In this document: piece by piece, positions 1-64,000 of the stretch
Position numbering within the stretch: position 1 is the first letter of the stretch
Layout of the letters: each line of letters begins with the position of its first letter
NCBI GenBank assembly: GCA_900314085.1
Contig: OMTX01000023.1
Coordinates: 1-64,000 of the forward strand
Length of the DNA stretch: 64,000 nt
From: an uncultured Lachnospiraceae bacterium
GTDB lineage: Bacteria > Bacillota > Clostridia > Lachnospirales > Lachnospiraceae
Direction: 5' to 3'
Position numbers and translations under genes: made by a program
The notes under the pieces: model-generated
What the model saw: only the letters and a program-made list of their open reading frames with translations
Told to the model about the DNA's origin: nothing
Databases searched by the model: none

Positions 1-1344
1 GGCGGCGCTGCCGGCATGATGGCGGCGGTGAGCGCCGCCTCGGCCGGCAGCGCCGTCTGCTTGCTTGAAAAAAACGAAAAGCCGGGGAAGAAGATCTACA
101 TCACCGGAAAAGGCCGCTGCAACTTCACGAATGCGGCACCTATGGAAGACTATCAGACGGCGGTGAAGAAGAACCCCCGCTTTCTGCATTCCGCCTTCGC
201 GGCTTTCACGAATACGGACATGATGGCCTTTGTGGAAGAAAACGGAGTCCCTGTCAAAGTGGAACGGGGAAACCGCGCCTTTCCAGTTTCCGACCATGCC
301 AGCGATATTACAAAGGCTCTGATGCACGCCATGAAAGAGACAGGCGTCGAGGTGCGCCTGCATACGGAAGTCGGCTGTGTTTTGTTTGAACCGTATGATG
401 ATATTCTGCAAACAGATTCAACAATAGACACAGATTCAGCCATCGAAGAGATCCAAACGGATACGGCAGATGATTATGCCCGGCAGAAGCGGCGGAATCG
501 CTTAAACGGGCGTAGAAAGGTGCAAGGCGTTCGGTTGACTTCCGGAGAGGAAATATCCGCCGATGCTGTCATCGTAGCTACCGGCGGCCTTTCCTATCCG
601 GCGACGGGTTCGACGGGCGACGGCTACCGTTTTGCAGAGGATGCCAATCTCCGAATCGCAGCATGCCATCCGTCCCTGGTTCCCCTTGAGACCGCAGAGG
701 ACTATGTGAAGGATCTGCAGGGGCTTGCCCTCAAAAATGTCACCCTGTCCATTTGGTCTGCAAAGAAGAAAAAGCCGGTATTCAGCGAATTCGGGGAAAT
801 GCTCTTCACCCACTTTGGAATTTCCGGTCCGCTTGTTCTCACTGCATCTTCTGAGATCTATCCATATCTTTCAAAGGAGGGAAGCCTTGCGGCAGCTATT
901 GACCTGAAGCCTGCCCTCTCGGAGGAGGAAATCAGGGACCGTATTCTGAGGGAAATCAATGCCGGCCCGAAAAAAGAGATGAAAAGCCTCTACCGGAGCC
1001 TCCTTCCGGGAAAATTGGCGGATGTTTTCGAAACAATAGCGGAAATTCCGTCAGATCAGACAATTTCGGATCTGACGAAGGGGCAGCGGGCAAGACTCAT
1101 TTCCCTGCTCAAGGCCTTTCCTTTGACCATTACAGGCTATCGCGATTACAATGAAGCGGTGGTTACGAGCGGCGGCGTTGATTGCCGGGATGTGAACCCG
1201 TCGACGATGGAAGCAAAAGACGTTTCCGGCCTCTATTTCGCCGGCGAGGTTCTTGACTGCGATGCTGTTACCGGCGGCTTCAACCTGCAGATTGCCTGGT
1301 CGACCGGGTACCTGGCCGGCAAGTCGGCAGCAGAGTCAGGCTGA
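1..1344 (+). CDS. BaiN/HI0933-family FAD-dependent oxidoreductase (5' end cut by window)
   Basis: Flavoprotein of the HI0933/YhiN/BaiN family; the physiological substrate is usually unknown. The frame is already open at base 1 (codons for GGAAG before the first ATG at 16), which reads as the end of an FAD-binding GxGxxG loop, so the true start lies outside the window. Family hallmarks are TGKGRCNFTN near the N-terminus, ATGGLSYPATGSTGDG in the middle, and DAVTGGFNLQ close to the C-terminus, where the flavin is gripped. Odd: about 40 extra hydrophilic residues (bases 391-519), first Asp/Thr-rich and then Arg-rich, sit between two strands where relatives have a short turn. The stop overlaps an ATG, and cmk follows closely, so co-transcription is likely. 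Confidence 0.9.
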   Translation, partial: GGAAGMMAAVSAASAGSAVCLLEKNEKPGKKIYITGKGRCNFTNAAPMEDYQTAVKKNPRFLHSAFAAFTNTDMMAFVEENGVPVKVERGNRAFPVSDHASDITKALMHAMKETGVEVRLHTEVGCVLFEPYDDILQTDSTIDTDSAIEEIQTDTADDYARQKRRNRLNGRRKVQGVRLTSGEEISADAVIVATGGLSYPATGSTGDGYRFAEDANLRIAACHPSLVPLETAEDYVKDLQGLALKNVTLSIWSAKKKKPVFSEFGEMLFTHFGISGPLVLTASSEIYPYLSKEGSLAAAIDLKPALSEEEIRDRILREINAGPKKEMKSLYRSLLPGKLADVFETIAEIPSDQTISDLTKGQRARLISLLKAFPLTITGYRDYNEAVVTSGGVDCRDVNPSTMEAKDVSGLYFAGEVLDCDAVTGGFNLQIAWSTGYLAGKSAAESG

Positions 1345-1436
1345 TGGGAAACGAAAATCAAGAGGCTGAGGAATTGACAGTTCCTTTTGAAGCTTTTAAA
1401 AAAATGGCACAGGCAGTAAGTACAAGGAGCAGAAGA

Positions 1437-2105
1437 ATGGGAAAACAGATTGCCATTGACGGACCGGCCGGAGCCGGCAAGAGTACGATTGCGAAAAGAC
1501 TTTCAGCGGAGAAGGGCTTCATCTATGTGGATACCGGTGCTATGTACCGGGCAGTTGCGCTTTATTTTTTGAAGAATCATATGGATTTCCACGATGCGGC
1601 GCTTGTGGAGAAGAATCTGCCGGAAATCAAAATCGAACTGAAATATGTGGACGGAAGCCAGCGGGTCCTCCTGAACGGATGCGATGTTTCGACGGACATC
1701 CGGAAAGAAGAAGTCGGAAATGCGGCCTCTGTCACGAGTGTCTATCCGCCGGTGCGGGCCTATCTCACGGCGCTTCAGAAGCGGCTGGCTGAAGAAAACG
1801 ATGTCGTCATGGACGGACGGGACATCGGAACTGTGGTTCTTCCGCACGCCCAGGCAAAAATATATCTGACCGCTTCCGTAGAGACACGGGCGAAACGCCG
1901 CTTTGACGAGCTTGAAAAAAAGGGGGAGACTCCTGTCCTGTCTGAGATTGAAGAGGATATCCGCGACCGTGATTACCGGGATATGCATCGGGAGACCGCT
2001 CCTTTAAAGCAGGCAGAGGACGCGGTGCTTTTGGATTCCTCAGACATGACCATTGATGAAGTGGTTGAGGAAATGAAACGCGTCTGTGCGGAGAAGGGCA
2101 TTTGA
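1437..2105 (+). CDS. cmk: Cytidylate kinase
   Basis: Phosphorylates CMP and dCMP with ATP for pyrimidine nucleotide supply. The P-loop DGPAGAGKST lies at residues 7-16, DTGAMYRA follows, and the DGRDIGT motif of the family is present. The frame is open back to an ATG at 1344 that overlaps the preceding stop, but I chose 1437: it has AAGGAG seven bases upstream and gives 222 residues, the normal length. The 31 extra residues from the upstream ATG resemble no Cmk N-terminus. ispH starts two bases after the stop, so the two are translationally close. Confidence 0.95.
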   Translation: MGKQIAIDGPAGAGKSTIAKRLSAEKGFIYVDTGAMYRAVALYFLKNHMDFHDAALVEKNLPEIKIELKYVDGSQRVLLNGCDVSTDIRKEEVGNAASVTSVYPPVRAYLTALQKRLAEENDVVMDGRDIGTVVLPHAQAKIYLTASVETRAKRRFDELEKKGETPVLSEIEEDIRDRDYRDMHRETAPLKQAEDAVLLDSSDMTIDEVVEEMKRVCAEKGI

Positions 2106-2106
2106 T

Positions 2107-3006
2107 ATGGATGACGAAATGCAGGCAAAGGAGAGGTTGTGGAAGAGCGCATCCGGCCGCGAGGTCCGGGTGGCGGGCTCTGCCGGCTTCTGCTTCGGCG
2201 TGAAGCGGGCGGTGGATACCCTTTCCGGCCTGGTCGGAAAGACTGCCGGGCCCATCTACACCTACGGCCCTATTATTCATAATGAAACCGTGGTGGAGGA
2301 CTTCAAAAATAGAGGCGTCCGCCTGTACGAAGAGAATGCCGATCTTTCAGCCCTTGAGCCCGGAACCATGGTCCTCCGGTCCCACGGAGTCAGCAGGGAC
2401 GTGCAGAACGCCATTGCAGGAGCCGGCTTTGAAACCGTCGATGCCACCTGCCCCTTTGTCGGAAAAATTCACCGGACAGTCGAACAATATTCGCGCGACG
2501 GCTATTTTATTCTTATTCTTGGAAACCCCGATCACCCTGAAGTTCAGGGGATCACGGGCTGGGTGTGCGGGGATGCCTACAAAGTTGTCTCAAATGAAGA
2601 TGAAATTGCTGCCCTGAATGTTCCCACGGACAGAAAAGTCTGCGTCGTTGCCCAGACGACTTTCCGCTTCGACAAATTTGAGAAATTGGTTGAAATGATT
2701 GAACAAAAAGGGTATTATACTTATGCTCAAAACACAATATGCAATGCTACCGAACTGCGGCAGAGAGAGGCAGCGGCATTAAGTGAATGGGCAGATGTAA
2801 TGCTGGTAATTGGCGGTAAGAACAGTTCAAACAGCCGCAAGCTGTTTGACATATGCAGAGATCACTGCGGGAGGACTTACTTCCTGCAGACTGCGGAGGA
2901 ACTTTCAGTTCCCGACCTTTATTCCATTCAACACATCGGTATTACAGCGGGTGCGTCTACCCCGGAAAAAATTATCGAGGAGGTTTTTCAGAAATGTCAG
3001 AAATGA
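2107..3006 (+). CDS. ispH: 4-hydroxy-3-methylbut-2-enyl diphosphate reductase
   Basis: Last enzyme of the MEP isoprenoid pathway, an iron-sulfur protein making IPP and DMAPP. The first cluster cysteine is in AGFCFGVKRAV, the second in DATCPFVGK and the third in NTICNAT, with family motifs YGPIIHN, RSHG and GASTPE also present. The ATG at 2107 gives 299 residues, normal for the family; an upstream GTG in the same frame would overlap cmk. Its last 13 bases overlap the start of rpsA in another frame. In many Clostridia IspH and S1 are one fused protein; here they are two overlapping genes. Confidence 0.96.
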   Translation: MDDEMQAKERLWKSASGREVRVAGSAGFCFGVKRAVDTLSGLVGKTAGPIYTYGPIIHNETVVEDFKNRGVRLYEENADLSALEPGTMVLRSHGVSRDVQNAIAGAGFETVDATCPFVGKIHRTVEQYSRDGYFILILGNPDHPEVQGITGWVCGDAYKVVSNEDEIAALNVPTDRKVCVVAQTTFRFDKFEKLVEMIEQKGYYTYAQNTICNATELRQREAAALSEWADVMLVIGGKNSSNSRKLFDICRDHCGRTYFLQTAEELSVPDLYSIQHIGITAGASTPEKIIEEVFQKCQK

Positions 3007-4133
3007 GTTTCGAACAAATGCTAGACGAGTCTTTCGTAACTATCAAGAATGGAGATGTGGTCAAGGGAACTGTTATTTCCGTTAAGCCGGAAGAGATCAT
3101 CCTGAACATCGGCTACAAGTCCGACGGCATCATCACGAGAAATGAATATTCTGCCGATTCAAGTCTCGACCTGACGACTGTCGTTAAGGAAGGCGATGAG
3201 ATGGAGGCCAAGGTTGTCAAGGTATCTGACAGCGAAGGCCAGGTCATTCTTTCCTACAGAAGACTTGCCCAGGAAAAGGGCAACCAGCGTCTCCAGGAAG
3301 CCTTCGACAATGACGAAGTGCTTACCGGAAAAATAGTACAGGTACTGAAGGGTGGTCTTTCCGCAGAGGTTGACGGTGCACGGGTATTCATTCCTGCATC
3401 CCTGATCTCTGACGGATACGTCAAGGACCTCACCCAATTCAAGGGACAGGATCTGGAATTCAAGATCATTGAGTTCGAGCCCAAGAAGCGCCGGATCATC
3501 GGTGACCGCAAGTCTCTCATTGTTTCCGAGAAGAAGGCAAAGCAGGACGAGCTCCTGTCTACCCTGAAGGTCGGCGATGTCATTGAAGGAACGGTCAAGA
3601 ATGTGACGAATTTCGGCGCATTCGTGGATCTCGGCGGAATCGACGGGCTTCTCCATATTTCCGAGATGTCCTGGGGGCGCGTAGAAAACCCTGCAAAGCT
3701 TTATCATGAAGGCGATACGGTCAAGGTCTTCATCAAAGATATCAAGGATTCAAAGATTGCCCTTTCCCGCAAGTTCCCGGATGAGAACCCCTGGAACGAC
3801 GCAGCAGAGAAGTTCGCAGTTGGAAACATTGTCAAAGGCCGCGTAGCGCGTATGGCTGACTTTGGTGCCTTCATTGAGCTGGCTCCCGGAATTGACGGCC
3901 TCCTTCATGTCTCCCAGATCTCCAAGGAGCATATCGACAAGCCGTCAGATGTCCTTTCCATCGGACAGGAGGTTGAGGCCCGTGTCGTAGAACTTCGTGA
4001 GAACGAGCACAAGATTTCCCTTTCCCTGAAGGCACTGAACCGTCCTGAGGAAGAGAAGGCTGAAGACGGCGAGTATGCTGATGTGGACGTTGAAAAGGCT
4101 GCTGCAGAGTCTTCTGAAGAAAGCGCTGAGTGA
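2994..4133 (+). CDS. rpsA: Ribosomal protein S1 / S1 RNA-binding repeat protein
   Basis: RNA-binding protein with four OB-fold S1 repeats (about residues 15-90, 105-175, 190-258 and 275-345), ending in an acidic Glu/Ala/Ser tail. Repeats 3 and 4 carry the typical TNFGAFVDLGG..GLLHISE and ADFGAFIELAPG..GLLHVSQ cores. I place the start at the ATG at 2994, preceded by CGAGGAGG; a second ATG at 3003 is possible. The open frame extends further upstream inside ispH, but that part has no S1 similarity. At 379 residues it matches Gram-positive S1 homologues with four repeats rather than the six-repeat enterobacterial form. A terminator follows at 4178. Confidence 0.92.
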   Translation: MSEMSFEQMLDESFVTIKNGDVVKGTVISVKPEEIILNIGYKSDGIITRNEYSADSSLDLTTVVKEGDEMEAKVVKVSDSEGQVILSYRRLAQEKGNQRLQEAFDNDEVLTGKIVQVLKGGLSAEVDGARVFIPASLISDGYVKDLTQFKGQDLEFKIIEFEPKKRRIIGDRKSLIVSEKKAKQDELLSTLKVGDVIEGTVKNVTNFGAFVDLGGIDGLLHISEMSWGRVENPAKLYHEGDTVKVFIKDIKDSKIALSRKFPDENPWNDAAEKFAVGNIVKGRVARMADFGAFIELAPGIDGLLHVSQISKEHIDKPSDVLSIGQEVEARVVELRENEHKISLSLKALNRPEEEKAEDGEYADVDVEKAAAESSEESAE

Positions 4134-4177
4134 ATATAGGGCTTTTGCCATTTGATATTACTTTTTGATTGAAGAGA

Positions 4178-4224
4178 GAAAGGAGCGTTCGAGTGTTTGC
4201 AGCCGTGCGCTCCTTTCCTTATTT
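4178..4224 (+). terminator. Terminator-like hairpin after rpsA
   Basis: GAAAGGAGCG (4178-4187) pairs perfectly with CGCTCCTTTC (4208-4217), followed by a T-rich tail. It lies between rpsA and the chosen cheR start, which argues against the longer cheR reading frame that would run through it. Confidence 0.65.
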
Positions 4225-4242
4225 CAAAAGGGGGAACTGATT

Positions 4243-5034
4243 TTGGAGCACTATGAAGAGTTCAAGGCCGAAATCCTGAAGATGACAAAAATCGATCTCA
4301 ATTCCTACAAGGAAAAGCAGATGAAACGGCGGATTGAGTCCCTCGTGACGAAGCACAGCCTGACTTCATTTGCTGATTACGTGCAGCTTTTAAAGACCGA
4401 CAAGGAAGCCTTCAACGAATTCATCAACTTCATGACAATCAACGTTTCGGAGTTTTACCGGAATCCGGACCAGTGGAAGCTTTTGACGGAGACCTTCATT
4501 CCGGAACTTCAGCAGAAAAACGGCAATCGCCTGAAAATCTGGTCGGCAGCCTGCTCGACCGGTGACGAACCCTATTCGCTTGTGATGGCGCTTTCCGGCC
4601 TGATGCCCCTTCGCGACATCCACATCTATGCAACGGATATCGACAAGACCGTCATTGGCAAAGCCAAGGTCGGCCTTTACAACGAGAAGTCCATTGCCGG
4701 CGTTCCGGATGAATACAAGAAAAAATACTTCACGAAGATTGGCGAGTCCTATCAGATTTCTGACGAGATCAAGCGGCAGGTGGAGTTCCATGAGTCAAAC
4801 CTGCTTCTGGACAAGTATCCTTCTGACTGCGATCTCATCGTCTGCCGGAATGTGCTGATCTACTTCACGGAAGAGGCGAAGCACGATGTCTATGTGAAGT
4901 TCCAGCAGGCGCTGAAACCCGATGGCATTCTCTTCATCGGGTCGACGGAGCAGGTCATGGATTACAAGGAAATCGGCTTCAAGCGCCGGACATCCTTCTT
5001 CTATCAGAGGGACGACTCCGGGAAAACCATCTAG
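4243..5034 (+). CDS. cheR: CheR-type chemotaxis protein glutamate methyltransferase
   Basis: SAM-dependent methyltransferase that methylates glutamates of chemoreceptors. An N-terminal CheR helical domain (about residues 5-60) is followed by the Rossmann-like catalytic domain. Visible motifs are SEFYRNPDQW, the SAM loop SAACSTGDEPYS, ATDID, CRNVLIYF and the late LFIGSTEQ. I use the TTG at 4243, preceded by AAGGGGG; it gives 263 residues, normal for CheR. The open frame back to 4165 crosses a terminator hairpin. No other chemotaxis gene is nearby, so it is an orphan here; a role with receptors encoded elsewhere is inference. Confidence 0.9.
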   Translation: MEHYEEFKAEILKMTKIDLNSYKEKQMKRRIESLVTKHSLTSFADYVQLLKTDKEAFNEFINFMTINVSEFYRNPDQWKLLTETFIPELQQKNGNRLKIWSAACSTGDEPYSLVMALSGLMPLRDIHIYATDIDKTVIGKAKVGLYNEKSIAGVPDEYKKKYFTKIGESYQISDEIKRQVEFHESNLLLDKYPSDCDLIVCRNVLIYFTEEAKHDVYVKFQQALKPDGILFIGSTEQVMDYKEIGFKRRTSFFYQRDDSGKTI

Positions 5035-5104
5035 GCTGTTTTTGGAAGGGACGGCCCGGAGGGGAAAGAAAAATCCTGCCTTGTGCAGGTAATCAGAAGA
5101 AAAT

Positions 5105-5145
5105 AAGGGCTCTGCATGAGGTTTTCCTCAGCAGGGCCCTTTTTC
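5105..5145 (+). terminator. Rho-independent terminator after cheR
   Basis: AAGGGCTCTGC pairs with GCAGGGCCCTT across a nested TGAGG-tttt-CCTCA stem, followed by TTTTTCT. It ends the cheR transcript and faces the end of the minus-strand exonuclease gene. Confidence 0.85.
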
Positions 5146-5191
5146 TATAGCCTTCAGGTTGTGTCCAAGGCACGCAGCAGGAAACCGGAGC

Positions 5192-6268
5192 TTAACCGCA
5201 TCGCAATATACCTTTGATCAGAAGAGCAGCGTAGGCTGCCAGGGTTTCCCGTGAGACATTTGCCGGGTTGAGCTCGATATAGGACACAGTGCTTTCGAAG
5301 GAATCGCGGTAGGGGCGGAGCCCATCCATTTGCATTCCCTTCGGCAGGAGACAGAAATAGCCCGTCTTCTCCGCATAGCAGTCGGCCAAACGGGCTTTCC
5401 TGACAGCATTCTTCGGCAGGGAAACAACCAGGGCGGCCGGAATGACCTTTTCCTCTGAAAGAAGGACCCGGTAGGCCTTAGGATTTCCGAAAAAGTAGCG
5501 TTTTGTGCCCTTTTCTGCCCGTATGGTGCCCATAATTTCATCCTCTGAAAAGCGGAAAACGGCATTTTTTGAGGATAATGTAAAACCGACAGGGGTACGG
5601 ATCCCGCTCCTTCCTTCGAAAGTGCAGGCACCTGCCCCTTCGGGAACAAGCCTTTCAACGGTAACCGCAGGCTCCTGCAGTTTCTTCAGCTCGAGGATAG
5701 AGAGTACCGGAAACATATCCGCGACATCCTCTTCGTTGTGAAGGAGGACGGTGTGTTCCTTCTCCGGATCCCCTGTGAGCGTATAGTCCTTCCAGACTTT
5801 GATGAGGTCGCCTCCCGAGAACTCATCTTCCCGGAAAATGCCGAAGAACTGCTCAATGGATTTGAGCTTCCTCGATTTCATTGGAAAGACGGGAGAGATA
5901 AGCCGCGAATCCCGGTAGAGATCAATGGATTCTTCCGGCTCAAAAGAAAGACTGTACTGCATTGACCGCTTTTGAATGAAAGGAATATCGAAGGCATCGC
6001 CGTTGAAACTGATGAATTTCCGGTACTGTCCGGCTTCCTTTAGAAAGGCGCGGAGAATTTCCTCCTCATCTGTCATATCCTCTGCAAAATACTGGGTGAC
6101 TGTCAGGGTTTCCGGATCCCTCGGCCGGGCTGTGCCGATGAGATAGATCATGGCGGTGGCAGGAGAGAAGCCTGTCGTTTCAATGTCGAAGAGGAGGGCG
6201 TCCTCCATATAGGAGAGGAGGCAGCGGAATTTGTCCTCAATTTTGTGATCTGTTCGAATGATTTTCAT
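5192..6268 (-). CDS. Ribonuclease H-like (YprB-type) exonuclease domain protein
   Basis: Predicted DnaQ/RNase H-fold 3'-5' exonuclease of the RNase_H_2 (YprB) group, function not established. The first acidic motif is LLFDIETTGFSP, the second region FISFNGDAFDIPFI and the third HNEEDVADM, consistent with a DEDD-type metal site in the first 210 residues. The C-terminal half (about 150 residues) has no motif I recognise. I take the ATG at 6268 (358 residues); neither it nor a TTG at 6310 has a convincing Shine-Dalgarno. It is divergent from rnfC and convergent with cheR, alone on its strand. Confidence 0.8.
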   Translation of the reverse strand: MKIIRTDHKIEDKFRCLLSYMEDALLFDIETTGFSPATAMIYLIGTARPRDPETLTVTQYFAEDMTDEEEILRAFLKEAGQYRKFISFNGDAFDIPFIQKRSMQYSLSFEPEESIDLYRDSRLISPVFPMKSRKLKSIEQFFGIFREDEFSGGDLIKVWKDYTLTGDPEKEHTVLLHNEEDVADMFPVLSILELKKLQEPAVTVERLVPEGAGACTFEGRSGIRTPVGFTLSSKNAVFRFSEDEIMGTIRAEKGTKRYFFGNPKAYRVLLSEEKVIPAALVVSLPKNAVRKARLADCYAEKTGYFCLLPKGMQMDGLRPYRDSFESTVSYIELNPANVSRETLAAYAALLIKGILRCG

Positions 6269-6300
6269 TGTTTTGAAGATTTTTATTCGCTTATGAATGC

Positions 6301-6315
6301 AAGCGTTCAACGCTT
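6301..6315. promoter_or_regulatory. Perfect inverted repeat upstream of the exonuclease gene
   Basis: AAGCGTT-c-AACGCTT, two 7-bp arms around one base. It lies 32 bases before the exonuclease ATG and in the same divergent gap that carries the rnf promoter. It could be an operator; nothing identifies the protein. Confidence 0.35.
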
Positions 6316-6425
6316 TTGAAATTCTGTGTGCTGAATAGTTACAGATTGTTCTGCCGTGTACTTAAAGAAGAACAAAATATAAACAAAATATAAAGTCTGT
6401 CCGGCTGATATTTTGTAAAAAGTGT

Positions 6426-6466
6426 TATACTTGAACAGGTGTGGTCTGCGGATGTAAGTGCTTACA
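6426..6466 (+). promoter_or_regulatory. Candidate rnf promoter -10 and downstream operator-like palindrome
   Basis: A TATACT hexamer (6426-6431) preceded by a GTGT context is the best -10 before rnfC; no good -35 is visible. Fifteen to thirty bases further, TGTAAG-tg-CTTACA (6453-6466) is a palindrome with 6-bp arms. Its position just after the expected start site suits a repressor site. A perfect tandem repeat of ACAAAATATAA lies upstream at 6372-6393. Confidence 0.4.
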
Positions 6467-6524
6467 CACGCGCTTCGTTTGATATTATACCATACCCGAG
6501 AAAAGAAAAAGGAGGTAGGCTTAG

Positions 6525-7862
6525 ATGAGCCAGAAGACTTTTCAAGGCGGAGTTCATCCCTTTGAAGGCAAGGAGCTTTCAAAGGACAAGCCGGTAAAAG
6601 ACTTAAGACCGTCAGGGGAATATGTCTTCCCTGTGTCCCAGCACATCGGCGCTCCGGCAACCCCGGTTGTAGCCGTAGGCGACAGTGTCTTAAGAGGGCA
6701 GAAGATTGCAGAGGCCGGCGGATTCGTTTCCGCGCCCGTATATTCTTCCGTATCCGGCACCGTCAAAAAAATCGAGCCCCGGCTTTCCGCTACGGGTTCC
6801 ATGGTCAATTCCATCGTCATCGAAAGCGATGACAAATTCCTAGACGTAGGTTTCCATGAGGAGAAGGATCCCCTTTCCCTTCCCAAGGAGACCATCATCG
6901 GCAAGATCAAGGATGCCGGCGTCGTCGGAATGGGCGGTGCAGGTTTCCCCACCCACGTCAAGCTTTCTCCCAAGAATCCGGATGCGATAGACTACATCAT
7001 CGCCAACTGCGCCGAGTGCGAGCCCTACCTTACGAGCGACTACCGGACGATGAAGGAGCATCCTGAAAAACTGATCCTTGGCATGAAGATTATCCTTTCC
7101 ATCTTCCCCAATGCCCAGGGTGTTTTTGCCATTGAGAACAACAAGATGGACTGCATCGAGGAGTTTGAAAAGCTCTGCGCGGATGAGCCCAAGCTTTCCG
7201 TTACCCGCCTGGTGACCAAGTACCCCCAGGGCGGTGAACGCCAGATCATTCATGCCGTTACTGGCCGCGACATCAACTCCAAGATGCTGCCTGCCGATGC
7301 CGGCTGCATTGTGGACAATGTGGCCACAATCTGCGCCATCTGCGATGCCGTGAAGGACGGGGTTCCCGTCATCGACCGGACATTCACTGTCACAGGCGAC
7401 GCCATTTCAAATCCCTGCAACTTCCGCATTCCGATCGGCACTTCCTTCCAGAAGCTCGTTGATGCCGCGGACGGTTTCGTCCATGAGCCCGAGAAGATTA
7501 TTTCCGGCGGCCCCATGATGGGCTTTGCCATGTACACTCTGGATGTGCCCACCACAAAGACCACATCCGATGTCCTCTGCCTTGTGCACGATGAGGCTTC
7601 CGCTGCAGAGACTACGGCCTGCATCAACTGCGGCCGCTGCGTCGATGCCTGCCCGGAGCACCTCGTTCCTTCGCGCCTTGCTGATTATTCTGAGCACAAT
7701 CAGAGTGAGTCGTTCGAGAAGTGGTACGGCCTAGAGTGTATCGAGTGCGGTTCCTGCTCCTTCGTATGTCCCGCCAAGCGCCCGCTTGCCCAGGACATCA
7801 AGACAAAGAAGAAAGCTGTCCTTGCCGAGAAGAAGGCAAAAGCGGCTGCAGCAAAGAAGTAA
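6525..7862 (+). CDS. rnfC: Rnf complex subunit C (electron input, 4Fe-4S/FMN)
   Basis: Peripheral subunit of the Rnf ferredoxin:NAD+ oxidoreductase, which couples electron flow to ion export. It has an N-terminal barrel-like domain (GGVHPFEGKELS), a flavin/NAD-binding region with GVVGMGGAGFPTHVK and NCAECEPY, a SLBB-like region, and two ferredoxin clusters, CINCGRCVDACP and CIECGSCSFVCP, near residues 365 and 405. It ends in a Lys/Ala-rich tail. AGGAGG precedes the ATG at 6525. First gene of rnfCDGEAB, followed four bases later by the Shine-Dalgarno of rnfD. Confidence 0.97.
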   Translation: MSQKTFQGGVHPFEGKELSKDKPVKDLRPSGEYVFPVSQHIGAPATPVVAVGDSVLRGQKIAEAGGFVSAPVYSSVSGTVKKIEPRLSATGSMVNSIVIESDDKFLDVGFHEEKDPLSLPKETIIGKIKDAGVVGMGGAGFPTHVKLSPKNPDAIDYIIANCAECEPYLTSDYRTMKEHPEKLILGMKIILSIFPNAQGVFAIENNKMDCIEEFEKLCADEPKLSVTRLVTKYPQGGERQIIHAVTGRDINSKMLPADAGCIVDNVATICAICDAVKDGVPVIDRTFTVTGDAISNPCNFRIPIGTSFQKLVDAADGFVHEPEKIISGGPMMGFAMYTLDVPTTKTTSDVLCLVHDEASAAETTACINCGRCVDACPEHLVPSRLADYSEHNQSESFEKWYGLECIECGSCSFVCPAKRPLAQDIKTKKKAVLAEKKAKAAAAKK

Positions 7863-7874
7863 GAGGTGAACGAA

Positions 7875-8846
7875 TTGGAAAAATTACTGAAAGTCACATC
7901 TTCACCCCATGTCCGGGAGAAGATGGATACGCAGAAAATCATGCTCTGCGTAGTGATTGCCCTGCTTCCTGCCACCGTTTTCGGTATCTGCAATTTCGGC
8001 CTCAGGGCTTTCATTATCATCATTCTTTCTGTTGCAAGCGCAGTAGCATCCGAGTATTGCTATGAAAAGCTCCTGCACCGGAAAGTCACCATCAGCGACT
8101 TCTCGGCAGTGGTTACCGGCCTGCTCCTGGCTCTGAACCTGCCGTCATCTGTTCCCTACTGGATGCCGATCCTGGGCTCCGCTTTCGCGATCGTAGTCGT
8201 AAAGGAACTTTTCGGCGGCCTCGGCCAGAACTTCATGAACCCGGCTCTCGGCGCCCGCTGTTTCCTGATGATCTCCTTCGCTTCCCTGATGACGGATTTC
8301 TCCGACTACAAGGGCTTTGCGGATACCTTCGGAGGGGCAACACCACTGGCCACGCTGAAAGCAGGCGGCTCCGTGGATACCTTCCGTATGCTGGTCGGCA
8401 CCATTCCCGGTACCATAGGTGAGACATCGGTCATTGCCATCCTGATCGGGGCAATCTTCCTGATCCTGATGGGTGTCATCGATCTCCGGATCCCCGGCTC
8501 CTACATCGTTACATTTGCCGTATTTACGCTTCTTTTCGGCGGACATGGCTTTGACATGAATTTCCTCGTTGCAGAGCTCTGCGGCGGCGGTCTCATGCTC
8601 GGCGCCTTCTTCATGGCGACAGACTATGTCACGAGCCCCATCACGCCTTCCGGGAAGGTCATCTACGGCATTATCCTCGGTATCATGACCGGCATCTTCC
8701 GTTTCTTCGGCTCCGGTGCTGAGGGCGTTTCCTATGCCATCATCTTCTCGAACCTGCTCGTACCTCTGATTGAGCGTTTCACGGTTCCCTCTGCATTCGG
8801 CATCGTAAAAGAGAAGAAGGAAAAGAAGGAGGGTGAAAAGGTATGA
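7875..8846 (+). CDS. rnfD: Rnf complex subunit D (membrane, covalent FMN)
   Basis: Integral membrane subunit of Rnf with eight or more hydrophobic segments. The motif GGATPLATLK near residue 155 contains the threonine that carries phosphodiester-linked FMN in the RnfD/NqrB family, a modification made by ApbE (encoded at 12440-13474). I use the TTG at 7875, eight bases after AGAGG; a GTG at 7866 overlaps that site. It ends in a charged Lys/Glu tail and overlaps rnfG by four bases. Confidence 0.95.
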   Translation: MEKLLKVTSSPHVREKMDTQKIMLCVVIALLPATVFGICNFGLRAFIIIILSVASAVASEYCYEKLLHRKVTISDFSAVVTGLLLALNLPSSVPYWMPILGSAFAIVVVKELFGGLGQNFMNPALGARCFLMISFASLMTDFSDYKGFADTFGGATPLATLKAGGSVDTFRMLVGTIPGTIGETSVIAILIGAIFLILMGVIDLRIPGSYIVTFAVFTLLFGGHGFDMNFLVAELCGGGLMLGAFFMATDYVTSPITPSGKVIYGIILGIMTGIFRFFGSGAEGVSYAIIFSNLLVPLIERFTVPSAFGIVKEKKEKKEGEKV

Positions 8847-9454
8847 AAAACAAACTTGTACATGACGCCCTTGTTCTTACGGTGATCACAGTAGTAGCCG
8901 GCGCCGCTCTCGGCGTTGTCTATGAAATCACGAAAGACCCCATTGCAAAGGCCCAGGAAGCTGCCCTGAACGCTTCCTACAAGGCGGTCTTTGCTGACGC
9001 CGACACCTTCAAGGATGTCGATGGCTTCGACTCTGGTGCTGCTTCGAAAATCGTTTCCGACGCAGGCGTAAAAGGCGTTACGATTAATTTTGCCAAAGAA
9101 GCAGTGGATGCATCCGGCAGTGAGCTCGGTTATGTCATCGGCGTCACCTCCGACGGCGGCTATGGCGGAGACATTTCCTTTACCATGGGCATTTCTTCTG
9201 ACGGAAAGATGACGGATTACGCCACCACCTCTATCAGCGAAACGGCCGGTCTCGGCATGCATGCCGCTGACAAGGGTTCAGGTACCTTTGAAAGCCAGTG
9301 GCAGGGGAAAGATGCCGGCACGGATTATGCAGTCACAAAGGACGGCGGTGATATCCAGGCAATTTCCGGCGCCACGATCACATCCCGCTGCATGACGAAG
9401 GGCATCAACGGCGGATTTGCTTATTTTGAGTCATTGGAAGGAGGCGCACAATGA
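8843..9454 (+). CDS. rnfG: Rnf complex subunit G (FMN-binding)
   Basis: Single-span membrane-anchored subunit with an extracytoplasmic FMN-binding domain. Residues 8-28 form the membrane segment. The SGATITS motif near residue 181 is the flavinylation site recognised by ApbE. The ATG lies in an ATGA overlap with rnfD, and its stop overlaps the rnfE start in the same way, so the rnf genes are tightly coupled. Confidence 0.96.
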   Translation: MKNKLVHDALVLTVITVVAGAALGVVYEITKDPIAKAQEAALNASYKAVFADADTFKDVDGFDSGAASKIVSDAGVKGVTINFAKEAVDASGSELGYVIGVTSDGGYGGDISFTMGISSDGKMTDYATTSISETAGLGMHAADKGSGTFESQWQGKDAGTDYAVTKDGGDIQAISGATITSRCMTKGINGGFAYFESLEGGAQ

Positions 9455-10224
9455 ACAAACCTCTTGAGCGTCTTCAGAACGGTATCATCAAGGAGAACCC
9501 TACCTTTGTCCTGATGCTGGGTATGTGTCCGACACTTGCGGTCACGACATCCGCCATCAACGGTCTGGGCATGGGTCTTTCCACAACAGTCGTTCTGGCG
9601 CTTTCAAACCTTCTCATTTCCCTGCTCCGGAATATCATTCCCGACAGGGTCCGGATGCCGGCCTACATCGTTGTCGTTGCATCCCTCGTTACCGTAGTCC
9701 AGTTCCTGATTCAGGGCTTTGTCCCTACGCTTTATGACGCGCTCGGCATCTACATTCCCCTGATTGTCGTAAACTGCATCATATTAGGACGTGCTGAGTC
9801 CTACGCTTCGAAGAATCCCCCGATTCCGTCTCTTTTCGACGGGCTTGGCATGGGGCTCGGTTTTACCTGTTCTCTGACTGTCATCGGTATCGTCCGTGAG
9901 TTCCTTGGAGCCGGCACGATTTTTGACCACCAGGTACTTCCTCTCGCTGACCGGGCTGCCGGAAAAGCAGGCTACACACCGATTTCCATCTTCATCATGG
10001 CTCCCGGCGCCTTCTTCATTCTGGCTATCCTCGTAGCCGTCATGAAGGAAGTCCGGAAAAATATGTTTGAAAAATCCGGAAAGAAGCTGGCTGCTGCCCA
10101 GAGCGTCCTTGGTGAGGATTGCGCAGTCTGCCCGTTTGCCCAGAGCTGCTCCGGAAAGTCTATCCTTGAAGAACAGAAGGCATCTGCAGCTAAGCCTGCG
10201 GCAGGAAAGGAGAGTGATTCCTGA
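9451..10224 (+). CDS. rnfE: Rnf complex subunit E (membrane)
   Basis: Polytopic RnfE/NqrD-type subunit with about six membrane segments. It carries the family's NPTFVLMLGMCPTLAV start region, which holds the intramembrane iron-ligand cysteine. The C-terminus is longer than usual: about 55 residues after the last membrane segment contain a CAVCPFAQSC stretch with three cysteines and an Ala/Lys tail. ATGA overlap with rnfG upstream and a one-base overlap with rnfA downstream. Confidence 0.95.
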   Translation: MNKPLERLQNGIIKENPTFVLMLGMCPTLAVTTSAINGLGMGLSTTVVLALSNLLISLLRNIIPDRVRMPAYIVVVASLVTVVQFLIQGFVPTLYDALGIYIPLIVVNCIILGRAESYASKNPPIPSLFDGLGMGLGFTCSLTVIGIVREFLGAGTIFDHQVLPLADRAAGKAGYTPISIFIMAPGAFFILAILVAVMKEVRKNMFEKSGKKLAAAQSVLGEDCAVCPFAQSCSGKSILEEQKASAAKPAAGKESDS

Positions 10225-10802
10225 TGTTCGTGAAATTATTGCTCCTTTTCATTTCGGCATCCCTTGTAAACAATGTCGTTCTGTCCCGTTTCCTGGGCTT
10301 ATGCCCCTTCCTCGGCGTATCGAAGAAGGTTGAGACGGCAGCCGGCATGGGCGGTGCCATCATCTTTGTCATCACGCTTTCTTCCCTGGTGACAGGACTC
10401 ATCTACAAGTTCATCCTGGTTCCTTCAGGCTTCACCTACCTGCAGACAATTGTCTTCATTCTCGTTATCGCAGCCATGGTGCAGTTCCTGGAGATGTTCC
10501 TGAAGAAGAATGTGCATTCGCTCTATGAAGCACTGGGTGTCTATCTGCCTCTGATCACGACGAACTGCGCCGTACTCGGCGTGGCCCTCGACAATGTTCA
10601 GAAAAACTACGGCATCCTTGAAGGCGTAATCTACGGCTTTGGTACGGCAGTCGGTTTTGCCATCTCCATCATCCTCCTTGCATCCATCCGCGAGAAGATG
10701 GAGTACAATGACATTCCCGAGGCCTTCCAGGGCACCGGCATCGTCGTTGTCACAGCCGGCCTTATGGCCATCGCCTTCTGCGGTTTCGCAGGCGTTATCT
10801 GA
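10224..10802 (+). CDS. rnfA: Rnf complex subunit A (membrane)
   Basis: RnfA/NqrE-type membrane subunit with six predicted helices, paralogous to RnfE and packed against it around a shared iron-sulfur centre. Motifs NNVVLSRFLGLCPFLGVS and LPLITTNCAVLGVAL carry the two conserved cysteines. 192 residues, normal length. An AGGAGGGG site between it and rnfB serves the next gene. Confidence 0.96.
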   Translation: MFVKLLLLFISASLVNNVVLSRFLGLCPFLGVSKKVETAAGMGGAIIFVITLSSLVTGLIYKFILVPSGFTYLQTIVFILVIAAMVQFLEMFLKKNVHSLYEALGVYLPLITTNCAVLGVALDNVQKNYGILEGVIYGFGTAVGFAISIILLASIREKMEYNDIPEAFQGTGIVVVTAGLMAIAFCGFAGVI

Positions 10803-10821
10803 GAGGAGGGGAGAAGAAATT

Positions 10822-11664
10822 ATGGCATTCGGAATTATCATGTCAATCGTGCTCGTCGGAGCGACGGGCTGCATCCTTGGCTTCTTCCTTTCTTTCATGT
10901 CCGAGAAGTTCAAGGTCGAGACAAACCCCAAGGAAGAGGAAGTTCTGGCTGCATTGCCCGGCAACAACTGCGGCGGCTGCGGCTTCCCCGGCTGCTCCGG
11001 CTGCGCAAAGGCAATCGCCAACGGCGAAGCTCCGGTCGATCAGTGCCCGGTCGGCGGGGCTCCTGTAGCGGCTGAGATTGCAAAAATCATGGGTGTCGAG
11101 GCGGAAGCAAAGGAGCCTGAGGTTGCCTTCGTCCGCTGCAACGGCACCTGTGAGAACGCGAAAAACAAATACGAATACAGCGGGGTCAATTCCTGCTCGG
11201 CTATGGCCTTAGTTCCCGGCGGCGGCCCCAAGTCCTGCTCCTTCGGCTGCATGGGCTTCGGCGACTGCGTGGAGGCCTGCCAGTTCGACGCCATCCATAT
11301 CGTGGACGGCATCTCCCTAGTGGATCCCGACGCCTGCAAGGGCTGCGGAGCCTGCGCCAAGGCCTGCCCGCGGAACATCATCGAGATGATTCCCAAGTCA
11401 TCGACCGAGATGGTTCTCTGCCGGAACAAGAACAAGGGCAAGGCTGTCATGGACGTGTGCTCCGTCGGCTGCATTGCGTGCGGCCTCTGCGAGAAGAACT
11501 GCCCGTCTGACGCCATCCATGTCGTAGACAATATCGCCCACATCGACCAGAGCAAGTGCACGGGCTGCGGTACCTGCGTGACGAAGTGCCCGCGGAAGAT
11601 CATCCATATTATTGGAGACGCTCCTGCACCTGCAGACGACAAGGCTGCAAACGCTACGGCTTAA
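10822..11664 (+). CDS. rnfB: Rnf complex subunit B (ferredoxin-like)
   Basis: Polyferredoxin subunit that passes electrons from ferredoxin into the membrane part of Rnf. Order: an N-terminal membrane anchor (residues 3-25), the four-cysteine Fe-S domain (NNCGGCGFPGCSGCA), then further 4Fe-4S motifs including CKGCGACAKACP, CIACGLCEKNCP and CTGCGTCVTKCP. The ATG at 10822 follows GAGGAGGGG; the frame is open further upstream within rnfA, but that part is not RnfB-like. 280 residues. A strong terminator follows, so rnfB is the last gene of the operon. Confidence 0.97.
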   Translation: MAFGIIMSIVLVGATGCILGFFLSFMSEKFKVETNPKEEEVLAALPGNNCGGCGFPGCSGCAKAIANGEAPVDQCPVGGAPVAAEIAKIMGVEAEAKEPEVAFVRCNGTCENAKNKYEYSGVNSCSAMALVPGGGPKSCSFGCMGFGDCVEACQFDAIHIVDGISLVDPDACKGCGACAKACPRNIIEMIPKSSTEMVLCRNKNKGKAVMDVCSVGCIACGLCEKNCPSDAIHVVDNIAHIDQSKCTGCGTCVTKCPRKIIHIIGDAPAPADDKAANATA

Positions 11665-11689
11665 ATTCATTATCACAAATATTTTTCAG

Positions 11690-11722
11690 CGCTCCGGGGT
11701 GCCAAAGCTCCGGAGCGTTTTT
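11690..11722 (+). terminator. Terminator of the rnf operon
   Basis: CGCTCCGG (11690-11697) pairs with CCGGAGCG (11710-11717), followed by TTTTT. Confidence 0.88.
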
Positions 11723-11829
11723 GATTGGCAAATACTTCTGAAATTTGATAATTGCTTATATCTGCAAATCAGGCTTTTTCGACTGTACGGCAGATTGTCG
11801 CCGTCAGGCATTTTTTTTCAGGAGAATTG

Positions 11830-12375
11830 ATGGAAATTTTGAAGACGCCCCGCCTCATCGTGCGGGAAATTGAACTGACGGATATCGATGACCTCTTCAC
11901 CCTCTACAGCGGGCCCCATATGACGGACTTCATTGCGCCTCTTTACCCTTACGAAGAAGAAAAGGCCTATGAGGAGGACTATATCAAAAATATTTACGGC
12001 TTCTACGGCTTTGGCATGTGGGTAGTCATTGAGAAGGAGACAGGAGAACTGATCGGCAGGGCCGGCATCGAATACCGGGCCGGCTGCCGGGAAAACGAAG
12101 CCGAGCTGGGGTATGCCATCCGGGAGGATAAGTGGAGGCAAGGCTTTGCGGAAGAAGTGACGAAGGCCATCATGGACTGGGCAGCAGAAGAATATGAGTT
12201 TTCCGGCTTCTGCGCCAGGGTGAATCCGAAGAACACAGCCTCCATCGGCCTTTTGAAAAAGCTGGGATTTTCCGACAGCGGAGAGTTGTCACCGGAAGGA
12301 GAAGCCGTGTGGAGGCGGACCGGGGTGGAAGCGGAGTGGGACTATGAGGAACCGGAGACGGGCAGCCTGGAATAG
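11830..12375 (+). CDS. GNAT-family N-acetyltransferase
   Basis: Predicted acetyl-CoA-dependent acetyltransferase of the RimJ/RimL-like type; substrate unknown. It begins with the typical TPRLIVREIELTDIDDLF and carries ELGYAIREDKWRQGFAEE, the acetyl-CoA loop region, then NTASIGLLKKLGF. The ATG at 11830 has AGGAG eight bases before it; the open frame from 11752 is not family-like. It stands alone between the rnf terminator and the end of apbE on the other strand, with no visible functional link to either. Confidence 0.88.
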   Translation: MEILKTPRLIVREIELTDIDDLFTLYSGPHMTDFIAPLYPYEEEKAYEEDYIKNIYGFYGFGMWVVIEKETGELIGRAGIEYRAGCRENEAELGYAIREDKWRQGFAEEVTKAIMDWAAEEYEFSGFCARVNPKNTASIGLLKKLGFSDSGELSPEGEAVWRRTGVEAEWDYEEPETGSLE

Positions 12376-12439
12376 AAAAAATGAACTGATTGGTAACGGC
12401 CTTCATAAATTCGGCAGGATTTTTTTCCTCAGCCAAATT

Positions 12440-13474
12440 TCAGTCCTTTGCGAGCCCGGCAAAGGACACTTCCCCGTTTTCATCGAGGAAATAAGCCTCT
12501 ACTCCGGGGGCGGATTCTTCTATATACTTCTGTGTCCATTCTTTCCCCATGAGAAAGAATATTGTGGAAAGACAGTCTCCGTCAACAGAGTCCTTTGTGA
12601 TGACGGAGACGGAAGGACAGGCGCTTTCTGCAGGATACCCCGTCGTCAGGTCCAGAATGTGGTGGTAGAGTTTCCCGTCTTTTTTGAAATACCGCTGGTA
12701 GTTCCCGCTTGTGACGACGGACTGATCTTTTGCCTTCAGGGTGAAAGCCGCTTCCCCGTCTTCAGAGAATGGCTTTTGGATGCCGATGACATACTCTTTT
12801 CCGTCCGGCCGGGCGCCTACGGTCAGGACATTGCCGCCCAGGTTGATGATGGCGGAGCTGACGCCCTGACTGACTAAGTATTCCTTCATGCGGTCTGCGA
12901 TGTACCCTTTAGCGACAGCTCCGAGATCGAGCCGGGTGGCAGGATCTGTCAGTGTCACCGTGTTTCCGGATATCTCAACCTTTTCATCTCCGACGGTGGA
13001 AAGGGCAGCGTCGATTTCATCCTGAGCAGGGATCCGGATATCTGCGGCATCTCCCTTTTCAGCGTATTCGTCCGCCTTGGCGGAAATGTCCCAGAGATCG
13101 GTCAGGGCTCCGCAGGTGATGGAAAACTTTCCTCCTGAGATGGCGCCGTAATCAAGCCCCTTCCGGATGAGGGCAGCGGTTTCAGAATCCACAGAGACGG
13201 GCATACCGCCAGCTGCATTGATTTTTGAGATATCGGAGTCTTTCTTTGTATCGGAAAAAAGATTGTCATATTTTTCTGCCAGCTCCATGCAGCCGGAAAG
13301 GAGAGCCTCATTTTCCTTCGTTTCTCCCCCGTAGAGGGTCACGGTGATTACGGTGTCGAAATAAAAGCCCGTTTTCGATACGGGAGTGTTTTTCTGTACG
13401 CCGCACGAGGAAAGAAGAGGAAAAATCAGACAGGGTAATAGGAGCAGGGAAAGACAGCGCTTTATATTATTCAT
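12440..13474 (-). CDS. apbE: FAD:protein FMN transferase (lipoprotein)
   Basis: ApbE attaches FMN from FAD to a threonine of target proteins outside the membrane; RnfG and RnfD are the obvious targets here. A lipoprotein signal (hydrophobic run, then LLSSC at about residues 20-24) anchors it. Family motifs are FYFDTVITVTLYGG, LDLGAVAKGYIADR, INLGGNVLTVG, HHILDLTTGYPA and the SVDGDCLSTIFFLMG metal/active-site loop. I use the ATG at 13474, just before the hydrophobic signal; a TTG at 13489 is in frame. No clear ribosome site is seen for either. The ATG is embedded in the dispersed motif reported in the findings. Confidence 0.95.
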   Translation of the reverse strand: MNNIKRCLSLLLLPCLIFPLLSSCGVQKNTPVSKTGFYFDTVITVTLYGGETKENEALLSGCMELAEKYDNLFSDTKKDSDISKINAAGGMPVSVDSETAALIRKGLDYGAISGGKFSITCGALTDLWDISAKADEYAEKGDAADIRIPAQDEIDAALSTVGDEKVEISGNTVTLTDPATRLDLGAVAKGYIADRMKEYLVSQGVSSAIINLGGNVLTVGARPDGKEYVIGIQKPFSEDGEAAFTLKAKDQSVVTSGNYQRYFKKDGKLYHHILDLTTGYPAESACPSVSVITKDSVDGDCLSTIFFLMGKEWTQKYIEESAPGVEAYFLDENGEVSFAGLAKD

Positions 13475-13561
13475 GAGATATATGCCCAATCGGTGAATTC
13501 TGAATGCAAATATGGTAAAGTATCAATGACTATGCGAACACTATAGCAGAAAGAAGCAGAG

Positions 13562-14419
13562 ATGGACAAGTACGTTGAACGCCCGGTGAAGCAGAACCGG
13601 ATTGTCGTGAAAATCGGCTCGAATTCCCTGATGCATCCGGAGACAGGACGGCCTGATTATATCAAAATCGAGCGGCTGGCCATGGAACTCACGGATCTTC
13701 GGAACCGGGGCAATGATGTCTGTTTGGTTAGTTCCGGCGCCATCGCCGTCGGCCGGCAGATGCTGAAGAGGGAGAATAATATTCAGTCGAGCCTTCCTGA
13801 AAAGCAGGCCTTTGCCTCCATCGGCCAGTCGAAGCTCATGATGATTTACCAGCAAGCCTTCGGAAACTACAACCAGGAAATCGGGCAGATCCTGATGACG
13901 AAATATACGATTCTGAACCCTGAAGCCCGGGCCAATGCCCAGAATGCGTTTGACCGGCTTTTCGAAATGGGCGTCATCCCGATTGTCAACGCCAATGATG
14001 CAATTTCCACCTACGACATCCAGTTCGGCGACAACGATACCCTGTCTGCCATTGTGGCATCCGTCATTTCGGCTCACCGCCTGATTCTGATGTCGGATAT
14101 CGACGGGCTCTATGACTCGGATCCCCGCAGAAACCCGGACGCGAAGCTCATTTCCAGAGTCGATGACATCACAGAGGACATCATGGCCATGGCCGGATCC
14201 GATGCCGGAAGCAATGTCGGAACCGGCGGCATGCTGACAAAGCTCATTGCTGCGAAAATCGCCACCCGGTCCGGCACCTCCATGCTGATCGTCAATGCGG
14301 CAGATGTATCTGTCCTCCACCGCATAGCGGACGGGTCCAAGGAAGGCACCTTCTTTGTCCCGAAATATGACGAGAATTTCGATATCCTGAGCTATATCGC
14401 ATCCACCCTTGTTTCATGA
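13562..14419 (+). CDS. proB: Glutamate 5-kinase
   Basis: First step of proline synthesis, phosphorylating glutamate. The amino-acid kinase fold is shown by VVKIGSNSLM, LVSSGAIAVGRQ, QFGDNDTLSAIVA, LMSDIDGLYDSDPR and GTGGMLTKLIAA. At 285 residues it lacks the C-terminal PUA domain of longer ProB proteins. Weak purine-rich site before the ATG. proA follows after a 69-base gap that holds a strong stem-loop. Confidence 0.95.
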   Translation: MDKYVERPVKQNRIVVKIGSNSLMHPETGRPDYIKIERLAMELTDLRNRGNDVCLVSSGAIAVGRQMLKRENNIQSSLPEKQAFASIGQSKLMMIYQQAFGNYNQEIGQILMTKYTILNPEARANAQNAFDRLFEMGVIPIVNANDAISTYDIQFGDNDTLSAIVASVISAHRLILMSDIDGLYDSDPRRNPDAKLISRVDDITEDIMAMAGSDAGSNVGTGGMLTKLIAAKIATRSGTSMLIVNAADVSVLHRIADGSKEGTFFVPKYDENFDILSYIASTLVS

Positions 14420-14425
14420 CACAGA

Positions 14426-14472
14426 TTCCCGGGCAGCATGGACAAGCATGTTCAAGGGATGCCTGCCCGGAA
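14426..14472 (+). other. Stem-loop between proB and proA
   Basis: CCGGGCAG-CAT pairs with ATG-CCTGCCCGG around a roughly 19-base loop, with single-base bulges. No T run follows, so it is not a simple terminator. It may stabilise or divide the proBA message. Confidence 0.5.
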
Positions 14473-14488
14473 ATGACAGGAGAAAAAT

Positions 14489-15742
14489 ATGAGAAGTGTG
14501 GAAGAAATCTGTAAAGAAGCGAAGGAAGCCCGGTACAGCCTGAGCGTTCTGGGAACCTCCGAAAAAAATTCCATCATTCTTGCCTGTGCGGATGCACTTG
14601 AACAGAATGCTGATACAATTGTTTCGGCCAATGCCGTTGACATGAAAAATGCCGATGAAAAGGGGATTTCTCCTGCGATGAAGGACCGTCTCCTCCTGAC
14701 GTCAGAGAGGATAGAAGGCATTGCCTCCGGCTTGCGGGAAGTCGCAGCTCTTGCCGATCCGATCGGAGAATGCGTCTCCGGCTGGAAACGGCCGAACGGC
14801 CTTTACATCGAGCAAAGAAGGGTTCCCCTTGGCGTCATCGGCGTCATCTATGAAGCCCGACCCAATGTGACGGCGGATGTCTTTTCCCTCTGTCTCAAAA
14901 CCGGGAATGTGACGATTCTGAAGGGCGGTTCGGATGCCATCCATTCCAACAAGGCGATGGTGGACATTTTCCGGGCCGTGCTTTCCGAAAAAGGCTTCAA
15001 TGAAAATTACGTTTCCCTGATAGAGGATACGGACCGGGCGGCAACAACGGAATTCATGAAAATGGACACCTATGTGGACCTGCTGATTCCCAGGGGCAGC
15101 GCCGGCCTCATTCAATCCGTGAAGCGAAATGCGACGATTCCGGTTATCGAAACCGGCACAGGCAACTGCCATATCTTTGTTGACGAGTCAGCGGATTTCG
15201 ATATAGCGCTTTCCATCATCGAAAACTCCAAGACGCAGCGAATCGGTGTCTGCAACGCCATGGAGTCCCTGGTGGTTCATGAAAAAATTGCGGATGACTT
15301 TCTGCCCCTGCTGGAAAAGCGGCTTTCTTCCTATGGGCTCACCTATTTTGCCGACGAGAAGTCCATCGGAGATTTCAAAGAGAAAGACGTCATGCCTGCG
15401 ACGGACTGTGATTTCGGGACAGAGTACCTGGACTACAAGATGTCCGTGAAGACAGTCGCATCCGTCGACGAAGCCATCGCCCATATCAACCGCTACAATA
15501 CCGGGCATTCGGAAGCCATTATTACAGATTCCTATGCCAATGCTGAGAAATTTTTAAACGAAGTTGATGCGGCAGCAGTCTATGTCAATGCTTCCACCCG
15601 CTTTACGGACGGGGGAGAGTTCGGCTTCGGGGCGGAGATCGGCATTTCCACCCAGAAGCTGCACGCGAGAGGCCCCATGGGCCTTCTTGCCCTGACATCC
15701 ACCAAGTATGTGATCCACGGCTCCGGCCAGATCAGGGGATGA
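14489..15742 (+). CDS. proA: Gamma-glutamyl phosphate reductase
   Basis: Second step of proline synthesis, NADPH-dependent reduction of glutamyl phosphate. Aldehyde-dehydrogenase-fold enzyme of normal length (417 residues) with [30 protein letters not shown], the [14 protein letters not shown] region holding the catalytic cysteine, and [13 protein letters not shown] near the C-terminus. AGGAG precedes the ATG. Co-transcription with proB is likely. Confidence 0.96.
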
Positions 15743-15824
15743 GATTTTCACATGTTTTATAAACCGGCCTTGCGCCTGCCTTTTTTCGGTGAGATGCTGT
15801 CAAAGTTTTTTGGATTGAACTTTT

Positions 15825-17300
15825 ATGAACGATAAGCAAAATTCTATTTTTTTCCCGGATGGGGCTGCACCCGCGTCAGCTGCTGAAAACACGGTTCCGG
15901 AAACCGAACCCGCCCGCCAGTACTACTTCATGGAAAAGACGCGCGAGCTTTTAGAACAGCAGGGCTACACGGGAAAGGATGCCCTGTCCTTCCACGTCAC
16001 GACCTTCGGCTGCCAGATGAATGCCCGGGATTCCGAGAAGCTGAGGGGAATCCTTCAGTATGTGGGTATGACGGAGTCGGATTCCGAGGAGTGCGACCTC
16101 GTCCTTTTCAATACATGCACCGTCCGGGAGAACGCCAATCTCAAGGTTTATGGCCGCCTCGGCGAGCTCCACGGCTACAAGAAAAAGAATCCGAAGATGA
16201 AGATCGGCATCTGCGGCTGCATGATGCAGGAGAAGAGCGAAGTTGAAAAGGTACGGAAATCCTACCCCTTTGTGGACATCGTCTTCGGCACCCACAATCT
16301 CTACCGTTTTGCCGAGCTTCTCTACCGGTCCTTTGCGGGGGAAAAGCATGTGGTCGATGTGGAGGAGGCGGATCCCGCCATCGTTGAGAATCTTCCGATC
16401 GAGCGCAAATACTCATTCAAATCCGGCGTCAACGTGACCTATGGCTGCAACAATTTCTGCTCCTACTGTATCGTCCCTTACGTCCGCGGGCGGGAGAAGT
16501 CCCGGGAGCCGAAGGACATCCTCCGGGAAATTGAAAATCTTTCAAAGGACGGGGTAAAGGAGATCATGCTCCTGGGGCAGAACGTGAACTCCTATGGAAA
16601 AACATTGGAGACGCCTGTTTCGTTTGCGGAATTACTTTCTGATGTCGAGAAAATTGACGGGATTGAGCGGATCCGTTTCATGACGAGTCATCCGAAGGAC
16701 CTCTCGGACGACCTCATCGATGTGATGGCGCATTCGAAGAAAATCTGCCGCCACATCCATCTGCCTTTGCAGTCCGGCTCGACGAAGGTGCTTTCCGAAA
16801 TGAACCGCCATTACACGAAAGAGGACTATTTGAGGCTCTGCGAAAAGATCCGGACTGCCATGCCGGATATCGCCATTACGACGGATATCATGGTGGGCTT
16901 CCCCGGTGAGACGGAAGAAGACTTTCTCGAAACCATGGATGTGGTGCAAAAGGTGCAATATGACTCTGCTTTCACCTTCATCTATTCTCCCCGGGAGGGA
17001 ACCCCTGCAGCCGGGCGGGATGACTTCATTCCTGACAATGTCGTACATGACCGTTTCGACCGTCTGCTTGACCTGATTCACGAATGCAGCGCAGCTCAGG
17101 CAGAAAAACATATGGGAGAAATTCAGAATGTCCTTGTGGAAGAAGTGAACTCCCACGATCCGTCCCTCGTGACCGGCCATATGGGGAACAATTCCCTCGT
17201 ACACTTCAAGGGAAGCCCTGATCTCATCGGACAGACGGTTCCTGTAAAGCTGACAGAGAGCCACGACTTCTACTATTTCGGAGAAGCGGTTTCCGAATGA
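15825..17300 (+). CDS. miaB: tRNA-2-methylthio-N6-dimethylallyladenosine synthase
   Basis: Radical-SAM methylthiotransferase acting on i6A37 of tRNAs. After a divergent 60-residue N-terminal region comes the UPF0004 domain with three cluster cysteines (TFGCQMNARDS, FNTCTVRENA, GICGCMMQE). The radical-SAM motif CNNFCSYCIVPYVRGRE and a C-terminal TRAM domain follow. 491 residues; Clostridial MiaB proteins often have this longer N-terminus. Overlaps the next gene by four bases, so this is the first gene of a three-gene unit with the NusG_II and Gx proteins. Confidence 0.95.
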   Translation: MNDKQNSIFFPDGAAPASAAENTVPETEPARQYYFMEKTRELLEQQGYTGKDALSFHVTTFGCQMNARDSEKLRGILQYVGMTESDSEECDLVLFNTCTVRENANLKVYGRLGELHGYKKKNPKMKIGICGCMMQEKSEVEKVRKSYPFVDIVFGTHNLYRFAELLYRSFAGEKHVVDVEEADPAIVENLPIERKYSFKSGVNVTYGCNNFCSYCIVPYVRGREKSREPKDILREIENLSKDGVKEIMLLGQNVNSYGKTLETPVSFAELLSDVEKIDGIERIRFMTSHPKDLSDDLIDVMAHSKKICRHIHLPLQSGSTKVLSEMNRHYTKEDYLRLCEKIRTAMPDIAITTDIMVGFPGETEEDFLETMDVVQKVQYDSAFTFIYSPREGTPAAGRDDFIPDNVVHDRFDRLLDLIHECSAAQAEKHMGEIQNVLVEEVNSHDPSLVTGHMGNNSLVHFKGSPDLIGQTVPVKLTESHDFYYFGEAVSE

Positions 17301-17734
17301 CGAATTTCATGCGCGGACAAAAGCATAATCCTGATGAACAGGGCGGCCGCCCCGCTTCACAGGCTTTCCTGCCGCACCGGGAAAAAATTTTTCTCATTCT
17401 GCTTTTTACCGGCCTTCTCATCCTGGCGTGCGTTTTCTATCAGACCAGGCGGGGCGGTGCAGCGGCAACCATATATGTTGACAGTGAAGAGTACGGTACT
17501 TACCCGCTGGCTGTAAACAGGACGATTACGATTGCAGGGGAGGACGGGGCCGAAAATGTGGTGGAAATCAAAGACGGATATGTATTCATGAAATCCGCCA
17601 CCTGCCCGAACCAGATCTGTGTCCATACAGGGAAGATCAGCAAAGAAGGCCAGTCCATCGTCTGTCTGCCCAACCGCGTGAGTGTATATGTCTTCGGCGG
17701 CGGGACAGCCGACTACGACTCCATGACGAAATGA
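17297..17734 (+). CDS. NusG domain II-containing membrane-anchored protein
   Basis: Small protein of 145 residues with one membrane segment (about residues 30-47) and an exported NusG_II-type beta domain holding the family core ATCPNQICVHTGKIS and IVCLPNRV. Such proteins are commonly encoded next to Gx transporters and near flavin/redox genes; their role is not settled. ATGA overlaps on both sides tie it to miaB and the Gx gene. The two cysteines in CPNQIC lie outside the membrane and could form a disulfide (inference). Confidence 0.85.
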   Translation: MTNFMRGQKHNPDEQGGRPASQAFLPHREKIFLILLFTGLLILACVFYQTRRGGAAATIYVDSEEYGTYPLAVNRTITIAGEDGAENVVEIKDGYVFMKSATCPNQICVHTGKISKEGQSIVCLPNRVSVYVFGGGTADYDSMTK

Positions 17735-18243
17735 AAACGAATAAAGCAAAACAAGTGGCCTACATGGCTGTTTTTCTTGCCCTGGCCCTGATTTTTTCAT
17801 ATGTGGAAGCGTTGCTTCCTCTGCCCTTTGTGGTGCCGGGCATGAAACTGGGCCTGCCGAACATCGTCATTGTCGTGGTCCTGTATCTCTTCGGTCCGGT
17901 TCCGGCTCTCGTCATCAATATTCTCCGGGTTCTCCTCGTAGGCCTGCTTTTTACGAATGTCTACAGCCTGGCCTTCAGTCTTTTCGGGGCTGCCTTTTCA
18001 TTCGCGGCCATGTGGACCGTGTGGAAGGTCTTTCACGGTTCACCAATCCTAGTATCCGTTTTTGGCGGACTCTTTCACAATACCGGCCAGATTGTGGCAG
18101 CGATCCTGATCCTGCAGGTCTTTGATGCAGCCTATTACCTGCCGGTTCTGCTGGTGGCCGGATTTGTGACGGGATTCGTCATCGGTCTGCTGGCAGGGCT
18201 TATTCTTCCAAGGCTTGAGGTACTTTTGAACAGCCGCCGATAG
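17731..18243 (+). CDS. Gx transporter family protein
   Basis: Five- to six-helix membrane protein of 170 residues, of the family often labelled heptaprenyl diphosphate synthase component I or Gx transporter. Diagnostic stretches are VPGMKLGLPNIVIV near residue 36 and GGLFHNTGQIVAA near residue 112. The older enzyme label is doubtful; small-molecule transport is more likely. Coupled to the NusG_II gene by an ATGA overlap. Confidence 0.82.
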   Translation: MKTNKAKQVAYMAVFLALALIFSYVEALLPLPFVVPGMKLGLPNIVIVVVLYLFGPVPALVINILRVLLVGLLFTNVYSLAFSLFGAAFSFAAMWTVWKVFHGSPILVSVFGGLFHNTGQIVAAILILQVFDAAYYLPVLLVAGFVTGFVIGLLAGLILPRLEVLLNSRR

Positions 18244-18313
18244 ATCAAAAAAGCGGGCCGTTTGTTGTTTCTTTCAGGCAGACGCGCTGCCCGAAAAAGA
18301 GAGGTATCTTCTG

Positions 18314-18922
18314 ATGTATTCTTATATCCGCGGCGAGGTTGCCGAAGTTTCGACAGACTCCGTTGTCATCGACAACAACGGCATCGGCTATCAGATTTAT
18401 CTGCCGGTAAACGATATCGCAAAGGTCGGGCCGGTCGGAGAGACACGGTTGATCTACACCTATTTTCAGGTGTCGGAAAACGGCATCGGCCTCTACGGCT
18501 TCCTGACGAAGGGAGAGCGGGAGCTGTTCCTGATGCTTATCACCGTAACCGGTGTCGGTCCCAAGGCGGCCATGTCCATCCTTTCCGTCCTTTCGGAGAA
18601 TGACCTGAAATTTGCCATCCTTTCCGAGGACAGCAAGGCCATTTCCGCTGCACCAGGCGTAGGGCCGAAGACAGCCAAGATGGTGATTGTGACCCTGAAG
18701 GACAAGATAGATCCGGGCTTCATGGAAAATGCCGGGGCAGCGGTAAGCGCAGCTCCCGGTCAGGTTATGGCGGACTCCGAGCGGAACGACGCCTATCTGG
18801 CACTGACCTCCCTCGGCTACGACGCGGCAACCGCCCTGAAAGCCCTTGATTCCGTTGAAGGGGCTGCCGGTATGGATTCGAACCGCCTCCTGAAGGAAGC
18901 CCTGAAAAAGTTGGCTTTCTGA
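18314..18922 (+). CDS. ruvA: Holliday junction helicase subunit RuvA
   Basis: DNA-binding subunit of the RuvAB branch-migration motor. N-terminal OB fold (MYSYIRGEVAEV), tandem helix-hairpin-helix motifs (VTGVGPKAAMSIL and APGVGPKTAKMVI) and a C-terminal RuvB-contacting domain (ALTSLGYDAATALKAL). 202 residues, normal. GAGAGG site upstream. ruvB follows after 76 bases, and the resolvase partner recU is at 43.3 kb. Confidence 0.97.
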   Translation: MYSYIRGEVAEVSTDSVVIDNNGIGYQIYLPVNDIAKVGPVGETRLIYTYFQVSENGIGLYGFLTKGERELFLMLITVTGVGPKAAMSILSVLSENDLKFAILSEDSKAISAAPGVGPKTAKMVIVTLKDKIDPGFMENAGAAVSAAPGQVMADSERNDAYLALTSLGYDAATALKALDSVEGAAGMDSNRLLKEALKKLAF

Positions 18923-18998
18923 CATACTGTGCGCATCTTTTCGGGAAACAACTGCAGACAAAAATTCATGGAAGCTTTTCCGGATTTGAGAGAGAAAT

Positions 18999-19994
18999 AT
19001 GAAGAGAAGCATCGTCACGACAAATGAAATGCCGGAAGACCTCCCGGTGGAAAACACCCTGCGGCCGCAGAACTTTGACTCCTACATAGGCCAGGACAAG
19101 GTGAAGCAGAATCTGAAGATCTATATTGAGGCGGCAAAGGAACGGAAGGAACCCTTGGACCACGTCCTTTTCTACGGACCTCCGGGCCTTGGAAAGACTA
19201 CTCTTTCCGGCATCATCGCAAATGAAATGGGCGTAAACATCAAGATCACGTCGGGGCCGGCCATCGCAAAGCCGGGAGAGATGGCAGCGATATTATCCTC
19301 TCTCGAAGAAAACGACGTCCTTTTCATCGATGAGATTCACCGCCTGAACCGGCAGGTCGAAGAGGTCCTGTATCCGGCCATGGAGGATTACGCCATCGAC
19401 ATCATGATCGGGAAGGGGCAGACCGGGCGGTCCGTCCGTCTGGATCTTCCGAAGTTTACCCTCGTCGGAGCGACGACAAGGGCAGGCCTGCTCTCGGCTC
19501 CCCTCAGAGACCGCTTCGGCGTCATTTTCCGCCTGGAATTCTACGAGCCTGAGGATTTGAAAAAGATTATCGAAAATTCTGCCAAAAAGCTTGGTGTGGA
19601 AATTGATGAAAAGGGCGCCTATGAGCTCGCGAGAAGGTCCCGGGGCACGCCGCGGCTTGCGAACCGGCTTTTAAAGCGAGTCCGCGATTTCGCCCAGGTC
19701 AAATATGACGGGACCATCACGGAAGACATTGCAAAGGAAGCCCTGGACCGCATGGAGGTCGATTCCTACGGCCTCGATGACAGCGACAGGAGGATCCTTA
19801 TGACGATCATCGAAAAGTTCGGCGGAGGTCCCGTCGGCCTTGATACCCTTGCCGCAGCACTCGGTGAGGATGCCGGCACAATTGAAGATGTCTATGAGCC
19901 CTACCTCGTACAGAACGGCTTGATCAACCGGACGCCGAAGGGGCGCGTGGCAACGGAGCTCTGCTATAGGCATTTCGGCCTGATGATGACGTAA
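18999..19994 (+). CDS. ruvB: Holliday junction helicase subunit RuvB
   Basis: AAA+ motor of branch migration. Walker [11 protein letters not shown], Walker [11 protein letters not shown], sensor 1 [11 protein letters not shown], the arginine finger region APLRDRFG, and a C-terminal winged helix. 331 residues, normal for RuvB. Confidence 0.98.
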
Positions 19995-19997
19995 ATC

Positions 19998-20026
19998 TTG
20001 TTTTCTTTTGGCATAAAAATTATAAT
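19998..20026 (+). promoter_or_regulatory. Promoter upstream of zapA
   Basis: TTGTTT (19998-20003), 17 bases, TATAAT (20021-20026). It begins right after the ruvB stop and lies about 40 bases before the zapA ATG, so zapA and the U32 gene have their own start site. Confidence 0.65.
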
Positions 20027-20067
20027 GAACTTTAGTTTTTTTGTTTGAGTTCGGAGGACGGACACCT

Positions 20068-20505
20068 ATGTCAGCCAAGAAAAGCCTGGACGTTCTGATC
20101 GGCGGAAAAGTATACAAGCTCAGCGGGTATGAGGAAGAGGAGTACCTGCAGAAGGTGGCGGCCTATATCAACGGCAAGCTCGAGGAATTTGAGGCAATAG
20201 AGGAGTACAAGCTCCTGAATTCCGATATGCGGTCGACCCTGCTGGAGCTCAATATCGCAGACGACTATTTCAAGGCCAAGGCGCTGGCAGAGAAATACGA
20301 GGGTGACCTTTCCGAGAAGGACAAGGAAATCTATGACTTGAAGCATGAGCTCATAGGAGCCCAGATGAAGACGGAAGGCCTGGAGGATCAGGTCCGGCAG
20401 CTGACAGACGAAAAGAAAGAGCTCCTGGTCAACAAGGCAAAACTGGAGGCCTCTCTCGAAGATGCCCTTCTGGGTCCTTCGGACGATGACGGGGACGATT
20501 CATGA
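20068..20505 (+). CDS. zapA: Cell division protein ZapA
   Basis: FtsZ-ring-associated protein. The N-terminal ZapA domain (KKSLDVLIGGKVYKLSGYEE, residues 3-22) is followed by a long coiled coil and an acidic Asp-rich end. The ATG at 20068 has GGAGG eleven bases upstream; the open frame from 20041 is not family-like. 145 residues. ATGA overlap with the U32 gene. Confidence 0.87.
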   Translation: MSAKKSLDVLIGGKVYKLSGYEEEEYLQKVAAYINGKLEEFEAIEEYKLLNSDMRSTLLELNIADDYFKAKALAEKYEGDLSEKDKEIYDLKHELIGAQMKTEGLEDQVRQLTDEKKELLVNKAKLEASLEDALLGPSDDDGDDS

Positions 20506-22814
20506 AGATTCCTGAACTCCTGGCTCCCGCGGGAAATTTTGAAATACTGAAGGCAGCTGCGGATGCCGGAGCAGATGCGGTCTATTTCGGCGGAGAAGTG
20601 TACGGGGCCCGTGCCTTTGCGGGAAACCTGTCTCGGACAGAAGTGCTCGAAGCTATTGAATATTTACACAGCCTGGGAAAGAAGGCCTATCTCACGGTCA
20701 ATACCCTCTTGAAAAACAGGGAGATCGAAGAGGGGCTTTTTTCTTATCTCCGCGACTTTTACGAGGCCGGTCTCGATGCGGTCCTGATCCAGGACTGGGG
20801 CGTGCTATCCTTTGTGAAGGCCGCATTCCCCGACCTCACCTGCCATGCCTCCACCCAGATGTGCGTTTCGTCTCCCTGCGGCTATGAATTCTTAAAGGCG
20901 CATGGCATTGCCCGGGCAGTACCGGCGAGAGAATTGTCGCTTGATGAAATCCGCGCCCTCTGCGCTGTTCCCGGAATCGAGACGGAGGTCTTCGTCCACG
21001 GGGCTATGTGTGTCTGCTATTCAGGCAGGTGCTATCTGTCCGGCATGATCGGCGGGCGGTCGGCAAACCGCGGCCGCTGCGGCCAGCCTTGCCGCCTTCC
21101 CTATGAAGGCTATATAGATAATAAAAAAGCCGGCCTTCCGGACAGCGGCAGGTATCCGATCTCCATGAAGGATCTCTGCGGCCTGCCTGTTTTGAAAGAG
21201 CTTTGCGAGACAGGCGTTGACTCCCTGAAAATCGAGGGGAGGATGAAGGCAAAAGAGTATGTGGAAGGCGTTGTTTCCGTCTACCGGAAATACCTGGACT
21301 GTCTGGCTGAAAATCAGGACGGCCCCTTCTCCGTAGAGCCATCCGACATGGATTTTCTTCGCGCCCTTGGAAACCGTGGAAACTTCGCCCATACCTATTA
21401 CCGGAAGAAAAACGGCGCGGAGATGATCTCGTTTTCGGATTCATCTTTCCACTCGGACAGGACGGCCCTCGCCCCGGCTCGGGCCGCCGCCTCTCCTGCA
21501 AAAATGCAGGCTGCCGCAGACATTCCTGTCGATTTCACATTTTCTGCAGCAGCCGGCAAACCCATGAGTCTTGCTTCATCAGTTGTCCTTCCCGGCGGAG
21601 ACAGGATTTTTGCCGGGGCAGTTTCAGATATTGTTGAAGCAGCAGAAAAAAAGGCGACGACTGAGGATGAGGTCAGGGAAAAGCTGGTGAAGCTTGGAGG
21701 AACCGGCTTTGTACCCGGGGAAATCAGTATTACCCTTGACGAAAATATCTTCCTCCCCATGTCGCGCGTCAATGCTCTGCGGCGGGAGGTTGTAGAAAAA
21801 CTGAAGGTGAGTGCAGGAGAACCGTCCCGCTGCGCTCCCGCCTGCGCGCATCCGGCGATGAGCACAGAACTACAGTCTCCCCGTGCGCGGAAGCCTGCCT
21901 GTCCGCCGGAGGGCTTCTTTTCAAAAACAGAAGAAGCGCTGCGGCGCCTGAAAGAAGAGACAAGGCTTTCTGATTCTTTCGGGGACGGACCGGATCTCTA
22001 TATATCCGTCATGGACTTAAGGCAGCTTTCTGGTCTTTGCAGCCTGAAGAGACCGGTAAATCTCATTATTCCTGCCTTTCTCTTCCTCAAAGAGGAAGCC
22101 GTGGAGCTTCTTTCCGCAGAGAAGGCAAAAGGGAGGAACGTCTGTCTCTCTCTCCCTTATGTTTTCCGCAAACGCCTGCTGCCCTTTGAAAAAGAGCTGA
22201 AGGAGAAGGCGAAGAAAATCGGAACAGACGAATACTTCGTTTCTCAGGTGGATTCCCTGCAATACCTGCTAGATAAAGGGATTCCTGCGGAAGATATTTT
22301 CGGTGACAACGACTTCTATGTCTTCAACCGGCCGGCCATGGCCTTCTATGCCGATATGGGAATCCGGCGGTTTTCTGCCCCCTTTGAATTAAACGGGGGA
22401 GAGCTTTCCCACCTGCTGCCGGAGGCATCCATACTGACGGTCTACGGCCGGGTTCCGGTCATGAAAACAGCGAACTGCCTGCTGAAAAATACAGGGAAAT
22501 GTGAAGAAGGCCTTCTCCGGAAGGCGGACAGGCACACTCTTTCCTATACAGACAGGAAGGGGGCTTCGGTTCCCGTCGTCCGCGACTGCATGAACTGCAT
22601 CAATGTCATGTATAATTCCGTGCCGTCTTCCCTGCTTTCCGACCTGCCGGAAATCGGGAAGACTTTGTATGGCGGTTACCGCCTGGACTTCACAACGGAA
22701 ACCGGTGATGAAATCCGGGAGATACTTTCTGTCTTCGAAAAGACGTATGTCGGAGAGAGGGCTTCCCTGCCCGGAGAACGCACCCGCGGCCACTATAAGC
22801 GGGGCGTGGAATAA
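20502..22814 (+). CDS. Peptidase U32 family protein (RlhA/TrhP-like, with DUF3656)
   Basis: U32 proteins include the RNA-hydroxylation factors TrhP and RlhA. The N-terminal catalytic region has LLAPAGNFEILKAAADAG, STQMCVSS, VFVHGAMCVCYSGRCYLS and SANRGRCGQPCRLPY with the conserved cysteines. The C-terminal half (about residues 330-770) fits the DUF3656 extension and ends with a further cysteine motif, CMNCINVMYNS. The long form suggests an RlhA-like 23S rRNA role, but this is inference. Two Ala/Pro/Ser-rich stretches (near residues 325 and 445) look like linkers. Confidence 0.85.
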   Translation: MKIPELLAPAGNFEILKAAADAGADAVYFGGEVYGARAFAGNLSRTEVLEAIEYLHSLGKKAYLTVNTLLKNREIEEGLFSYLRDFYEAGLDAVLIQDWGVLSFVKAAFPDLTCHASTQMCVSSPCGYEFLKAHGIARAVPARELSLDEIRALCAVPGIETEVFVHGAMCVCYSGRCYLSGMIGGRSANRGRCGQPCRLPYEGYIDNKKAGLPDSGRYPISMKDLCGLPVLKELCETGVDSLKIEGRMKAKEYVEGVVSVYRKYLDCLAENQDGPFSVEPSDMDFLRALGNRGNFAHTYYRKKNGAEMISFSDSSFHSDRTALAPARAAASPAKMQAAADIPVDFTFSAAAGKPMSLASSVVLPGGDRIFAGAVSDIVEAAEKKATTEDEVREKLVKLGGTGFVPGEISITLDENIFLPMSRVNALRREVVEKLKVSAGEPSRCAPACAHPAMSTELQSPRARKPACPPEGFFSKTEEALRRLKEETRLSDSFGDGPDLYISVMDLRQLSGLCSLKRPVNLIIPAFLFLKEEAVELLSAEKAKGRNVCLSLPYVFRKRLLPFEKELKEKAKKIGTDEYFVSQVDSLQYLLDKGIPAEDIFGDNDFYVFNRPAMAFYADMGIRRFSAPFELNGGELSHLLPEASILTVYGRVPVMKTANCLLKNTGKCEEGLLRKADRHTLSYTDRKGASVPVVRDCMNCINVMYNSVPSSLLSDLPEIGKTLYGGYRLDFTTETGDEIREILSVFEKTYVGERASLPGERTRGHYKRGVE

Positions 22815-22824
22815 AACCCGGTTC

Positions 22825-22855
22825 CTGCCGGCCGTGTGAATACACAGAACGGCAG
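22825..22855 (+). other. Stem-loop after the U32 gene
   Basis: CTGCCG (22825-22830) pairs with CGGCAG (22850-22855), enclosing GTGT-gaat-ACAC. No T run follows on either strand, so it is not a canonical terminator. Confidence 0.4.
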
Positions 22856-22904
22856 CAGAAAAGTGCCTGCTTTATATTAGTCATGAAATAAGGAGTTTGG
22901 CGAT

Positions 22905-24224
22905 TTGGTCCACTTTCTCACATCCATATCCCGTTTTACGATGATCCTGCTGCTGGCTGTTTTCACCTACGACAGCTTTGCCGCCCTGTCCCGGAAGTCT
23001 TCGGAAAAGGCGCGCCGCAGCCGTTCGGTCCGTCAGACATTTTTCATGTTTCTCATTCTGATCAACGGGAATCTCGTTCTCTTCCTGAATACGCAGGAGA
23101 AGAGAGTGCTGATCCTGCTTGCCATCGAGTGCGTCCTTTTTGTTCTCCTCTTTCTGATTTTCCGCACGGCATATGTCGGATCGAACAAGCCCCTTGTCAA
23201 CTCCATGGCCATGCTGATGGCGATCGGCTTCATCATCATCACCCGCCTCAATATCGACAAGGCGGAGAGGCAGATTTTCTTTGCTGCGGCAGGCCTTGCT
23301 CTGACCGCCCTCGTTCCCCTCATCATCAAACACGGAGGATTTCTGTCCCGCATGACATGGGTCTATTTCGTCCTGGGGACCGGTCTTCTCGGTATCGTTC
23401 TCGTCGCCGGCGCCACGGTTTACGGGGCAAAGCTCAATATAAAAATCGGCAGCTTTACCATCCAGCCTTCCGAATTCGTGAAGATCCTCTTCGTCTTTTT
23501 CATCGCCTGCATGTTCAATCTTTCCACGGAGATGCGGCAGGTGTGGATCACGACGGGCTGCGCAGCCCTTCATGTCTTAATCCTCATTGCCTCGAAGGAC
23601 TTAGGGTCGGCGGGTATCTTCATGATTACCTACCTCATCATGCTCTATGTGGCGACGAAAAATCCCCGCTGGCTTCTGGTCGGCGCCCTGCTCTGCATTC
23701 TCGGCCTCGCCCTGGCCTACGTCCTCTTTGCCCATGTCAGGACCCGTTTTACCGCCTGGCGGGATCCGATTGCAGTCGTCGACGGAGCCGGCTACCAGGT
23801 GTCCCAGTCCCTCTTTGCCATCGGAACGGGCGGCTGGTTCGGAAGCGGTCTCTGTCAGGGGCTTCCGGACAAGATACCCCTGGCGATTTCCGACTTCGTC
23901 TTCGCAGCCATCTGTGAGGAGATGGGAGGTGTTTTTGCCTTATTGATCATCTTCCTCTGTGTGGGCGTATTTTTATTATTCTTAAATTCCGCCATGCAGA
24001 TTTCGGATTTTTTCTATAAGCTCCTGGCTCTCGGGCTTTCCGCCTGCTACGGAGCCCAGGTCTTCATCATGATCGGCGGCGTCACGAAATTCATCCCGTC
24101 GACCGGCGTTACGCTGCCCCTCGTAAGCTACGGCGGATCGTCTCTGATTTCAACGCTGCTTTTGTTTGCCATTATTCAGGGGCTCTATGTCCGCGAATAT
24201 CAGGGAGATGAAGCGTATGACTGA
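22905..24224 (+). CDS. SEDS-family peptidoglycan polymerase (FtsW/RodA/SpoVE)
   Basis: Polytopic glycosyltransferase that polymerises lipid II. About ten to twelve membrane segments; motifs IQPSEFVKILFVFF and ASKDLGSAGIF in the middle, and the C-terminal STGVTLPLVSYGGSSLIST typical of SEDS proteins. The TTG start at 22905 follows AAGGAG. The next gene is a class B PBP overlapping by eight bases, the usual SEDS/transpeptidase pairing. Whether it serves elongation, division or sporulation cannot be decided from the sequence. Confidence 0.92.
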   Translation: MVHFLTSISRFTMILLLAVFTYDSFAALSRKSSEKARRSRSVRQTFFMFLILINGNLVLFLNTQEKRVLILLAIECVLFVLLFLIFRTAYVGSNKPLVNSMAMLMAIGFIIITRLNIDKAERQIFFAAAGLALTALVPLIIKHGGFLSRMTWVYFVLGTGLLGIVLVAGATVYGAKLNIKIGSFTIQPSEFVKILFVFFIACMFNLSTEMRQVWITTGCAALHVLILIASKDLGSAGIFMITYLIMLYVATKNPRWLLVGALLCILGLALAYVLFAHVRTRFTAWRDPIAVVDGAGYQVSQSLFAIGTGGWFGSGLCQGLPDKIPLAISDFVFAAICEEMGGVFALLIIFLCVGVFLLFLNSAMQISDFFYKLLALGLSACYGAQVFIMIGGVTKFIPSTGVTLPLVSYGGSSLISTLLLFAIIQGLYVREYQGDEAYD

Positions 24225-25851
24225 GAAGAAGAATAAAGAAATCGACGTCATCGACCTGAGCCGTGCGCCGGACAGGAAGAAGGCAGCTGCCGGATCGGGC
24301 AGAAAGAAGGACGGCAGGCGGGCAGGAGAACGCCCGAAGAAAAATACCCGGCCCCGGGAAAAGAAAAGTTCCGGAAGAACTCCGGCAGAACGCGCTGCAA
24401 GAGCATATCAGGAAGAAAGACCGTACCGGAAAAAAAGGGCAGCAGCTGCTGCAGCGGACAACCGTGAATTTGCCGTAGTGATGTACATCTTTCTCGCCCT
24501 ATTTGCGGCGCTTACGGTCTGGTTTATCTACTATGTGGGTTTCCGGAGCGAGACTTTCATCAACAGCCCTTATAATCCCCGCCTGTCCCTGATGGCGGAA
24601 CACACTGTCCGGGGCTCTGTTGTATCATCCGACGGGAAGGTTCTCGCTGAAACAAAGACAGACAGCGCCGGCAATGAGACGCGAGTCTATCCTTACAAAA
24701 ACGAATATGCCCATGCCGTGGGCTTTGCGACAAACGGCATGAGCGGGGCAGAGCTTGACGCCAATTTCCAGTTGCTCCGCAGCCACGAATTCTTCCTGAC
24801 GCAGCTTACAGAGCAGCTGACGGACAAAAAAACAAAGGGGGACAACTGCAATATCACGATTGACTCCCGTCTGCAGGATACGGCCTATGAGGGACTTGGC
24901 TCCTATAAGGGGGCAGTCATTGCCGTTGAGCCCTCTACCGGAAAGATTCTCTGCATGGTATCAAAGCCTGACTTCGACCCCAATACGATGGCAGAGAACT
25001 GGGAAAATCTCACGACAGCGGAGACATCCGTGCTTTTGAACCGGGCGGTACAGGGGCTCTATCCGCCAGGTTCCACGGGAAAGATATTCACAACTCTTGA
25101 GTACCTGGAGGAGGGCAACGATCCGGCCGTGACGTACGACTGCCAGGGAACCTATACACAGGACGGCTTTACGATTCACTGCTACAATTCGGAGGTTCAC
25201 GGAACCCAGGATCTTTCCGCCGCCTTTGCCAACTCCTGCAATACGACATTTGCCCAGATAGGGCTCAGGCTCGATCCTGCCCGTTTTACGGCGCTTTCCA
25301 CCCGTATGCTTTTTAACAAGGCACTGCCGACGAAGCTGCAGAACGTGAACAGATCCTCCTTTTCCCTTTCCGATGCTGACAGCGATGCCTCTGTCATGCA
25401 GACTGCTATCGGCCAGGGAAAGACGCTCGTGACGCCGCTCCATCTTTGCATGGTGTCCGCCGCCATTGCAAACGGCGGGGATGTTATGGAGCCCTATATG
25501 ATTGACTCTATTGAATCCGTGGACCAGACGCGCATCAAACGCTATCGGGGAGAGGAATACGGTTCCATCATGACAGCCGAAGAGGCGGAGCAGATGAAAG
25601 CCCTGATGCGGGGCGTCGTAACCGGCGGCACGGGATCCAGGCTCAATACCGATGCCTACTATGCCTACGGGAAGACGGGTACGGCAGAGTTTTCGGATGA
25701 CAAGTCGAAAACCCACGCCTGGTTTACCGGCGTTGCGGAAAAGGACGGGAAACAGATTGCCATCGCCGTAATCATGGAAGAGGCCGGAACGTCCTCCGCT
25801 CACGCGGTACCGCTTGCAAAGAAGTGCTTTGAAACCTATTTCGCCAACTGA
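24217..25851 (+). CDS. Penicillin-binding protein, class B transpeptidase
   Basis: D,D-transpeptidase paired with the upstream SEDS polymerase. A 75-residue basic cytoplasmic tail precedes one membrane segment (about residues 87-107) and a short linker domain. The catalytic domain carries PPGSTGK (serine and lysine of SxxK), ANSCNTTF (SxN) and YGKTGTAE (KTG). The ATG at 24217 has GGAG upstream and overlaps the SEDS stop. 544 residues, in the range of PbpA/PbpH-type proteins; the long basic N-tail is unusual. Confidence 0.92.
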   Translation: MTEKKNKEIDVIDLSRAPDRKKAAAGSGRKKDGRRAGERPKKNTRPREKKSSGRTPAERAARAYQEERPYRKKRAAAAAADNREFAVVMYIFLALFAALTVWFIYYVGFRSETFINSPYNPRLSLMAEHTVRGSVVSSDGKVLAETKTDSAGNETRVYPYKNEYAHAVGFATNGMSGAELDANFQLLRSHEFFLTQLTEQLTDKKTKGDNCNITIDSRLQDTAYEGLGSYKGAVIAVEPSTGKILCMVSKPDFDPNTMAENWENLTTAETSVLLNRAVQGLYPPGSTGKIFTTLEYLEEGNDPAVTYDCQGTYTQDGFTIHCYNSEVHGTQDLSAAFANSCNTTFAQIGLRLDPARFTALSTRMLFNKALPTKLQNVNRSSFSLSDADSDASVMQTAIGQGKTLVTPLHLCMVSAAIANGGDVMEPYMIDSIESVDQTRIKRYRGEEYGSIMTAEEAEQMKALMRGVVTGGTGSRLNTDAYYAYGKTGTAEFSDDKSKTHAWFTGVAEKDGKQIAIAVIMEEAGTSSAHAVPLAKKCFETYFAN

Positions 25852-25858
25852 AATTTCG

Positions 25859-25887
25859 TTGTAAGCCCTGCCAAAATCAGCTATACT
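25859..25887 (+). promoter_or_regulatory. Promoter upstream of the small gene at 25981
   Basis: TTGTAA (25859-25864), 17 bases, TATACT (25882-25887). A copy of the dispersed motif (25903-25916, reverse orientation) lies just after the expected transcription start. Confidence 0.55.
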
Positions 25888-25980
25888 TTTGTTTGATGTT
25901 TTATGACTAATATTTTCCCTTCCCTTTGCTGAAGAAGCGGCGGAAGGGCGGCGCATGATCCTTCATGAGGCGGAGAAGAA

Positions 25981-26316
25981 GTGCATTTCATCGAGCCATT
26001 ATATCTATCATCAAATATCCGCTCGGAAGAGAAGATCAAAGAGAAGCTTTCCCGCCGGGCCGGTGTGGCCGGGCTCTACCTTGTGTGCCTTTCGGACAGG
26101 GAAGATGAACTTTTTTTGCTGATTCCCGACGAAGAATTTATGCACGCGCCTTATCATGACATCGATGTCGCCGTGGTGGGTTTTGCAAGAGGATATATTA
26201 CCGCAAAGGTCCTGGTCAAAGCTATTATTGATGAAATCCTTGAAACAGAAGGCAGTGTAGACAAGACTTCCGTACAGCATTTCTTTGCCGCGCGGACAGG
26301 GGAGGGCAGCCTATGA
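25981..26316 (+). CDS. Conserved-looking hypothetical protein, 111 residues
   Basis: Not recognised. Starts with GTG after GGAGAAG and ends in an ATGA overlap with the DUF2953 gene, so it is almost certainly real and co-translated. No membrane segment or signal. Composition suggests a compact alpha/beta protein: LYLVCLSDREDELFLLIPDEE, then VVGFARGYITAKVLVKAI. The position in front of DUF2953 and GerW suggests envelope or sporulation biology, but the sequence shows no function. Confidence 0.72.
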   Translation: MHFIEPLYLSSNIRSEEKIKEKLSRRAGVAGLYLVCLSDREDELFLLIPDEEFMHAPYHDIDVAVVGFARGYITAKVLVKAIIDEILETEGSVDKTSVQHFFAARTGEGSL

Positions 26317-27119
26317 GCATATTCTTAGCTGTTCTTGCCGTCATTGGAAAAATCCTGCTGATCATCCTTTTGGCCGTCCTGGTTCTTGTATTGTACCTGC
26401 TTTTCACCCCCTTCATGTACAAGGCGGACGGGGCTTTCGACAGGGAAGAGGGGACGGTTTTCGTTGCAAAGCTGCATGATTTCTCCCATTTTTTCGGCAT
26501 ATCCGTGGCCTACAGTGACGGGCTCGCCGCCAGGCTCACCCTTCTCTGGGGCGCCGTGAAGATTCCCCTCGGAAAGAAGGACAAGACGGAAATGCCAAAG
26601 AAAGAAAAGCAGAAGAGGGCTGAAGAAGAGGAGTCCGGCAGCGAGAAAGAGGATGTAAAAACGTCCGATTCCGAAAAGACCGGCAGCGAAAAGCCGAAAG
26701 ACAAAAAGAAGAAAGAGAAAAAGCCGAAGAGCATCGCTGCTGCAGTAGCAGGAAATATCGGCGGCCTGAACTACATCATAGGAAAGGTTTTTGCCCTGAT
26801 CGGGAAGATGAAGCCTACCGTGCTGACGGCCGACCTCGATTACTCGGCCGGCGAGCCGGATACGACAGGCTATGTGACAGGGGTTCTTGCCATGCTGCCA
26901 TTCGTCTACGGGAAAAAGAAGTCCTTCCGGCCGGATTTTCAGTCCGACGATCCTTATGTCAGCGGCACACTGGGGCTCAAAGGAAAAATCTTCCTCTTTC
27001 AGGCCGTTTATATTATAATCAAAATTATTGCAAACAAGGAGTCCCGGGACTTCATCGGAGACGTTCTCGGAGCCGTGAAACAGCAGAAGAAGGACAAGGC
27101 AGCTTTAGATGCTGCTTAA
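26313..27119 (+). CDS. DUF2953 domain-containing membrane protein (YtfI-like)
   Basis: One N-terminal membrane segment (residues 4-29), then a soluble region, a highly charged Lys/Glu linker (about residues 93-142), and the C-terminal DUF2953 core (YSAGEPDTTGYVTG, then FQSDDPYVSGTLGLKGKIFL). In Bacillus, ytfI/ytfJ are neighbours as here. Function unknown; envelope-associated by topology. Confidence 0.82.
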   Translation: MSIFLAVLAVIGKILLIILLAVLVLVLYLLFTPFMYKADGAFDREEGTVFVAKLHDFSHFFGISVAYSDGLAARLTLLWGAVKIPLGKKDKTEMPKKEKQKRAEEEESGSEKEDVKTSDSEKTGSEKPKDKKKKEKKPKSIAAAVAGNIGGLNYIIGKVFALIGKMKPTVLTADLDYSAGEPDTTGYVTGVLAMLPFVYGKKKSFRPDFQSDDPYVSGTLGLKGKIFLFQAVYIIIKIIANKESRDFIGDVLGAVKQQKKDKAALDAA

Positions 27120-27131
27120 TGGAGGGTACGC

Positions 27132-27575
27132 ATGGGAAAAGAAGCCACACTTTTTGATTCAACCGTGAAGTCACTGATGGACGGGATGGGATCCTTCCTC
27201 TCGACGAAGACCGTCGTCGGGGAACCCATTCACATTGACGACACCATCATCATCCCCCTTGTGGACGTTTCCTTCGGAGCAGGCGCCGGGGCCTTTGCCA
27301 ATGACAAGACCGGAGCCGGCGGCGCCATGGGCGGAAAGATGAAGCCTTCAGCGGTTCTCATCATAAAAGGCGGCTCTACCCGCCTCATAAATATCGCCAC
27401 CCACACCGGCATCGACAAGATCCTCGATATGCTGCCCGACTTCGTCGAGCGTTTCAAGGACAAGAAGAAGCCCGAGCCGGATGAGGAAGAGAAGAAGGCC
27501 CGCGAGAAGGCCGGCGCTGCGATGGAAGAGACCATCTACGAGGCAGCAGACGTCAAAAAAGAAATGCAGGAATAA
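27132..27575 (+). CDS. GerW/YtfJ family protein
   Basis: Spore-protein family in Bacillus (YtfJ, GerW). Hallmarks are the opening region ending in VVGEPI, then IIPLVDVSFGAGAGAF, GGAMGGKMKPSAVLIIKGG and DKILDMLPDFVERF. Charged C-terminal tail. Its presence fits a Clostridial lineage with sporulation ancestry but does not prove sporulation. AGGG site before the ATG; a terminator follows. Confidence 0.88.
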   Translation: MGKEATLFDSTVKSLMDGMGSFLSTKTVVGEPIHIDDTIIIPLVDVSFGAGAGAFANDKTGAGGAMGGKMKPSAVLIIKGGSTRLINIATHTGIDKILDMLPDFVERFKDKKKPEPDEEEKKAREKAGAAMEETIYEAADVKKEMQE

Positions 27576-27584
27576 TTTTTTTAG

Positions 27585-27616
27585 AAAGACGGGCAGCAAT
27601 GCCTGTCTTTCTTTGT
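27585..27616 (+). terminator. Terminator after gerW
   Basis: AAAGACGGGCA (27585-27595) pairs with TGCCTGTCTTT (27601-27611) with one G-U pair, then CTTTGT. Confidence 0.7.
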
Positions 27617-27648
27617 CCCGGCGGACAGATTGCCGGATAAACAAAAAG

Positions 27649-27680
27649 GACTTCGGATATTCTCCGAAGTCCCTTTATTT
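27649..27680. terminator. Bidirectional terminator between gerW and rpmB
   Basis: GGACTTCGGA (27649-27658) pairs perfectly with TCCGAAGTCC (27664-27673). On the minus strand it is followed by TTTTTGTTT and serves rpmB; on the plus strand by CTTTATTT. Confidence 0.88.
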
Positions 27681-27701
27681 CAGATCACTCAAAGAGGAGC
27701 A

Positions 27702-27887
27702 TTATGCACGCTCAACTTTGCCGCTGCGTAAGCAGGAAGTGCAAACATTGATTCTCTTGGGCGTCCCATTGACGATTGCCCGAACAGATTTGATGTTTGA
27801 TTTCCACATACGGTTTGATCTTCTGTGAGAGTGGCTCACCTTGATTCCGAAGTGAGCGCCCTTTCCGCAGACAGCGCACTTTGCCAT
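27702..27887 (-). CDS. rpmB: Ribosomal protein L28
   Basis: 50S subunit protein, 61 residues. Begins MAKCAVCGKGAHFG and ends with VCTSCLRSG; the two CxxC pairs make this the zinc-binding form. The ATG at 27887 has AGGAGG upstream on the minus strand. Divergent from asp23, the usual arrangement in Firmicutes. Confidence 0.97.
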   Translation of the reverse strand: MAKCAVCGKGAHFGIKVSHSHRRSNRMWKSNIKSVRAIVNGTPKRINVCTSCLRSGKVERA

Positions 27888-27961
27888 GCCAAGCACCTCC
27901 TTGCCGTTATTTATTCGAATCAGGGCAGAAAAATCCTGATTGCCAACAAAGCAACGAACCT

Positions 27962-27990
27962 ATATTAGCAATTTGCGTGTCCGATTGCAA
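27962..27990 (-). promoter_or_regulatory. rpmB promoter (minus strand)
   Basis: Read on the minus strand: TTGCAA (27990-27985), 17 bases, TAATAT (27967-27962), with TGC directly before the -10 (extended -10). Confidence 0.75.
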
Positions 27991-28004
27991 GCAAATTCTT
28001 CAAA

Positions 28005-28073
28005 AAATTGGAACAATTTGTCGCCCCGGCGTTTACGCGTCTTTCTTGTTTTTTAACGCAAGTTCGGTATAAT
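28005..28073 (+). promoter_or_regulatory. asp23 promoter with upstream palindrome
   Basis: TTGTTT (28046-28051), 16 bases, TATAAT (28068-28073). Upstream, AAATTG-gaa-CAATTT (28005-28019) is a perfect palindrome in the shared gap with rpmB. The transcript would have a leader of about 110 bases that includes one copy of the dispersed motif (28127-28140). Confidence 0.6.
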
Positions 28074-28188
28074 AACTTTTAATATTGCATTTCTCCGCAA
28101 GGCCCGGATGAGAACTCCCCCAGTGCTTTATATTCGTCATAGGAAATGCAAAGTCCCTTGATACTTCCAAAACAGGAGGAAAAAATCT

Positions 28189-28554
28189 ATGCAGGGAATC
28201 GGAACATTTGAAAACAGCAAGGGCAAGGTCGTGATCGACACCGAAGTCATCGCCACCTATGCCGGCGCAGTGGCTGTCGAGTGCTTCGGCATCGTCGGCA
28301 TGGCTGCGGTAAATATGAAGGACGGCCTCGTCAAGCTCCTGAAGAAGGACTATCTGTCCCACGGTATTGATGTGACGGTGGACGAGAACAATGAGATCTC
28401 CATCGACTTTCACCTGATTGTCTCCTATGGCATCAGTATCTCCACGGTCGTCGACAATCTCCGCGAGAACGTCAAATACAAGCTTGAGGACTTCACCGGC
28501 ATGAAGGTGAAGCGCATGAATGTCTATATCGACGGACTCCGGGTAATCGACTGA
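28189..28554 (+). CDS. Asp23/Gls24 family envelope stress protein (YloU-like)
   Basis: 121-residue Asp23-domain protein. Typical elements are GKVVIDTEVIATYAGAVAVECFGIVGMA at the start and DFTGMKVKRMNVYIDGLRV at the end. Function in envelope homeostasis is known only loosely. ACAGGAGG precedes the ATG. Directly upstream of fakA, as in most Firmicutes. Confidence 0.93.
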   Translation: MQGIGTFENSKGKVVIDTEVIATYAGAVAVECFGIVGMAAVNMKDGLVKLLKKDYLSHGIDVTVDENNEISIDFHLIVSYGISISTVVDNLRENVKYKLEDFTGMKVKRMNVYIDGLRVID

Positions 28555-28577
28555 AGCTGATAAGGAGTATTGTTTAA

Positions 28578-30266
28578 ATGGCTATTACAACAATCGATGC
28601 CGAGGCGCTTTCCCGCTGCTTTCTGGCCGGGGCAAAGGCGCTGGAGGCAAAGAAGGACTATATCAATGAATTAAACGTATTCCCTGTGCCCGACGGCGAT
28701 ACGGGAACGAATATGACGGCTACCATTATGTCGGCTGCCCGCGAGGTCACCGGTCTTCCTGCTGCGGATATGAAGTCCGTCTGCAAGGCCATGTCTTCCG
28801 GTTCTCTCCGCGGGGCCCGCGGCAACTCCGGCGTCATCCTTTCCCAGCTCTTCCGGGGCTTTACAAAGGTCGTAAAGGCCGAGGAAACGCTTGACGTTCC
28901 GAAGCTTGCAGATGCTTTCTCCAATGCCTGTGACACGGCATACAAAGCTGTCATGAAGCCCAAGGAGGGCACCATTCTCACGGTTGCCAGGGCAGCAGCT
29001 GACAAGGCTCTCGTCCTTTCCGCAGAGACAGACGATATCGTGACCTTCGCGGAAGAAATCGTTGCTGCTGCTGACGAAACCCTGAAGAAGACACCTGAAA
29101 TGCTGCCTGTCCTGAAGGAAGCCGGCGTTGTCGATTCCGGCGGCCAGGGGCTTCTCTGCGTGCTTGAAGGCGCCCGCGACATCCTCGAGGGCAAGGAAAT
29201 CGACCTGACGATCGGAGAGGAAGGGGCCGCAAAGCCTGCGGAAGAGGTCTCGAAATACACCTATCAGGCGGCTTTCCGAATCGTACCCGCCGCTGTTTTC
29301 TCGGAGAACGACGAGAAGGACCTCCGGAATTACTACGGAGCGATTGCGGATGAAATCTATATTTCCCAGACGGTGGATGATATCGCCGTTACCCTGCGGA
29401 CGAACGATCCCGGCCACGTTCTGACGAAGGCACTTTCCTTTGGTGCTGTAGCTTCTGTTTCCATTACAAATGTGAAGCTGGACGGCAAAGACGGGAAACC
29501 TGCTCCTGTGCCGGCTGCGCCGAAGGCAGAAGCTCCTGCTGCCCCTGCCAGGTCCCCTGAAGCGCCTGCCAAAGGAAAGAAAGAGGAAGCTCCTACAGAA
29601 CCGATGAAGGAAGTTGGTTTTGTCGCTGTTTCCATCGGAAAAGGCCTGAATCAAATCTTTCAGGAGCTTGGCGCCGACTACATCATCGAAGGCGGCCAGA
29701 CCATGAACCCCTCGACGGAGGATATATTAAACGCCGTCGAGAAGGTCAATGCGAAGAGTGTCATCGTTCTCCCGAACAACAAAAATATTATTCTTGCAGC
29801 AAACCAGGCGCGGGATATCTGCGAGGACAAGGAAATCATCGTCCTTCCCACAAAGACGATCCCCCAGGGCATTGCAGCCCTGATCAACTACATCCCGGAG
29901 GAGTCTGCGAAAGACAACGCGAAGCATATGCTGAAGGACATCGGAAATGTGAAGTCCGGTGAAATTACCTATGCGGTCCGGGATACAAAGATCAACGACC
30001 GGGAGATTCACAAGGGCGACTATATGGGCATCGGCGACGAGGGCATTGCTGCCGTCAATCCGGATATCCAGATTGCCTTCCTTGAAATGCTCCGTACGAT
30101 GGTGACGGACGATTCTTCCCTCTGCACCGTTTACTATGGGAAGAATGTGAAGAAAAAGGATCTTCAGAAGCTGCAGGCTACCTTGACAGGCGCCTTTCCC
30201 AATCTCGAATATGAGATCACGGAAGGAGATCAGCCCATCTACTACTACATTGTTTCCGTTGAGTGA
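28578..30266 (+). CDS. fakA: DAK2-domain fatty acid kinase subunit A (YloV-like)
   Basis: ATP-binding subunit of the fatty acid kinase that makes acyl phosphate from exogenous fatty acids with a FakB binding protein. The N-terminal DAK2 domain has NVFPVPDGDTGTNM (residues 31-44), GARGNSGVILSQLFRGF and VVDSGGQGLL. After the middle region comes an Ala/Pro/Lys-rich linker (about residues 300-340), then the C-terminal FakA domain. 562 residues, normal. A terminator follows before recG. Confidence 0.93.
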   Translation: MAITTIDAEALSRCFLAGAKALEAKKDYINELNVFPVPDGDTGTNMTATIMSAAREVTGLPAADMKSVCKAMSSGSLRGARGNSGVILSQLFRGFTKVVKAEETLDVPKLADAFSNACDTAYKAVMKPKEGTILTVARAAADKALVLSAETDDIVTFAEEIVAAADETLKKTPEMLPVLKEAGVVDSGGQGLLCVLEGARDILEGKEIDLTIGEEGAAKPAEEVSKYTYQAAFRIVPAAVFSENDEKDLRNYYGAIADEIYISQTVDDIAVTLRTNDPGHVLTKALSFGAVASVSITNVKLDGKDGKPAPVPAAPKAEAPAAPARSPEAPAKGKKEEAPTEPMKEVGFVAVSIGKGLNQIFQELGADYIIEGGQTMNPSTEDILNAVEKVNAKSVIVLPNNKNIILAANQARDICEDKEIIVLPTKTIPQGIAALINYIPEESAKDNAKHMLKDIGNVKSGEITYAVRDTKINDREIHKGDYMGIGDEGIAAVNPDIQIAFLEMLRTMVTDDSSLCTVYYGKNVKKKDLQKLQATLTGAFPNLEYEITEGDQPIYYYIVSVE

Positions 30267-30272
30267 TCATAC

Positions 30273-30300
30273 AGTGTCCGTCTGAGACGGACACTTTTTC
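30273..30300 (+). terminator. Terminator between fakA and recG
   Basis: AGTGTCCGTC (30273-30282) pairs perfectly with GACGGACACT (30285-30294), then TTTTTC. Tight tri-base loop. Confidence 0.88.
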
Positions 30301-30314
30301 TGCGGTAAGCTTTT

Positions 30315-32381
30315 ATGATTGAAAATACAAGCATCCGTGAGTTAAAGGGCATCGGTGAAAAATCCGAAGCCCTTTTTCATCGCCTGAAAATTTTTACGGT
30401 CTATGACTTGCTGACCTTCTATCCAAGGACCTATACGCGTTATCCTGAAGTAACGCGGGATTTAAGCCTGGCCCGGCCCGGAAAGAAGGCAGCATTTGAA
30501 GTCACCATTGCCAGGCGGCCGATGACGAAAAAAGTGAAAACGCCTGTCACCATTCTCCGCCAGGAGGCAGACGGCGGCATTCCTTTGGAGTGCATCTGGT
30601 TCCGCCTGCCCTATCTGTCGTCCACCCTGGAAACCGGGAAAACCTTTGTTTTTTACGGAACCGTGAAGGAGGGAGATAAACGGGGCTATATCCGCCTGGA
30701 ACAGCCTGAAATCTACACGAAGGACAAATACAGCGGGCTCCTCAAATCCCTGCAGCCCGTCTATTCCCTGACGAAGGGACTCTCGAACAATGCCCTGAAG
30801 AAGGCGATTGAAACAGCCCTTGTTGAGAAGAGCCAGATTTCCGACTACCTTCCGGAAAGCCTTTTGAGAAAGCACGGCTTTCCGGATCTTTACACGATGC
30901 TTTCCGATGTGCATTTCCCTGCGAATGAAGAGACGCTTGTTGCCGCGCAGAAGCGGATTTCCTTCGAGGAGTTTTTCTTCTTTTTTCTCTCTCTGGCTTT
31001 AAATGAGGAAAAGGAGGAGGTGCGGGAGAATACCCACATCCCTGCGGTGACACATTATTATGATAATGTAAAAGCATCTCTTCCCTACCCCCTTACGAAT
31101 GGGCAGGAGACCGCCCTTTGTGATATCAGGGAAGACCTTGCAAAGCCTGTGATTTCCGAGCGCCTGATTCAGGGAGATGTTGGATCCGGCAAGACGCTCG
31201 TCGCCTTTCTCGCCATGCTCCTCATGGTGGAAAACGGGTACAAGGCCCTTCTGATGGCACCGACGGAAGTCCTGGCGGAACAGCACCAGAAGACATTTTC
31301 CGCCTATATCGAAGAATTCGGCCTGCCATATGACGCGGTCCTTCTGACCGGAGATGTCAAGGGAAAGGCACGAAAGGAGGCTCTGGAGAAAATCGAAAAC
31401 TCCGCCGGTCTCTTTGTCATCGGGACATCCGCCCTGATTTCAGATGCGCGGGAATACGGGGATATCGGTATCGTCGTGACGGACGAGCAGCACCGCTTCG
31501 GGGTGAAGCAGCGGAAAGCCCTGATGAACAAGGGCGCTTCTCCCTATGTCCTCCTCATGTCCGCAACGCCTATCCCGCGGACCCTGGCAAAGATTCTCTA
31601 TCAGGATATGCCGATCTCCGTCATGACAGATAAACCGGCAAGCCGGCTCCCCATCAAAAACTGCGTCGTCGGCCCGGACAAGAGGGGGACCTCCTGGCGC
31701 TTCATCGAAAAGGAGATACGGGCCGGAAGACAGGCTTACATCATCTGCCCCTTTGTGGAGCAGTCCGAGGACGATCCGTCTATTGCCGATGTGGAAACCT
31801 ATACAAAGAATCTGAAAAAAGCTCTGCCCAAGGACATCCGGGTAGGTACCCTGCACGGCCGCATGAAGGATGCGGAGAAGGAAGAGGTCATGGCAGCCTT
31901 TGCCGCCCATGAAACGGACATCCTCGTGTCGACGACCGTCATTGAGGTGGGCATCGATGTCCCGAATGCGACGGTCATCATGATTGAAAATGCAGACCGC
32001 TTCGGCCTTTCCCAGCTCCACCAGCTCCGGGGCCGCGTCGGCCGCGGGAAAGAGCAGAGCTACTGCATCTTCATGAACTGTTCCGACAAGGAGGAAACGC
32101 CTGAACGCCTTAACGTCATCAATTCCAGCAACGACGGCTTTTTCATTGCAGAAGAGGACCTGCGTCTGCGGGGACCCGGCGACGTCACAGGGATACGGCA
32201 GAGCGGGGAAGAGGCCATTGACATGACCGCTGTGGCAGAGCATCCCGATGTGATGGAAGACGCCGCAGCAGACGTGAAGGAAATTATGAAAAATGACCCG
32301 GAGCTCTCAAGCGAAGAGTTTCGGGCCATTGCAAAGAGGCTTTCAAATATCGAGGCGAAACGGCTGTATCAGAATCTGTAA
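30315..32381 (+). CDS. recG: ATP-dependent DNA helicase RecG
   Basis: Branch-migration and fork-reversal helicase. N-terminal wedge/OB domain (KGIGEKSEALFHRLKI at the start), motif I GDVGSGKT, motif II DEQHRFGVKQR, motif III LMSATPIPRT, motif V/VI region GIDVPNATVIMIENADRFGL and QLRGRVGRG. 688 residues, normal. Starts with ATG only 15 bases after the fakA terminator, so its promoter or read-through is unclear. Confidence 0.97.
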   Translation: MIENTSIRELKGIGEKSEALFHRLKIFTVYDLLTFYPRTYTRYPEVTRDLSLARPGKKAAFEVTIARRPMTKKVKTPVTILRQEADGGIPLECIWFRLPYLSSTLETGKTFVFYGTVKEGDKRGYIRLEQPEIYTKDKYSGLLKSLQPVYSLTKGLSNNALKKAIETALVEKSQISDYLPESLLRKHGFPDLYTMLSDVHFPANEETLVAAQKRISFEEFFFFFLSLALNEEKEEVRENTHIPAVTHYYDNVKASLPYPLTNGQETALCDIREDLAKPVISERLIQGDVGSGKTLVAFLAMLLMVENGYKALLMAPTEVLAEQHQKTFSAYIEEFGLPYDAVLLTGDVKGKARKEALEKIENSAGLFVIGTSALISDAREYGDIGIVVTDEQHRFGVKQRKALMNKGASPYVLLMSATPIPRTLAKILYQDMPISVMTDKPASRLPIKNCVVGPDKRGTSWRFIEKEIRAGRQAYIICPFVEQSEDDPSIADVETYTKNLKKALPKDIRVGTLHGRMKDAEKEEVMAAFAAHETDILVSTTVIEVGIDVPNATVIMIENADRFGLSQLHQLRGRVGRGKEQSYCIFMNCSDKEETPERLNVINSSNDGFFIAEEDLRLRGPGDVTGIRQSGEEAIDMTAVAEHPDVMEDAAADVKEIMKNDPELSSEEFRAIAKRLSNIEAKRLYQNL

Positions 32382-32419
32382 CGCCATTGAGTGGCTATGA
32401 AAACCGTCCTTTATTATGC

Positions 32420-32464
32420 ACGGCCCTTTCACCGGCGGCTCCCTGCCTTGTTTTCAGAAAGGCC
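32420..32464 (+). repeat. Left arm of imperfect inverted repeat
   Basis: About 84% identical to the reverse complement of 32898-32943. Shared blocks are ACGGCCCTTTC, CCGGCGGCTC, CTGCCTT and TCAGAAAGGCC. The arm itself also folds, since GGCCCTTTC can pair with GAAAGGCC. Confidence 0.7.
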
Positions 32465-32708
32465 GTGCGGCAGCAAAGCGCCGTGTCCGGAACCTGCAGG
32501 AAGGAACCTATGTTCCGCTTCTTCAATCGTCTGAAAATACATTCAGATAGGTGTCGGGCGCTGCAGCCGGCGCGAGCCTGCCGGTCAGCAAGGGTAGTAT
32601 GGAAGCCGAAGGAATCCCCCTCGGAGGAGGCCGGCCAGAAACCGCTCTATCGGCCAAACCGCTCCGGCACTCACGGATTCGCAGGGCAGACGGTGTGGAA
32701 ACAATACG

Positions 32709-32788
32709 GTAGCAGAAAAAAGCCCCTCATCGGGCGCCACGAGCGGTCCGTAGACCGCCAGGGCGACCGGGAGGGGCTTTTCTGCTGC
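32709..32788. terminator. Long nested hairpin, possible bidirectional terminator or RNA domain
   Basis: Outer stem AGCAGAAAAAAGCCCCTC (32711-32728) with GAGGGGCTTTTCTGCT; inner perfect stem GCGGTC-cgta-GACCGC (32743-32758). The A/T runs are part of the stem, as in bidirectional terminators. At 80 bases it is large for a terminator and could equally be a domain of a structured RNA. Confidence 0.55.
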
Positions 32789-32897
32789 GAAAGAAATCCG
32801 TACGCACTGCCCGGAGAAGGTGTGAGCATACGGAGCAGCAATTTCACCAAAGAGAAAATGCATTATGAAGGCCGACGACCGAGGGAGTTCCGATACA

Positions 32898-32943
32898 GGC
32901 CTTTCTGAGAGGAAGGCAGACGAGCCGCCGGAGAAAGGGCCGT
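32898..32943 (-). repeat. Right arm of imperfect inverted repeat
   Basis: Inverted counterpart of 32420-32464, with T/A-rich bases (AATAAAA) just outside it as in the left arm (TTTATT). Confidence 0.7.
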
Positions 32944-32959
32944 ACCGCAATAAAAGAGA

Positions 32960-32975
32960 GCTGAGGATTCTCAGC
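32960..32975 (-). terminator. Terminator of rqcH (minus strand)
   Basis: GCTGAG-aatc-CTCAGC read on the minus strand, followed by TCTCTTTTATT. Confidence 0.65.
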
Positions 32976-32993
32976 CTAGCTCATGACAGTCAC

Positions 32994-34739
32994 CTATTCC
33001 GCCTTCGTGACGCCCTCGAGAGAAGGGTGCACGACCATGGAGTAGTTCGTGTAGTAGATGACGTAGCCGGGGGCTGTTCCGGGCGTCTTCTTCACTTCCT
33101 TCCGCTGTACGTAGTCGACCTCGACCTTGTCGGCATCACGGCCTTCGGAGTAGTAAGCCGCCACCTGGGCCCCGATGATATAGTCCTGATCCGGAAGCTC
33201 CTTGCCCTCCGTCTTTATGATGACGTGGCTTCCGTGCAGTGTCTTGACATGGAACCACATGTCCTTGCCTGATCCGATTTTGAAGGTGACTTCCTCGTTC
33301 TGGTAGTTGTTCTTCCCGACATATACGTGGAAGCCGTCTTCCGTGATGAAGTGGAGGGGAGCAGCCTTCTCGGGCTTTTTCTTACCGGGATTCCCGGATT
33401 TCTTCGTAAAACCGGCCTCGTGCATCTCCCGGCGGATTTCGGCAAGATCCGCAGAGGTCTCGGCAAAAGAAAGGGAGGCTTCAATAGACATCAGATGATC
33501 AATCTCCGCCTTCGTCATCTCAATCCGCTCCGTCACATTTTCTCTGGTCCGCTTCAGCTTGTCATAGCGGGCGAAGTAGCGGGAGGCATTCTCCATGGCG
33601 GAATAGCGGGGATCGAGGGGGATTGTCAGCTTCTCCCCCGTGTAGTAGTTGTCGACGGTGATTTCCTTCGCCTTTTCCGGAGCGCTGTGGCCGTACGTAT
33701 GGAGGAGTTCCCCGTAAACCCGGAATTTGTCCGCCTTTTCGGTATCCTCTAGCTGCTTTTCCTGGATGGCGAGCGTTTTCCGGTTCCTTGCCAGCAGCGT
33801 ATGGAGGAGCTTCCTTATATCCTCCGACTTCTGCTTGATGTTTTCCGTCTTGTTCTTTGATGAATAATAAGAAAAAAGCATGGCGGAAACAGACTCCGCC
33901 CTTTCCTCTGTCATGTCGGAAAGATAAGTCAGCGGCAAAGGCGAAAACTCTACAGCCGCATTGCTTTCCGGATCCCTGAAAATGACAGGCGTGTAGTTTC
34001 CGCTGTCAAGGGCTGCCATGTAGGAGCGCAGAGCCTCATAGAGTTTTCTCTTTTCTTCATCGGAAAGGGAGGCCGTGGAGGCCGCGGAATCGACACCGGC
34101 CCGGGCACAGATCTCTTCGGCGAGGGTCGTTCCGAAACCGGTGAATGCAGTCACGAGTGCTTTCGAGACAGAGGCAGGGTGCTCAATTACATTCGACATG
34201 AAATATTCTTCCGTGCAGGAAGCAGGATCGCACTTCCCTTCCTGGGCAGGGATGAAGTACCTGCGGCCGGGCAGGACTTCGCGTACGGAAGACACAAAGG
34301 AGTTAATGCGCTTGATGGCGTCGATTACGGTATCGTCCGCGTCTGTAAAAATAATATTCGAATGCCGCCCCATGATTTCGAAATAGAGGTGCTTCGTCGA
34401 AAGGTCGCCCATTTCGTCGAGGTGCTCAACCGACATGCGGATGACGCGCTCGGCTCCCATCTGGGCGATTTCCGTGATGCGGCCGCCCTGTAAATGCTTG
34501 CGCAGTACCATGCAGAAGGCCGGTGCCTGATCTGGGGATTTCTTCCGTTCTTCCGTGATGTAGAGGAGGGGGAGGGTTGCATTTGCTGAAGCAAAGAGGA
34601 GAACCGTTTCCCCGCCGCCCTTGATGGTAAAGATCAGCTCGTCCTTCTCCGGCTGGGCTATTTTTGATATTTTCCGGTCTGTCAGCCGGGCAGAAAGCTC
34701 GTGCGATAAGGCCCGGACCGTGGCTCCATCGAAAGCCAT
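32994..34739 (-). CDS. rqcH: Ribosome quality control protein RqcH (NFACT family)
   Basis: Binds stalled 50S-nascent chain complexes and adds alanine tails. NFACT-N domain (begins MAFDGATVRALSHEL), helix-hairpin-helix and coiled-coil middle with YFARYDKLKR, and C-terminal NFACT-R domain with VGKNNYQNEEVTFKIG, DMWFHVK and GSHVIIKT. The ATG at 34739 has AAGGTG upstream on the minus strand; the longer open frame to 34841 is not family-like. 581 residues, normal. Often annotated fibronectin-binding protein. Confidence 0.94.
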   Translation of the reverse strand: MAFDGATVRALSHELSARLTDRKISKIAQPEKDELIFTIKGGGETVLLFASANATLPLLYITEERKKSPDQAPAFCMVLRKHLQGGRITEIAQMGAERVIRMSVEHLDEMGDLSTKHLYFEIMGRHSNIIFTDADDTVIDAIKRINSFVSSVREVLPGRRYFIPAQEGKCDPASCTEEYFMSNVIEHPASVSKALVTAFTGFGTTLAEEICARAGVDSAASTASLSDEEKRKLYEALRSYMAALDSGNYTPVIFRDPESNAAVEFSPLPLTYLSDMTEERAESVSAMLFSYYSSKNKTENIKQKSEDIRKLLHTLLARNRKTLAIQEKQLEDTEKADKFRVYGELLHTYGHSAPEKAKEITVDNYYTGEKLTIPLDPRYSAMENASRYFARYDKLKRTRENVTERIEMTKAEIDHLMSIEASLSFAETSADLAEIRREMHEAGFTKKSGNPGKKKPEKAAPLHFITEDGFHVYVGKNNYQNEEVTFKIGSGKDMWFHVKTLHGSHVIIKTEGKELPDQDYIIGAQVAAYYSEGRDADKVEVDYVQRKEVKKTPGTAPGYVIYYTNYSMVVHPSLEGVTKAE

Positions 34740-34827
34740 AAAAACACCTTCTATTCTGAAACTGCCGGCCGGGCGTATAATAATTGAAAGTCCCTGGCCG
34801 GGAAATTGTGCGTCTTTTTCGAAAAGT

Positions 34828-34856
34828 TTGACGTAGAACAACGATTTAAATATAAT
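34828..34856 (+). promoter_or_regulatory. Promoter upstream of yicC
   Basis: TTGACG (34828-34833), 17 bases, TATAAT (34851-34856), 37 bases before the yicC start. Confidence 0.8.
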
Positions 34857-34893
34857 AATATATCGATGCTAAAAAGGAAAGGTGTGTGTTTTT

Positions 34894-35772
34894 ATGGCTG
34901 CATCCATGACAGGATTCGGCCGGGCGGCAGCAGAAGGCTCCTCCGGACGCATCACCGTTGAGATCAAATCTGTCAATCACCGCTATCTGGACGTGACGAC
35001 GAAGCTCCCGCGGGAGTTGAATTTTCTGGATCCCCTGCTTCGGGAAACCGTGAAAGAGCGGATTGTCAGAGGAAAGGTCGACGTATCCGTTACATTTGAT
35101 GCCTTTTCGGACGATTCCGTTGCTCTCCGATTCAATCCGAAGATTGCGGAAGCCTATGTACGGTCTGCACTCGAGGCCTCGGAAAAATTCAACCTGAATT
35201 ACGACCTGACGGCCAGCCGCCTCATCACTCTTCTCCATGTAATGGACACGGAGACCGGTGAAACCGACGAAGAGGCACTTACCGCCCTTTTTTCAGAGGC
35301 GATGGACGAAGCCCTCGATGCTTTCGGGAAAGCGCGGGCGGCAGAGGGAGAGCGGCTGGTCAGGGATCTGACGGAAAAAGTCAGGGAACTTTCCCGCCTT
35401 GTTGATGAGGTTGAAAAAAGAATCCCCGTTCTGATTGAGGGGTACAAGGAGAGGCTTACCGACCGTCTGTCGCAATTTTCCGAGGCAGATGGAATCGACT
35501 CTGGCCGTCTCGCCCAGGAGGTTACCCTCTATGCGGACAAGATTGCGATTGACGAAGAGGTGGTCCGCCTGAAGAGCCATATCACCGAAACCCTTGCCAC
35601 TTTGGAAAAGGACGGAGAAATCGGCCGCCGCCTGGACTTCCTCTCCCAGGAAATGAACCGGGAGGCCAATACCATCCTCTCCAAGTCCACGGATGTGGAA
35701 ACAGACCGGGCAGGCGTTCAGATGAAAACCCTGATTGAAAAAATCCGGGAGCAGATACAAAACCTGGAATAA
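34894..35772 (+). CDS. yicC: YicC/YloC family endoribonuclease
   Basis: YicC-family protein; Escherichia coli YicC has RNase activity and the Bacillus relative is YloC. Begins MAASMTGFGRA and contains EIKSVNHRYLDV, LAQEVTLYADKI.DEEVVRL and GRRLDFLSQEMNREANTI, the family's C-terminal signature with likely metal/catalytic residues. The ATG at 34894 follows AAAGGTG; the upstream GTG in the open frame is not needed. Placed before gmk and rpoZ as in many Firmicutes, but without the small remA gene that lies between them in Bacillus. Confidence 0.93.
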   Translation: MAASMTGFGRAAAEGSSGRITVEIKSVNHRYLDVTTKLPRELNFLDPLLRETVKERIVRGKVDVSVTFDAFSDDSVALRFNPKIAEAYVRSALEASEKFNLNYDLTASRLITLLHVMDTETGETDEEALTALFSEAMDEALDAFGKARAAEGERLVRDLTEKVRELSRLVDEVEKRIPVLIEGYKERLTDRLSQFSEADGIDSGRLAQEVTLYADKIAIDEEVVRLKSHITETLATLEKDGEIGRRLDFLSQEMNREANTILSKSTDVETDRAGVQMKTLIEKIREQIQNLE

Positions 35773-35843
35773 TATTCAGCGTATGCCAGTTCAGATTTCG
35801 AAGAAGCCTGAGTCTGGGGGGTCTGAATATAAAGGAGATTTAC

Positions 35844-36491
35844 ATGATGAAACGGGAAGGACTCGTTGCCGTCCTGTCCGGTTTTTCCGGGGCAGGCAAG
35901 GGGACGATCATGAAGCACCTTCTGGAAGAATATCCGGGGCGCTACAATCTCTCTATTTCCGCCACGACGCGGAAGCCGCGGACCGGGGAGGTCGACGGAA
36001 GGGAGTACTTTTTCAAAACAAAAGAAGAATTCGAGCAGATGATTTCCGAAGGGAAGTTCTTAGAGCATGCCTGCTTCAACGGAAACTACTATGGAACGCC
36101 TCTCGACTACGTGAAAAATCTGACAGACCAGGGCAAGGATGTCCTTCTGGAAATCGAAGTCCAGGGCGCCCTGCAGGTGAAAAAGATTTTCCCTGACGCA
36201 GTCCTCCTCTTTGTGACGCCGCCCTCGGCGGATGCCCTGAAAGAAAGGCTCGTCGGGCGAGGGACGGAAACGCCTGAGGAGATAGCCAACCGCCTTTCCA
36301 TTTCCACCCGCGAATCGCAGCTGATGGAAAAGTACGATTACCTGATTGTCAATGATGACCTCGAGACGGCCGTACAGGACGTCCACGATATCATAGAAAG
36401 CGAAGCATTAAAAACCCTTCGCAACAAGGCAAATATTGAAGAAATGAGAAGCGAACTCAAAAAGTTCGCGAAAGGAGAAGAAAACTCATGA
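35844..36491 (+). CDS. gmk: Guanylate kinase
   Basis: Phosphorylates GMP/dGMP. P-loop region SGFSGAGKGT (Phe where many have Pro), SATTRKPRTGEVDGREY and LLEIEVQGALQVKK. 215 residues, slightly long at the C-terminus. AAAGGAG before the double ATG. Four-base overlap with rpoZ. Confidence 0.96.
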   Translation: MMKREGLVAVLSGFSGAGKGTIMKHLLEEYPGRYNLSISATTRKPRTGEVDGREYFFKTKEEFEQMISEGKFLEHACFNGNYYGTPLDYVKNLTDQGKDVLLEIEVQGALQVKKIFPDAVLLFVTPPSADALKERLVGRGTETPEEIANRLSISTRESQLMEKYDYLIVNDDLETAVQDVHDIIESEALKTLRNKANIEEMRSELKKFAKGEENS

Positions 36492-36985
36492 TCCATCCTT
36501 CCTATGTGGAACTTATGAAAGTTGTAAATGAAGGCGCTGACGTCGGCGACGAGCCCGTCATCAATTCCCGCTACTCCATCGTCTGCGCGACAGCGAAACG
36601 GGCCCGCCAGCTCATAGACCACAGAAAGCCCTTGATTGAAAACACGGAGGGAATGAAGCCTCTTTCCATCGCTGTCGAGGAGATGTGGGAAGGAAAGCTT
36701 CGAATTCTCACCGATGAGGAAGCTGCTGTTGAGCAGGAAAAGCAGGACGCTTATGACGAGAAGGTTCGCGAAGAGCGGGCCCGCCAGAAGGAAGAAGAAC
36801 GCCTGAAGGCGGAAGAGGAAGCCCGTCAAAAGGCTGAAGCAGAAGCTGCTGCTGACGAGGACGGTGAAATCATAGAGGACGAGTCCTCCGAGGAAACCGT
36901 TGACACGACTGTATTTGCAAGTGAAGATGAAGACTTCACGCCGCATGCGGGCGACGATGAAGAAGGCTCCGGAGACGCAGAGTAA
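36488..36985 (+). CDS. rpoZ: RNA polymerase omega subunit with long acidic tail
   Basis: Small subunit that helps RNA polymerase assembly. The omega core is residues 1-78, with NSRYSIVCATAKRARQLID and PLSIAVEEMWEGKLRI. A tail of about 87 residues follows: first a Glu/Arg/Lys/Ala-rich coiled coil, then an acidic Asp/Glu/Ser stretch. Usual omega proteins have 60-90 residues, so this is nearly double. Overlaps gmk by four bases; rimO begins three bases after its stop. Confidence 0.9.
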   Translation: MIHPSYVELMKVVNEGADVGDEPVINSRYSIVCATAKRARQLIDHRKPLIENTEGMKPLSIAVEEMWEGKLRILTDEEAAVEQEKQDAYDEKVREERARQKEEERLKAEEEARQKAEAEAAADEDGEIIEDESSEETVDTTVFASEDEDFTPHAGDDEEGSGDAE

Positions 36986-36988
36986 TCC

Positions 36989-38341
36989 ATGTCTGAATTT
37001 GCCGGAAAAATATTCATTCAGTCTTTAGGCTGCGACAAGAACCTTTCCGATGCGGAGCACATGCTGTCCCGCCTCATCAAAAAGGGCTATACAATTACCG
37101 ACAACGAGACAGAGGCAGATATCATCATCGTAAACACCTGCTGCTTCATTCACGATGCCCTGCAGGAATCGATTGATACGATCATCGAGCTCGGTTCCCT
37201 GAAGGAGACGGGAGCGCTCAAGACTCTTGTAGTCACCGGCTGCATGGCGGAGCGCTATGCGGAGCAGATGAAAGAGGAACTGCCTGAAGTCGATGCCATC
37301 TGCGGAACGACGTCTTATGACAAAATCTGCGACGTCATCGAAGAGGCGGCGTCCGGGCAGCAACCGGTTCAACTGGATGATCTCTCACGTCTGCCCGATG
37401 ATTCGGCAGGCCGCGTGCTTTCCAATCTCACGACCTACGGCTATCTGAAAATTGCGGAGGGCTGCAACAAGGGCTGCTCCTACTGCATCATTCCTTCCCT
37501 GCGCGGTCCCTACCGGTCCGTTCCGATGGAATCTCTTGTTTCCGAAGCAGAGGACATGGTAAAAAACGGGGTGAAGGAACTCATTCTCGTCGCCCAGGAG
37601 ACAACGCTCTACGGGACAGACATCTACGGAAAGAAGTCTCTGCCGGATCTGCTCCGGAAGCTGAATGCTATAGAAGGCCTTGCGGCCATTCGCATCATGT
37701 ACTGCTATCCGGAAGAAATTACGGAAGAGCTGCTGCAGACCATGGCAGAATGCAAAAAAGTCTGCCATTACCTGGACCTGCCCATTCAGCACTGCTCGGA
37801 TGAAATTTTAAAGGCAATGCGGCGAAAAACACGGAAGTCAGAGCTTCTTGAAAAAATTGCCCTGATCCGGAGGATTTTGCCTGACTGTGCCCTGCGAACG
37901 ACGCTGATCTGCGGCTTCCCCGGAGAAACAGAAGAGCAGCAGGAAGAATTAAAACAATTCATTCAAGAGGTACAGTTTGATCATCTCGGCGCCTTCACCT
38001 ATTCGCAGGAAGAGGGAACGCCGGCAGCTGCCATGGAAGGCCAGATTCCCGAGGATGTGAAAACCGCCCGTCGCGACGCCATTATGGCCCTGCAGCAGAG
38101 AATTACAGAGAAGAAAAACCGGGAACTTATCGGAAAGACCTACACTGCCATTGTTGACGGCTACCTTCCCGAAGACGGAAATCTCGTCTGCCGGATCTAC
38201 CGGGATGCCCCGGATATCGACGGGGAGTTGTTCGTTCCCTCAGACCATGAGATGATGGCAGGAACAGAGCTTTTCGTTCGTATTACCGATGTCAATGCCT
38301 ATGATTACAGAGGAGAAATCGTCAATGAATCTGCCGAATAA
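36989..38341 (+). CDS. rimO: Ribosomal protein S12 methylthiotransferase
   Basis: Radical-SAM enzyme that methylthiolates an aspartate of S12. Cluster cysteines in SLGCDKNLSDAE, VNTCCFIHDA and VTGCMAERY, radical-SAM motif CNKGCSYCIIPSLRG, and a C-terminal TRAM domain. SLGCDKN distinguishes RimO from MiaB, which is present separately at 15.8 kb. 450 residues, normal. Confidence 0.96.
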   Translation: MSEFAGKIFIQSLGCDKNLSDAEHMLSRLIKKGYTITDNETEADIIIVNTCCFIHDALQESIDTIIELGSLKETGALKTLVVTGCMAERYAEQMKEELPEVDAICGTTSYDKICDVIEEAASGQQPVQLDDLSRLPDDSAGRVLSNLTTYGYLKIAEGCNKGCSYCIIPSLRGPYRSVPMESLVSEAEDMVKNGVKELILVAQETTLYGTDIYGKKSLPDLLRKLNAIEGLAAIRIMYCYPEEITEELLQTMAECKKVCHYLDLPIQHCSDEILKAMRRKTRKSELLEKIALIRRILPDCALRTTLICGFPGETEEQQEELKQFIQEVQFDHLGAFTYSQEEGTPAAAMEGQIPEDVKTARRDAIMALQQRITEKKNRELIGKTYTAIVDGYLPEDGNLVCRIYRDAPDIDGELFVPSDHEMMAGTELFVRITDVNAYDYRGEIVNESAE

Positions 38342-38867
38342 GCTTACCATGCTCCGGATCTTTATGATTCCTTTTTTCGTTGTCTTTCTCCTGTGTTTCC
38401 CGGACAGTCTCACGATGCGGCTCATCGCTGACGCCATCTTCATTGCGGCGTCCCTGACCGACATGGCTGACGGGAAAATTGCCCGGTCGCGGAACCTTAT
38501 TACGAATTTTGGCAAGTTTATGGATCCCCTTGCTGACAAGCTTCTCGTGACTTCGGCCATGATCTGCCTTACGGCCCTGGGAGAGCTTCCCGCCTGGTTT
38601 ACAATCATCGTCGTTGCGCGGGAATTCATCATTTCCGGCTTCCGCCTCATAGCTGCGGAAAACGGCATCGTCATTGCAGCCTCCTACTGGGGCAAGTTCA
38701 AAACCGCCTTTTCCATGATCATGGTAATCGTGATGGTGGCAAAGTTTGAAAATACGATCTGGTACTGGCTGGGGCAGATTCTCATGTGGATTTCCCTCTT
38801 CCTTACCGTCGTTTCCCTGATTGACTACATCGTAAAGAACAAGGATGTCTTAAAGGAGCAGAGTTGA
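38325..38867 (+). CDS. pgsA: CDP-diacylglycerol-glycerol-3-phosphate phosphatidyltransferase
   Basis: Membrane enzyme of phosphatidylglycerol synthesis. Starts MNLPNKLTMLRIF and carries the CDP-alcohol transferase motif spread over DMADGKIARS and FGKFMDPLADK. Five to six membrane segments. The ATG at 38325 has GAGGAG upstream and lies inside the end of rimO (17-base overlap). 180 residues. Confidence 0.95.
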   Translation: MNLPNKLTMLRIFMIPFFVVFLLCFPDSLTMRLIADAIFIAASLTDMADGKIARSRNLITNFGKFMDPLADKLLVTSAMICLTALGELPAWFTIIVVAREFIISGFRLIAAENGIVIAASYWGKFKTAFSMIMVIVMVAKFENTIWYWLGQILMWISLFLTVVSLIDYIVKNKDVLKEQS

Positions 38868-39394
38868 ACGTATTCGAGCAATTTGCAGGAAATTTGAAAA
38901 GCTTCTTCGGCCCGTCTACAGACAAACTGGCTTGCGAGCTTTATGATGCCTTGAAACGGAAGCACCTTCGCATCGCCACGGCCGAGTCCTGTACCGGCGG
39001 CCGTCTGGCTGATGCTCTTGTATCGGTGGAAGGCATCTCGGAGGTCTATCCGGGCGGCTATGTCACCTATTCCGACGAAGCAAAGGCAAGGGATCTACTC
39101 GTATCGAGAAAAACGTTGGCCTACCATACGGCCGTTTCTGCCGAAGTGTCGCGGCAGATGGCGATGGGGCTTCACATGAAGACCGGCGCTGACCTCTGCC
39201 TGACGACGACCGGTATGGCGGGCCCTACAGGAGGAACTGCAGAAACGCCTGTCGGCACCGTCTATATTTCGCTTGCCGTAAAGGACCGTGTCATCACCCG
39301 GCATTTCGTTTTCACCGGGAACCGTGAAGCTGTACGGAATCAGGCGGTGCGGGAGGCTTTGCAGCTGGCCCTTGCTGCACTGGAGGAGTATTGA
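38864..39394 (+). CDS. CinA C-terminal domain protein (nicotinamide-nucleotide amidase-like)
   Basis: Stand-alone CinA C-domain, which deamidates NMN in characterised relatives. Motifs IATAESCTGGRLADAL, EVYPGGYVTYSDEAK and TTTGMAGPTGGT. Only the C-domain is present (176 residues against about 410 for full CinA), with a 25-residue leader. TTG start in a TTGA overlap with pgsA, preceded by AAAGGAG. Confidence 0.9.
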   Translation: MNVFEQFAGNLKSFFGPSTDKLACELYDALKRKHLRIATAESCTGGRLADALVSVEGISEVYPGGYVTYSDEAKARDLLVSRKTLAYHTAVSAEVSRQMAMGLHMKTGADLCLTTTGMAGPTGGTAETPVGTVYISLAVKDRVITRHFVFTGNREAVRNQAVREALQLALAALEEY

Positions 39395-39463
39395 CGGGCT
39401 CAAGCCGGACCTCCGTTTTCTTTATGACTAATATTTTTGCCGATACTGAAGAAGGCTTTTGAC

Positions 39464-40027
39464 ATGAGAGTAATCGCAGGCAGCCGCAGGTCCATCCCTC
39501 TGAAGTCCGTTGAAGGGATGGCTACCCGGCCCACCCAGGACAGAATCAAGGAAACCCTGTTCAATATCATACAGAACTATGTTCCGGGCTGCCGTTTTCT
39601 CGACCTCTATGCCGGGAGCGGCCAGATGGCGATTGAAGCCTTAAGCCGCGGAGCAGTTTCTGCCGTTCTCGTGGACAGCGGCCGGGAACCGAAAAAGGTC
39701 ATTGAAGCAAACCTTGAGAAAACGCGTTTCACCCAGGAAGCCAGGCTTTTTTCGTCGGCCGTCCTTTCCTATGTTGGGACAGCGTCGCCGGACAAGCCCT
39801 TTGACATCATCTTCATGGATCCTCCCTACGACCTGCGCGAGGAAATCCCCGTTCTGGAAAAGATTGCGGAACGGAGGCTCCTCTCCGACAGCGGCTGGAT
39901 CATTGTGGAAGCCCGTCTGGACAATGACTTCTACGAGCATATTCCTTCGGCGTTCCGTGTTGATCGGATCAAGGATTACAAAACAAACCGCCACGTGTTC
40001 ATCAAATGGGCGGAGGCAGACGCATGA
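39464..40027 (+). CDS. rsmD: 16S rRNA (guanine-966-N2)-methyltransferase
   Basis: Methylates G966 of 16S rRNA. MRVIAGSRRSIPL start, TRPTQDRIKETLFNI, SAM loop FLDLYAGSGQMAIEAL and catalytic MDPPYDL. 187 residues, normal. The frame is open from 39437, but the ATG at 39464 is family-like and has GAAGG before it. coaD overlaps by four bases, the common rsmD-coaD pairing. Confidence 0.95.
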   Translation: MRVIAGSRRSIPLKSVEGMATRPTQDRIKETLFNIIQNYVPGCRFLDLYAGSGQMAIEALSRGAVSAVLVDSGREPKKVIEANLEKTRFTQEARLFSSAVLSYVGTASPDKPFDIIFMDPPYDLREEIPVLEKIAERRLLSDSGWIIVEARLDNDFYEHIPSAFRVDRIKDYKTNRHVFIKWAEADA

Positions 40028-40500
40028 AAAAAGCTATCTATCCCGGTTCCTTTGATCCCGTCACATTCGGGCACCTGGATATCATCCGCCGGGCGGCCGG
40101 TCTCTTCGACACCCTGACCGTTCTCGTGATGATCAACAGCGCAAAAAGGACGTTGTTTTCACCGGATGAGCGTGTTAATATGATACGAGGGCTTTTGACA
40201 GAGTTCCCGAATGTGGACGTCAAGGCGACGGACCGGCTGCTTGTTGACTATGCCCGGGAGAATGACATAAATATCGTTGTCCGGGGACTGCGTACCACGA
40301 CAGACTTTGAGTACGAGCTGCAGCTGGCCCATATTTACAAGAAGGAAAACGAAGGCTTAGAAACCGTCTTTCTTGCGACAGAGATGGAGTATTCCTACCT
40401 GTCGTCGACAGTTGTGCGGGAATTTGCTTCCTACCACGGTGATATTTCCCCCTTCGTACCGGCTTCCCTGATTCCCCTGATTGAAGAGAAGTACAAGTGA
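40024..40500 (+). CDS. coaD: Phosphopantetheine adenylyltransferase
   Basis: Fourth step of coenzyme A synthesis. AIYPGSFDPVTFGHLDII with the TxGH nucleotide motif, RGLRTTTDFEYELQ, and YLSSTVVREFA. 158 residues, normal, from the ATG that overlaps the rsmD stop. Confidence 0.97.
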   Translation: MKKAIYPGSFDPVTFGHLDIIRRAAGLFDTLTVLVMINSAKRTLFSPDERVNMIRGLLTEFPNVDVKATDRLLVDYARENDINIVVRGLRTTTDFEYELQLAHIYKKENEGLETVFLATEMEYSYLSSTVVREFASYHGDISPFVPASLIPLIEEKYK

Positions 40501-40605
40501 CTTTCGGAAATTTCCAATTCGGGACGGAAGATTGTATTTTTGTACATTTTTGATTAATGATATTATTCATGTAAACAGAACAGCTAGGTAAGGAGAAACA
40601 TCCGC

Positions 40606-41346
40606 ATGGCCAGCGAAATTGAAAGTATCATTGAAGAAATTGAAGACTACCTCGACAGCTGCAAGACAACAATGCTGTCGTCAAACAAAATCGTTGTCAA
40701 CCGCGACGACATGGACTCCCTGATCGATGAACTGAAGACGAAGACGCCGGTGGAAATCAAGCGCTATCAGAAGATCATCAACAATCAGGAAGCCATCTTA
40801 AACGACGCGAAGAAAAAAGCGGCAGCCATCATCGAAGAGGCTCAGGTCCAGACCACGGAGCTCCTTTCCGAACACGAGATCATGCGGAAGGCCTATGCCC
40901 AGGCCAATGAAGTCGTCATGGTGGCGACCAAGCAGGCAAATGAGATGCTCGACAAGGCTACCAGCGATGCGAACGACATTCGGACCGGCGCTATTGCTTA
41001 CACGGACAGCCTCTTAAAGAGCGTGCAGGAAATTCTCGCTACTTCCATCGAAACAACGAAGGCCCGGGATGAAAAGTTTTTAGGCCAGATGCAGGGCTAT
41101 CTCGATACGGTCATGCAGAACCGGATGGAACTGTCCCCGAATCCTACGGATACCGTCATGAATGCCGATCTGCCGCAAAAGAATGAACCTGCTGCGGCGA
41201 CGGAAAGCACTCCGTCTGCCGATGCTCAGGCCAAGCCAAAGGATACGCCCAAAAAGCCGGCTTCTACACCCAATACGGCTCCGACAGACGAAAAAAAACC
41301 GGCCAGCGGCATTGACGTTCCGGAAAAGTTCTTCAACAAGGAATGA
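40606..41346 (+). CDS. Coiled-coil protein, V-type ATPase subunit H-like
   Basis: 246 residues: a predicted coiled coil over roughly residues 1-180 with many Ala/Glu/Lys heptads (ILNDAKKKAAAIIEEAQVQ is typical of ATPase stalk-like and DivIVA-like helices), then a Pro/Thr/Ala-rich disordered tail ending in DVPEKFFNKE. Genes of this type follow coaD in many Lachnospiraceae and are labelled vacuolar H+-ATPase subunit H by composition only. No ATPase genes are nearby. Function unknown; a division or envelope scaffold is possible. Confidence 0.75.
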   Translation: MASEIESIIEEIEDYLDSCKTTMLSSNKIVVNRDDMDSLIDELKTKTPVEIKRYQKIINNQEAILNDAKKKAAAIIEEAQVQTTELLSEHEIMRKAYAQANEVVMVATKQANEMLDKATSDANDIRTGAIAYTDSLLKSVQEILATSIETTKARDEKFLGQMQGYLDTVMQNRMELSPNPTDTVMNADLPQKNEPAAATESTPSADAQAKPKDTPKKPASTPNTAPTDEKKPASGIDVPEKFFNKE

Positions 41347-41371
41347 ATTATTTGAACATTTGATGGAATTT

Positions 41372-41398
41372 GCGGCACCTCACGAGGGTGCCGCTTTT
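41372..41398 (+). terminator. Terminator after the coiled-coil gene
   Basis: GCGGCACC (41372-41379) pairs with GGTGCCGC (41387-41394), then TTTT. Confidence 0.85.
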
Positions 41399-41453
41399 CG
41401 GTGAAAACGGGTACCCGGCCCGGCATGCGAAAGCCGGCGCCAGCCTATTTCGG

Positions 41454-42131
41454 ATGGACAGCGGATTGAAACGACACAAATACGAAGCCGTCATTTTTGA
41501 CCTGGACGGAACCCTCATCAACTCCCTTTCCGTTTGGCACGATGTGGACATCACATTTCTCGGAAGGCGTGGGCTTGCCGTTCCTCCTACTCTGCAGAAG
41601 GATCTGGGCGGTCTTTCCATGTATGAGATCGGGGAATATTTTCAAACGAAGTTCGGGCTTTCTGACACCGTGGAAGAGATGATGGCCGAGTGGAATGAGC
41701 TCGCCTACGAGGACTACCGGTATCGTTTCGGCCTGAAGGAAGGCGCAGAGGATTTCCTTCACTTTCTGAAAAAGGAAGGCTTTTCTACCGGCCTTGCCAC
41801 CAGTAATTCCCGGGAACTCGTTGAAGCTTCCTTCGAAAAGAACCGGCTCTACGATGTCATTGACGTCATTGTGTCTTCCAATGAGGTCCCCCACGGAAAG
41901 CCGGAGCCGGACATCTATCTTGCCTGCGCCGAACGGCTTTCTGCAATTCCTGAAAGATGTCTTGTCTTTGAGGATCATCCGGATGGCATTCTTGCCGCCA
42001 GGCGGGCCGGAATGACCGTCTGGGCAGTTGCCGATGACTATACTTCCGATGCAGAAGAAGAGAAGCGGAGGGCAGCAGCCGGCTTCATCACGGACTTCAC
42101 GGAATTTGACCGAAGCCTGCTCTTTGAATGA
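41454..42131 (+). CDS. HAD-superfamily hydrolase (phosphatase/phosphoglucomutase-like)
   Basis: HAD subfamily IA enzyme: motif I AVIFDLDGTLINS, motif II TSNSRELV, motif III lysine in PHGKPEPDIYL, motif IV VFEDHPDGILAARRAG. The helical cap between motifs I and II fits small-phosphosugar or beta-phosphoglucomutase-like substrates, which cannot be fixed from sequence. The start is uncertain: ATG at 41454 or TTG at 41466 are both plausible with weak ribosome sites; the open frame from 41370 runs through the terminator hairpin. Confidence 0.87.
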   Translation: MDSGLKRHKYEAVIFDLDGTLINSLSVWHDVDITFLGRRGLAVPPTLQKDLGGLSMYEIGEYFQTKFGLSDTVEEMMAEWNELAYEDYRYRFGLKEGAEDFLHFLKKEGFSTGLATSNSRELVEASFEKNRLYDVIDVIVSSNEVPHGKPEPDIYLACAERLSAIPERCLVFEDHPDGILAARRAGMTVWAVADDYTSDAEEEKRRAAAGFITDFTEFDRSLLFE

Positions 42132-42199
42132 TCGTTTTTTTTGCCTGCGGACGGCGGATCTTCAGGCAAAGGCGGTGAACCCTTGAAACTGTATATGAG

Positions 42200-43252
42200 A
42201 TGAAAAATATATGCATTGATGAAAATAATGAAAAGCAGACGCTGCTCAAGTTCCTGCGCCGCCTCTTTCCTGAATCACCCGACGGATTCTTTTTCAAGAT
42301 GCTACGGAAGAAGAATATTACATTGAACGGAAAAAAGGCTGGAGGGAAGGAAATCCTTGCGGCAGGAGATTCCGTCCAAATTTTCTTTTCCGATGAAACA
42401 TTTGAAAAATTATCATCTGCAGGAACAAATGCGGCAGAAGATGCCTTTGAAAGTCTCCTGAAGGACGATTTCCCCACCCCCGAAATTGTATACGAATGTC
42501 CGGACTTTCTGGCTGTGAACAAGGCTGCGGACGTTCTTTCCCAAAAAGCGGAGAAAGATGATATCTCCGTCAATGAAATGCTGCTTTCCTATGTGGCAAA
42601 GAAGGGCTTGATCACGGCGGAGTCCTTTTCCCGCTTTCATCCCTCGGTAAGTAACCGCCTCGACCGGAACACTTCCGGTCTTCTCTTTTTCGCCCTTACG
42701 CTGAAGGGACAGCAGTACCTGACAAAGATGCTCCGGGACCGGACGATAAGGAAGTACTATCTGGCTATCGTTCACGGGCGGCCGGAGGAAGGGGAAGATT
42801 TTTCCGCCTGGCTGAAGAAAGACGAAAAGACAAATATCGTCAAAGTCCGGAACAGGGCTTTTGACGGAGCCCGGGAGATTCATACCGGAATTGATATCCT
42901 TTCCTCTTCCGGAGAATTTTCACTTTTGAAGGTACATCTCATTACCGGGGCGCCCCACCAGATCCGGTCCCACCTGGCCTTTCTCGGTTGTCCGATAGTA
43001 TTTGATCCGAAATATGGAGAAATAAGGCAGGACAAAAAACTATCGGCCGCATGCAGCCCGTCGAATCAAAAGACAGACGGAAAACAGACCGATATTTCCG
43101 GGGCAGGGAGGCCGTTTTCTAAAGCCGGATTTAGGCAGATGCTGCATTCCTATAGGACAATTTTTCCGGACGGGCAGACTTTTACCGCTCCCGTACCAGA
43201 GGACATGAAGCGGTTCTGCCGGAATTTTCACTTGGATATCAGCAGATTATAG
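42200..43252 (+). CDS. RluA-family pseudouridine synthase
   Basis: Pseudouridine synthase with an N-terminal S4-like RNA-binding region (LRKKNITLNGKKAGGKEIL). In the catalytic domain, SNRLDRNTSGLLFFAL holds the catalytic Asp, and VHLITGAPHQIRSHLAFLG follows. Closest to the RluC/RluD type by layout; target uridine unknown. A separate RluD-like gene is at 60.1 kb. About 35 extra hydrophilic residues (43022-43130) interrupt the C-terminal part. The ATG at 42200 has no ribosome site of its own but overlaps the stop of a possible six-codon leader. Confidence 0.88.
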   Translation: MKNICIDENNEKQTLLKFLRRLFPESPDGFFFKMLRKKNITLNGKKAGGKEILAAGDSVQIFFSDETFEKLSSAGTNAAEDAFESLLKDDFPTPEIVYECPDFLAVNKAADVLSQKAEKDDISVNEMLLSYVAKKGLITAESFSRFHPSVSNRLDRNTSGLLFFALTLKGQQYLTKMLRDRTIRKYYLAIVHGRPEEGEDFSAWLKKDEKTNIVKVRNRAFDGAREIHTGIDILSSSGEFSLLKVHLITGAPHQIRSHLAFLGCPIVFDPKYGEIRQDKKLSAACSPSNQKTDGKQTDISGAGRPFSKAGFRQMLHSYRTIFPDGQTFTAPVPEDMKRFCRNFHLDISRL

Positions 43253-43346
43253 CGATGAAACAGGCTGTATTTTTCTAATACAAGCGATTTTCTAAATAAT
43301 TCAGCATATTTCGTACAATTTTGGCAAAACGGCAGGGTGATGATAC

Positions 43347-43886
43347 ATGGCGACGTGGGAATCCCGCGGCCTCCGCGGTTCTGTCCTCGAGGACATGATC
43401 AACAAGACAAATGAAATATACAGGGAGAAGAAGCTGGCCCTGATTCAGAAGGTGCCGACTCCCATCACTCCCATCAATATTGACAAGGAGTCCCGCCACA
43501 TTACGCTTGCGTATTTCGACCAGAAGTCGACGGTCGACTACATCGGGGCGGTGCAGGGCATTCCTGTATGCTTCGATGCGAAGGAGTGCAACACAGACCG
43601 CTTTCCCCTGGCGAATATCCACGAGCACCAGATGCGGTTCATGGAGGAGTTTGAAGGACAGGAGGGCGTCGCCTTTTTTCTCATCATGTTCACGGACCGC
43701 AATGTCTTTTACTATATGCGTTTCCGCGAGGCCCTGACCTTCTGGAAACGGATGGAAGAGGGCGGACGTAAGTCCTTCCTCTACGACGAGCTCGATCCTG
43801 CCTACTTCTTTGACGCCGGCCGCAACGCCTTCCTTCCCTATCTCAATATGCTGGAGAAGGATCTGTCCGAGCGGGACGAAGAATAA
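43347..43886 (+). CDS. recU: Holliday junction resolvase RecU
   Basis: Structure-specific endonuclease that resolves Holliday junctions in Firmicutes, which lack RuvC. Visible family core: RGSVLEDMINKTNEIYREKK, IQKVPTPITPINID, ITLAYFDQKSTVDYIG, FDAKECN and FPLANIHEHQM, with the Asp/Glu/Lys metal site in the middle motifs. 179 residues, normal. It complements ruvAB at 18.3 kb. Confidence 0.92.
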   Translation: MATWESRGLRGSVLEDMINKTNEIYREKKLALIQKVPTPITPINIDKESRHITLAYFDQKSTVDYIGAVQGIPVCFDAKECNTDRFPLANIHEHQMRFMEEFEGQEGVAFFLIMFTDRNVFYYMRFREALTFWKRMEEGGRKSFLYDELDPAYFFDAGRNAFLPYLNMLEKDLSERDEE

Positions 43887-43907
43887 TATTCCATATTGGG
43901 GCTACTG

Positions 43908-43936
43908 TTGACACAGTAAGGAAAAAATAATATAAT
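43908..43936 (+). promoter_or_regulatory. Histidine operon promoter
   Basis: TTGACA (43908-43913), 17 bases, TATAAT (43931-43936): consensus sigma-A promoter. The strongest in the window by match. Confidence 0.9.
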
Positions 43937-43960
43937 TCAGCCTGCTATCACGGCAGCACG

Positions 43961-43981
43961 TTAGCACGCTAAAGTGTTAGC
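43961..43981 (+). promoter_or_regulatory. Three-armed repeat in the his leader
   Basis: TTAGC (43961-43965), GCTAA (43968-43972) and TTAGC (43977-43981): the middle arm can pair with either neighbour. It lies about 18-38 bases after the expected start. It could be an operator or a pair of mutually exclusive stems. No T-box signature and no histidine-codon leader peptide was seen. Confidence 0.4.
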
Positions 43982-44073
43982 CGTTCAATTGCTGTTGTTT
44001 CAGAATTGCCAATTTTTCTTCGGATCCCGTATATCCGGCGGACAGGCAGAATGCAGTAAAGAAAGAAACGTAT

Positions 44074-45180
44074 ATGAATCGTGTCATTCACACCCCGGAA
44101 GGCTTCCGGGATATCTATGGAAATGAATTTGACGAGCGGGAGGAAATGACGGATCGTCTGACAGAAACCCTCCGCTCCTTCGGCTACCGGGGCATTGCCA
44201 CGCCTGCAATCGAATTCTTTGATGTTTTCGCCAAAGACAAGGGCAGCACGCCATCCCGCAATCTCTACAAGTTTTTCGACAGGGAAGGGAATACCATGGC
44301 TCTCCGGCCGGACTTCACCCCGTCCGTCTGCCGTTGTGCGGCGGCTCATTTCGCAGAAACCCATGAACCCCTGCGCTTCACTTACAAGGGGAATGTCTAT
44401 GTGAATTCCTCCTCCTACCGGGGCCGTCTCAACGAATCTGCCGAGGTCGGCGCGGAGTTCCTTTTTGACGGTTCCGTCGATGCAGATGCGGAAATCATTG
44501 CGGCAGCTGCAGAAGCCGTCCGTAGCGTGGGGCTTTCGGACTTCAAGATCGGCATCGGTCATGCGGACATTCTGCGGGGCCTGATTGAATACGCCAATCT
44601 CGGGGAAGAGGAAGAGGCCATCCGGGGCTACATCGAAAACCACAATTTCTACGGACTCGAACAGTTCCTGCAGAAGAGCCGGGTAAATGATGAGCTGTCT
44701 GCCCTCTTTCTTTCAATGCAGAAGTCCTTTGATGATTTTTCCGAAATGTCGGAACTGTATGCGCTTTCAAAAAAATATCCGCGCATTCGCATGGCTCTTG
44801 ATCGTCTTGCCGTTCTTTCAGAGCTTTTAAAGGCATACGGAGTTGAGAAGTATGTTTCCTACGACTTTGGAGCAGTCAGCCGCTTTACCTACTACACCGG
44901 CATCATCTTCACCGGCTATGCCTACGGCACCGGCGAGCCGGTCCTTTCCGGCGGCCGCTACGACCGATTGCTGGAAAACTTCGGCTGCGACGGAGAGGCG
45001 GTCGGCGTGGCTATTTTCTGCGACGAGCTTTATTCTGCCGTGAAGGCTGCCGGTCTTTCCCTGGCAAAAGGCAGCATTCACCGTGTTCTCACCTACAACG
45101 AGGATAGCAGGAAGGAAGTTATCAGGCAGGCAGCAGAGCTGCGGAATACCGGCATTCAGGTGACACTGAAGAGGGAATGA
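44074..45180 (+). CDS. hisZ: ATP phosphoribosyltransferase regulatory subunit
   Basis: HisZ, a histidyl-tRNA-synthetase-like protein lacking aminoacylation, needed by short HisG. Class II motif 2-like FKFFDREGNTMALRPDFTPS-type region (residues 66-85), RFTYKGNVYVN, EVGAEFLF and the late YYTGIIFTGYAYG and SGGRYDRLLENFG. 368 residues. First gene of the his operon, behind a 130-base leader. Confidence 0.93.
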   Translation: MNRVIHTPEGFRDIYGNEFDEREEMTDRLTETLRSFGYRGIATPAIEFFDVFAKDKGSTPSRNLYKFFDREGNTMALRPDFTPSVCRCAAAHFAETHEPLRFTYKGNVYVNSSSYRGRLNESAEVGAEFLFDGSVDADAEIIAAAAEAVRSVGLSDFKIGIGHADILRGLIEYANLGEEEEAIRGYIENHNFYGLEQFLQKSRVNDELSALFLSMQKSFDDFSEMSELYALSKKYPRIRMALDRLAVLSELLKAYGVEKYVSYDFGAVSRFTYYTGIIFTGYAYGTGEPVLSGGRYDRLLENFGCDGEAVGVAIFCDELYSAVKAAGLSLAKGSIHRVLTYNEDSRKEVIRQAAELRNTGIQVTLKRE

Positions 45181-45228
45181 CGGGAAAGTGCAGCTGAGAT
45201 CCGCAGGCTGAAAGCAGTCTGAAAATTT

Positions 45229-45256
45229 TTGCTTTTTTTGAAATGCCATATATACT
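45229..45256 (+). promoter_or_regulatory. Possible internal promoter before hisG
   Basis: TTGCTT (45229-45234), 16 bases, TATACT (45251-45256), 44 bases before the hisG ATG. Confidence 0.45.
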
Positions 45257-45299
45257 TTGAACAATGCACGCAGCTGCCTTGTGAAAAATCGGAGAAGTC

Positions 45300-45953
45300 A
45301 TGGACAAGAATTCCAGTATTACCGTCGCCCTGGGAAAGGGGCGGCTGGCGAAAAAAGCGATGGAGGCCTTCGGCCGAATCGGCATTCCCTGTGATGAGAT
45401 GAAGGATCCGGATACCCGGAAGCTGATTTTTGAAAATGAGGAGATGGGCTACCGCTTTTTCCTGGCCAAGGGGCCGGATGTCCCGACCTATGTGGAATAT
45501 GGGGCGGCGGATATAGGCATCGTTGGTGAAGACACCATCCTTGAAGAAGCCCGGAATATCTACGAGGTTCTGGATCTCGCTTTCGGGAAGTGCCGTATGT
45601 GCATCGCAGGTCCAGCCGGAAATGAAGGCCTGATGCAGGAAAACAGCCGCATCCGCGTGGCAACGAAATATCCCCGCATTGCGAAAAATTATTTTTACAA
45701 TGAGAAAAACCGGACAGTGGAGATCATCAAGCTGAATGGTTCCATCGAACTTGCTCCGATTGTGGGACTTTCGGACGTCATCTGTGATATAGTAGAGACC
45801 GGAAGCACCCTGCGGGAAAACGGTCTGACGGTCTATGAAACGGTCTGCCCCCTGTCGGCGCGAATGGTGGTCAATCCCGTTTCTATGAAGATGAAGGGGG
45901 AAAAGATTGACCGGCTGATTGAGGACTGGAAGCGGGTAAATCTCGAAGCCTGA
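45300..45953 (+). CDS. hisG: ATP phosphoribosyltransferase, short form
   Basis: First committed step of histidine synthesis. VALGKGRLAKKAME start, AADIGIVGEDTI, RVATKYPRIAKNYF, and the PRPP loop DIVETGSTLRENGL. 217 residues: the short form without the C-terminal regulatory domain, consistent with the upstream hisZ. GGAG before the ATG. Confidence 0.96.
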   Translation: MDKNSSITVALGKGRLAKKAMEAFGRIGIPCDEMKDPDTRKLIFENEEMGYRFFLAKGPDVPTYVEYGAADIGIVGEDTILEEARNIYEVLDLAFGKCRMCIAGPAGNEGLMQENSRIRVATKYPRIAKNYFYNEKNRTVEIIKLNGSIELAPIVGLSDVICDIVETGSTLRENGLTVYETVCPLSARMVVNPVSMKMKGEKIDRLIEDWKRVNLEA

Positions 45954-46055
45954 CTGCTGCATGTTTTCTCTGAATAATCCGGCAAAATAGCCGCAAACGC
46001 TGATTCGGCGGCATTTTTTCTGCAGTTGGAGCAATACGAAAAGAAGGAAAAAATA

Positions 46056-47342
46056 GTGAAGACCATCTATGTAGACGAGAGCACCGGGAAGCAGATAGCC
46101 GGCGACCTAAAGAAACGGAAAACATCAAGCTACGACGAACGCGAGGCAGCCGTCCGCGCAATTGTGGAAGACGTGCACGAACACGGTGATAGCGCCCTTT
46201 TCTCCTACACGAAGAAGTTCGACGGGGCAGATCTCACTGCGGATTCCATTCAGGTGACGGAGAAAGAAATCAAAGCCGCCTATGAAGAGGTATCGCCCGA
46301 GCTTCTTTCCGTCATCAAAAAGGCGCTCAAACGAATTCGCGCCTTCCACGAAAAGCAGGTTCAGCAGTCCTGGTTTACGACAGAAGAGGGGATTATCTTA
46401 GGGCAGCGTGTCATCCCCATGGAGAGGGCCGGCGTCTATGTGCCCGGCGGTAAGGCGGTCTACCCTTCGTCAGTACTTATGAATATTGTCCCGGCAAAGG
46501 TGGCCGGCGTCCGTGAAATCATTATGTGCACCCCCTGTAATAAAGAAGGGAAAGTAGCAGCATCAACGCTTGTAGCGGCTGCGGAAGCCGGCGCTGACCG
46601 GATTTTTAAATGTGGCGGGGCCCAGGCGATTGCTGCCATGGCCTTCGGAACGGAGTCTGTTCCGAAGGTCGACAAGATTGTCGGTCCCGGCAATGTCTTC
46701 GTTGCCCTGGCGAAGAAATCCGTCTTCGGAAATGTCTCCATTGATTCCGTCGCCGGTCCTTCCGAAATCATGGTTCTCTGCGATGAAACGGCAAATCCCC
46801 GCTACATTGCGGCAGACCTCCTGTCCCAGGCAGAGCACGACGAGATGGCATCCGCTATCCTCGTGACGACATCGGAAGATGTTGCCAAAGCTGTGCAGAA
46901 GGAAATTGACGGATTTGTACCAAAACTCGAAAGAAAAGCGATTATTGAAAAATCACTGGAGGATTTCGGCTATATCCTGATTGCGAAGGACAGAAAGGCA
47001 GCATACGACTGCGTCAACGAAATAGCCTCTGAGCATCTGGAGATTGTGACTGCGGACCCCTTCACGGATATGACCTATATCCGGAACGCCGGCGCCATCT
47101 TCCTCGGTGCCTATTCATCAGAGCCCCTTGGCGACTATTTCGCCGGGCCAAACCATGTCCTTCCCACCGGCGGGACGGCCCGTTTCTTCTCGGCACTTTC
47201 CGTGGACGATTTTGTCAAGAAATCCTCGATCATTTCGTATTCTCGGAATGCCCTGGAGGAAATCCACGAAGACATCGAATCCTTTGCCAAATGCGAGCAG
47301 CTGACGGCCCACGCGAATTCAATCGCCGTACGGTTCGAGTGA
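46056..47342 (+). CDS. hisD: Histidinol dehydrogenase
   Basis: Final two oxidation steps of histidine synthesis, zinc-dependent. PGGKAVYPSSVLMN, KIVGPGNVFVALAK, SEIMVLCDE, LLSQAEHDEMA, EHLEIVT and GPNHVLPTGGTARF carry the zinc and catalytic residues. I use the GTG at 46056, which has AAGGAA seven bases upstream and gives 428 residues; the TTG at 46026 would add ten residues. Confidence 0.96.
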   Translation: MKTIYVDESTGKQIAGDLKKRKTSSYDEREAAVRAIVEDVHEHGDSALFSYTKKFDGADLTADSIQVTEKEIKAAYEEVSPELLSVIKKALKRIRAFHEKQVQQSWFTTEEGIILGQRVIPMERAGVYVPGGKAVYPSSVLMNIVPAKVAGVREIIMCTPCNKEGKVAASTLVAAAEAGADRIFKCGGAQAIAAMAFGTESVPKVDKIVGPGNVFVALAKKSVFGNVSIDSVAGPSEIMVLCDETANPRYIAADLLSQAEHDEMASAILVTTSEDVAKAVQKEIDGFVPKLERKAIIEKSLEDFGYILIAKDRKAAYDCVNEIASEHLEIVTADPFTDMTYIRNAGAIFLGAYSSEPLGDYFAGPNHVLPTGGTARFFSALSVDDFVKKSSIISYSRNALEEIHEDIESFAKCEQLTAHANSIAVRFE

Positions 47343-47457
47343 AGCAATCCGGCTGCTGCATTCAAGCACTTTTTGCTTCAACGGACGAAGGCTCAGCTCT
47401 TGTGAGTACAGGGAAATTTTTCCTTGTGTTTTCATTTTTTGTACAGGAGTACAATTT

Positions 47458-48096
47458 ATGGCAAATCAGAAAATGGCGGATACAGCTGAAAAGAAAACCG
47501 AAAACGTATCTTTCGTTTCACACATCCACCGGGTGACGAAGGAGACGGACATCGACCTGTCTCTGAACCTGCACGGAAGCGGAATGGCAGACATTGATAC
47601 CGGCATTGGCTTTTTCGACCACATGCTCGACGCCTTCGCGCGCCACGGCTTCTTCGACCTGACTGTCAAGGCCAAGGGTGATCTGAATGTTGACTGCCAC
47701 CACACAATAGAAGATACTGGAATTGTCCTCGGGACGGCCGTCAAAGAGGCTCTGGGCGACAAGGCAGGAATCGCCCGCTACGGGGACATGATTCTCCCGA
47801 TGGACGAAGCCCTGGTTCTCTGCGCCATTGACCTTTCCGGCCGCCCTTACTTCAATTTTGACTACGAATTCAAGACGGAGCGCGTCGGCTACTTCGACAC
47901 GGAAATGGTGCAGGAATTTTTCTATGCTGTGTCCTATTCAGCAATGATGAACCTTCACTTCAAAATTCTCGGCGGGGCAAATGCCCATCACATCATAGAG
48001 GCCATGTTCAAGGCCTTCGCCAAGGCCCTCGACCGGGCGACAGCGGAGGATCCCCGCCTCAGCGGTCAGGCGCTTTCCACAAAAGGAAGCATCTGA
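47458..48096 (+). CDS. hisB: Imidazoleglycerol-phosphate dehydratase
   Basis: Manganese-dependent dehydratase. GIGFFDHMLDAFARHGFFDL, DCHHTIEDTGI and ANAHHIIEAMFKAFAKAL contain the metal-binding histidines. 212 residues with a short N-terminal extension. AGGAG before the ATG. Confidence 0.97.
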   Translation: MANQKMADTAEKKTENVSFVSHIHRVTKETDIDLSLNLHGSGMADIDTGIGFFDHMLDAFARHGFFDLTVKAKGDLNVDCHHTIEDTGIVLGTAVKEALGDKAGIARYGDMILPMDEALVLCAIDLSGRPYFNFDYEFKTERVGYFDTEMVQEFFYAVSYSAMMNLHFKILGGANAHHIIEAMFKAFAKALDRATAEDPRLSGQALSTKGSI

Positions 48097-48228
48097 ATAT
48101 CAGATTTGCCTGAACGATGGATTAAAAACAGAAGCGTAGTAAACAATATATACAGTTTCACCAATAGCTGCATTGACTGCAAAGGTGCAGGGAAAGCAGC
48201 TTGCGGTGCTTTACATTCGTCATAAATC

Positions 48229-49509
48229 ATGGAAGACAAAAATCTCGTAGCAACCATCTATCTAAAAGACGGAAAGGCCGTCAAATCGCCGACAGAGCAG
48301 GAGACCACATTTGATCCCATCCGCCTGGCGGAGCTTTACGACGACTCCGGCGTTGACAAAATCATCTGCCTCGACCTCGCTGAATTCGAGGACGAGAGCG
48401 AAAAAAATCTGACGACAATCCGCAATATCAACCGGTCCATCGACATCAAGACCTGCGGAGGAGGCAATATCAAACGTATTGCGGACGTAAAGAAATTCTT
48501 CTACGCCGGCTGCGTCGAGGTCCTCCTGAACGGAGCCAAACCGGAAACGCCTGATATTCTGGAGGAAGCCGCCAAGCGCTTCGGACACGACAAATTCCTT
48601 GTGTCCTTAAATACCGTCGACCTCCTCTTCAAGCACAAAGACCTTCTCGAAGAGGACGTTCACGAATTCCTGCTCATGGATCCGTCCATTGAGGCTTCCG
48701 TGAACAATATGTCTACTGTGCCCTATATCCTTCGGCAGGATACGGCGGATGTGGAGGCGCTTGCCAAGACGCTGGAACAGCCGAATATCCGCGGGATCTA
48801 CGGGGCATTTCTTGACGATCCCGACTTCGACGTCATGAAGCTGAAAACCGCTTTGTCGGAGCGCGGCATCAAGATGGACAACTTCGCGCCACAGCTTCAG
48901 TGGGCGGATCTCAAGAAAAATTCAGACGGAATGGTGCCTGTCGTCGTTCAGGACTATAAGACACTTGAGGTCCTGATGGTCGCCTATATGAACGAAGAGG
49001 CTTTCAACACGACGATTTCCATCGGGAAGATGACCTACTGGTCACGGTCCAGAAACGAGCTCTGGACGAAGGGGCTGACGAGCGGCCACATCCAGTACGT
49101 CAAGTCCCTGACGGCCGACTGTGACTTTGACACGATCCTCGCCAAGGTCTCCCAGGTTGGCGCTGCCTGCCACACGGGAAACCGGTCCTGCTTCTTCAAC
49201 GAGATCGTGAAAAAGGAGTATGTCCACAAGAATCCCGAATCCATTCTTGAGACACTTTATAATAATATCAATGCCCAGAAAGAGCACCCGACCGAGGACT
49301 CCTACATCAACGTCCTTTTCGATAAGGGACTCGACCGGATCCTGAAGAAGGTCGGTGAGGAGTCTACGGAGCTCCTCATAGCAGCCAAGAACCCTGACAA
49401 GGACCACGTCGTCTATGAAGAGGCAGATCTCCTTTACAACCTAATGATCCTGATGGTGGAAGAGGGCGTCACCTGGGAGGATGTCACGCGGGAGCTGGCG
49501 CAGAGGTGA
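48229..49509 (+). CDS. hisIE: HisA/HisF-like pseudo-barrel fused to HisI-HisE
   Basis: Residues 1-215 are a HisA/HisF-like TIM barrel ([32 protein letters not shown]). Both catalytic aspartates of that family appear replaced: Tyr11 in TIYLKDG where HisA/F have Asp, and Asn128 in LVSLNT where they have Asp. Residues 222-323 are phosphoribosyl-AMP cyclohydrolase, intact ([29 protein letters not shown]). Residues 334-426 are phosphoribosyl-ATP pyrophosphatase ([28 protein letters not shown]). So HisI and HisE look active and the barrel looks non-catalytic or repurposed. No Shine-Dalgarno is visible before the ATG. No hisA, hisF, hisH or hisC lies in this operon. Confidence 0.9.
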
Positions 49510-49580
49510 GTCAGTAGATATCTGTTCGGAAGCCTTGCCTGGAATCTGGTTAGAATCTGATTGCCGTGCTTTCGAGGAAC

Positions 49581-49609
49581 TTGCAAATTCTGTCTTTTGC
49601 GCATACAAT
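49581..49609 (+). promoter_or_regulatory. Promoter just before the his terminator
   Basis: TTGCAA (49581-49586), 17 bases, TACAAT (49604-49609). Transcription would begin near 49616 and meet the terminator at 49641 within about 50 bases. Confidence 0.6.
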
Positions 49610-49640
49610 GAATTGTCGCAATTGTACAAAGACTTTTTAC

Positions 49641-49668
49641 CGGCAGAGCAGTGCGCTCTGCCGTTTTT
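49641..49668 (+). terminator. Terminator after the his operon
   Basis: CGGCAGAGC (49641-49649), loop AGTGC, GCTCTGCCG (49655-49663), then TTTTT. Perfect 9-bp stem. Confidence 0.92.
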
Positions 49669-49724
49669 CAGACTGCAGTTCACGTACAGTATACGCTCGT
49701 GAAACGAAGCATTTAGGAGTAATT

Positions 49725-51590
49725 ATGAGAAAGCTTGTCCTGCCGGACGATGTCCTGCTGCGACTCGACAAGGCGGCCCGCTATATCGGGAATGAGGTAA
49801 ATAGCGTTACCAAGGATTCTTCCAAAGTGGATGTCCGCATCGCCATGTGCTTTCCGGACGTCTATGAAATCGGGATGAGCCACCTGGGCATCCAGATTCT
49901 CTACGAGATGTTCAACCGCAGGGAAGATGTCTGGTGCGAACGTGTCTATTCCCCCTGGCCGGACGCCCATGCCGTTATGAAAGACCGGCACATTCCCCTC
50001 TTCGGGCTCGAATCCCAGGAGCCGGTGAAAGGCTTTGATTTCATCGGAATTACCCTGCAGTACGAGATGTGCTACACCAATGTCCTCGGACTTATCGATC
50101 TTGCAGAACTGCCCCTGCTTTCTGCAGAGCGGACAGATGATATGCCTCTCGTCGTAGCAGGAGGTCCCTGTGCCTACAATCCCGAACCTCTGGCCCCCTT
50201 CATCGACTTCTTCTATATCGGGGACGGAGAGACGGTCTACGACAGAGTCATCGACCTCTACAAAGAAATGAAGGCATCCGGAAGATACAGCCGGAAGGAC
50301 TACCTTTACGAAGCTGCAAAGATTCCGGGAATCTATGTGCCTTCCCTTTATGAGGTGACTTACAAGACGGACGGAACAATTGACGCCTTTGTTCCGACTG
50401 TTGATGATATTCCTGCAAAAATCCGCCGCCAGGTGGAGGCAGATCCTGACCACAGTCCCTATCCGCTGAAACCCCTGGTTCCCCACGTGCGGGCCATTCA
50501 GGACAGGGCGGTGATTGAAGTCATGCGGGGCTGCATCCGGGGCTGCCGCTTCTGCCAGGCGGGAATGACATACCGCCCCAAGCGGGAGCGGACGCTTTCC
50601 ACCGTGGAAAAATACGCGCTGGAACAACTGAAATCGACAGGATACGAGGAGATTTCATTATCCTCGCTGTCCACGTCGGACTACTCGCAACTGCCGGAGC
50701 TCATCGACTTTCTGATCGACTATTGCGACAGAAACCACGTCAATATTTCGCTGCCGTCCCTGCGAATTGATGCCTTTTCCCTGGATGTCATGGAAAAGGT
50801 TCAGGATATCAAGAAGTCATCGCTCACATTTGCGGCCGAGGCCGGCACCCAGCGCCTCCGCGACGTCATCAACAAAGGCATCACGAAGGACGACATCATG
50901 AAGGGCTGCGAGCAAGCCTTCCGCGGCGGCTGGAACCGAGTCAAGCTCTACTTCATGCTGGGCTTGCCGACAGAGACGGAAGAAGACAGGCGCGCCATCG
51001 GGGAACTGGCTGACGAAATCGCCGCCCTCTACTACGATACTGTCCCGAAGGAGCAGCGGACCGGCCGCGTCAATATCAATGTCTCGACGTCTTTCTTCGT
51101 GCCGAAGCCTTTCACTCCCTTCCAATGGTGCCGGATGTATCCGCCGAACGAGTACCTGACACGCGCGAAGTGCGTGAACGATACGATCAAAGCTTCGCTC
51201 AACCACAAGTCCATCACGTATAATTGGCACGACGGGGATATCTCCGTGATGGAAGGAATCTTCGCCCTCGGCGACCGCCGGGTGGCGCCGGCCATCAAAT
51301 ATGCCTACGAACACGGCGCCCTCTTTGACGCCTGGAACGATTTCTATAGGCCTTCGCTTTGGAAGGAGGCCTTTGCGGCAACAAGAGTCGATCCCGCCTT
51401 CTACGTCTACCGGGAGAAGCCGCTGACAGAAACCCTCCCTTGGGACTTCATCGACTGCGGGATTTCGCGGAGGTTCCTCGAGACCGAGTGGGAGCGAGCC
51501 AGGGGCGAGCGGATCACGCCGAACTGCCGTGAATCCTGCAGCGGCTGCGGCTGCGCCTCCTACCGGACCGGCATCTGTCCCGGGCACTGA
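49725..51590 (+). CDS. TIGR03960-type radical SAM protein with B12-binding-like domain
   Basis: Function unknown; nearly always followed by a DUF2344 gene, as here, and often by rplU. N-terminal cobalamin-binding-like region (CFPDVYEIGMSHLGIQIL, VAGGPCAYNPEPLAPFIDF, GDGE), radical-SAM motif RGCIRGCRFCQAGM, and a C-terminal part ending with cysteines CRESCSGCGCASYRTGIC. I use the ATG at 49725 with AGGAG; the open frame from 49566 crosses the his terminator. 621 residues, normal. A tRNA/rRNA modification role is plausible but unproven. Confidence 0.9.
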   Translation: MRKLVLPDDVLLRLDKAARYIGNEVNSVTKDSSKVDVRIAMCFPDVYEIGMSHLGIQILYEMFNRREDVWCERVYSPWPDAHAVMKDRHIPLFGLESQEPVKGFDFIGITLQYEMCYTNVLGLIDLAELPLLSAERTDDMPLVVAGGPCAYNPEPLAPFIDFFYIGDGETVYDRVIDLYKEMKASGRYSRKDYLYEAAKIPGIYVPSLYEVTYKTDGTIDAFVPTVDDIPAKIRRQVEADPDHSPYPLKPLVPHVRAIQDRAVIEVMRGCIRGCRFCQAGMTYRPKRERTLSTVEKYALEQLKSTGYEEISLSSLSTSDYSQLPELIDFLIDYCDRNHVNISLPSLRIDAFSLDVMEKVQDIKKSSLTFAAEAGTQRLRDVINKGITKDDIMKGCEQAFRGGWNRVKLYFMLGLPTETEEDRRAIGELADEIAALYYDTVPKEQRTGRVNINVSTSFFVPKPFTPFQWCRMYPPNEYLTRAKCVNDTIKASLNHKSITYNWHDGDISVMEGIFALGDRRVAPAIKYAYEHGALFDAWNDFYRPSLWKEAFAATRVDPAFYVYREKPLTETLPWDFIDCGISRRFLETEWERARGERITPNCRESCSGCGCASYRTGICPGH

Positions 51591-51709
51591 ATTGCTGAAG
51601 TTTCATCTATTGTATGAATAATATTTGCCGGAAGCCGCCTGCTTTTGCCCCTGCTCTTGCAGGCATCCGTGAGCGGTCTTTTCGGAGCATTTCACTTTTC
51701 GGAGAACTT

Positions 51710-52660
51710 ATGATTACACTTCGTTTCCGCTTTGCCAAATACGGGGCCATGAAGTATTTAGGGCATCTGGACCTCCTGCGCTATTTCCAGAAGGCCGTCC
51801 GCCGGGCGGAGATTCCCGTCGCCTATTCCGCCGGCTTTTCGCCCCACCAGATTATGTCCTTTGCCATGCCGCTTTCCGTCGGGTTGACGAGTGAAGGAGA
51901 GTACTTCGACGTGGGGCTCGAAAGAAAGGCTGCGGCCGTTCTCGACAATTCAACTTCTCTGCAGGTATCCGCTGCAGATGAAAATATGGATTCCAAAGAT
52001 GCGGGCGTATCTACGGATATGACCGGAATTGACAGGAACAATAATAGTTCAACGGATGGCGCAGGCGCGAGCCCTTTGGCGAGCGCCGCCCCCTGCCTGA
52101 AGACTGCAGAAGAGTACCGGGCAGCCCTGCAGGCGGCCATGGTGGACGGGATTGAGGTACTGTCTGCCGGTTACCTGCCTGAGGGAGGAAAAAAGGCCAT
52201 GGCGGAGGTGGCCGCTGCCGGCTACATCATCTACTATAAGAGCCTATTTCCGGACAAGAGCCCCGATGAAATTGCCGGAATTTTTCAAAATGCTCCGGCA
52301 ATTCCCGTCACAAAAAAGACGAAGCGTGGAGAGCGGGAGCTGGACTTAAAGCAGCTCGTCTACCGTTTTGAAGCAGGCACTTTTTCAGATCATACTTTTG
52401 AGGAGCACCCCTGCCTGGACCGGAACCCGGATTTTGTCATGGCGGACGGGGATCCATTCTTCTATGCCCTTGTCAATTCTTCGTCGGGAGACAATGTAAG
52501 GCCTGAGTTTCTGCTGAAAGCCCTGACCGGAACCGACTTCGAAGCAGATGGGTACTTAAATCTCGGCGTCCACCGGACGGATCTTTTTACAGGAAGCCCT
52601 GAAGAAGGCTTCGTTTCTCTGGCAGAAGGCGGGTTGGATGCTGCGCCGGAAGTTCAGTGA
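51710..52660 (+). CDS. DUF2344 (TIGR03936 family) protein
   Basis: Partner of the upstream radical-SAM protein; in other bacteria the two are sometimes fused. Family core is FAKYGAMKYLGHLDLLRYFQ, AYSAGFSPHQIMSFAMPLSVG and SEGEYFDVGL. A hydrophilic insertion of about 50 residues (51947-52103, Asp/Ser/Asn/Thr-rich) splits the domain before DGIEVLSAGYLPEG. The ATG at 51710 has GGAGAAC upstream; the frame is open from 51614 but that part is not family-like. 316 residues, longer than usual because of the insertion. Confidence 0.88.
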   Translation: MITLRFRFAKYGAMKYLGHLDLLRYFQKAVRRAEIPVAYSAGFSPHQIMSFAMPLSVGLTSEGEYFDVGLERKAAAVLDNSTSLQVSAADENMDSKDAGVSTDMTGIDRNNNSSTDGAGASPLASAAPCLKTAEEYRAALQAAMVDGIEVLSAGYLPEGGKKAMAEVAAAGYIIYYKSLFPDKSPDEIAGIFQNAPAIPVTKKTKRGERELDLKQLVYRFEAGTFSDHTFEEHPCLDRNPDFVMADGDPFFYALVNSSSGDNVRPEFLLKALTGTDFEADGYLNLGVHRTDLFTGSPEEGFVSLAEGGLDAAPEVQ

Positions 52661-52820
52661 TACCGGCATTTCATCAGCACTGTTGAAGTGTTGCCCTGTC
52701 ATGGATGCCATCTGACCTGTCTTGGCAGAAAGGCGGCAGAAAATCGGAAAGCCTGAAAAGTCATCCACGGGAAATTGCATTATATTATTCATGAAATAGA
52801 AACAATTCCACCGATTTCCC

Positions 52821-52849
52821 TTGACTTGCTGCCTGCCAGGTGCTAATAT
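52821..52849 (+). promoter_or_regulatory. rplU promoter
   Basis: TTGACT (52821-52826), 17 bases, TAATAT (52844-52849) with TGC before it (extended -10). Confidence 0.88.
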
Positions 52850-52854
52850 ACTCG

Positions 52855-52930
52855 GGTATGCCGCTCGGAGTGGGTGATGAAGTCCGAAAGTTTCGGCACC
52901 GTTTCCGGCGGGTGGTCAAACCACAGGAGG
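52855..52930 (+). promoter_or_regulatory. L21 leader (ribosomal protein autoregulatory RNA)
   Basis: The transcript leader before rplU holds CCGAAA-g-TTTCGG (52883-52895) and GTGGT-caa-ACCAC (52912-52924) directly before AGGAGG. Layout and sequence resemble the Firmicutes L21 leader, thought to bind L21 and control the rplU-prp-rpmA operon. Recognised from memory of the element, not by a covariance search. Confidence 0.7.
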
Positions 52931-52935
52931 TTTTT

Positions 52936-53247
52936 ATGTACGCAATTATTGCAACCGGAGGAAAGCAGTACAAGGTTTCCGAAGGCGACGTCGTAGCAGT
53001 TGAAAAGCTGAACGTTGAGGCCGGCGACAAGGTCGTATTCGATCAGGTCCTGCTCGTTTCCGATGACGGAAAGGTTCAGGCCGGCGCCCCTACCGTTTCA
53101 GGCGCTTCCGTTGAGGCTGAGGTGCTTCGCCAGATGCGTGACAAGAAGGTCATCGTCATGAAGTACAAGCCCAAGACCGGCTACAAGAGAAAGAACGGTC
53201 ATCGCCAGTACAAGACTCAGGTTCGTATTTCAAAGATCAACGCCTGA
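52936..53247 (+). CDS. rplU: Ribosomal protein L21
   Basis: 50S protein, 103 residues, beginning MYAIIATGGKQYKVSEGD and containing KYKPKTGYKRKNGHRQ. AGGAGG precedes the ATG at 52936; the open frame from 52840 reads through the leader and is not protein. First gene of rplU-prp-rpmA. Confidence 0.98.
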   Translation: MYAIIATGGKQYKVSEGDVVAVEKLNVEAGDKVVFDQVLLVSDDGKVQAGAPTVSGASVEAEVLRQMRDKKVIVMKYKPKTGYKRKNGHRQYKTQVRISKINA

Positions 53248-53322
53248 GATAAGTACCTTCATCAATCCGGATGGCGGAAAGCCTTCCCTGCCCGGTAGAT
53301 TCGCGATTGGGGCAGAGGTCAC

Positions 53323-53652
53323 ATGATTGATATCACAGTTGAAAAGTCAGGAAAAAGCTACACCCGGCTGACACTGGACGGGCATGCGGACTTCGCTTCC
53401 TACGGGAACGACATTGTCTGCGCTGCAGTTTCGATGCTGGTCATCAATACGATCAATTCGATTGAGCGTTTCACGGACGATGCCATGCAGCTAGATACCG
53501 ATGAGGAGAATGGTTTTATCGACTGTGCCTTTCCGCAGGGACTTTCCCACGACGGCAGTCTGCTGATGGATTCGGCAGTGATGGGGCTTAATGCTCTGGC
53601 CGACCAGTATCCGGACAATATTTCCATGAATCTTAAGGAGGAAAAGCAATGA
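53323..53652 (+). CDS. prp: Ribosomal-processing cysteine protease Prp
   Basis: Cysteine protease that removes the N-terminal extension of L27. The catalytic pair is in [11 protein letters not shown] and [10 protein letters not shown] (His and Cys). 109 residues, normal. AGAGGT before the ATG; ATGA overlap with rpmA, its substrate gene. Confidence 0.95.
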
Positions 53653-53939
53653 TGCAGTTAAATCTTCAGTTCTTCGCTCATAAAAAGGGAATGGGCTCCA
53701 CAAAGAACGGCCGTGATTCCGAGTCCAAGCGCCTTGGCGCAAAGCGGGCTGACGGTCAGTTCGTCAAAGCCGGCAACATCATCTACCGTCAGCGCGGTAC
53801 CCGGATTCATCCCGGTGTCAACGTAGGCAAGGGCGGCGATGATACCCTGTTTGCACTGGTTGACGGCACGCTCCGTTTCGAGCGTCTCGGCAGAGACCGG
53901 AAGCAGGCTTCTGTATATCCCGTAAAGGATGCAGAATAA
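53649..53939 (+). CDS. rpmA: Ribosomal protein L27 with Prp-cleaved leader
   Basis: 50S protein near the peptidyl transferase centre. The first nine residues MMQLNLQFF form the Firmicutes leader that Prp cuts before AHKKG, exposing the functional N-terminus. [14 protein letters not shown] and [15 protein letters not shown] follow. The first of two adjacent ATGs gives the usual nine-residue leader. AGGAGG upstream. Confidence 0.97.
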
Positions 53940-53990
53940 TCTTTGCCTGATGCAGACTTCATTTGTCTGCTGATTCATCTGATCCTATTG

Positions 53991-54024
53991 ACCCGGCTGC
54001 AGACATCCTGTTGCCGGGTTTTTT
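53991..54024 (+). terminator. Terminator after rpmA
   Basis: ACCCGGC (53991-53997) pairs with GCCGGGT (54013-54019), followed by a T run. A further stem GCAGAC..GTCTGC lies upstream near 53952-53970. Confidence 0.8.
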
Positions 54025-54053
54025 GTTAAGCAGTAAGGAGCCTGCTTTCAGTT

Positions 54054-55343
54054 ATGTTTTCCGACAGAGCAAAAATAATCATCCGCTCAGGCAAGGGCGG
54101 CGACGGCCATGTATCCTTCCGCCGCGAGAAATTTGTCGCCAACGGCGGTCCGGACGGCGGGGACGGAGGCAAGGGCGGAGATGTGATCTTCGTGGTTGAT
54201 ACCGGCCTCAACACGCTTGAAAAGTACCGCTTCCGCCGCAAATTCTCTGCGACAGACGGAGAAGAGGGCGGCAAACGCCGCTGCCACGGGAAGAACGGGG
54301 AAGATCTGATTCTTCCTGTTCCTGAAGGCACAGTCATCTATGATGCTGCCACCAATCAGGTTATCTGCGACATGTCCGGCGAAAACAAACGCGTCACAGT
54401 TCTCCGGGGCGGAAAAGGCGGCCTCGGCAATATGCACTTTGCCACTTCAACCATGCAGGTGCCGAAATTTGCGAAACCCGGCGGAGACGCCGTGGAAATC
54501 GAAATCCGGATGGAGCTGAAGCTTCTTGCCGATGTCGGTCTTGTCGGCTACCCGAATGTCGGCAAATCCACCCTGCTTTCCGTCTTCTCAAATGCAAAAC
54601 CGGAGATTGCCGACTATCCATTCACGACGCTGAATCCCATCCTCGGTGTTGTGGCGGGAGAGGATGGAAACGGCTTCGTCATGGCGGATATGCCGGGGCT
54701 CATTGAGGGGGCTGCAGACGGCGTCGGCCTCGGTCATGAATTTCTCCGACACATCCAGCGGACAAAAGTTCTTCTCCATCTCGTGGATCCGCTTTCCCTC
54801 GAAGAAGGACGAAATCCTGTCGCTGATGTGAAGACTATGATGGGCGAACTTGAAAAGTACGATGCTGCTTTTCTGGAAAAACCTTTCGTCATTGCTCTTT
54901 CAAAAGCCGATGCCCTGACTTCGGAAATGCGGGAGCAAGAGCTTCAGGAGCTGAATGCTGTTTTCGGTGACAAGGCAGAAAAGATCCTCGCCATTTCTTC
55001 CCAGACAGGAGAGGGGCTCGATGAACTGAAACGAACGCTGAAAGCTTTGGTTGATGCCCATCGCGAAGATGCAGTCATCTATGAGAGCGAATTCGACCCC
55101 ATGGAGCGTTTGGCTGAATCTCTGCCTTTTACGGTTGAAAAGACCGACGAAAGAGAATATGATGTTTACGGGCCAAAAATCGACAAGCTCATGGGCTATA
55201 CCAATCTCGATGACGAAAAAGGCTTTGCCTTCTTCCAAAATTTCCTGGTAAAGGAAGGTATCATCGATGAACTGAAACGGCAGGGAATGGTCGAGGGCGA
55301 TACGGTAAATGTCAATGGCTATGCCTTTGAATATTTTGAATGA
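54054..55343 (+). CDS. obgE: GTPase Obg
   Basis: Ribosome-assembly GTPase. Glycine-rich Obg domain (residues 1-158; GGPDGGDGGKGGD), G domain with VGYPNVGKST (164-173), switch region DYPFTTLNP, DMPGLIEGA and SKAD, and a C-terminal OCT domain (about residues 350-429). 429 residues, normal. Own transcription unit after a terminator is likely, though no clear promoter is seen. Confidence 0.97.
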   Translation: MFSDRAKIIIRSGKGGDGHVSFRREKFVANGGPDGGDGGKGGDVIFVVDTGLNTLEKYRFRRKFSATDGEEGGKRRCHGKNGEDLILPVPEGTVIYDAATNQVICDMSGENKRVTVLRGGKGGLGNMHFATSTMQVPKFAKPGGDAVEIEIRMELKLLADVGLVGYPNVGKSTLLSVFSNAKPEIADYPFTTLNPILGVVAGEDGNGFVMADMPGLIEGAADGVGLGHEFLRHIQRTKVLLHLVDPLSLEEGRNPVADVKTMMGELEKYDAAFLEKPFVIALSKADALTSEMREQELQELNAVFGDKAEKILAISSQTGEGLDELKRTLKALVDAHREDAVIYESEFDPMERLAESLPFTVEKTDEREYDVYGPKIDKLMGYTNLDDEKGFAFFQNFLVKEGIIDELKRQGMVEGDTVNVNGYAFEYFE

Positions 55344-55408
55344 AGATTTTTGCGCGGTCAGGCGGACAGATTTTCTTTCGGATACTACTTACCGAAACAG
55401 AATGTCAT

Positions 55409-55438
55409 TTGCCTTTTCCGGGGTTAATTGACTATATT
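55409..55438 (+). promoter_or_regulatory. Possible promoter before yhbY
   Basis: TTGCCT (55409-55414), 18 bases, TATATT (55433-55438). A second combination starting from TTGACT at 55428 is also possible. Confidence 0.45.
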
Positions 55439-55474
55439 TTGATGTAATACATATTTTTGGGAGAATAGGAGACT

Positions 55475-55762
55475 ATGACCAACAAACAAAGAGCCTATCT
55501 GTCCAAACTGGCTGTCAATGAAAAGCCTATCTTGGAACTGGGCAAGGCCAATCTGACACCGGAATTCACGGCAGCAGTAGCGGAAGCTCTGGCTGCCCGG
55601 GAACTCGTAAAAATTTCCATTCTGAAAAACTGCGTCGAAGATCCGAACGAAGTAGCTGCAGTCATTGCCGAGCGAACCCATAGTGAAGTTGTTCGTGTCA
55701 TCGGCCGGAAAATTATATTCTACAAGGCAGCTAAGAAACCGAAAATTGAATTGCCTAAATAA
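55475..55762 (+). CDS. yhbY: Ribosome assembly RNA-binding protein YhbY
   Basis: CRS1-YhbY (CRM) domain protein associated with pre-50S particles. LTSKQR-like start (here MTNKQRAYLSKLA), ELGKANLTPEF, ALAARELVKISILKN and the GxxG-type VIGRKIIFYK. 95 residues, normal. Upstream of nadD, as in Bacillus. Confidence 0.94.
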   Translation: MTNKQRAYLSKLAVNEKPILELGKANLTPEFTAAVAEALAARELVKISILKNCVEDPNEVAAVIAERTHSEVVRVIGRKIIFYKAAKKPKIELPK

Positions 55763-55862
55763 TGAAAGGTAAATAAATCTCCCGCTTCAGTCGTCAAATG
55801 TCCATGCAGGCAAGTCCGCTTGGCTTTGTGGCTTCCCGGGATTAAATAGAAAAGCGCCGAAA

Positions 55863-57116
55863 ATGAAAATCGGAATACTTGGTGGAACTTTTAATCCAAT
55901 TCACAAGGGTCACCTGTTCGTGGCAAAGGAGGCAAAGCGCCTGCTGGGACTCGACCGGGTACTGATCATGCCTGCCGGTGATCCGCCTCATAAGGATGAA
56001 ATCACGACAATCTCACGCAACCAGCGGTTCGAGCTCGTGCGGGAAACGCTGCGGAATGAGTCGGAACTGGAATTCTTCCCTTATGAATTCTCTCACGATG
56101 GACAGGGATTTTCCTATATCATCCTGGGTGAGCTGAAAAAAATCTTTCCGGATGACGACCTCTATTTTCTGATTGGTGAGGATTCCCTGCTGTCTTTTGA
56201 GACCTGGGTGAAGCCGGAAGTCATCAGCCGCTATGTAAAATTTGCCTGCATCCCCAGAAATGACGGCGGCGGTATGTCTGTTTCCGATCTTCAGGGAATT
56301 GCAAAAATCTACAAGAAGAAATACAAGACAGATTTCATCATCCTTTGCACCGACACGGTTGACTGCTCATCTACAGATATCCGCCGGATATTGTATGCCA
56401 GGAAAAGTTTGCAGGACTCTGAGGAAAAGCTGAAGAGTGTTCTGCCTGAAGAAACATATTCTTACATTCTGACCCACCGTTTGTATGAAGCCTTCCCGAT
56501 CACGGAAGACGGGGCTGCTTTCAACTTCACGGCAGCCTATGAGAAGCTGCAGAAAAAGCTTTCTCCCCACCGTTACAGGCATAGCCTTGGCGTAGAGGAT
56601 ACCTGCGCGGCACTGGCGGCTGCCTGGAACTACCCGGTCTATCCTGCCAGGGTAGCCGGCATTCTGCACGACTGTGCCAAGAGCCTTTCGGATACCAAAT
56701 ATTTCAAGGTCTGCGAGAAAAATGATATCTTTGTAAGTTCGGCTGAACGCATGGCTCCGTATCTCTTGCACGCCAAGATCGGTGCCCTGTATGCAAGGAA
56801 GAAATACGGCGTCATCGACGAAGAAATCCTGGAGGCTATACGCGTTCACACCACAGGAAAGCCCAATATGGGGCTTCTGGACAAGATTCTTTTCATTGCC
56901 GACTATATAGAGCCCGGACGGGACAAGGCACAAGACCTGGAGAGCATCCGGGAACTGGCCTATAGGGACCTGGATCTCTGCTGCGAGGTGATTCTGAAAA
57001 ACACCCTCGACTACCTGCGGGGGAGTGGGGCAGAAGTGGATCAGACGACCTCAGATACCTACAACTATTTTCACAAGCTGGTGCTGCAGAAGCGAAAGGA
57101 ATACATTCATGGATGA
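55863..57116 (+). CDS. nadD: NadD-YqeK fusion: nicotinate-nucleotide adenylyltransferase plus HD hydrolase
   Basis: Residues 1-205 are NadD (GGTFNPIHKGHL with the nucleotide HxGH, LIGEDSLLSFETWVKP, SSTDIRRIL), which makes NaAD. Residues 225-417 are an HD-domain protein of the YqeK type, a diadenosine tetraphosphate hydrolase family (HRYRHSLGVEDTCAAL, GILHDCAKSL, HAKIGALYA, AIRVHTTGKPNM, IADYIEPGR). In Bacillus these are two adjacent genes. All motifs of both halves look intact. Weak ribosome site. rsfS overlaps its end by eight bases, keeping the nadD-yqeK-rsfS order. Confidence 0.94.
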   Translation: MKIGILGGTFNPIHKGHLFVAKEAKRLLGLDRVLIMPAGDPPHKDEITTISRNQRFELVRETLRNESELEFFPYEFSHDGQGFSYIILGELKKIFPDDDLYFLIGEDSLLSFETWVKPEVISRYVKFACIPRNDGGGMSVSDLQGIAKIYKKKYKTDFIILCTDTVDCSSTDIRRILYARKSLQDSEEKLKSVLPEETYSYILTHRLYEAFPITEDGAAFNFTAAYEKLQKKLSPHRYRHSLGVEDTCAALAAAWNYPVYPARVAGILHDCAKSLSDTKYFKVCEKNDIFVSSAERMAPYLLHAKIGALYARKKYGVIDEEILEAIRVHTTGKPNMGLLDKILFIADYIEPGRDKAQDLESIRELAYRDLDLCCEVILKNTLDYLRGSGAEVDQTTSDTYNYFHKLVLQKRKEYIHG

Positions 57117-57492
57117 TATGACGAATGAAAAGCAATTCACGAAGGAAGAACTCCGTGGTATCGTAAAAGCTGCCGTTCTGGCACTTGAAAGCAAACTCGC
57201 CCAGGATGTCGAAATCATCGATATCGGAGGTGTTTCCGTCATCGCAGACTATTTCGTCGTAGCAAGCGCACAGAACCAGAATCAGCTGCATGCCATGCAG
57301 GATGCCGTTGATGAGGCAATGTACAAAAAAGGACTGAACGCCAGATCAATCGAAGGAAACCGTCAGTCCACATGGATTCTGATGGACTACGGCGATATCA
57401 TCGTTCACCTCTTTTCTGCAGAAGACCGCCTCTTCTACAACCTCGAAAAGATCTGGTCGGATGGTGTGCGGATTTCTCCGGAAGAAATATGA
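57109..57492 (+). CDS. rsfS: Ribosome silencing factor
   Basis: Binds L14 and blocks subunit joining in starvation. DIEIIDIGG-like VEIIDIGGVSVIADYFVVAS, NARSIEG, STWILMDYGDIIVHLF and RLFYNLEKIW. 127 residues. The ATG at 57109 is inside the end of the nadD-yqeK gene and has GAAAGGA upstream. Confidence 0.96.
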   Translation: MDDMTNEKQFTKEELRGIVKAAVLALESKLAQDVEIIDIGGVSVIADYFVVASAQNQNQLHAMQDAVDEAMYKKGLNARSIEGNRQSTWILMDYGDIIVHLFSAEDRLFYNLEKIWSDGVRISPEEI

Positions 57493-57837
57493 ATGGCCAA
57501 GCCAACCGGGTACAGCGGCAAAAATATGAAAGCAGAGTCATATCCTCTGCGACAGGCAATGGGCATACTGGCCTTTCTATAAGATTTGTTTTGCAACAGG
57601 GAGCCGGATATTGCCTCGCGTCCGTCGCCAAATGGAAATTGTCAACTTGGCTCATGGCATCGCGTGAATAAAGACCGGTCATGGTTTGAAAGAAAAGAGT
57701 CATCGAACAGTGCGTTCGATGGCTCTTTGATTTTTCCATGAAAGAAATTTGAAGAAACGTAATAATTACCGGAAAAAAGATCGCAAGAAAACGCCGGATC
57801 TGCTTCCGTCAGCACCATACCGTATTTTCTGTTCCCT
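57493..57837. other. Convergent gap between rsfS and lexA
   Basis: 345 bases without a recognisable gene. Contains a small stem GCAGAG-tcatatc-CTCTGC (57532-57550) near the rsfS end and the shared terminator at 57694-57735. Nothing else seen. Confidence 0.6.
57694..57735. terminator. Bidirectional terminator between rsfS and lexA
   Basis: AAAGAGTCATCGAAC (57694-57708) pairs with GTTCGATGGCTCTTT (57714-57728), 15 bp with one G-U pair. T-rich on both outward sides (GATTTTT on plus, TCTTTC on minus). Confidence 0.9.
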
Positions 57838-58464
57838 TCAGATATTGTTCGGGAGGAAACGCATGACGCCGAATACACGGCCGAGAATCTGGCAGTCACG
57901 GACATAAATCGGGCTCATCGTGTCATTTTCCGGCTGCAGGCGGATCATATCCTTCTCTCTATAGTAGGTCTTTACCGTAGCAGAGTCGTCAATCAGAGCC
58001 ACAATAATCTGTCCGTTCCGCGCCGATTCGCATCTTTCCACCATGATGGTGTCACCGTTCATAATACCGACATTCACCATGGAATCCCCCTTGACCTTCA
58101 GCATGAAACATTCGTTCTTCGGAACATACTCGGCAGGAACCGGAAAATAGTCTTCGATATTCTGTTCAGCCAGAATGGGAAGTCCGGCAGCGACCTGGCC
58201 TACGAGGGGAATGGAAACCATATCCTTCCTGGAAATATTGAACTCGTCGTCCACAATCTCAATAGCCCGGGGCTTGGAAGGATCCCGGCGGATTTTCCCA
58301 AGACGCTCGAGATTCTCAAGCTGGGAATAAACGGAAGAAGTGGAACGGAGCCCTACGGCCTCACCGATTTCACGGACGGTGGGAGGGTAGCCTCTCGTAA
58401 GAATCTCCTCCTTCAAAAAGTCGAGAATCTGCTGCTGTTTCGCGGAAAGTGTGTCTTTTGCCAT
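57838..58464 (-). CDS. lexA: SOS repressor LexA
   Basis: Repressor of the DNA-damage response. N-terminal winged helix (LSAKQQQILDFLKEE, PPTVREIGEAVGLRS), Ala-Gly self-cleavage site in GQVAAGLP, catalytic Ser in KGDSMVNVG and Lys in SATVKTYY. 208 residues, normal. Minus-strand AGGAGGG before the ATG. Divergent from a yneA-like gene, the Bacillus arrangement. Confidence 0.97.
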   Translation of the reverse strand: MAKDTLSAKQQQILDFLKEEILTRGYPPTVREIGEAVGLRSTSSVYSQLENLERLGKIRRDPSKPRAIEIVDDEFNISRKDMVSIPLVGQVAAGLPILAEQNIEDYFPVPAEYVPKNECFMLKVKGDSMVNVGIMNGDTIMVERCESARNGQIIVALIDDSATVKTYYREKDMIRLQPENDTMSPIYVRDCQILGRVFGVMRFLPNNI

Positions 58465-58488
58465 GGGCTCGCCCTCCTATAAAAAGAA

Positions 58489-58500
58489 GAATAAACGTTC
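58489..58500. promoter_or_regulatory. LexA-box-like site in the lexA leader
   Basis: Read on the minus strand GAAC-gttt-ATTC, one mismatch from GAAC-N4-GTTC. It lies 25 bases before the lexA ATG, suited to autoregulation. Confidence 0.45.
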
Positions 58501-58534
58501 TTGTACAGAACATATCTACCATAATGTTGGATTG

Positions 58535-58563
58535 ATTATAGCAAAGTTTTATCAGCCATGCAA
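58535..58563 (-). promoter_or_regulatory. lexA promoter (minus strand)
   Basis: Read on the minus strand: TTGCAT (58563-58558), 17 bases, TATAAT (58540-58535). Confidence 0.8.
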
Positions 58564-58571
58564 GTATTTTT

Positions 58572-58621
58572 CAAAATTACGTTCGATTTTGCTTGACAAA
58601 CTTTCGTTCGAATTTTATACT
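58572..58621 (+). promoter_or_regulatory. yneA-like promoter overlapped by LexA-box-like sites
   Basis: TTGACA (58593-58598), 17 bases, TATACT (58616-58621): near-consensus promoter. A site at 58597-58610, minus-strand CGAACGAAAGTTTG, fits the Firmicutes LexA box CGAAC-N4-GTTCG with one mismatch and covers the spacer. A weaker half-conserved site (CGAACGTAATTTTG on the minus strand) lies at 58572-58585, 25 bp away. Confidence 0.7.
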
Positions 58622-58653
58622 TCATTTCAGAACAGAAGTTTGGAGGTGCAGTC

Positions 58654-58992
58654 ATGAAGCGAGCAGCTATTCGAACAAATGACAAACGATATACTTTCAG
58701 AAGATTCTTTTTCCTTCTTCTTACCCTGACAATACTCATCGTATTTTTCATGTCACGGGCTTTGCTTACAAAGGCCGGAGGATCCGCAGATACTTCAGCC
58801 GATACGGCGGCAAAAAAATATATGAGCTATGAAGTGCAGGCAGGGGACACGCTCTGGGATCTGGCTGCAGAGTACAATGATTTCAGTCTGCAGGATAGCA
58901 GCGCATATATCGATGAGGTACGTTCCATGAACCATCTTTGCGGCTGTGAGATTCATACTGGCGAATATATCGTGCTCCCGTATTTTGACTGA
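58654..58992 (+). CDS. YneA-like LysM protein (SOS division inhibitor candidate)
   Basis: 112 residues: basic N-terminus, one membrane segment (about 18-37), a Ser/Ala/Asp linker, and a LysM-like domain (YEVQAGDTLWDLAAEY to HTGEYIVLPYF). In Bacillus, YneA is encoded divergently from lexA, is SOS-induced and delays division; layout, topology and the LexA-box-like sites support the same role here. GGAGG before the ATG. Confidence 0.83.
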   Translation: MKRAAIRTNDKRYTFRRFFFLLLTLTILIVFFMSRALLTKAGGSADTSADTAAKKYMSYEVQAGDTLWDLAAEYNDFSLQDSSAYIDEVRSMNHLCGCEIHTGEYIVLPYFD

Positions 58993-59008
58993 TGAATATA
59001 GCCCGTTT

Positions 59009-59107
59009 GTACCGCGAAGACTGCAAAGCAGTTCCGGGTAAGCAGAAGCAGCGACTGATGGTTACAGTTCACGGGTACCGCAAGGGCTGCGAAGCAGTCC
59101 CGAGGGA
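59009..59107 (+). repeat. Pair of imperfect short repeats, each folding into a hairpin
   Basis: 59009-59040 and 59075-59107 share GTACCGCnAnGnCTGCnAAG and then CAGTnCCG. Each centre is a tight stem, ACTGC-aaa-GCAGT in the first and GGGCTGC-gaa-GCAGTCC in the second. Confidence 0.65.
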
Positions 59108-59112
59108 ATAGA

Positions 59113-59158
59113 GCTGCGGCGCTTCGCACGAGTTTGCGAATTTCCAATGCGCCGCAGC
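59113..59158. other. Two-level stem-loop
   Basis: Perfect outer stem GCTGCGGCGC (59113-59122) with GCGCCGCAGC (59149-59158) and perfect inner stem TTCGCA-cgagtt-TGCGAA. No T run. Confidence 0.65.
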
Positions 59159-59182
59159 GGGCCGCTTTCCGGTTCGGTCGTT

Positions 59183-59215
59183 GCTGTTTACGGGGCTTAA
59201 TGCCCCGTGAACAGC
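59183..59215. other. 14-bp stem-loop
   Basis: GCTGTTTACGGGGC (59183-59196), loop TTAAT, GCCCCGTGAACAGC (59202-59215), one G-U/A-C mismatch. Not followed by a T run; followed directly by a copy of the repeated 15-mer GCAGCGACTGATGGT. Confidence 0.65.
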
Positions 59216-59340
59216 AGCGACTGATGGTGAAGCGGAGATTTAGGAATACCGGCAGGCTTCATTTTCCACTATATGTGTGATAGAATTTCGTCGAAGAAAT
59301 TGCGTTCGGGAATATAGAACAGAGTTTTGGAGATGGTATC

Positions 59341-59703
59341 ATGTCACATGAAGATACGTTCGGAATCAATGTCAAAAAATGGTGCCGCGCCCATGAGACC
59401 TGGGTACAGAATCAGTTGAATACCGGGAGAAATCCGGAGGAAATTCTGCTTTGGCATATGAAAAAAATCGAATGGCTGCAGCACGAACGACTGATACATC
59501 TGCTTGTTGTTCTGCTTACGGCAGGTATCACTATCTTTGCCCTGGCAGTCACTCTGTGGCTTCCTGAATTTGCAATCGTATCCGGGCCATTTTTCATTGG
59601 CTTTCTGATTCTTCTTGCTTTTTATTTGGCTCACTATTTCTTTCTGGAAAATACCGTTCAGCATTGGTATCGGATTGCAGAGGAATTGCACTCAAAATGT
59701 TGA
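59341..59703 (+). CDS. Small membrane protein of unknown function, 120 residues
   Basis: Not recognised. Cytoplasmic N-terminal half with WCRAHETWVQNQLNTGRN and HMKKIEWLQHERLIHLL, then two membrane segments (about residues 51-72 and 78-100), and a short tail ending HWYRIAEELHSKC. GGAG eight bases before the ATG and coding-like composition support a real gene. It stands alone between two repeat-rich gaps. Confidence 0.72.
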   Translation: MSHEDTFGINVKKWCRAHETWVQNQLNTGRNPEEILLWHMKKIEWLQHERLIHLLVVLLTAGITIFALAVTLWLPEFAIVSGPFFIGFLILLAFYLAHYFFLENTVQHWYRIAEELHSKC

Positions 59704-59777
59704 ACCCAAAGCCATCAGTTTGATTGTCTTTTCCCAATATTCCAATATTCCAAAATCCTTGTCTGATTAATCTGCAA

Positions 59778-59855
59778 GGTCCTCTGAGTAGGTCATTTCC
59801 GTGTAATCCAGAGATGCAATGCAGATTGGAATCTATAGAGACTTCGATCCGTCAA
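59778..59855 (+). repeat. Direct repeat copy 1
   Basis: 72 of 78 positions identical to 60026-60103 by eye, no gaps. Shared block example: GTAGGTCATTTCCGTGTAAT (copy 1 has AGTAGG before it, copy 2 CGTAGG). Confidence 0.85.
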
Positions 59856-60025
59856 TTAAAAATTGATATCTGTCTGAGGGCGGTTTTTAAATCATACTGT
59901 TGCCTGGCGTTAGCTATTAGATAGCCTTAGGGGAGTGGTTCATTCGGGATATATCATGTCCAATAATTTAGATTATTAGACAATTAAATAAGGACATTGA
60001 GAAGCCCTTGAGAAGATCTTGAGCA

Positions 60026-60103
60026 GGCCCTCTGCGTAGGTCATTTCCGTGTAATCCAGAGATGAAATACAGATTGAAATCTATAGAGCCTTCGATCCGT
60101 CAA
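60026..60103 (+). repeat. Direct repeat copy 2
   Basis: Second copy of the 78-bp repeat, ending 36 bases before the rluD stop. No inverted ends or open frame are visible inside. Confidence 0.85.
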
Positions 60104-60139
60104 CTGAGCCTGTGAATGGCATCTAATGGAATTTCAGCT

Positions 60140-61066
60140 TTAAGAACTGGTTTTTCTAAGCTTTGCCAGCAGGTTTTCAAAGTATTCCGGGAGCGGCGCT
60201 GAAAACTCCACATATTGGCCGGTTGAAGGATGGATGAATCCGATCGTCTTTGCATGCAGTGTCTGTCCCTCGAGCTTGAATGGGCATTTTTTTGGTCCGT
60301 AGACAGGATCTCCCAGGATCGGATGACCGATGGAGGCCATGTGAACCCGGATCTGGTGTGTCCGCCCGGTTTCCAGCTTGAATTCACAGCAGGTATAGGA
60401 ACCGAAACGTTCGAGCACATGATAATGCGTCACAGCCCGCCTTCCGGCCGGGTCAATGGCCATTTTCTTCCGATCAGCCTTCGAACGGGCTATCGGAGCA
60501 TCAATTGTTCCGTCGTCATCTTTGATATTTCCGATGACAATCCCTTCATAGATGCGATTGACCGTATGTTCTTTGATCTGGGCAGCGATGGCATTATGCG
60601 CTTTGTCATTTTTGCAGACGATGAGGGATCCCGTCGTATCCCGGTCTATTCGATGGACGATTCCCGGTCGTTTTTCTCCGTTGATTCCGGACAGGGAATC
60701 CCCGCAATGATACATGATGGCATTTACCAGGGTATTGTCTTCATGTCCCGGCGCTGGATGAACGACCATCCCCTTGGGCTTATTTACGATCAAAACGTCG
60801 TCGTCCTCGTAGAGAATATTCAGAGGAATATCCTGGGCGACGGTTTCCACCTTTTTTGGCTCAGGAAATCGAACAGAAAGCTGATCCCCCTCAGAAACCT
60901 TGTACGAGTCCTTGCGAATATCTCCATTGACCGTCACCAGGCCCTGTTCGATTAAGTTCGAAAAAAAGGACCGCGAATGATCCGGGAAAAGATCTTTGAG
61001 ACAGACATCCAGCCGCTTTCCGGCATTTTCAGGCGATATACTTATTATTTCGATTCTTTCATCCAT
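60140..61066 (-). CDS. rluD: RluD-type 23S rRNA pseudouridine synthase
   Basis: RluA/RluD-family enzyme. N-terminal S4 domain (AGKRLDVCLKDLFPDHSRS to LVTVNGDIRKDSY), catalytic HRIDRDTTGSLIV (Asp in HRIDRDT), and ETGRTHQIRVHMASIGHPILGD. 308 residues and full S4 domain fit RluD; the exact uridines are not provable from sequence. It follows lspA, as in Firmicutes, with an aldo/keto reductase gene in between. Confidence 0.94.
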   Translation of the reverse strand: MDERIEIISISPENAGKRLDVCLKDLFPDHSRSFFSNLIEQGLVTVNGDIRKDSYKVSEGDQLSVRFPEPKKVETVAQDIPLNILYEDDDVLIVNKPKGMVVHPAPGHEDNTLVNAIMYHCGDSLSGINGEKRPGIVHRIDRDTTGSLIVCKNDKAHNAIAAQIKEHTVNRIYEGIVIGNIKDDDGTIDAPIARSKADRKKMAIDPAGRRAVTHYHVLERFGSYTCCEFKLETGRTHQIRVHMASIGHPILGDPVYGPKKCPFKLEGQTLHAKTIGFIHPSTGQYVEFSAPLPEYFENLLAKLRKTSS

Positions 61067-61345
61067 ATTGCTGCCTGTCAGTTATATCATAATTTTTGAA
61101 GTCTCTCTGGCGCAGTAGTCAGAGAGGATGCGGCCGTTAAATCTGCCTGTCTGGGGGAACGAAGGTCAGATGGCACCATTCTGAACGCTTGTTATTATCT
61201 CCTGCCCGGTCTCCCATTTCTGCCGTAGCCTCGCCCTCAAAATCAGCATAGACATTCCGGATATCATATGCGGCCGACAGACTGCAGTTTTTTCATCATT
61301 ATGCCATACAAGATGTCAGATTTGAGCTGAACGTATCATAAGGCT

Positions 61346-62392
61346 TTATACCTGTTCCTCTCCCGCCAGGACCTTCCGGTAATCCGCCAGATTTTCCCTG
61401 AGAAGATTCGGAATATCGAGCTCATAGGGGCACTTTGTCTTGCATTTGCCGCAGTTGATGCAATCTTCGATTTTTTCCATCTCTTCCTGCCAATGCGGTG
61501 TCAGCCAGGCTGCTGAAGGCGCCCGGCGCAGCATCAGGCTCATTCGATTGCACTGGTTGATGGTGATTCCTACGGTGCAGGGCATACAGTAGCCGCAGCC
61601 CCGGCAGAAATTGCCGGAAAGCTCCTGTTTTTCCCGCTCAATAAAAGCAGCAATTTCAGAAGTCATCCGGGGCGTCTCATCAAAGAAGCGGAGCCACTGA
61701 TTGAGCTCGCTCTCCCGCTGGATGCCCCAGATCGGCAAGGCATTATCGTATTGGCTCATGAAAGCCATGGCAGCCTCAGCGTTCGTAATCAGGCCGCCTG
61801 CAAGCCCTTTCATACAGATGAAGCCCATATGATGGGCCTTTACAGCCTCATACAGGGCCAGATCCTTTTCCCCGGCCAGATAGCTGAAAGGATACTGCAG
61901 TGTCTCATAGAGGCCGGATTCAGCGATTTCCATGGCAATTCCGATCTTGTGTGTCGTGATCCCGATATGACGGATCAGGCCCTGTGCCTTCGCCTCGGCC
62001 ATTGCCTCATACATGCCGGTCCCATCCCCCGGCTTATAGCATTGATCCACCTGATGGAACTGATAGATGTCGATATAGCCGCAGTGCATGAGCTCAAGTG
62101 ACGTATGCAGGTCTTTCCAAAAGCCCGCCACCGTCCGTTCGTGCGTTTTTGTCGCAAGAATAATATTTTCGCGCCCAGTTTCGAACAGTCCGCCCGGGCC
62201 TCCGAAAGCCAGCCCGATCTTTTCCTCGGAATCGCTGTAGGCACGGGCTGTGTCGAAAAAACGCATTCCCCCGGCATAAGCCTTCCGCAGCAGATGAACA
62301 GATGTTTCAGCGTTATCCCGCTGAATTGGAAGCGCCCCGAAAGCATTCTGGGGAACGGTGATTTCTGTCGTTCCAAGTGTTACATTCTGCAT
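61346..62392 (-). CDS. Aldo/keto reductase with C-terminal 4Fe-4S ferredoxin domain
   Basis: Predicted oxidoreductase. AKR barrel (residues 1-250) with RFFDTARAYSDSEEKIG, ILATKTHERT, IDIYQFHQVD and GFICMKGLAGG. The C-terminal part holds cysteines CRGCGYCMPC and CINCGKCKTKCPYELDIP, two potential Fe-S sites. This AKR-ferredoxin form is common in Clostridia; substrate unknown. I use the ATG at 62392, ten bases after GGAGG on the minus strand; the frame is open to 62509 inside lspA but is not family-like there. Confidence 0.9.
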   Translation of the reverse strand: MQNVTLGTTEITVPQNAFGALPIQRDNAETSVHLLRKAYAGGMRFFDTARAYSDSEEKIGLAFGGPGGLFETGRENIILATKTHERTVAGFWKDLHTSLELMHCGYIDIYQFHQVDQCYKPGDGTGMYEAMAEAKAQGLIRHIGITTHKIGIAMEIAESGLYETLQYPFSYLAGEKDLALYEAVKAHHMGFICMKGLAGGLITNAEAAMAFMSQYDNALPIWGIQRESELNQWLRFFDETPRMTSEIAAFIEREKQELSGNFCRGCGYCMPCTVGITINQCNRMSLMLRRAPSAAWLTPHWQEEMEKIEDCINCGKCKTKCPYELDIPNLLRENLADYRKVLAGEEQV

Positions 62393-62420
62393 ATTCTGCA
62401 ATCCTCCAAAAAAAAGGATG

Positions 62421-62960
62421 TCATTTGTTCGGAATACCCTCGCTGTTTCCACCGTCATCCGACTTGTGTTCAAGCTCATCCCCCTTGTATACAAAGAGAA
62501 CGAGGACAATCAGCACAATGACGGATAGTGTTACATAGATATCCGCCACATTGAAGACAGGAAAATCGATCAGGGAAAAGTAGATGAAATCAATGACATA
62601 GCCCTGGAAAAGGCGGTCGTAGAAATTCCCCAGAGCGCCGGCCAGGAGAAAAACCAGTGTGACGTAGAGTGGAAACTGTCTCTTTGTCAGGGCAATCCGA
62701 TGCAAAAAATAGATAATAACGGCAGAGAAAGCAACTGTAATCACGTAGAAGAACCACTGCTGTCCCTGCAGCATAGAAAAGGCAGCTCCCCGATTTTCAA
62801 GGTAGTGAAGCTGCAGCACGCCCGGTATCAGAATGGCATCGTCCTGCCCCATCAGGATCTTCTGCGCCAGCGCCTTTGTCAGGCGGTCAAAGATGTCCAG
62901 GGCAAATAGCAGGACAATGGCAAACAGGATTCTTTTTTTTCGCGATTCGTATTTTTTCAT
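62421..62960 (-). CDS. lspA: Signal peptidase II (lipoprotein)
   Basis: Membrane aspartyl protease that removes lipoprotein signal peptides, such as that of ApbE at 12.4 kb. Four membrane segments; motifs LENRGAAFSML, GALGNFYDRL and FNVADIYVTLSV with the two catalytic aspartates. 179 residues with a polar tail. Fifteen bases after the aroB stop on the same strand. Confidence 0.96.
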   Translation of the reverse strand: MKKYESRKKRILFAIVLLFALDIFDRLTKALAQKILMGQDDAILIPGVLQLHYLENRGAAFSMLQGQQWFFYVITVAFSAVIIYFLHRIALTKRQFPLYVTLVFLLAGALGNFYDRLFQGYVIDFIYFSLIDFPVFNVADIYVTLSVIVLIVLVLFVYKGDELEHKSDDGGNSEGIPNK

Positions 62961-62975
62961 AATTTCTTTCTGCTC

Positions 62976-64000
62976 CTATCCGAGAATATATCGGATGCCG
63001 GACAAAAGCTCTTCATCGTCAAGCGTCGTGTCGATGACTGCGTGCCCGACCGGATTCAGAAGAATAAATTTGACATGATTCCCGACCATCTTTTTGTCGT
63101 TCTTTGTCGCCGCAAGCACATCCATGGCCGTAAAAAGTTCCCGGACATAGTCAGGTATACGGACAGGCAGATCATATGCCCGAAATGTCTGTTCAATGCC
63201 GGAAAGGTCAGCGCCGGAAATCAGTCCCTTTTTCATGGAAATGTACGAAGCAGCAACGCTTCCCAGCGCTACACATTCGCCGTGACAGAGGAGAAAGTCA
63301 GACATTTTTTCAACGGCATGCCCAATGGTATGGCCGAAATTCAGCGTCGCCCGGATGCCTTTTTCCGTCGGATCTTCTTCCACAACAGCGCCTTTGATTT
63401 CGCAGCTTTTATAGATTGTCCGCTCGATTGTATCCGGCTGCAGGGTACGTACGGGTTCTACATTATTCCTGAGAAAATCGAAATATTCCCTGTCTGCAAT
63501 CAGGCCGTGTTTGATGACCTCCCCCATTCCGGAAGCAAACTGCCGGTCAGGAAGCGAAGAAAGGGTGCTGTAATTCATATAGACGAGGACGGGCATATGA
63601 AAGGCGCCGACCATATTCTTGTATTGGGAGAAATCGACACCTGTCTTGCCGCCGATGGAGGAATCCACCTCGGATAGCAGCGTCGTCGGCAACTGAACGA
63701 AGTCAATGCCGCGCAGGTAGGTGGCCGCCGTGTAACCGGTGAGGTCGCCGACCACGCCGCCGCCAAGGGCCAGAAGCAGGTCTGTCCGGTCGAAGCGGCT
63801 TTCAATCAGAACGGTATAGAGGCGTTCGACATTCTTCAGATTCTTCGAAGTCTCCCCTGCAGGGAATTCAAAAGTAATGACATTGGGAAATACAGGTATC
63901 AGGGCTTCCCGAACCGCCCGCATATAGAGGGGCGTCACATTGGAATCCGAAACGATGCAGATCTTCCGCTCTTTCCGGCCGCCGTACAGCGTCAGAATAT
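62976..64000 (-). CDS. aroB: 3-dehydroquinate synthase (5' end cut by window)
   Basis: Second step of the shikimate pathway, NAD- and metal-dependent. GGGVVGDLTGYTAATYLRG (NAD loop), PTTLLSEVDSSIGGKTGVDF and NFGHTIGHAVE (metal ligand) are visible, and the C-terminus is complete. The frame stays open from a GTG at 63938 to base 64000 (LYGGRKERKICIVSDSN), so the start lies outside the window; the GTG is not the real start. Confidence 0.96.
   Translation of the reverse strand, partial: ILTLYGGRKERKICIVSDSNVTPLYMRAVREALIPVFPNVITFEFPAGETSKNLKNVERLYTVLIESRFDRTDLLLALGGGVVGDLTGYTAATYLRGIDFVQLPTTLLSEVDSSIGGKTGVDFSQYKNMVGAFHMPVLVYMNYSTLSSLPDRQFASGMGEVIKHGLIADREYFDFLRNNVEPVRTLQPDTIERTIYKSCEIKGAVVEEDPTEKGIRATLNFGHTIGHAVEKMSDFLLCHGECVALGSVAASYISMKKGLISGADLSGIEQTFRAYDLPVRIPDYVRELFTAMDVLAATKNDKKMVGNHVKFILLNPVGHAVIDTTLDDEELLSGIRYILG

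Follow-up and report, generated by a model that had tools for sequence, protein, structure and literature searches.

The gap between recG and rqcH in the window, by which we mean the whole 64,000-nucleotide stretch of uncultured Lachnospiraceae DNA analyzed here, holds an inverted-repeat-bounded stretch of about 550 bp, and the question is what kind of sequence this is. The original prediction offered two answers, a MITE-like non-autonomous element or a large structured RNA whose two arms form a closing stem. A repeat search gave one inverted arm segment of 22 nt at 32420-32441/32922-32943 (95%) and a second of 22 nt at 32443-32464/32898-32919 (86%). In the comparison with the whole own genome both merged into one arm of 45-46 bp (32420-32464 and 32898-32943; 87% identity, E = 1e-7), or about 60 alignment columns including the AT stretch. 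When the first 200 bases were compared with the reverse complement of the last 200, the local score was 36, and 500 dinucleotide shuffles gave a mean of 10.3 and a maximum of 20, indicating that the arms are a genuine inverted repeat, as had been claimed, and not a product of chance. The arms also fold alone, the arm family having its own consensus hairpin, and the region 32400-32960 folds beyond shuffles on either strand (z of about -10.9 and -10.7). The absence of a transposase or plausible protein between the arms was confirmed as well: the sequence is non-coding, with no Pfam match for its 173-aa and 121-aa open frames, and copy comparison found that the frames are not preserved across copies.

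Second copies were found in both the own genome and a relative, so the sequence is multicopy and dispersed. According to sequence searches, the own genome (G000; 2.34 Mb in 189 contigs, 88.6% complete) contains about 11 related units of ~380 bp and many partial matches, at 74-93% identity. Besides the window copy they lie on C21, C76, C115, C43, C38, C158 (two), C120 (two) and C177. The sister species of the same genus (G005) gave 14 matches and has 8-9 units. When a G005 unit was searched against 397 genomes of the family, strong matches were confined to G000 and G005, with two marginal matches of 27-30 bp elsewhere. With a covariance model built from the outer end (51 nt), E values were 1e-9 to 1e-16 in G000 and mostly 1e-10 to 1e-13 in G005, where one truncated copy reached 1e-3, and no match in the other ~395 family genomes was better than 0.002. 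Hits of a contig pattern scan outside the sister species were single scattered pattern matches, the searched phages, plasmids and viral contigs gave no match, and Rfam, at gathering and loose thresholds, returned one chance-level miRNA hit only. The best reading of this distribution is that the element is new and confined to one genus. Copies are up to 96% alike, so the spread is not ancient. Several sit at contig ends, as is usual for repeats; in practice, repeats of this kind break metagenome assemblies at gene ends.

The units were separable by alignment into two types. Type A comprises the right half of the window element and ten others, and type B the left units of C21 and C115 and the G005 copies. 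The two types have the same inner end (GCCGGTCAGCAAGG...AGCCGAAGG), an outer arm of 45 bp and a hairpin at the center, whose tip is usually GCGGTCCGTAGACCGC. Every unit forms a single giant, imperfect hairpin, palindromic over its whole length and not at the ends alone. Complete inverted pairs with the outer ends outward are present in G000 at C21 and C115 (B and A) and at C158 and C120 (A and a divergent A); at C38 a second unit begins at the contig end. The terminal inverted repeats are the outer ends of paired elements. Among the G005 copies no close inverted pair was seen; their units are single and show only imperfect end-to-end pairing. Unrelated sites have the same two-unit order, in which inner and outer ends are defined, and truncated copies are abundant. 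The window copy retains 55 bp of a B unit, a spacer and a whole A unit, and its parts are as follows.

32385 to 32419, no strand: left outermost AT/T-rich end, assigned by eye from copy comparison
32420 to 32474, minus strand: what remains of the left (type B) unit, its outer arm, 98% identical to the left unit of C21 across 55 bp
32468 to 32474, no strand: deletion junction with CGGCAG microhomology, where ~310 bp of the left hairpin found in C21 and C115 is gone
32475 to 32562, no strand: inter-unit spacer common to C21 (window 32468-32963 against L021 2831-3327, 87%)
32563 to 32945, plus strand: complete right (type A) unit, a single ~380-bp imperfect hairpin with inner end 32563 and outer end 32945, from the type A alignment
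32705 to 32791, plus strand: central terminator-like hairpin with conserved tip GCGGTCCGTAGACCGC, from folds and unit alignment
32895 to 32945, plus strand: outer arm of the right unit, a conserved 51-nt end module (covariance model, E = 6e-14)
32946 to 32985, minus strand: far right end, a terminator-like hairpin with an A/T run (GAGAGCTGAGGATTCTCAGCC) that reads inward after rqcH, with equivalents at C21, C76, C38, C115, C158 and C124

The two arms therefore belong, as outer ends, to two different facing units of ~380 bp, the left of which is mostly deleted, and the idea that they close a single structure had to be given up. The outer-arm model (51-nt outer end) also matches the left remnant, at 32418-32467 (E = 8e-14). 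In C21 and C115, two CGGCAG sites 313 bp apart flank the ~310 bp absent from the window copy, and the junction keeps one of them. This comparison shows that the left hairpin was mostly lost between the CGGCAG repeats at its foot, and the remaining single CGGCAG is the trace that slippage across a hairpin would be expected to leave. The left outermost end, compared by eye (GTGGCTATGAAAACCGTCCTTTATTATGC vs GGGGCTGTGAAAAAACACAGCCCTCTTTTTATGCGGTAC), is probably a degenerate version of the terminator-like hairpin and T-run known from other outer ends. Between the two units of the C115 pair lies an additional ~200 bp (L023:2816-2990), which is absent from C21 and, examined as a possible coding remnant, gave no Pfam match.

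Genes flanking the six G000 copies with both neighbors readable are convergent at four (the window copy, C115, C43 and C158), tandem at two (C21 and C120) and divergent at none; the orientation was set by reading the flank for C21 and automatically for the others. A gene start lies on one side of some copies (C21 left, C120 left and C177). In the best reading, insertion or survival of copies is mostly beside gene 3′ ends. The outer ends commonly carry an inward-pointing terminator-like hairpin with a T-run. Exact GGGCTGTG..CACAGCCC hairpins occur three times in the genome, all abutting element ends (C21, C76 and C124, the last on a contig that ends at TTTTTATGCGGTAC), and the other window terminators have different stems. 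At C21 a degenerate copy lies on the side with the gene start, which favors the view that these hairpins would be part of the element rather than of the neighboring genes; at several G005 single copies the adjoining hairpin is missing. Separately, TTTTTCTGCGGTAAGC, found after a terminator upstream of recG (window 30280-30310), is similar to TTTTTATGCGGTAC of the element outer ends and possibly a target motif, or a chance resemblance.

Orthologous sites without the element, which the original prediction had named as the mark of mobility, are also present. In G005 the recG-rqcH gap measures 108 bp and contains a single small terminator, and the two genes nearly touch in three further genomes (G002, G003 and G004). 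The C21 site measures 925 bp in G000 against 48 bp in G005; for C115 the corresponding lengths are 1191 bp and 73 bp. Each of the three G005 empty sites tested (the counterparts of recG-rqcH, C21 and C115) holds one small bidirectional terminator hairpin. In the reciprocal case, a G005 copy lies downstream of a thrS-like gene and no unit lies beside the matching G000 sequence. No target-site duplication was recognized by eye at the ends of the window copy, C21 and C115, whose flanks are too diverged from G005 for exact ends to be set. With empty sites in relatives, the spread becomes datable.

The hairpin is conserved among the units. In the type A consensus, with only Watson-Crick pairs in the structure, 96.7% of cells are paired, and covarying base pairs are present: 16 of the 83 pairs have changes on both sides, a level that 0 of 500 shuffles attained. 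For slid partners the paired fraction was 36-46%, in a control that is biased towards the structure because the structure was derived from the same alignment. Covarying stems had been expected to favor an RNA in the case of a single copy; the stems were found, but in a repeat of many copies. Non-Watson-Crick events, although small in number, are nearly balanced (G-T 12 vs A-C 11 in type A, 11 vs 10 in type B), so that on neither strand is G-U in excess of A-C. An RNA transcribed from one strand should favor G-U on that strand, and mismatches without strand bias therefore favor a DNA hairpin; with so few events this is support and not proof. Templated quasi-palindrome correction from arm to arm could also produce double changes by a route free of selection. 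The covariation suggests that a hairpin in DNA, and not an RNA, is under selection or is repaired from a template.

What mobilizes the units is a concrete question. No transposase bearing the element ends (GGCCCTTTCNCCGGCGGCTC) was found in the own assembly (88.6% complete), where a search with the 20-bp end at up to 3 mismatches gave element copies and two 3-mismatch, chance-level sites only. Y1 transposase genes occur in five of the six genus genomes; Y1/RAYT-type enzymes were rejected as the mobilizer because the flanks of these genes are without unit sequence, and at least one Y1 gene has different repeats of its own (TTGACAGGCAAATCGATACAATC). Reverse transcriptases and group II introns can target terminators; RVT matches were found in C138 of G000 and none in G005, so this candidate is not common to both carriers. 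A composite transposon was considered for the facing units at C24 and C33 of G005, but the intervals hold unrelated genes (named by eye, an integrase/mobilization region and a terminase-like fragment) and do not appear to form one cargo.

Among known systems, REPINs or BIMEs, which are mobilized by RAYT (TnpA-REP), are likewise non-coding extragenic hairpin modules occurring as singlets and inverted doublets, with a hairpin able to fold in single-stranded DNA (PMC8049555, PMC6006769). Two inverted modules with a spacer are seen here at C21, C115, C158 and C120, and single ones in G005. However, REP modules are of 21-65 nt (PMC6006769), whereas the present units are of ~380 nt and number tens at most. 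We do not file the element as a REPIN because the RAYT-type genes have unrelated flanks, none being a cognate flanked by units, and the REP-typical GT[AG]G foot is not conserved, with GGTAG, GGAAG or GGGAG at the foot of the central hairpin. The pneumococcal BOX, RUP and SPRITE are MITE-like interspersed repeats of few close species with predicted stem-loops, enriched between convergent genes; SPRITE is terminator-like, and BOX is modular and up to 637 bp (PMC3049150). The present element shares the convergent gaps and the few species, but a sequence relation was neither seen nor expected. By analogy, it may work like REPINs, and it is distributed like BOX, RUP and SPRITE; we file it as a member of neither. 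Prokaryotic MITEs such as QMITE2 of Coxiella have inverted ends, no coding capacity, stable stem-loops, intergenic sites and truncated copies (PMC10969869), all shared here, although the present units are larger, GC-rich, fully palindromic and often in inverted pairs. A loose MITE definition (PMC10969869) fits, save for a parent insertion sequence and a proven target duplication.

Taken together, the window feature is likely a degraded copy from a family of mobile repeats that are hairpin-shaped, non-coding, non-autonomous, MITE- or REPIN-like and moved in trans. The unit is a GC-rich imperfect palindrome of ~380 bp folding as one long hairpin, and in G000 two related, non-identical units, often head to head with their inner ends together, make up an element of 0.9-1.2 kb. 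It may spread via the hairpin as single-stranded DNA, with recognition in trans by an enzyme from another locus, in the manner of REPINs or IS200-type elements. A bolder form of this idea, which seems unlikely, is a new class of element in which the covarying DNA hairpin of ~380 nt, well beyond the size of any REP, would itself be the unit of recognition and copying, with head-to-head pairs as the moving form and intrinsic terminators as targets, served by an undescribed or host-encoded enzyme. Inverted ends, lack of coding, mostly convergent gaps and empty sites would suit a classic MITE, related by internal deletion to a DDE-type insertion sequence whose terminal repeats it would share, and making target-site duplications. 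Nevertheless, the assembly has no transposase with these ends, no duplication was recognized at the window copy, C21 or C115, the palindrome spans the whole unit, and the GC content is about 61%, compared with 52% for the window; we regard this origin as rather unlikely.

The small bidirectional terminators at the three G005 sites, the inward-facing hairpins at many outer ends and the preference for gene 3′ ends could instead mean that host-kept terminators have overgrown and spread by gene conversion between terminator sites, not by transposition. The two-unit order at unrelated sites, the copies beside gene starts and the G005 single copies without an adjoining hairpin make this distinctly improbable. 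A family of genes for a large structured non-coding RNA, each read from one strand and multiplied by duplication across the genome, would account for the strong fold and real covariation, but is very unlikely given the balanced mismatches, the many patchy intergenic copies in two species only, the inverted pairing and truncation, and the Rfam result. The original interpretation was thus partly supported: its RNA branch was not supported, while its MITE-like branch was largely upheld by copies and empty sites, without a parent transposon of the same ends or a recognized target duplication. With the preferred reading, of a hairpin repeat moved in trans, the REP/BOX/MITE world gains a family of hairpin repeats that are of unusual size and confined to one genus.

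Several neighboring sequences were observed in passing. The inner flanks of two G005 units (L032 and L035) have in common ~300 bp of degenerate coding-like sequence (YARKNHLDYSKLMSAK), which gave no Pfam match. Rpn-type (PDDEXK_2) genes adjoin two G005 unit copies, at L109:8118-8960, confirmed by Pfam, and L112:418-1260, assigned from sequence only; this proximity may be chance. At L076 (G000 C172) and L074 (G005 C13), a Y1/RAYT-type gene has around it a different short repeat, TTGACAGGCAAATCGATACAATCCTGTACAATTT, in several copies, an arrangement resembling a REPtron. Another Y1 transposase, at L077 (G005 C62), lies within dense AAGAGGCACTTGGGGACTGGCC-type repeats, which appear to be a second REP-like family.
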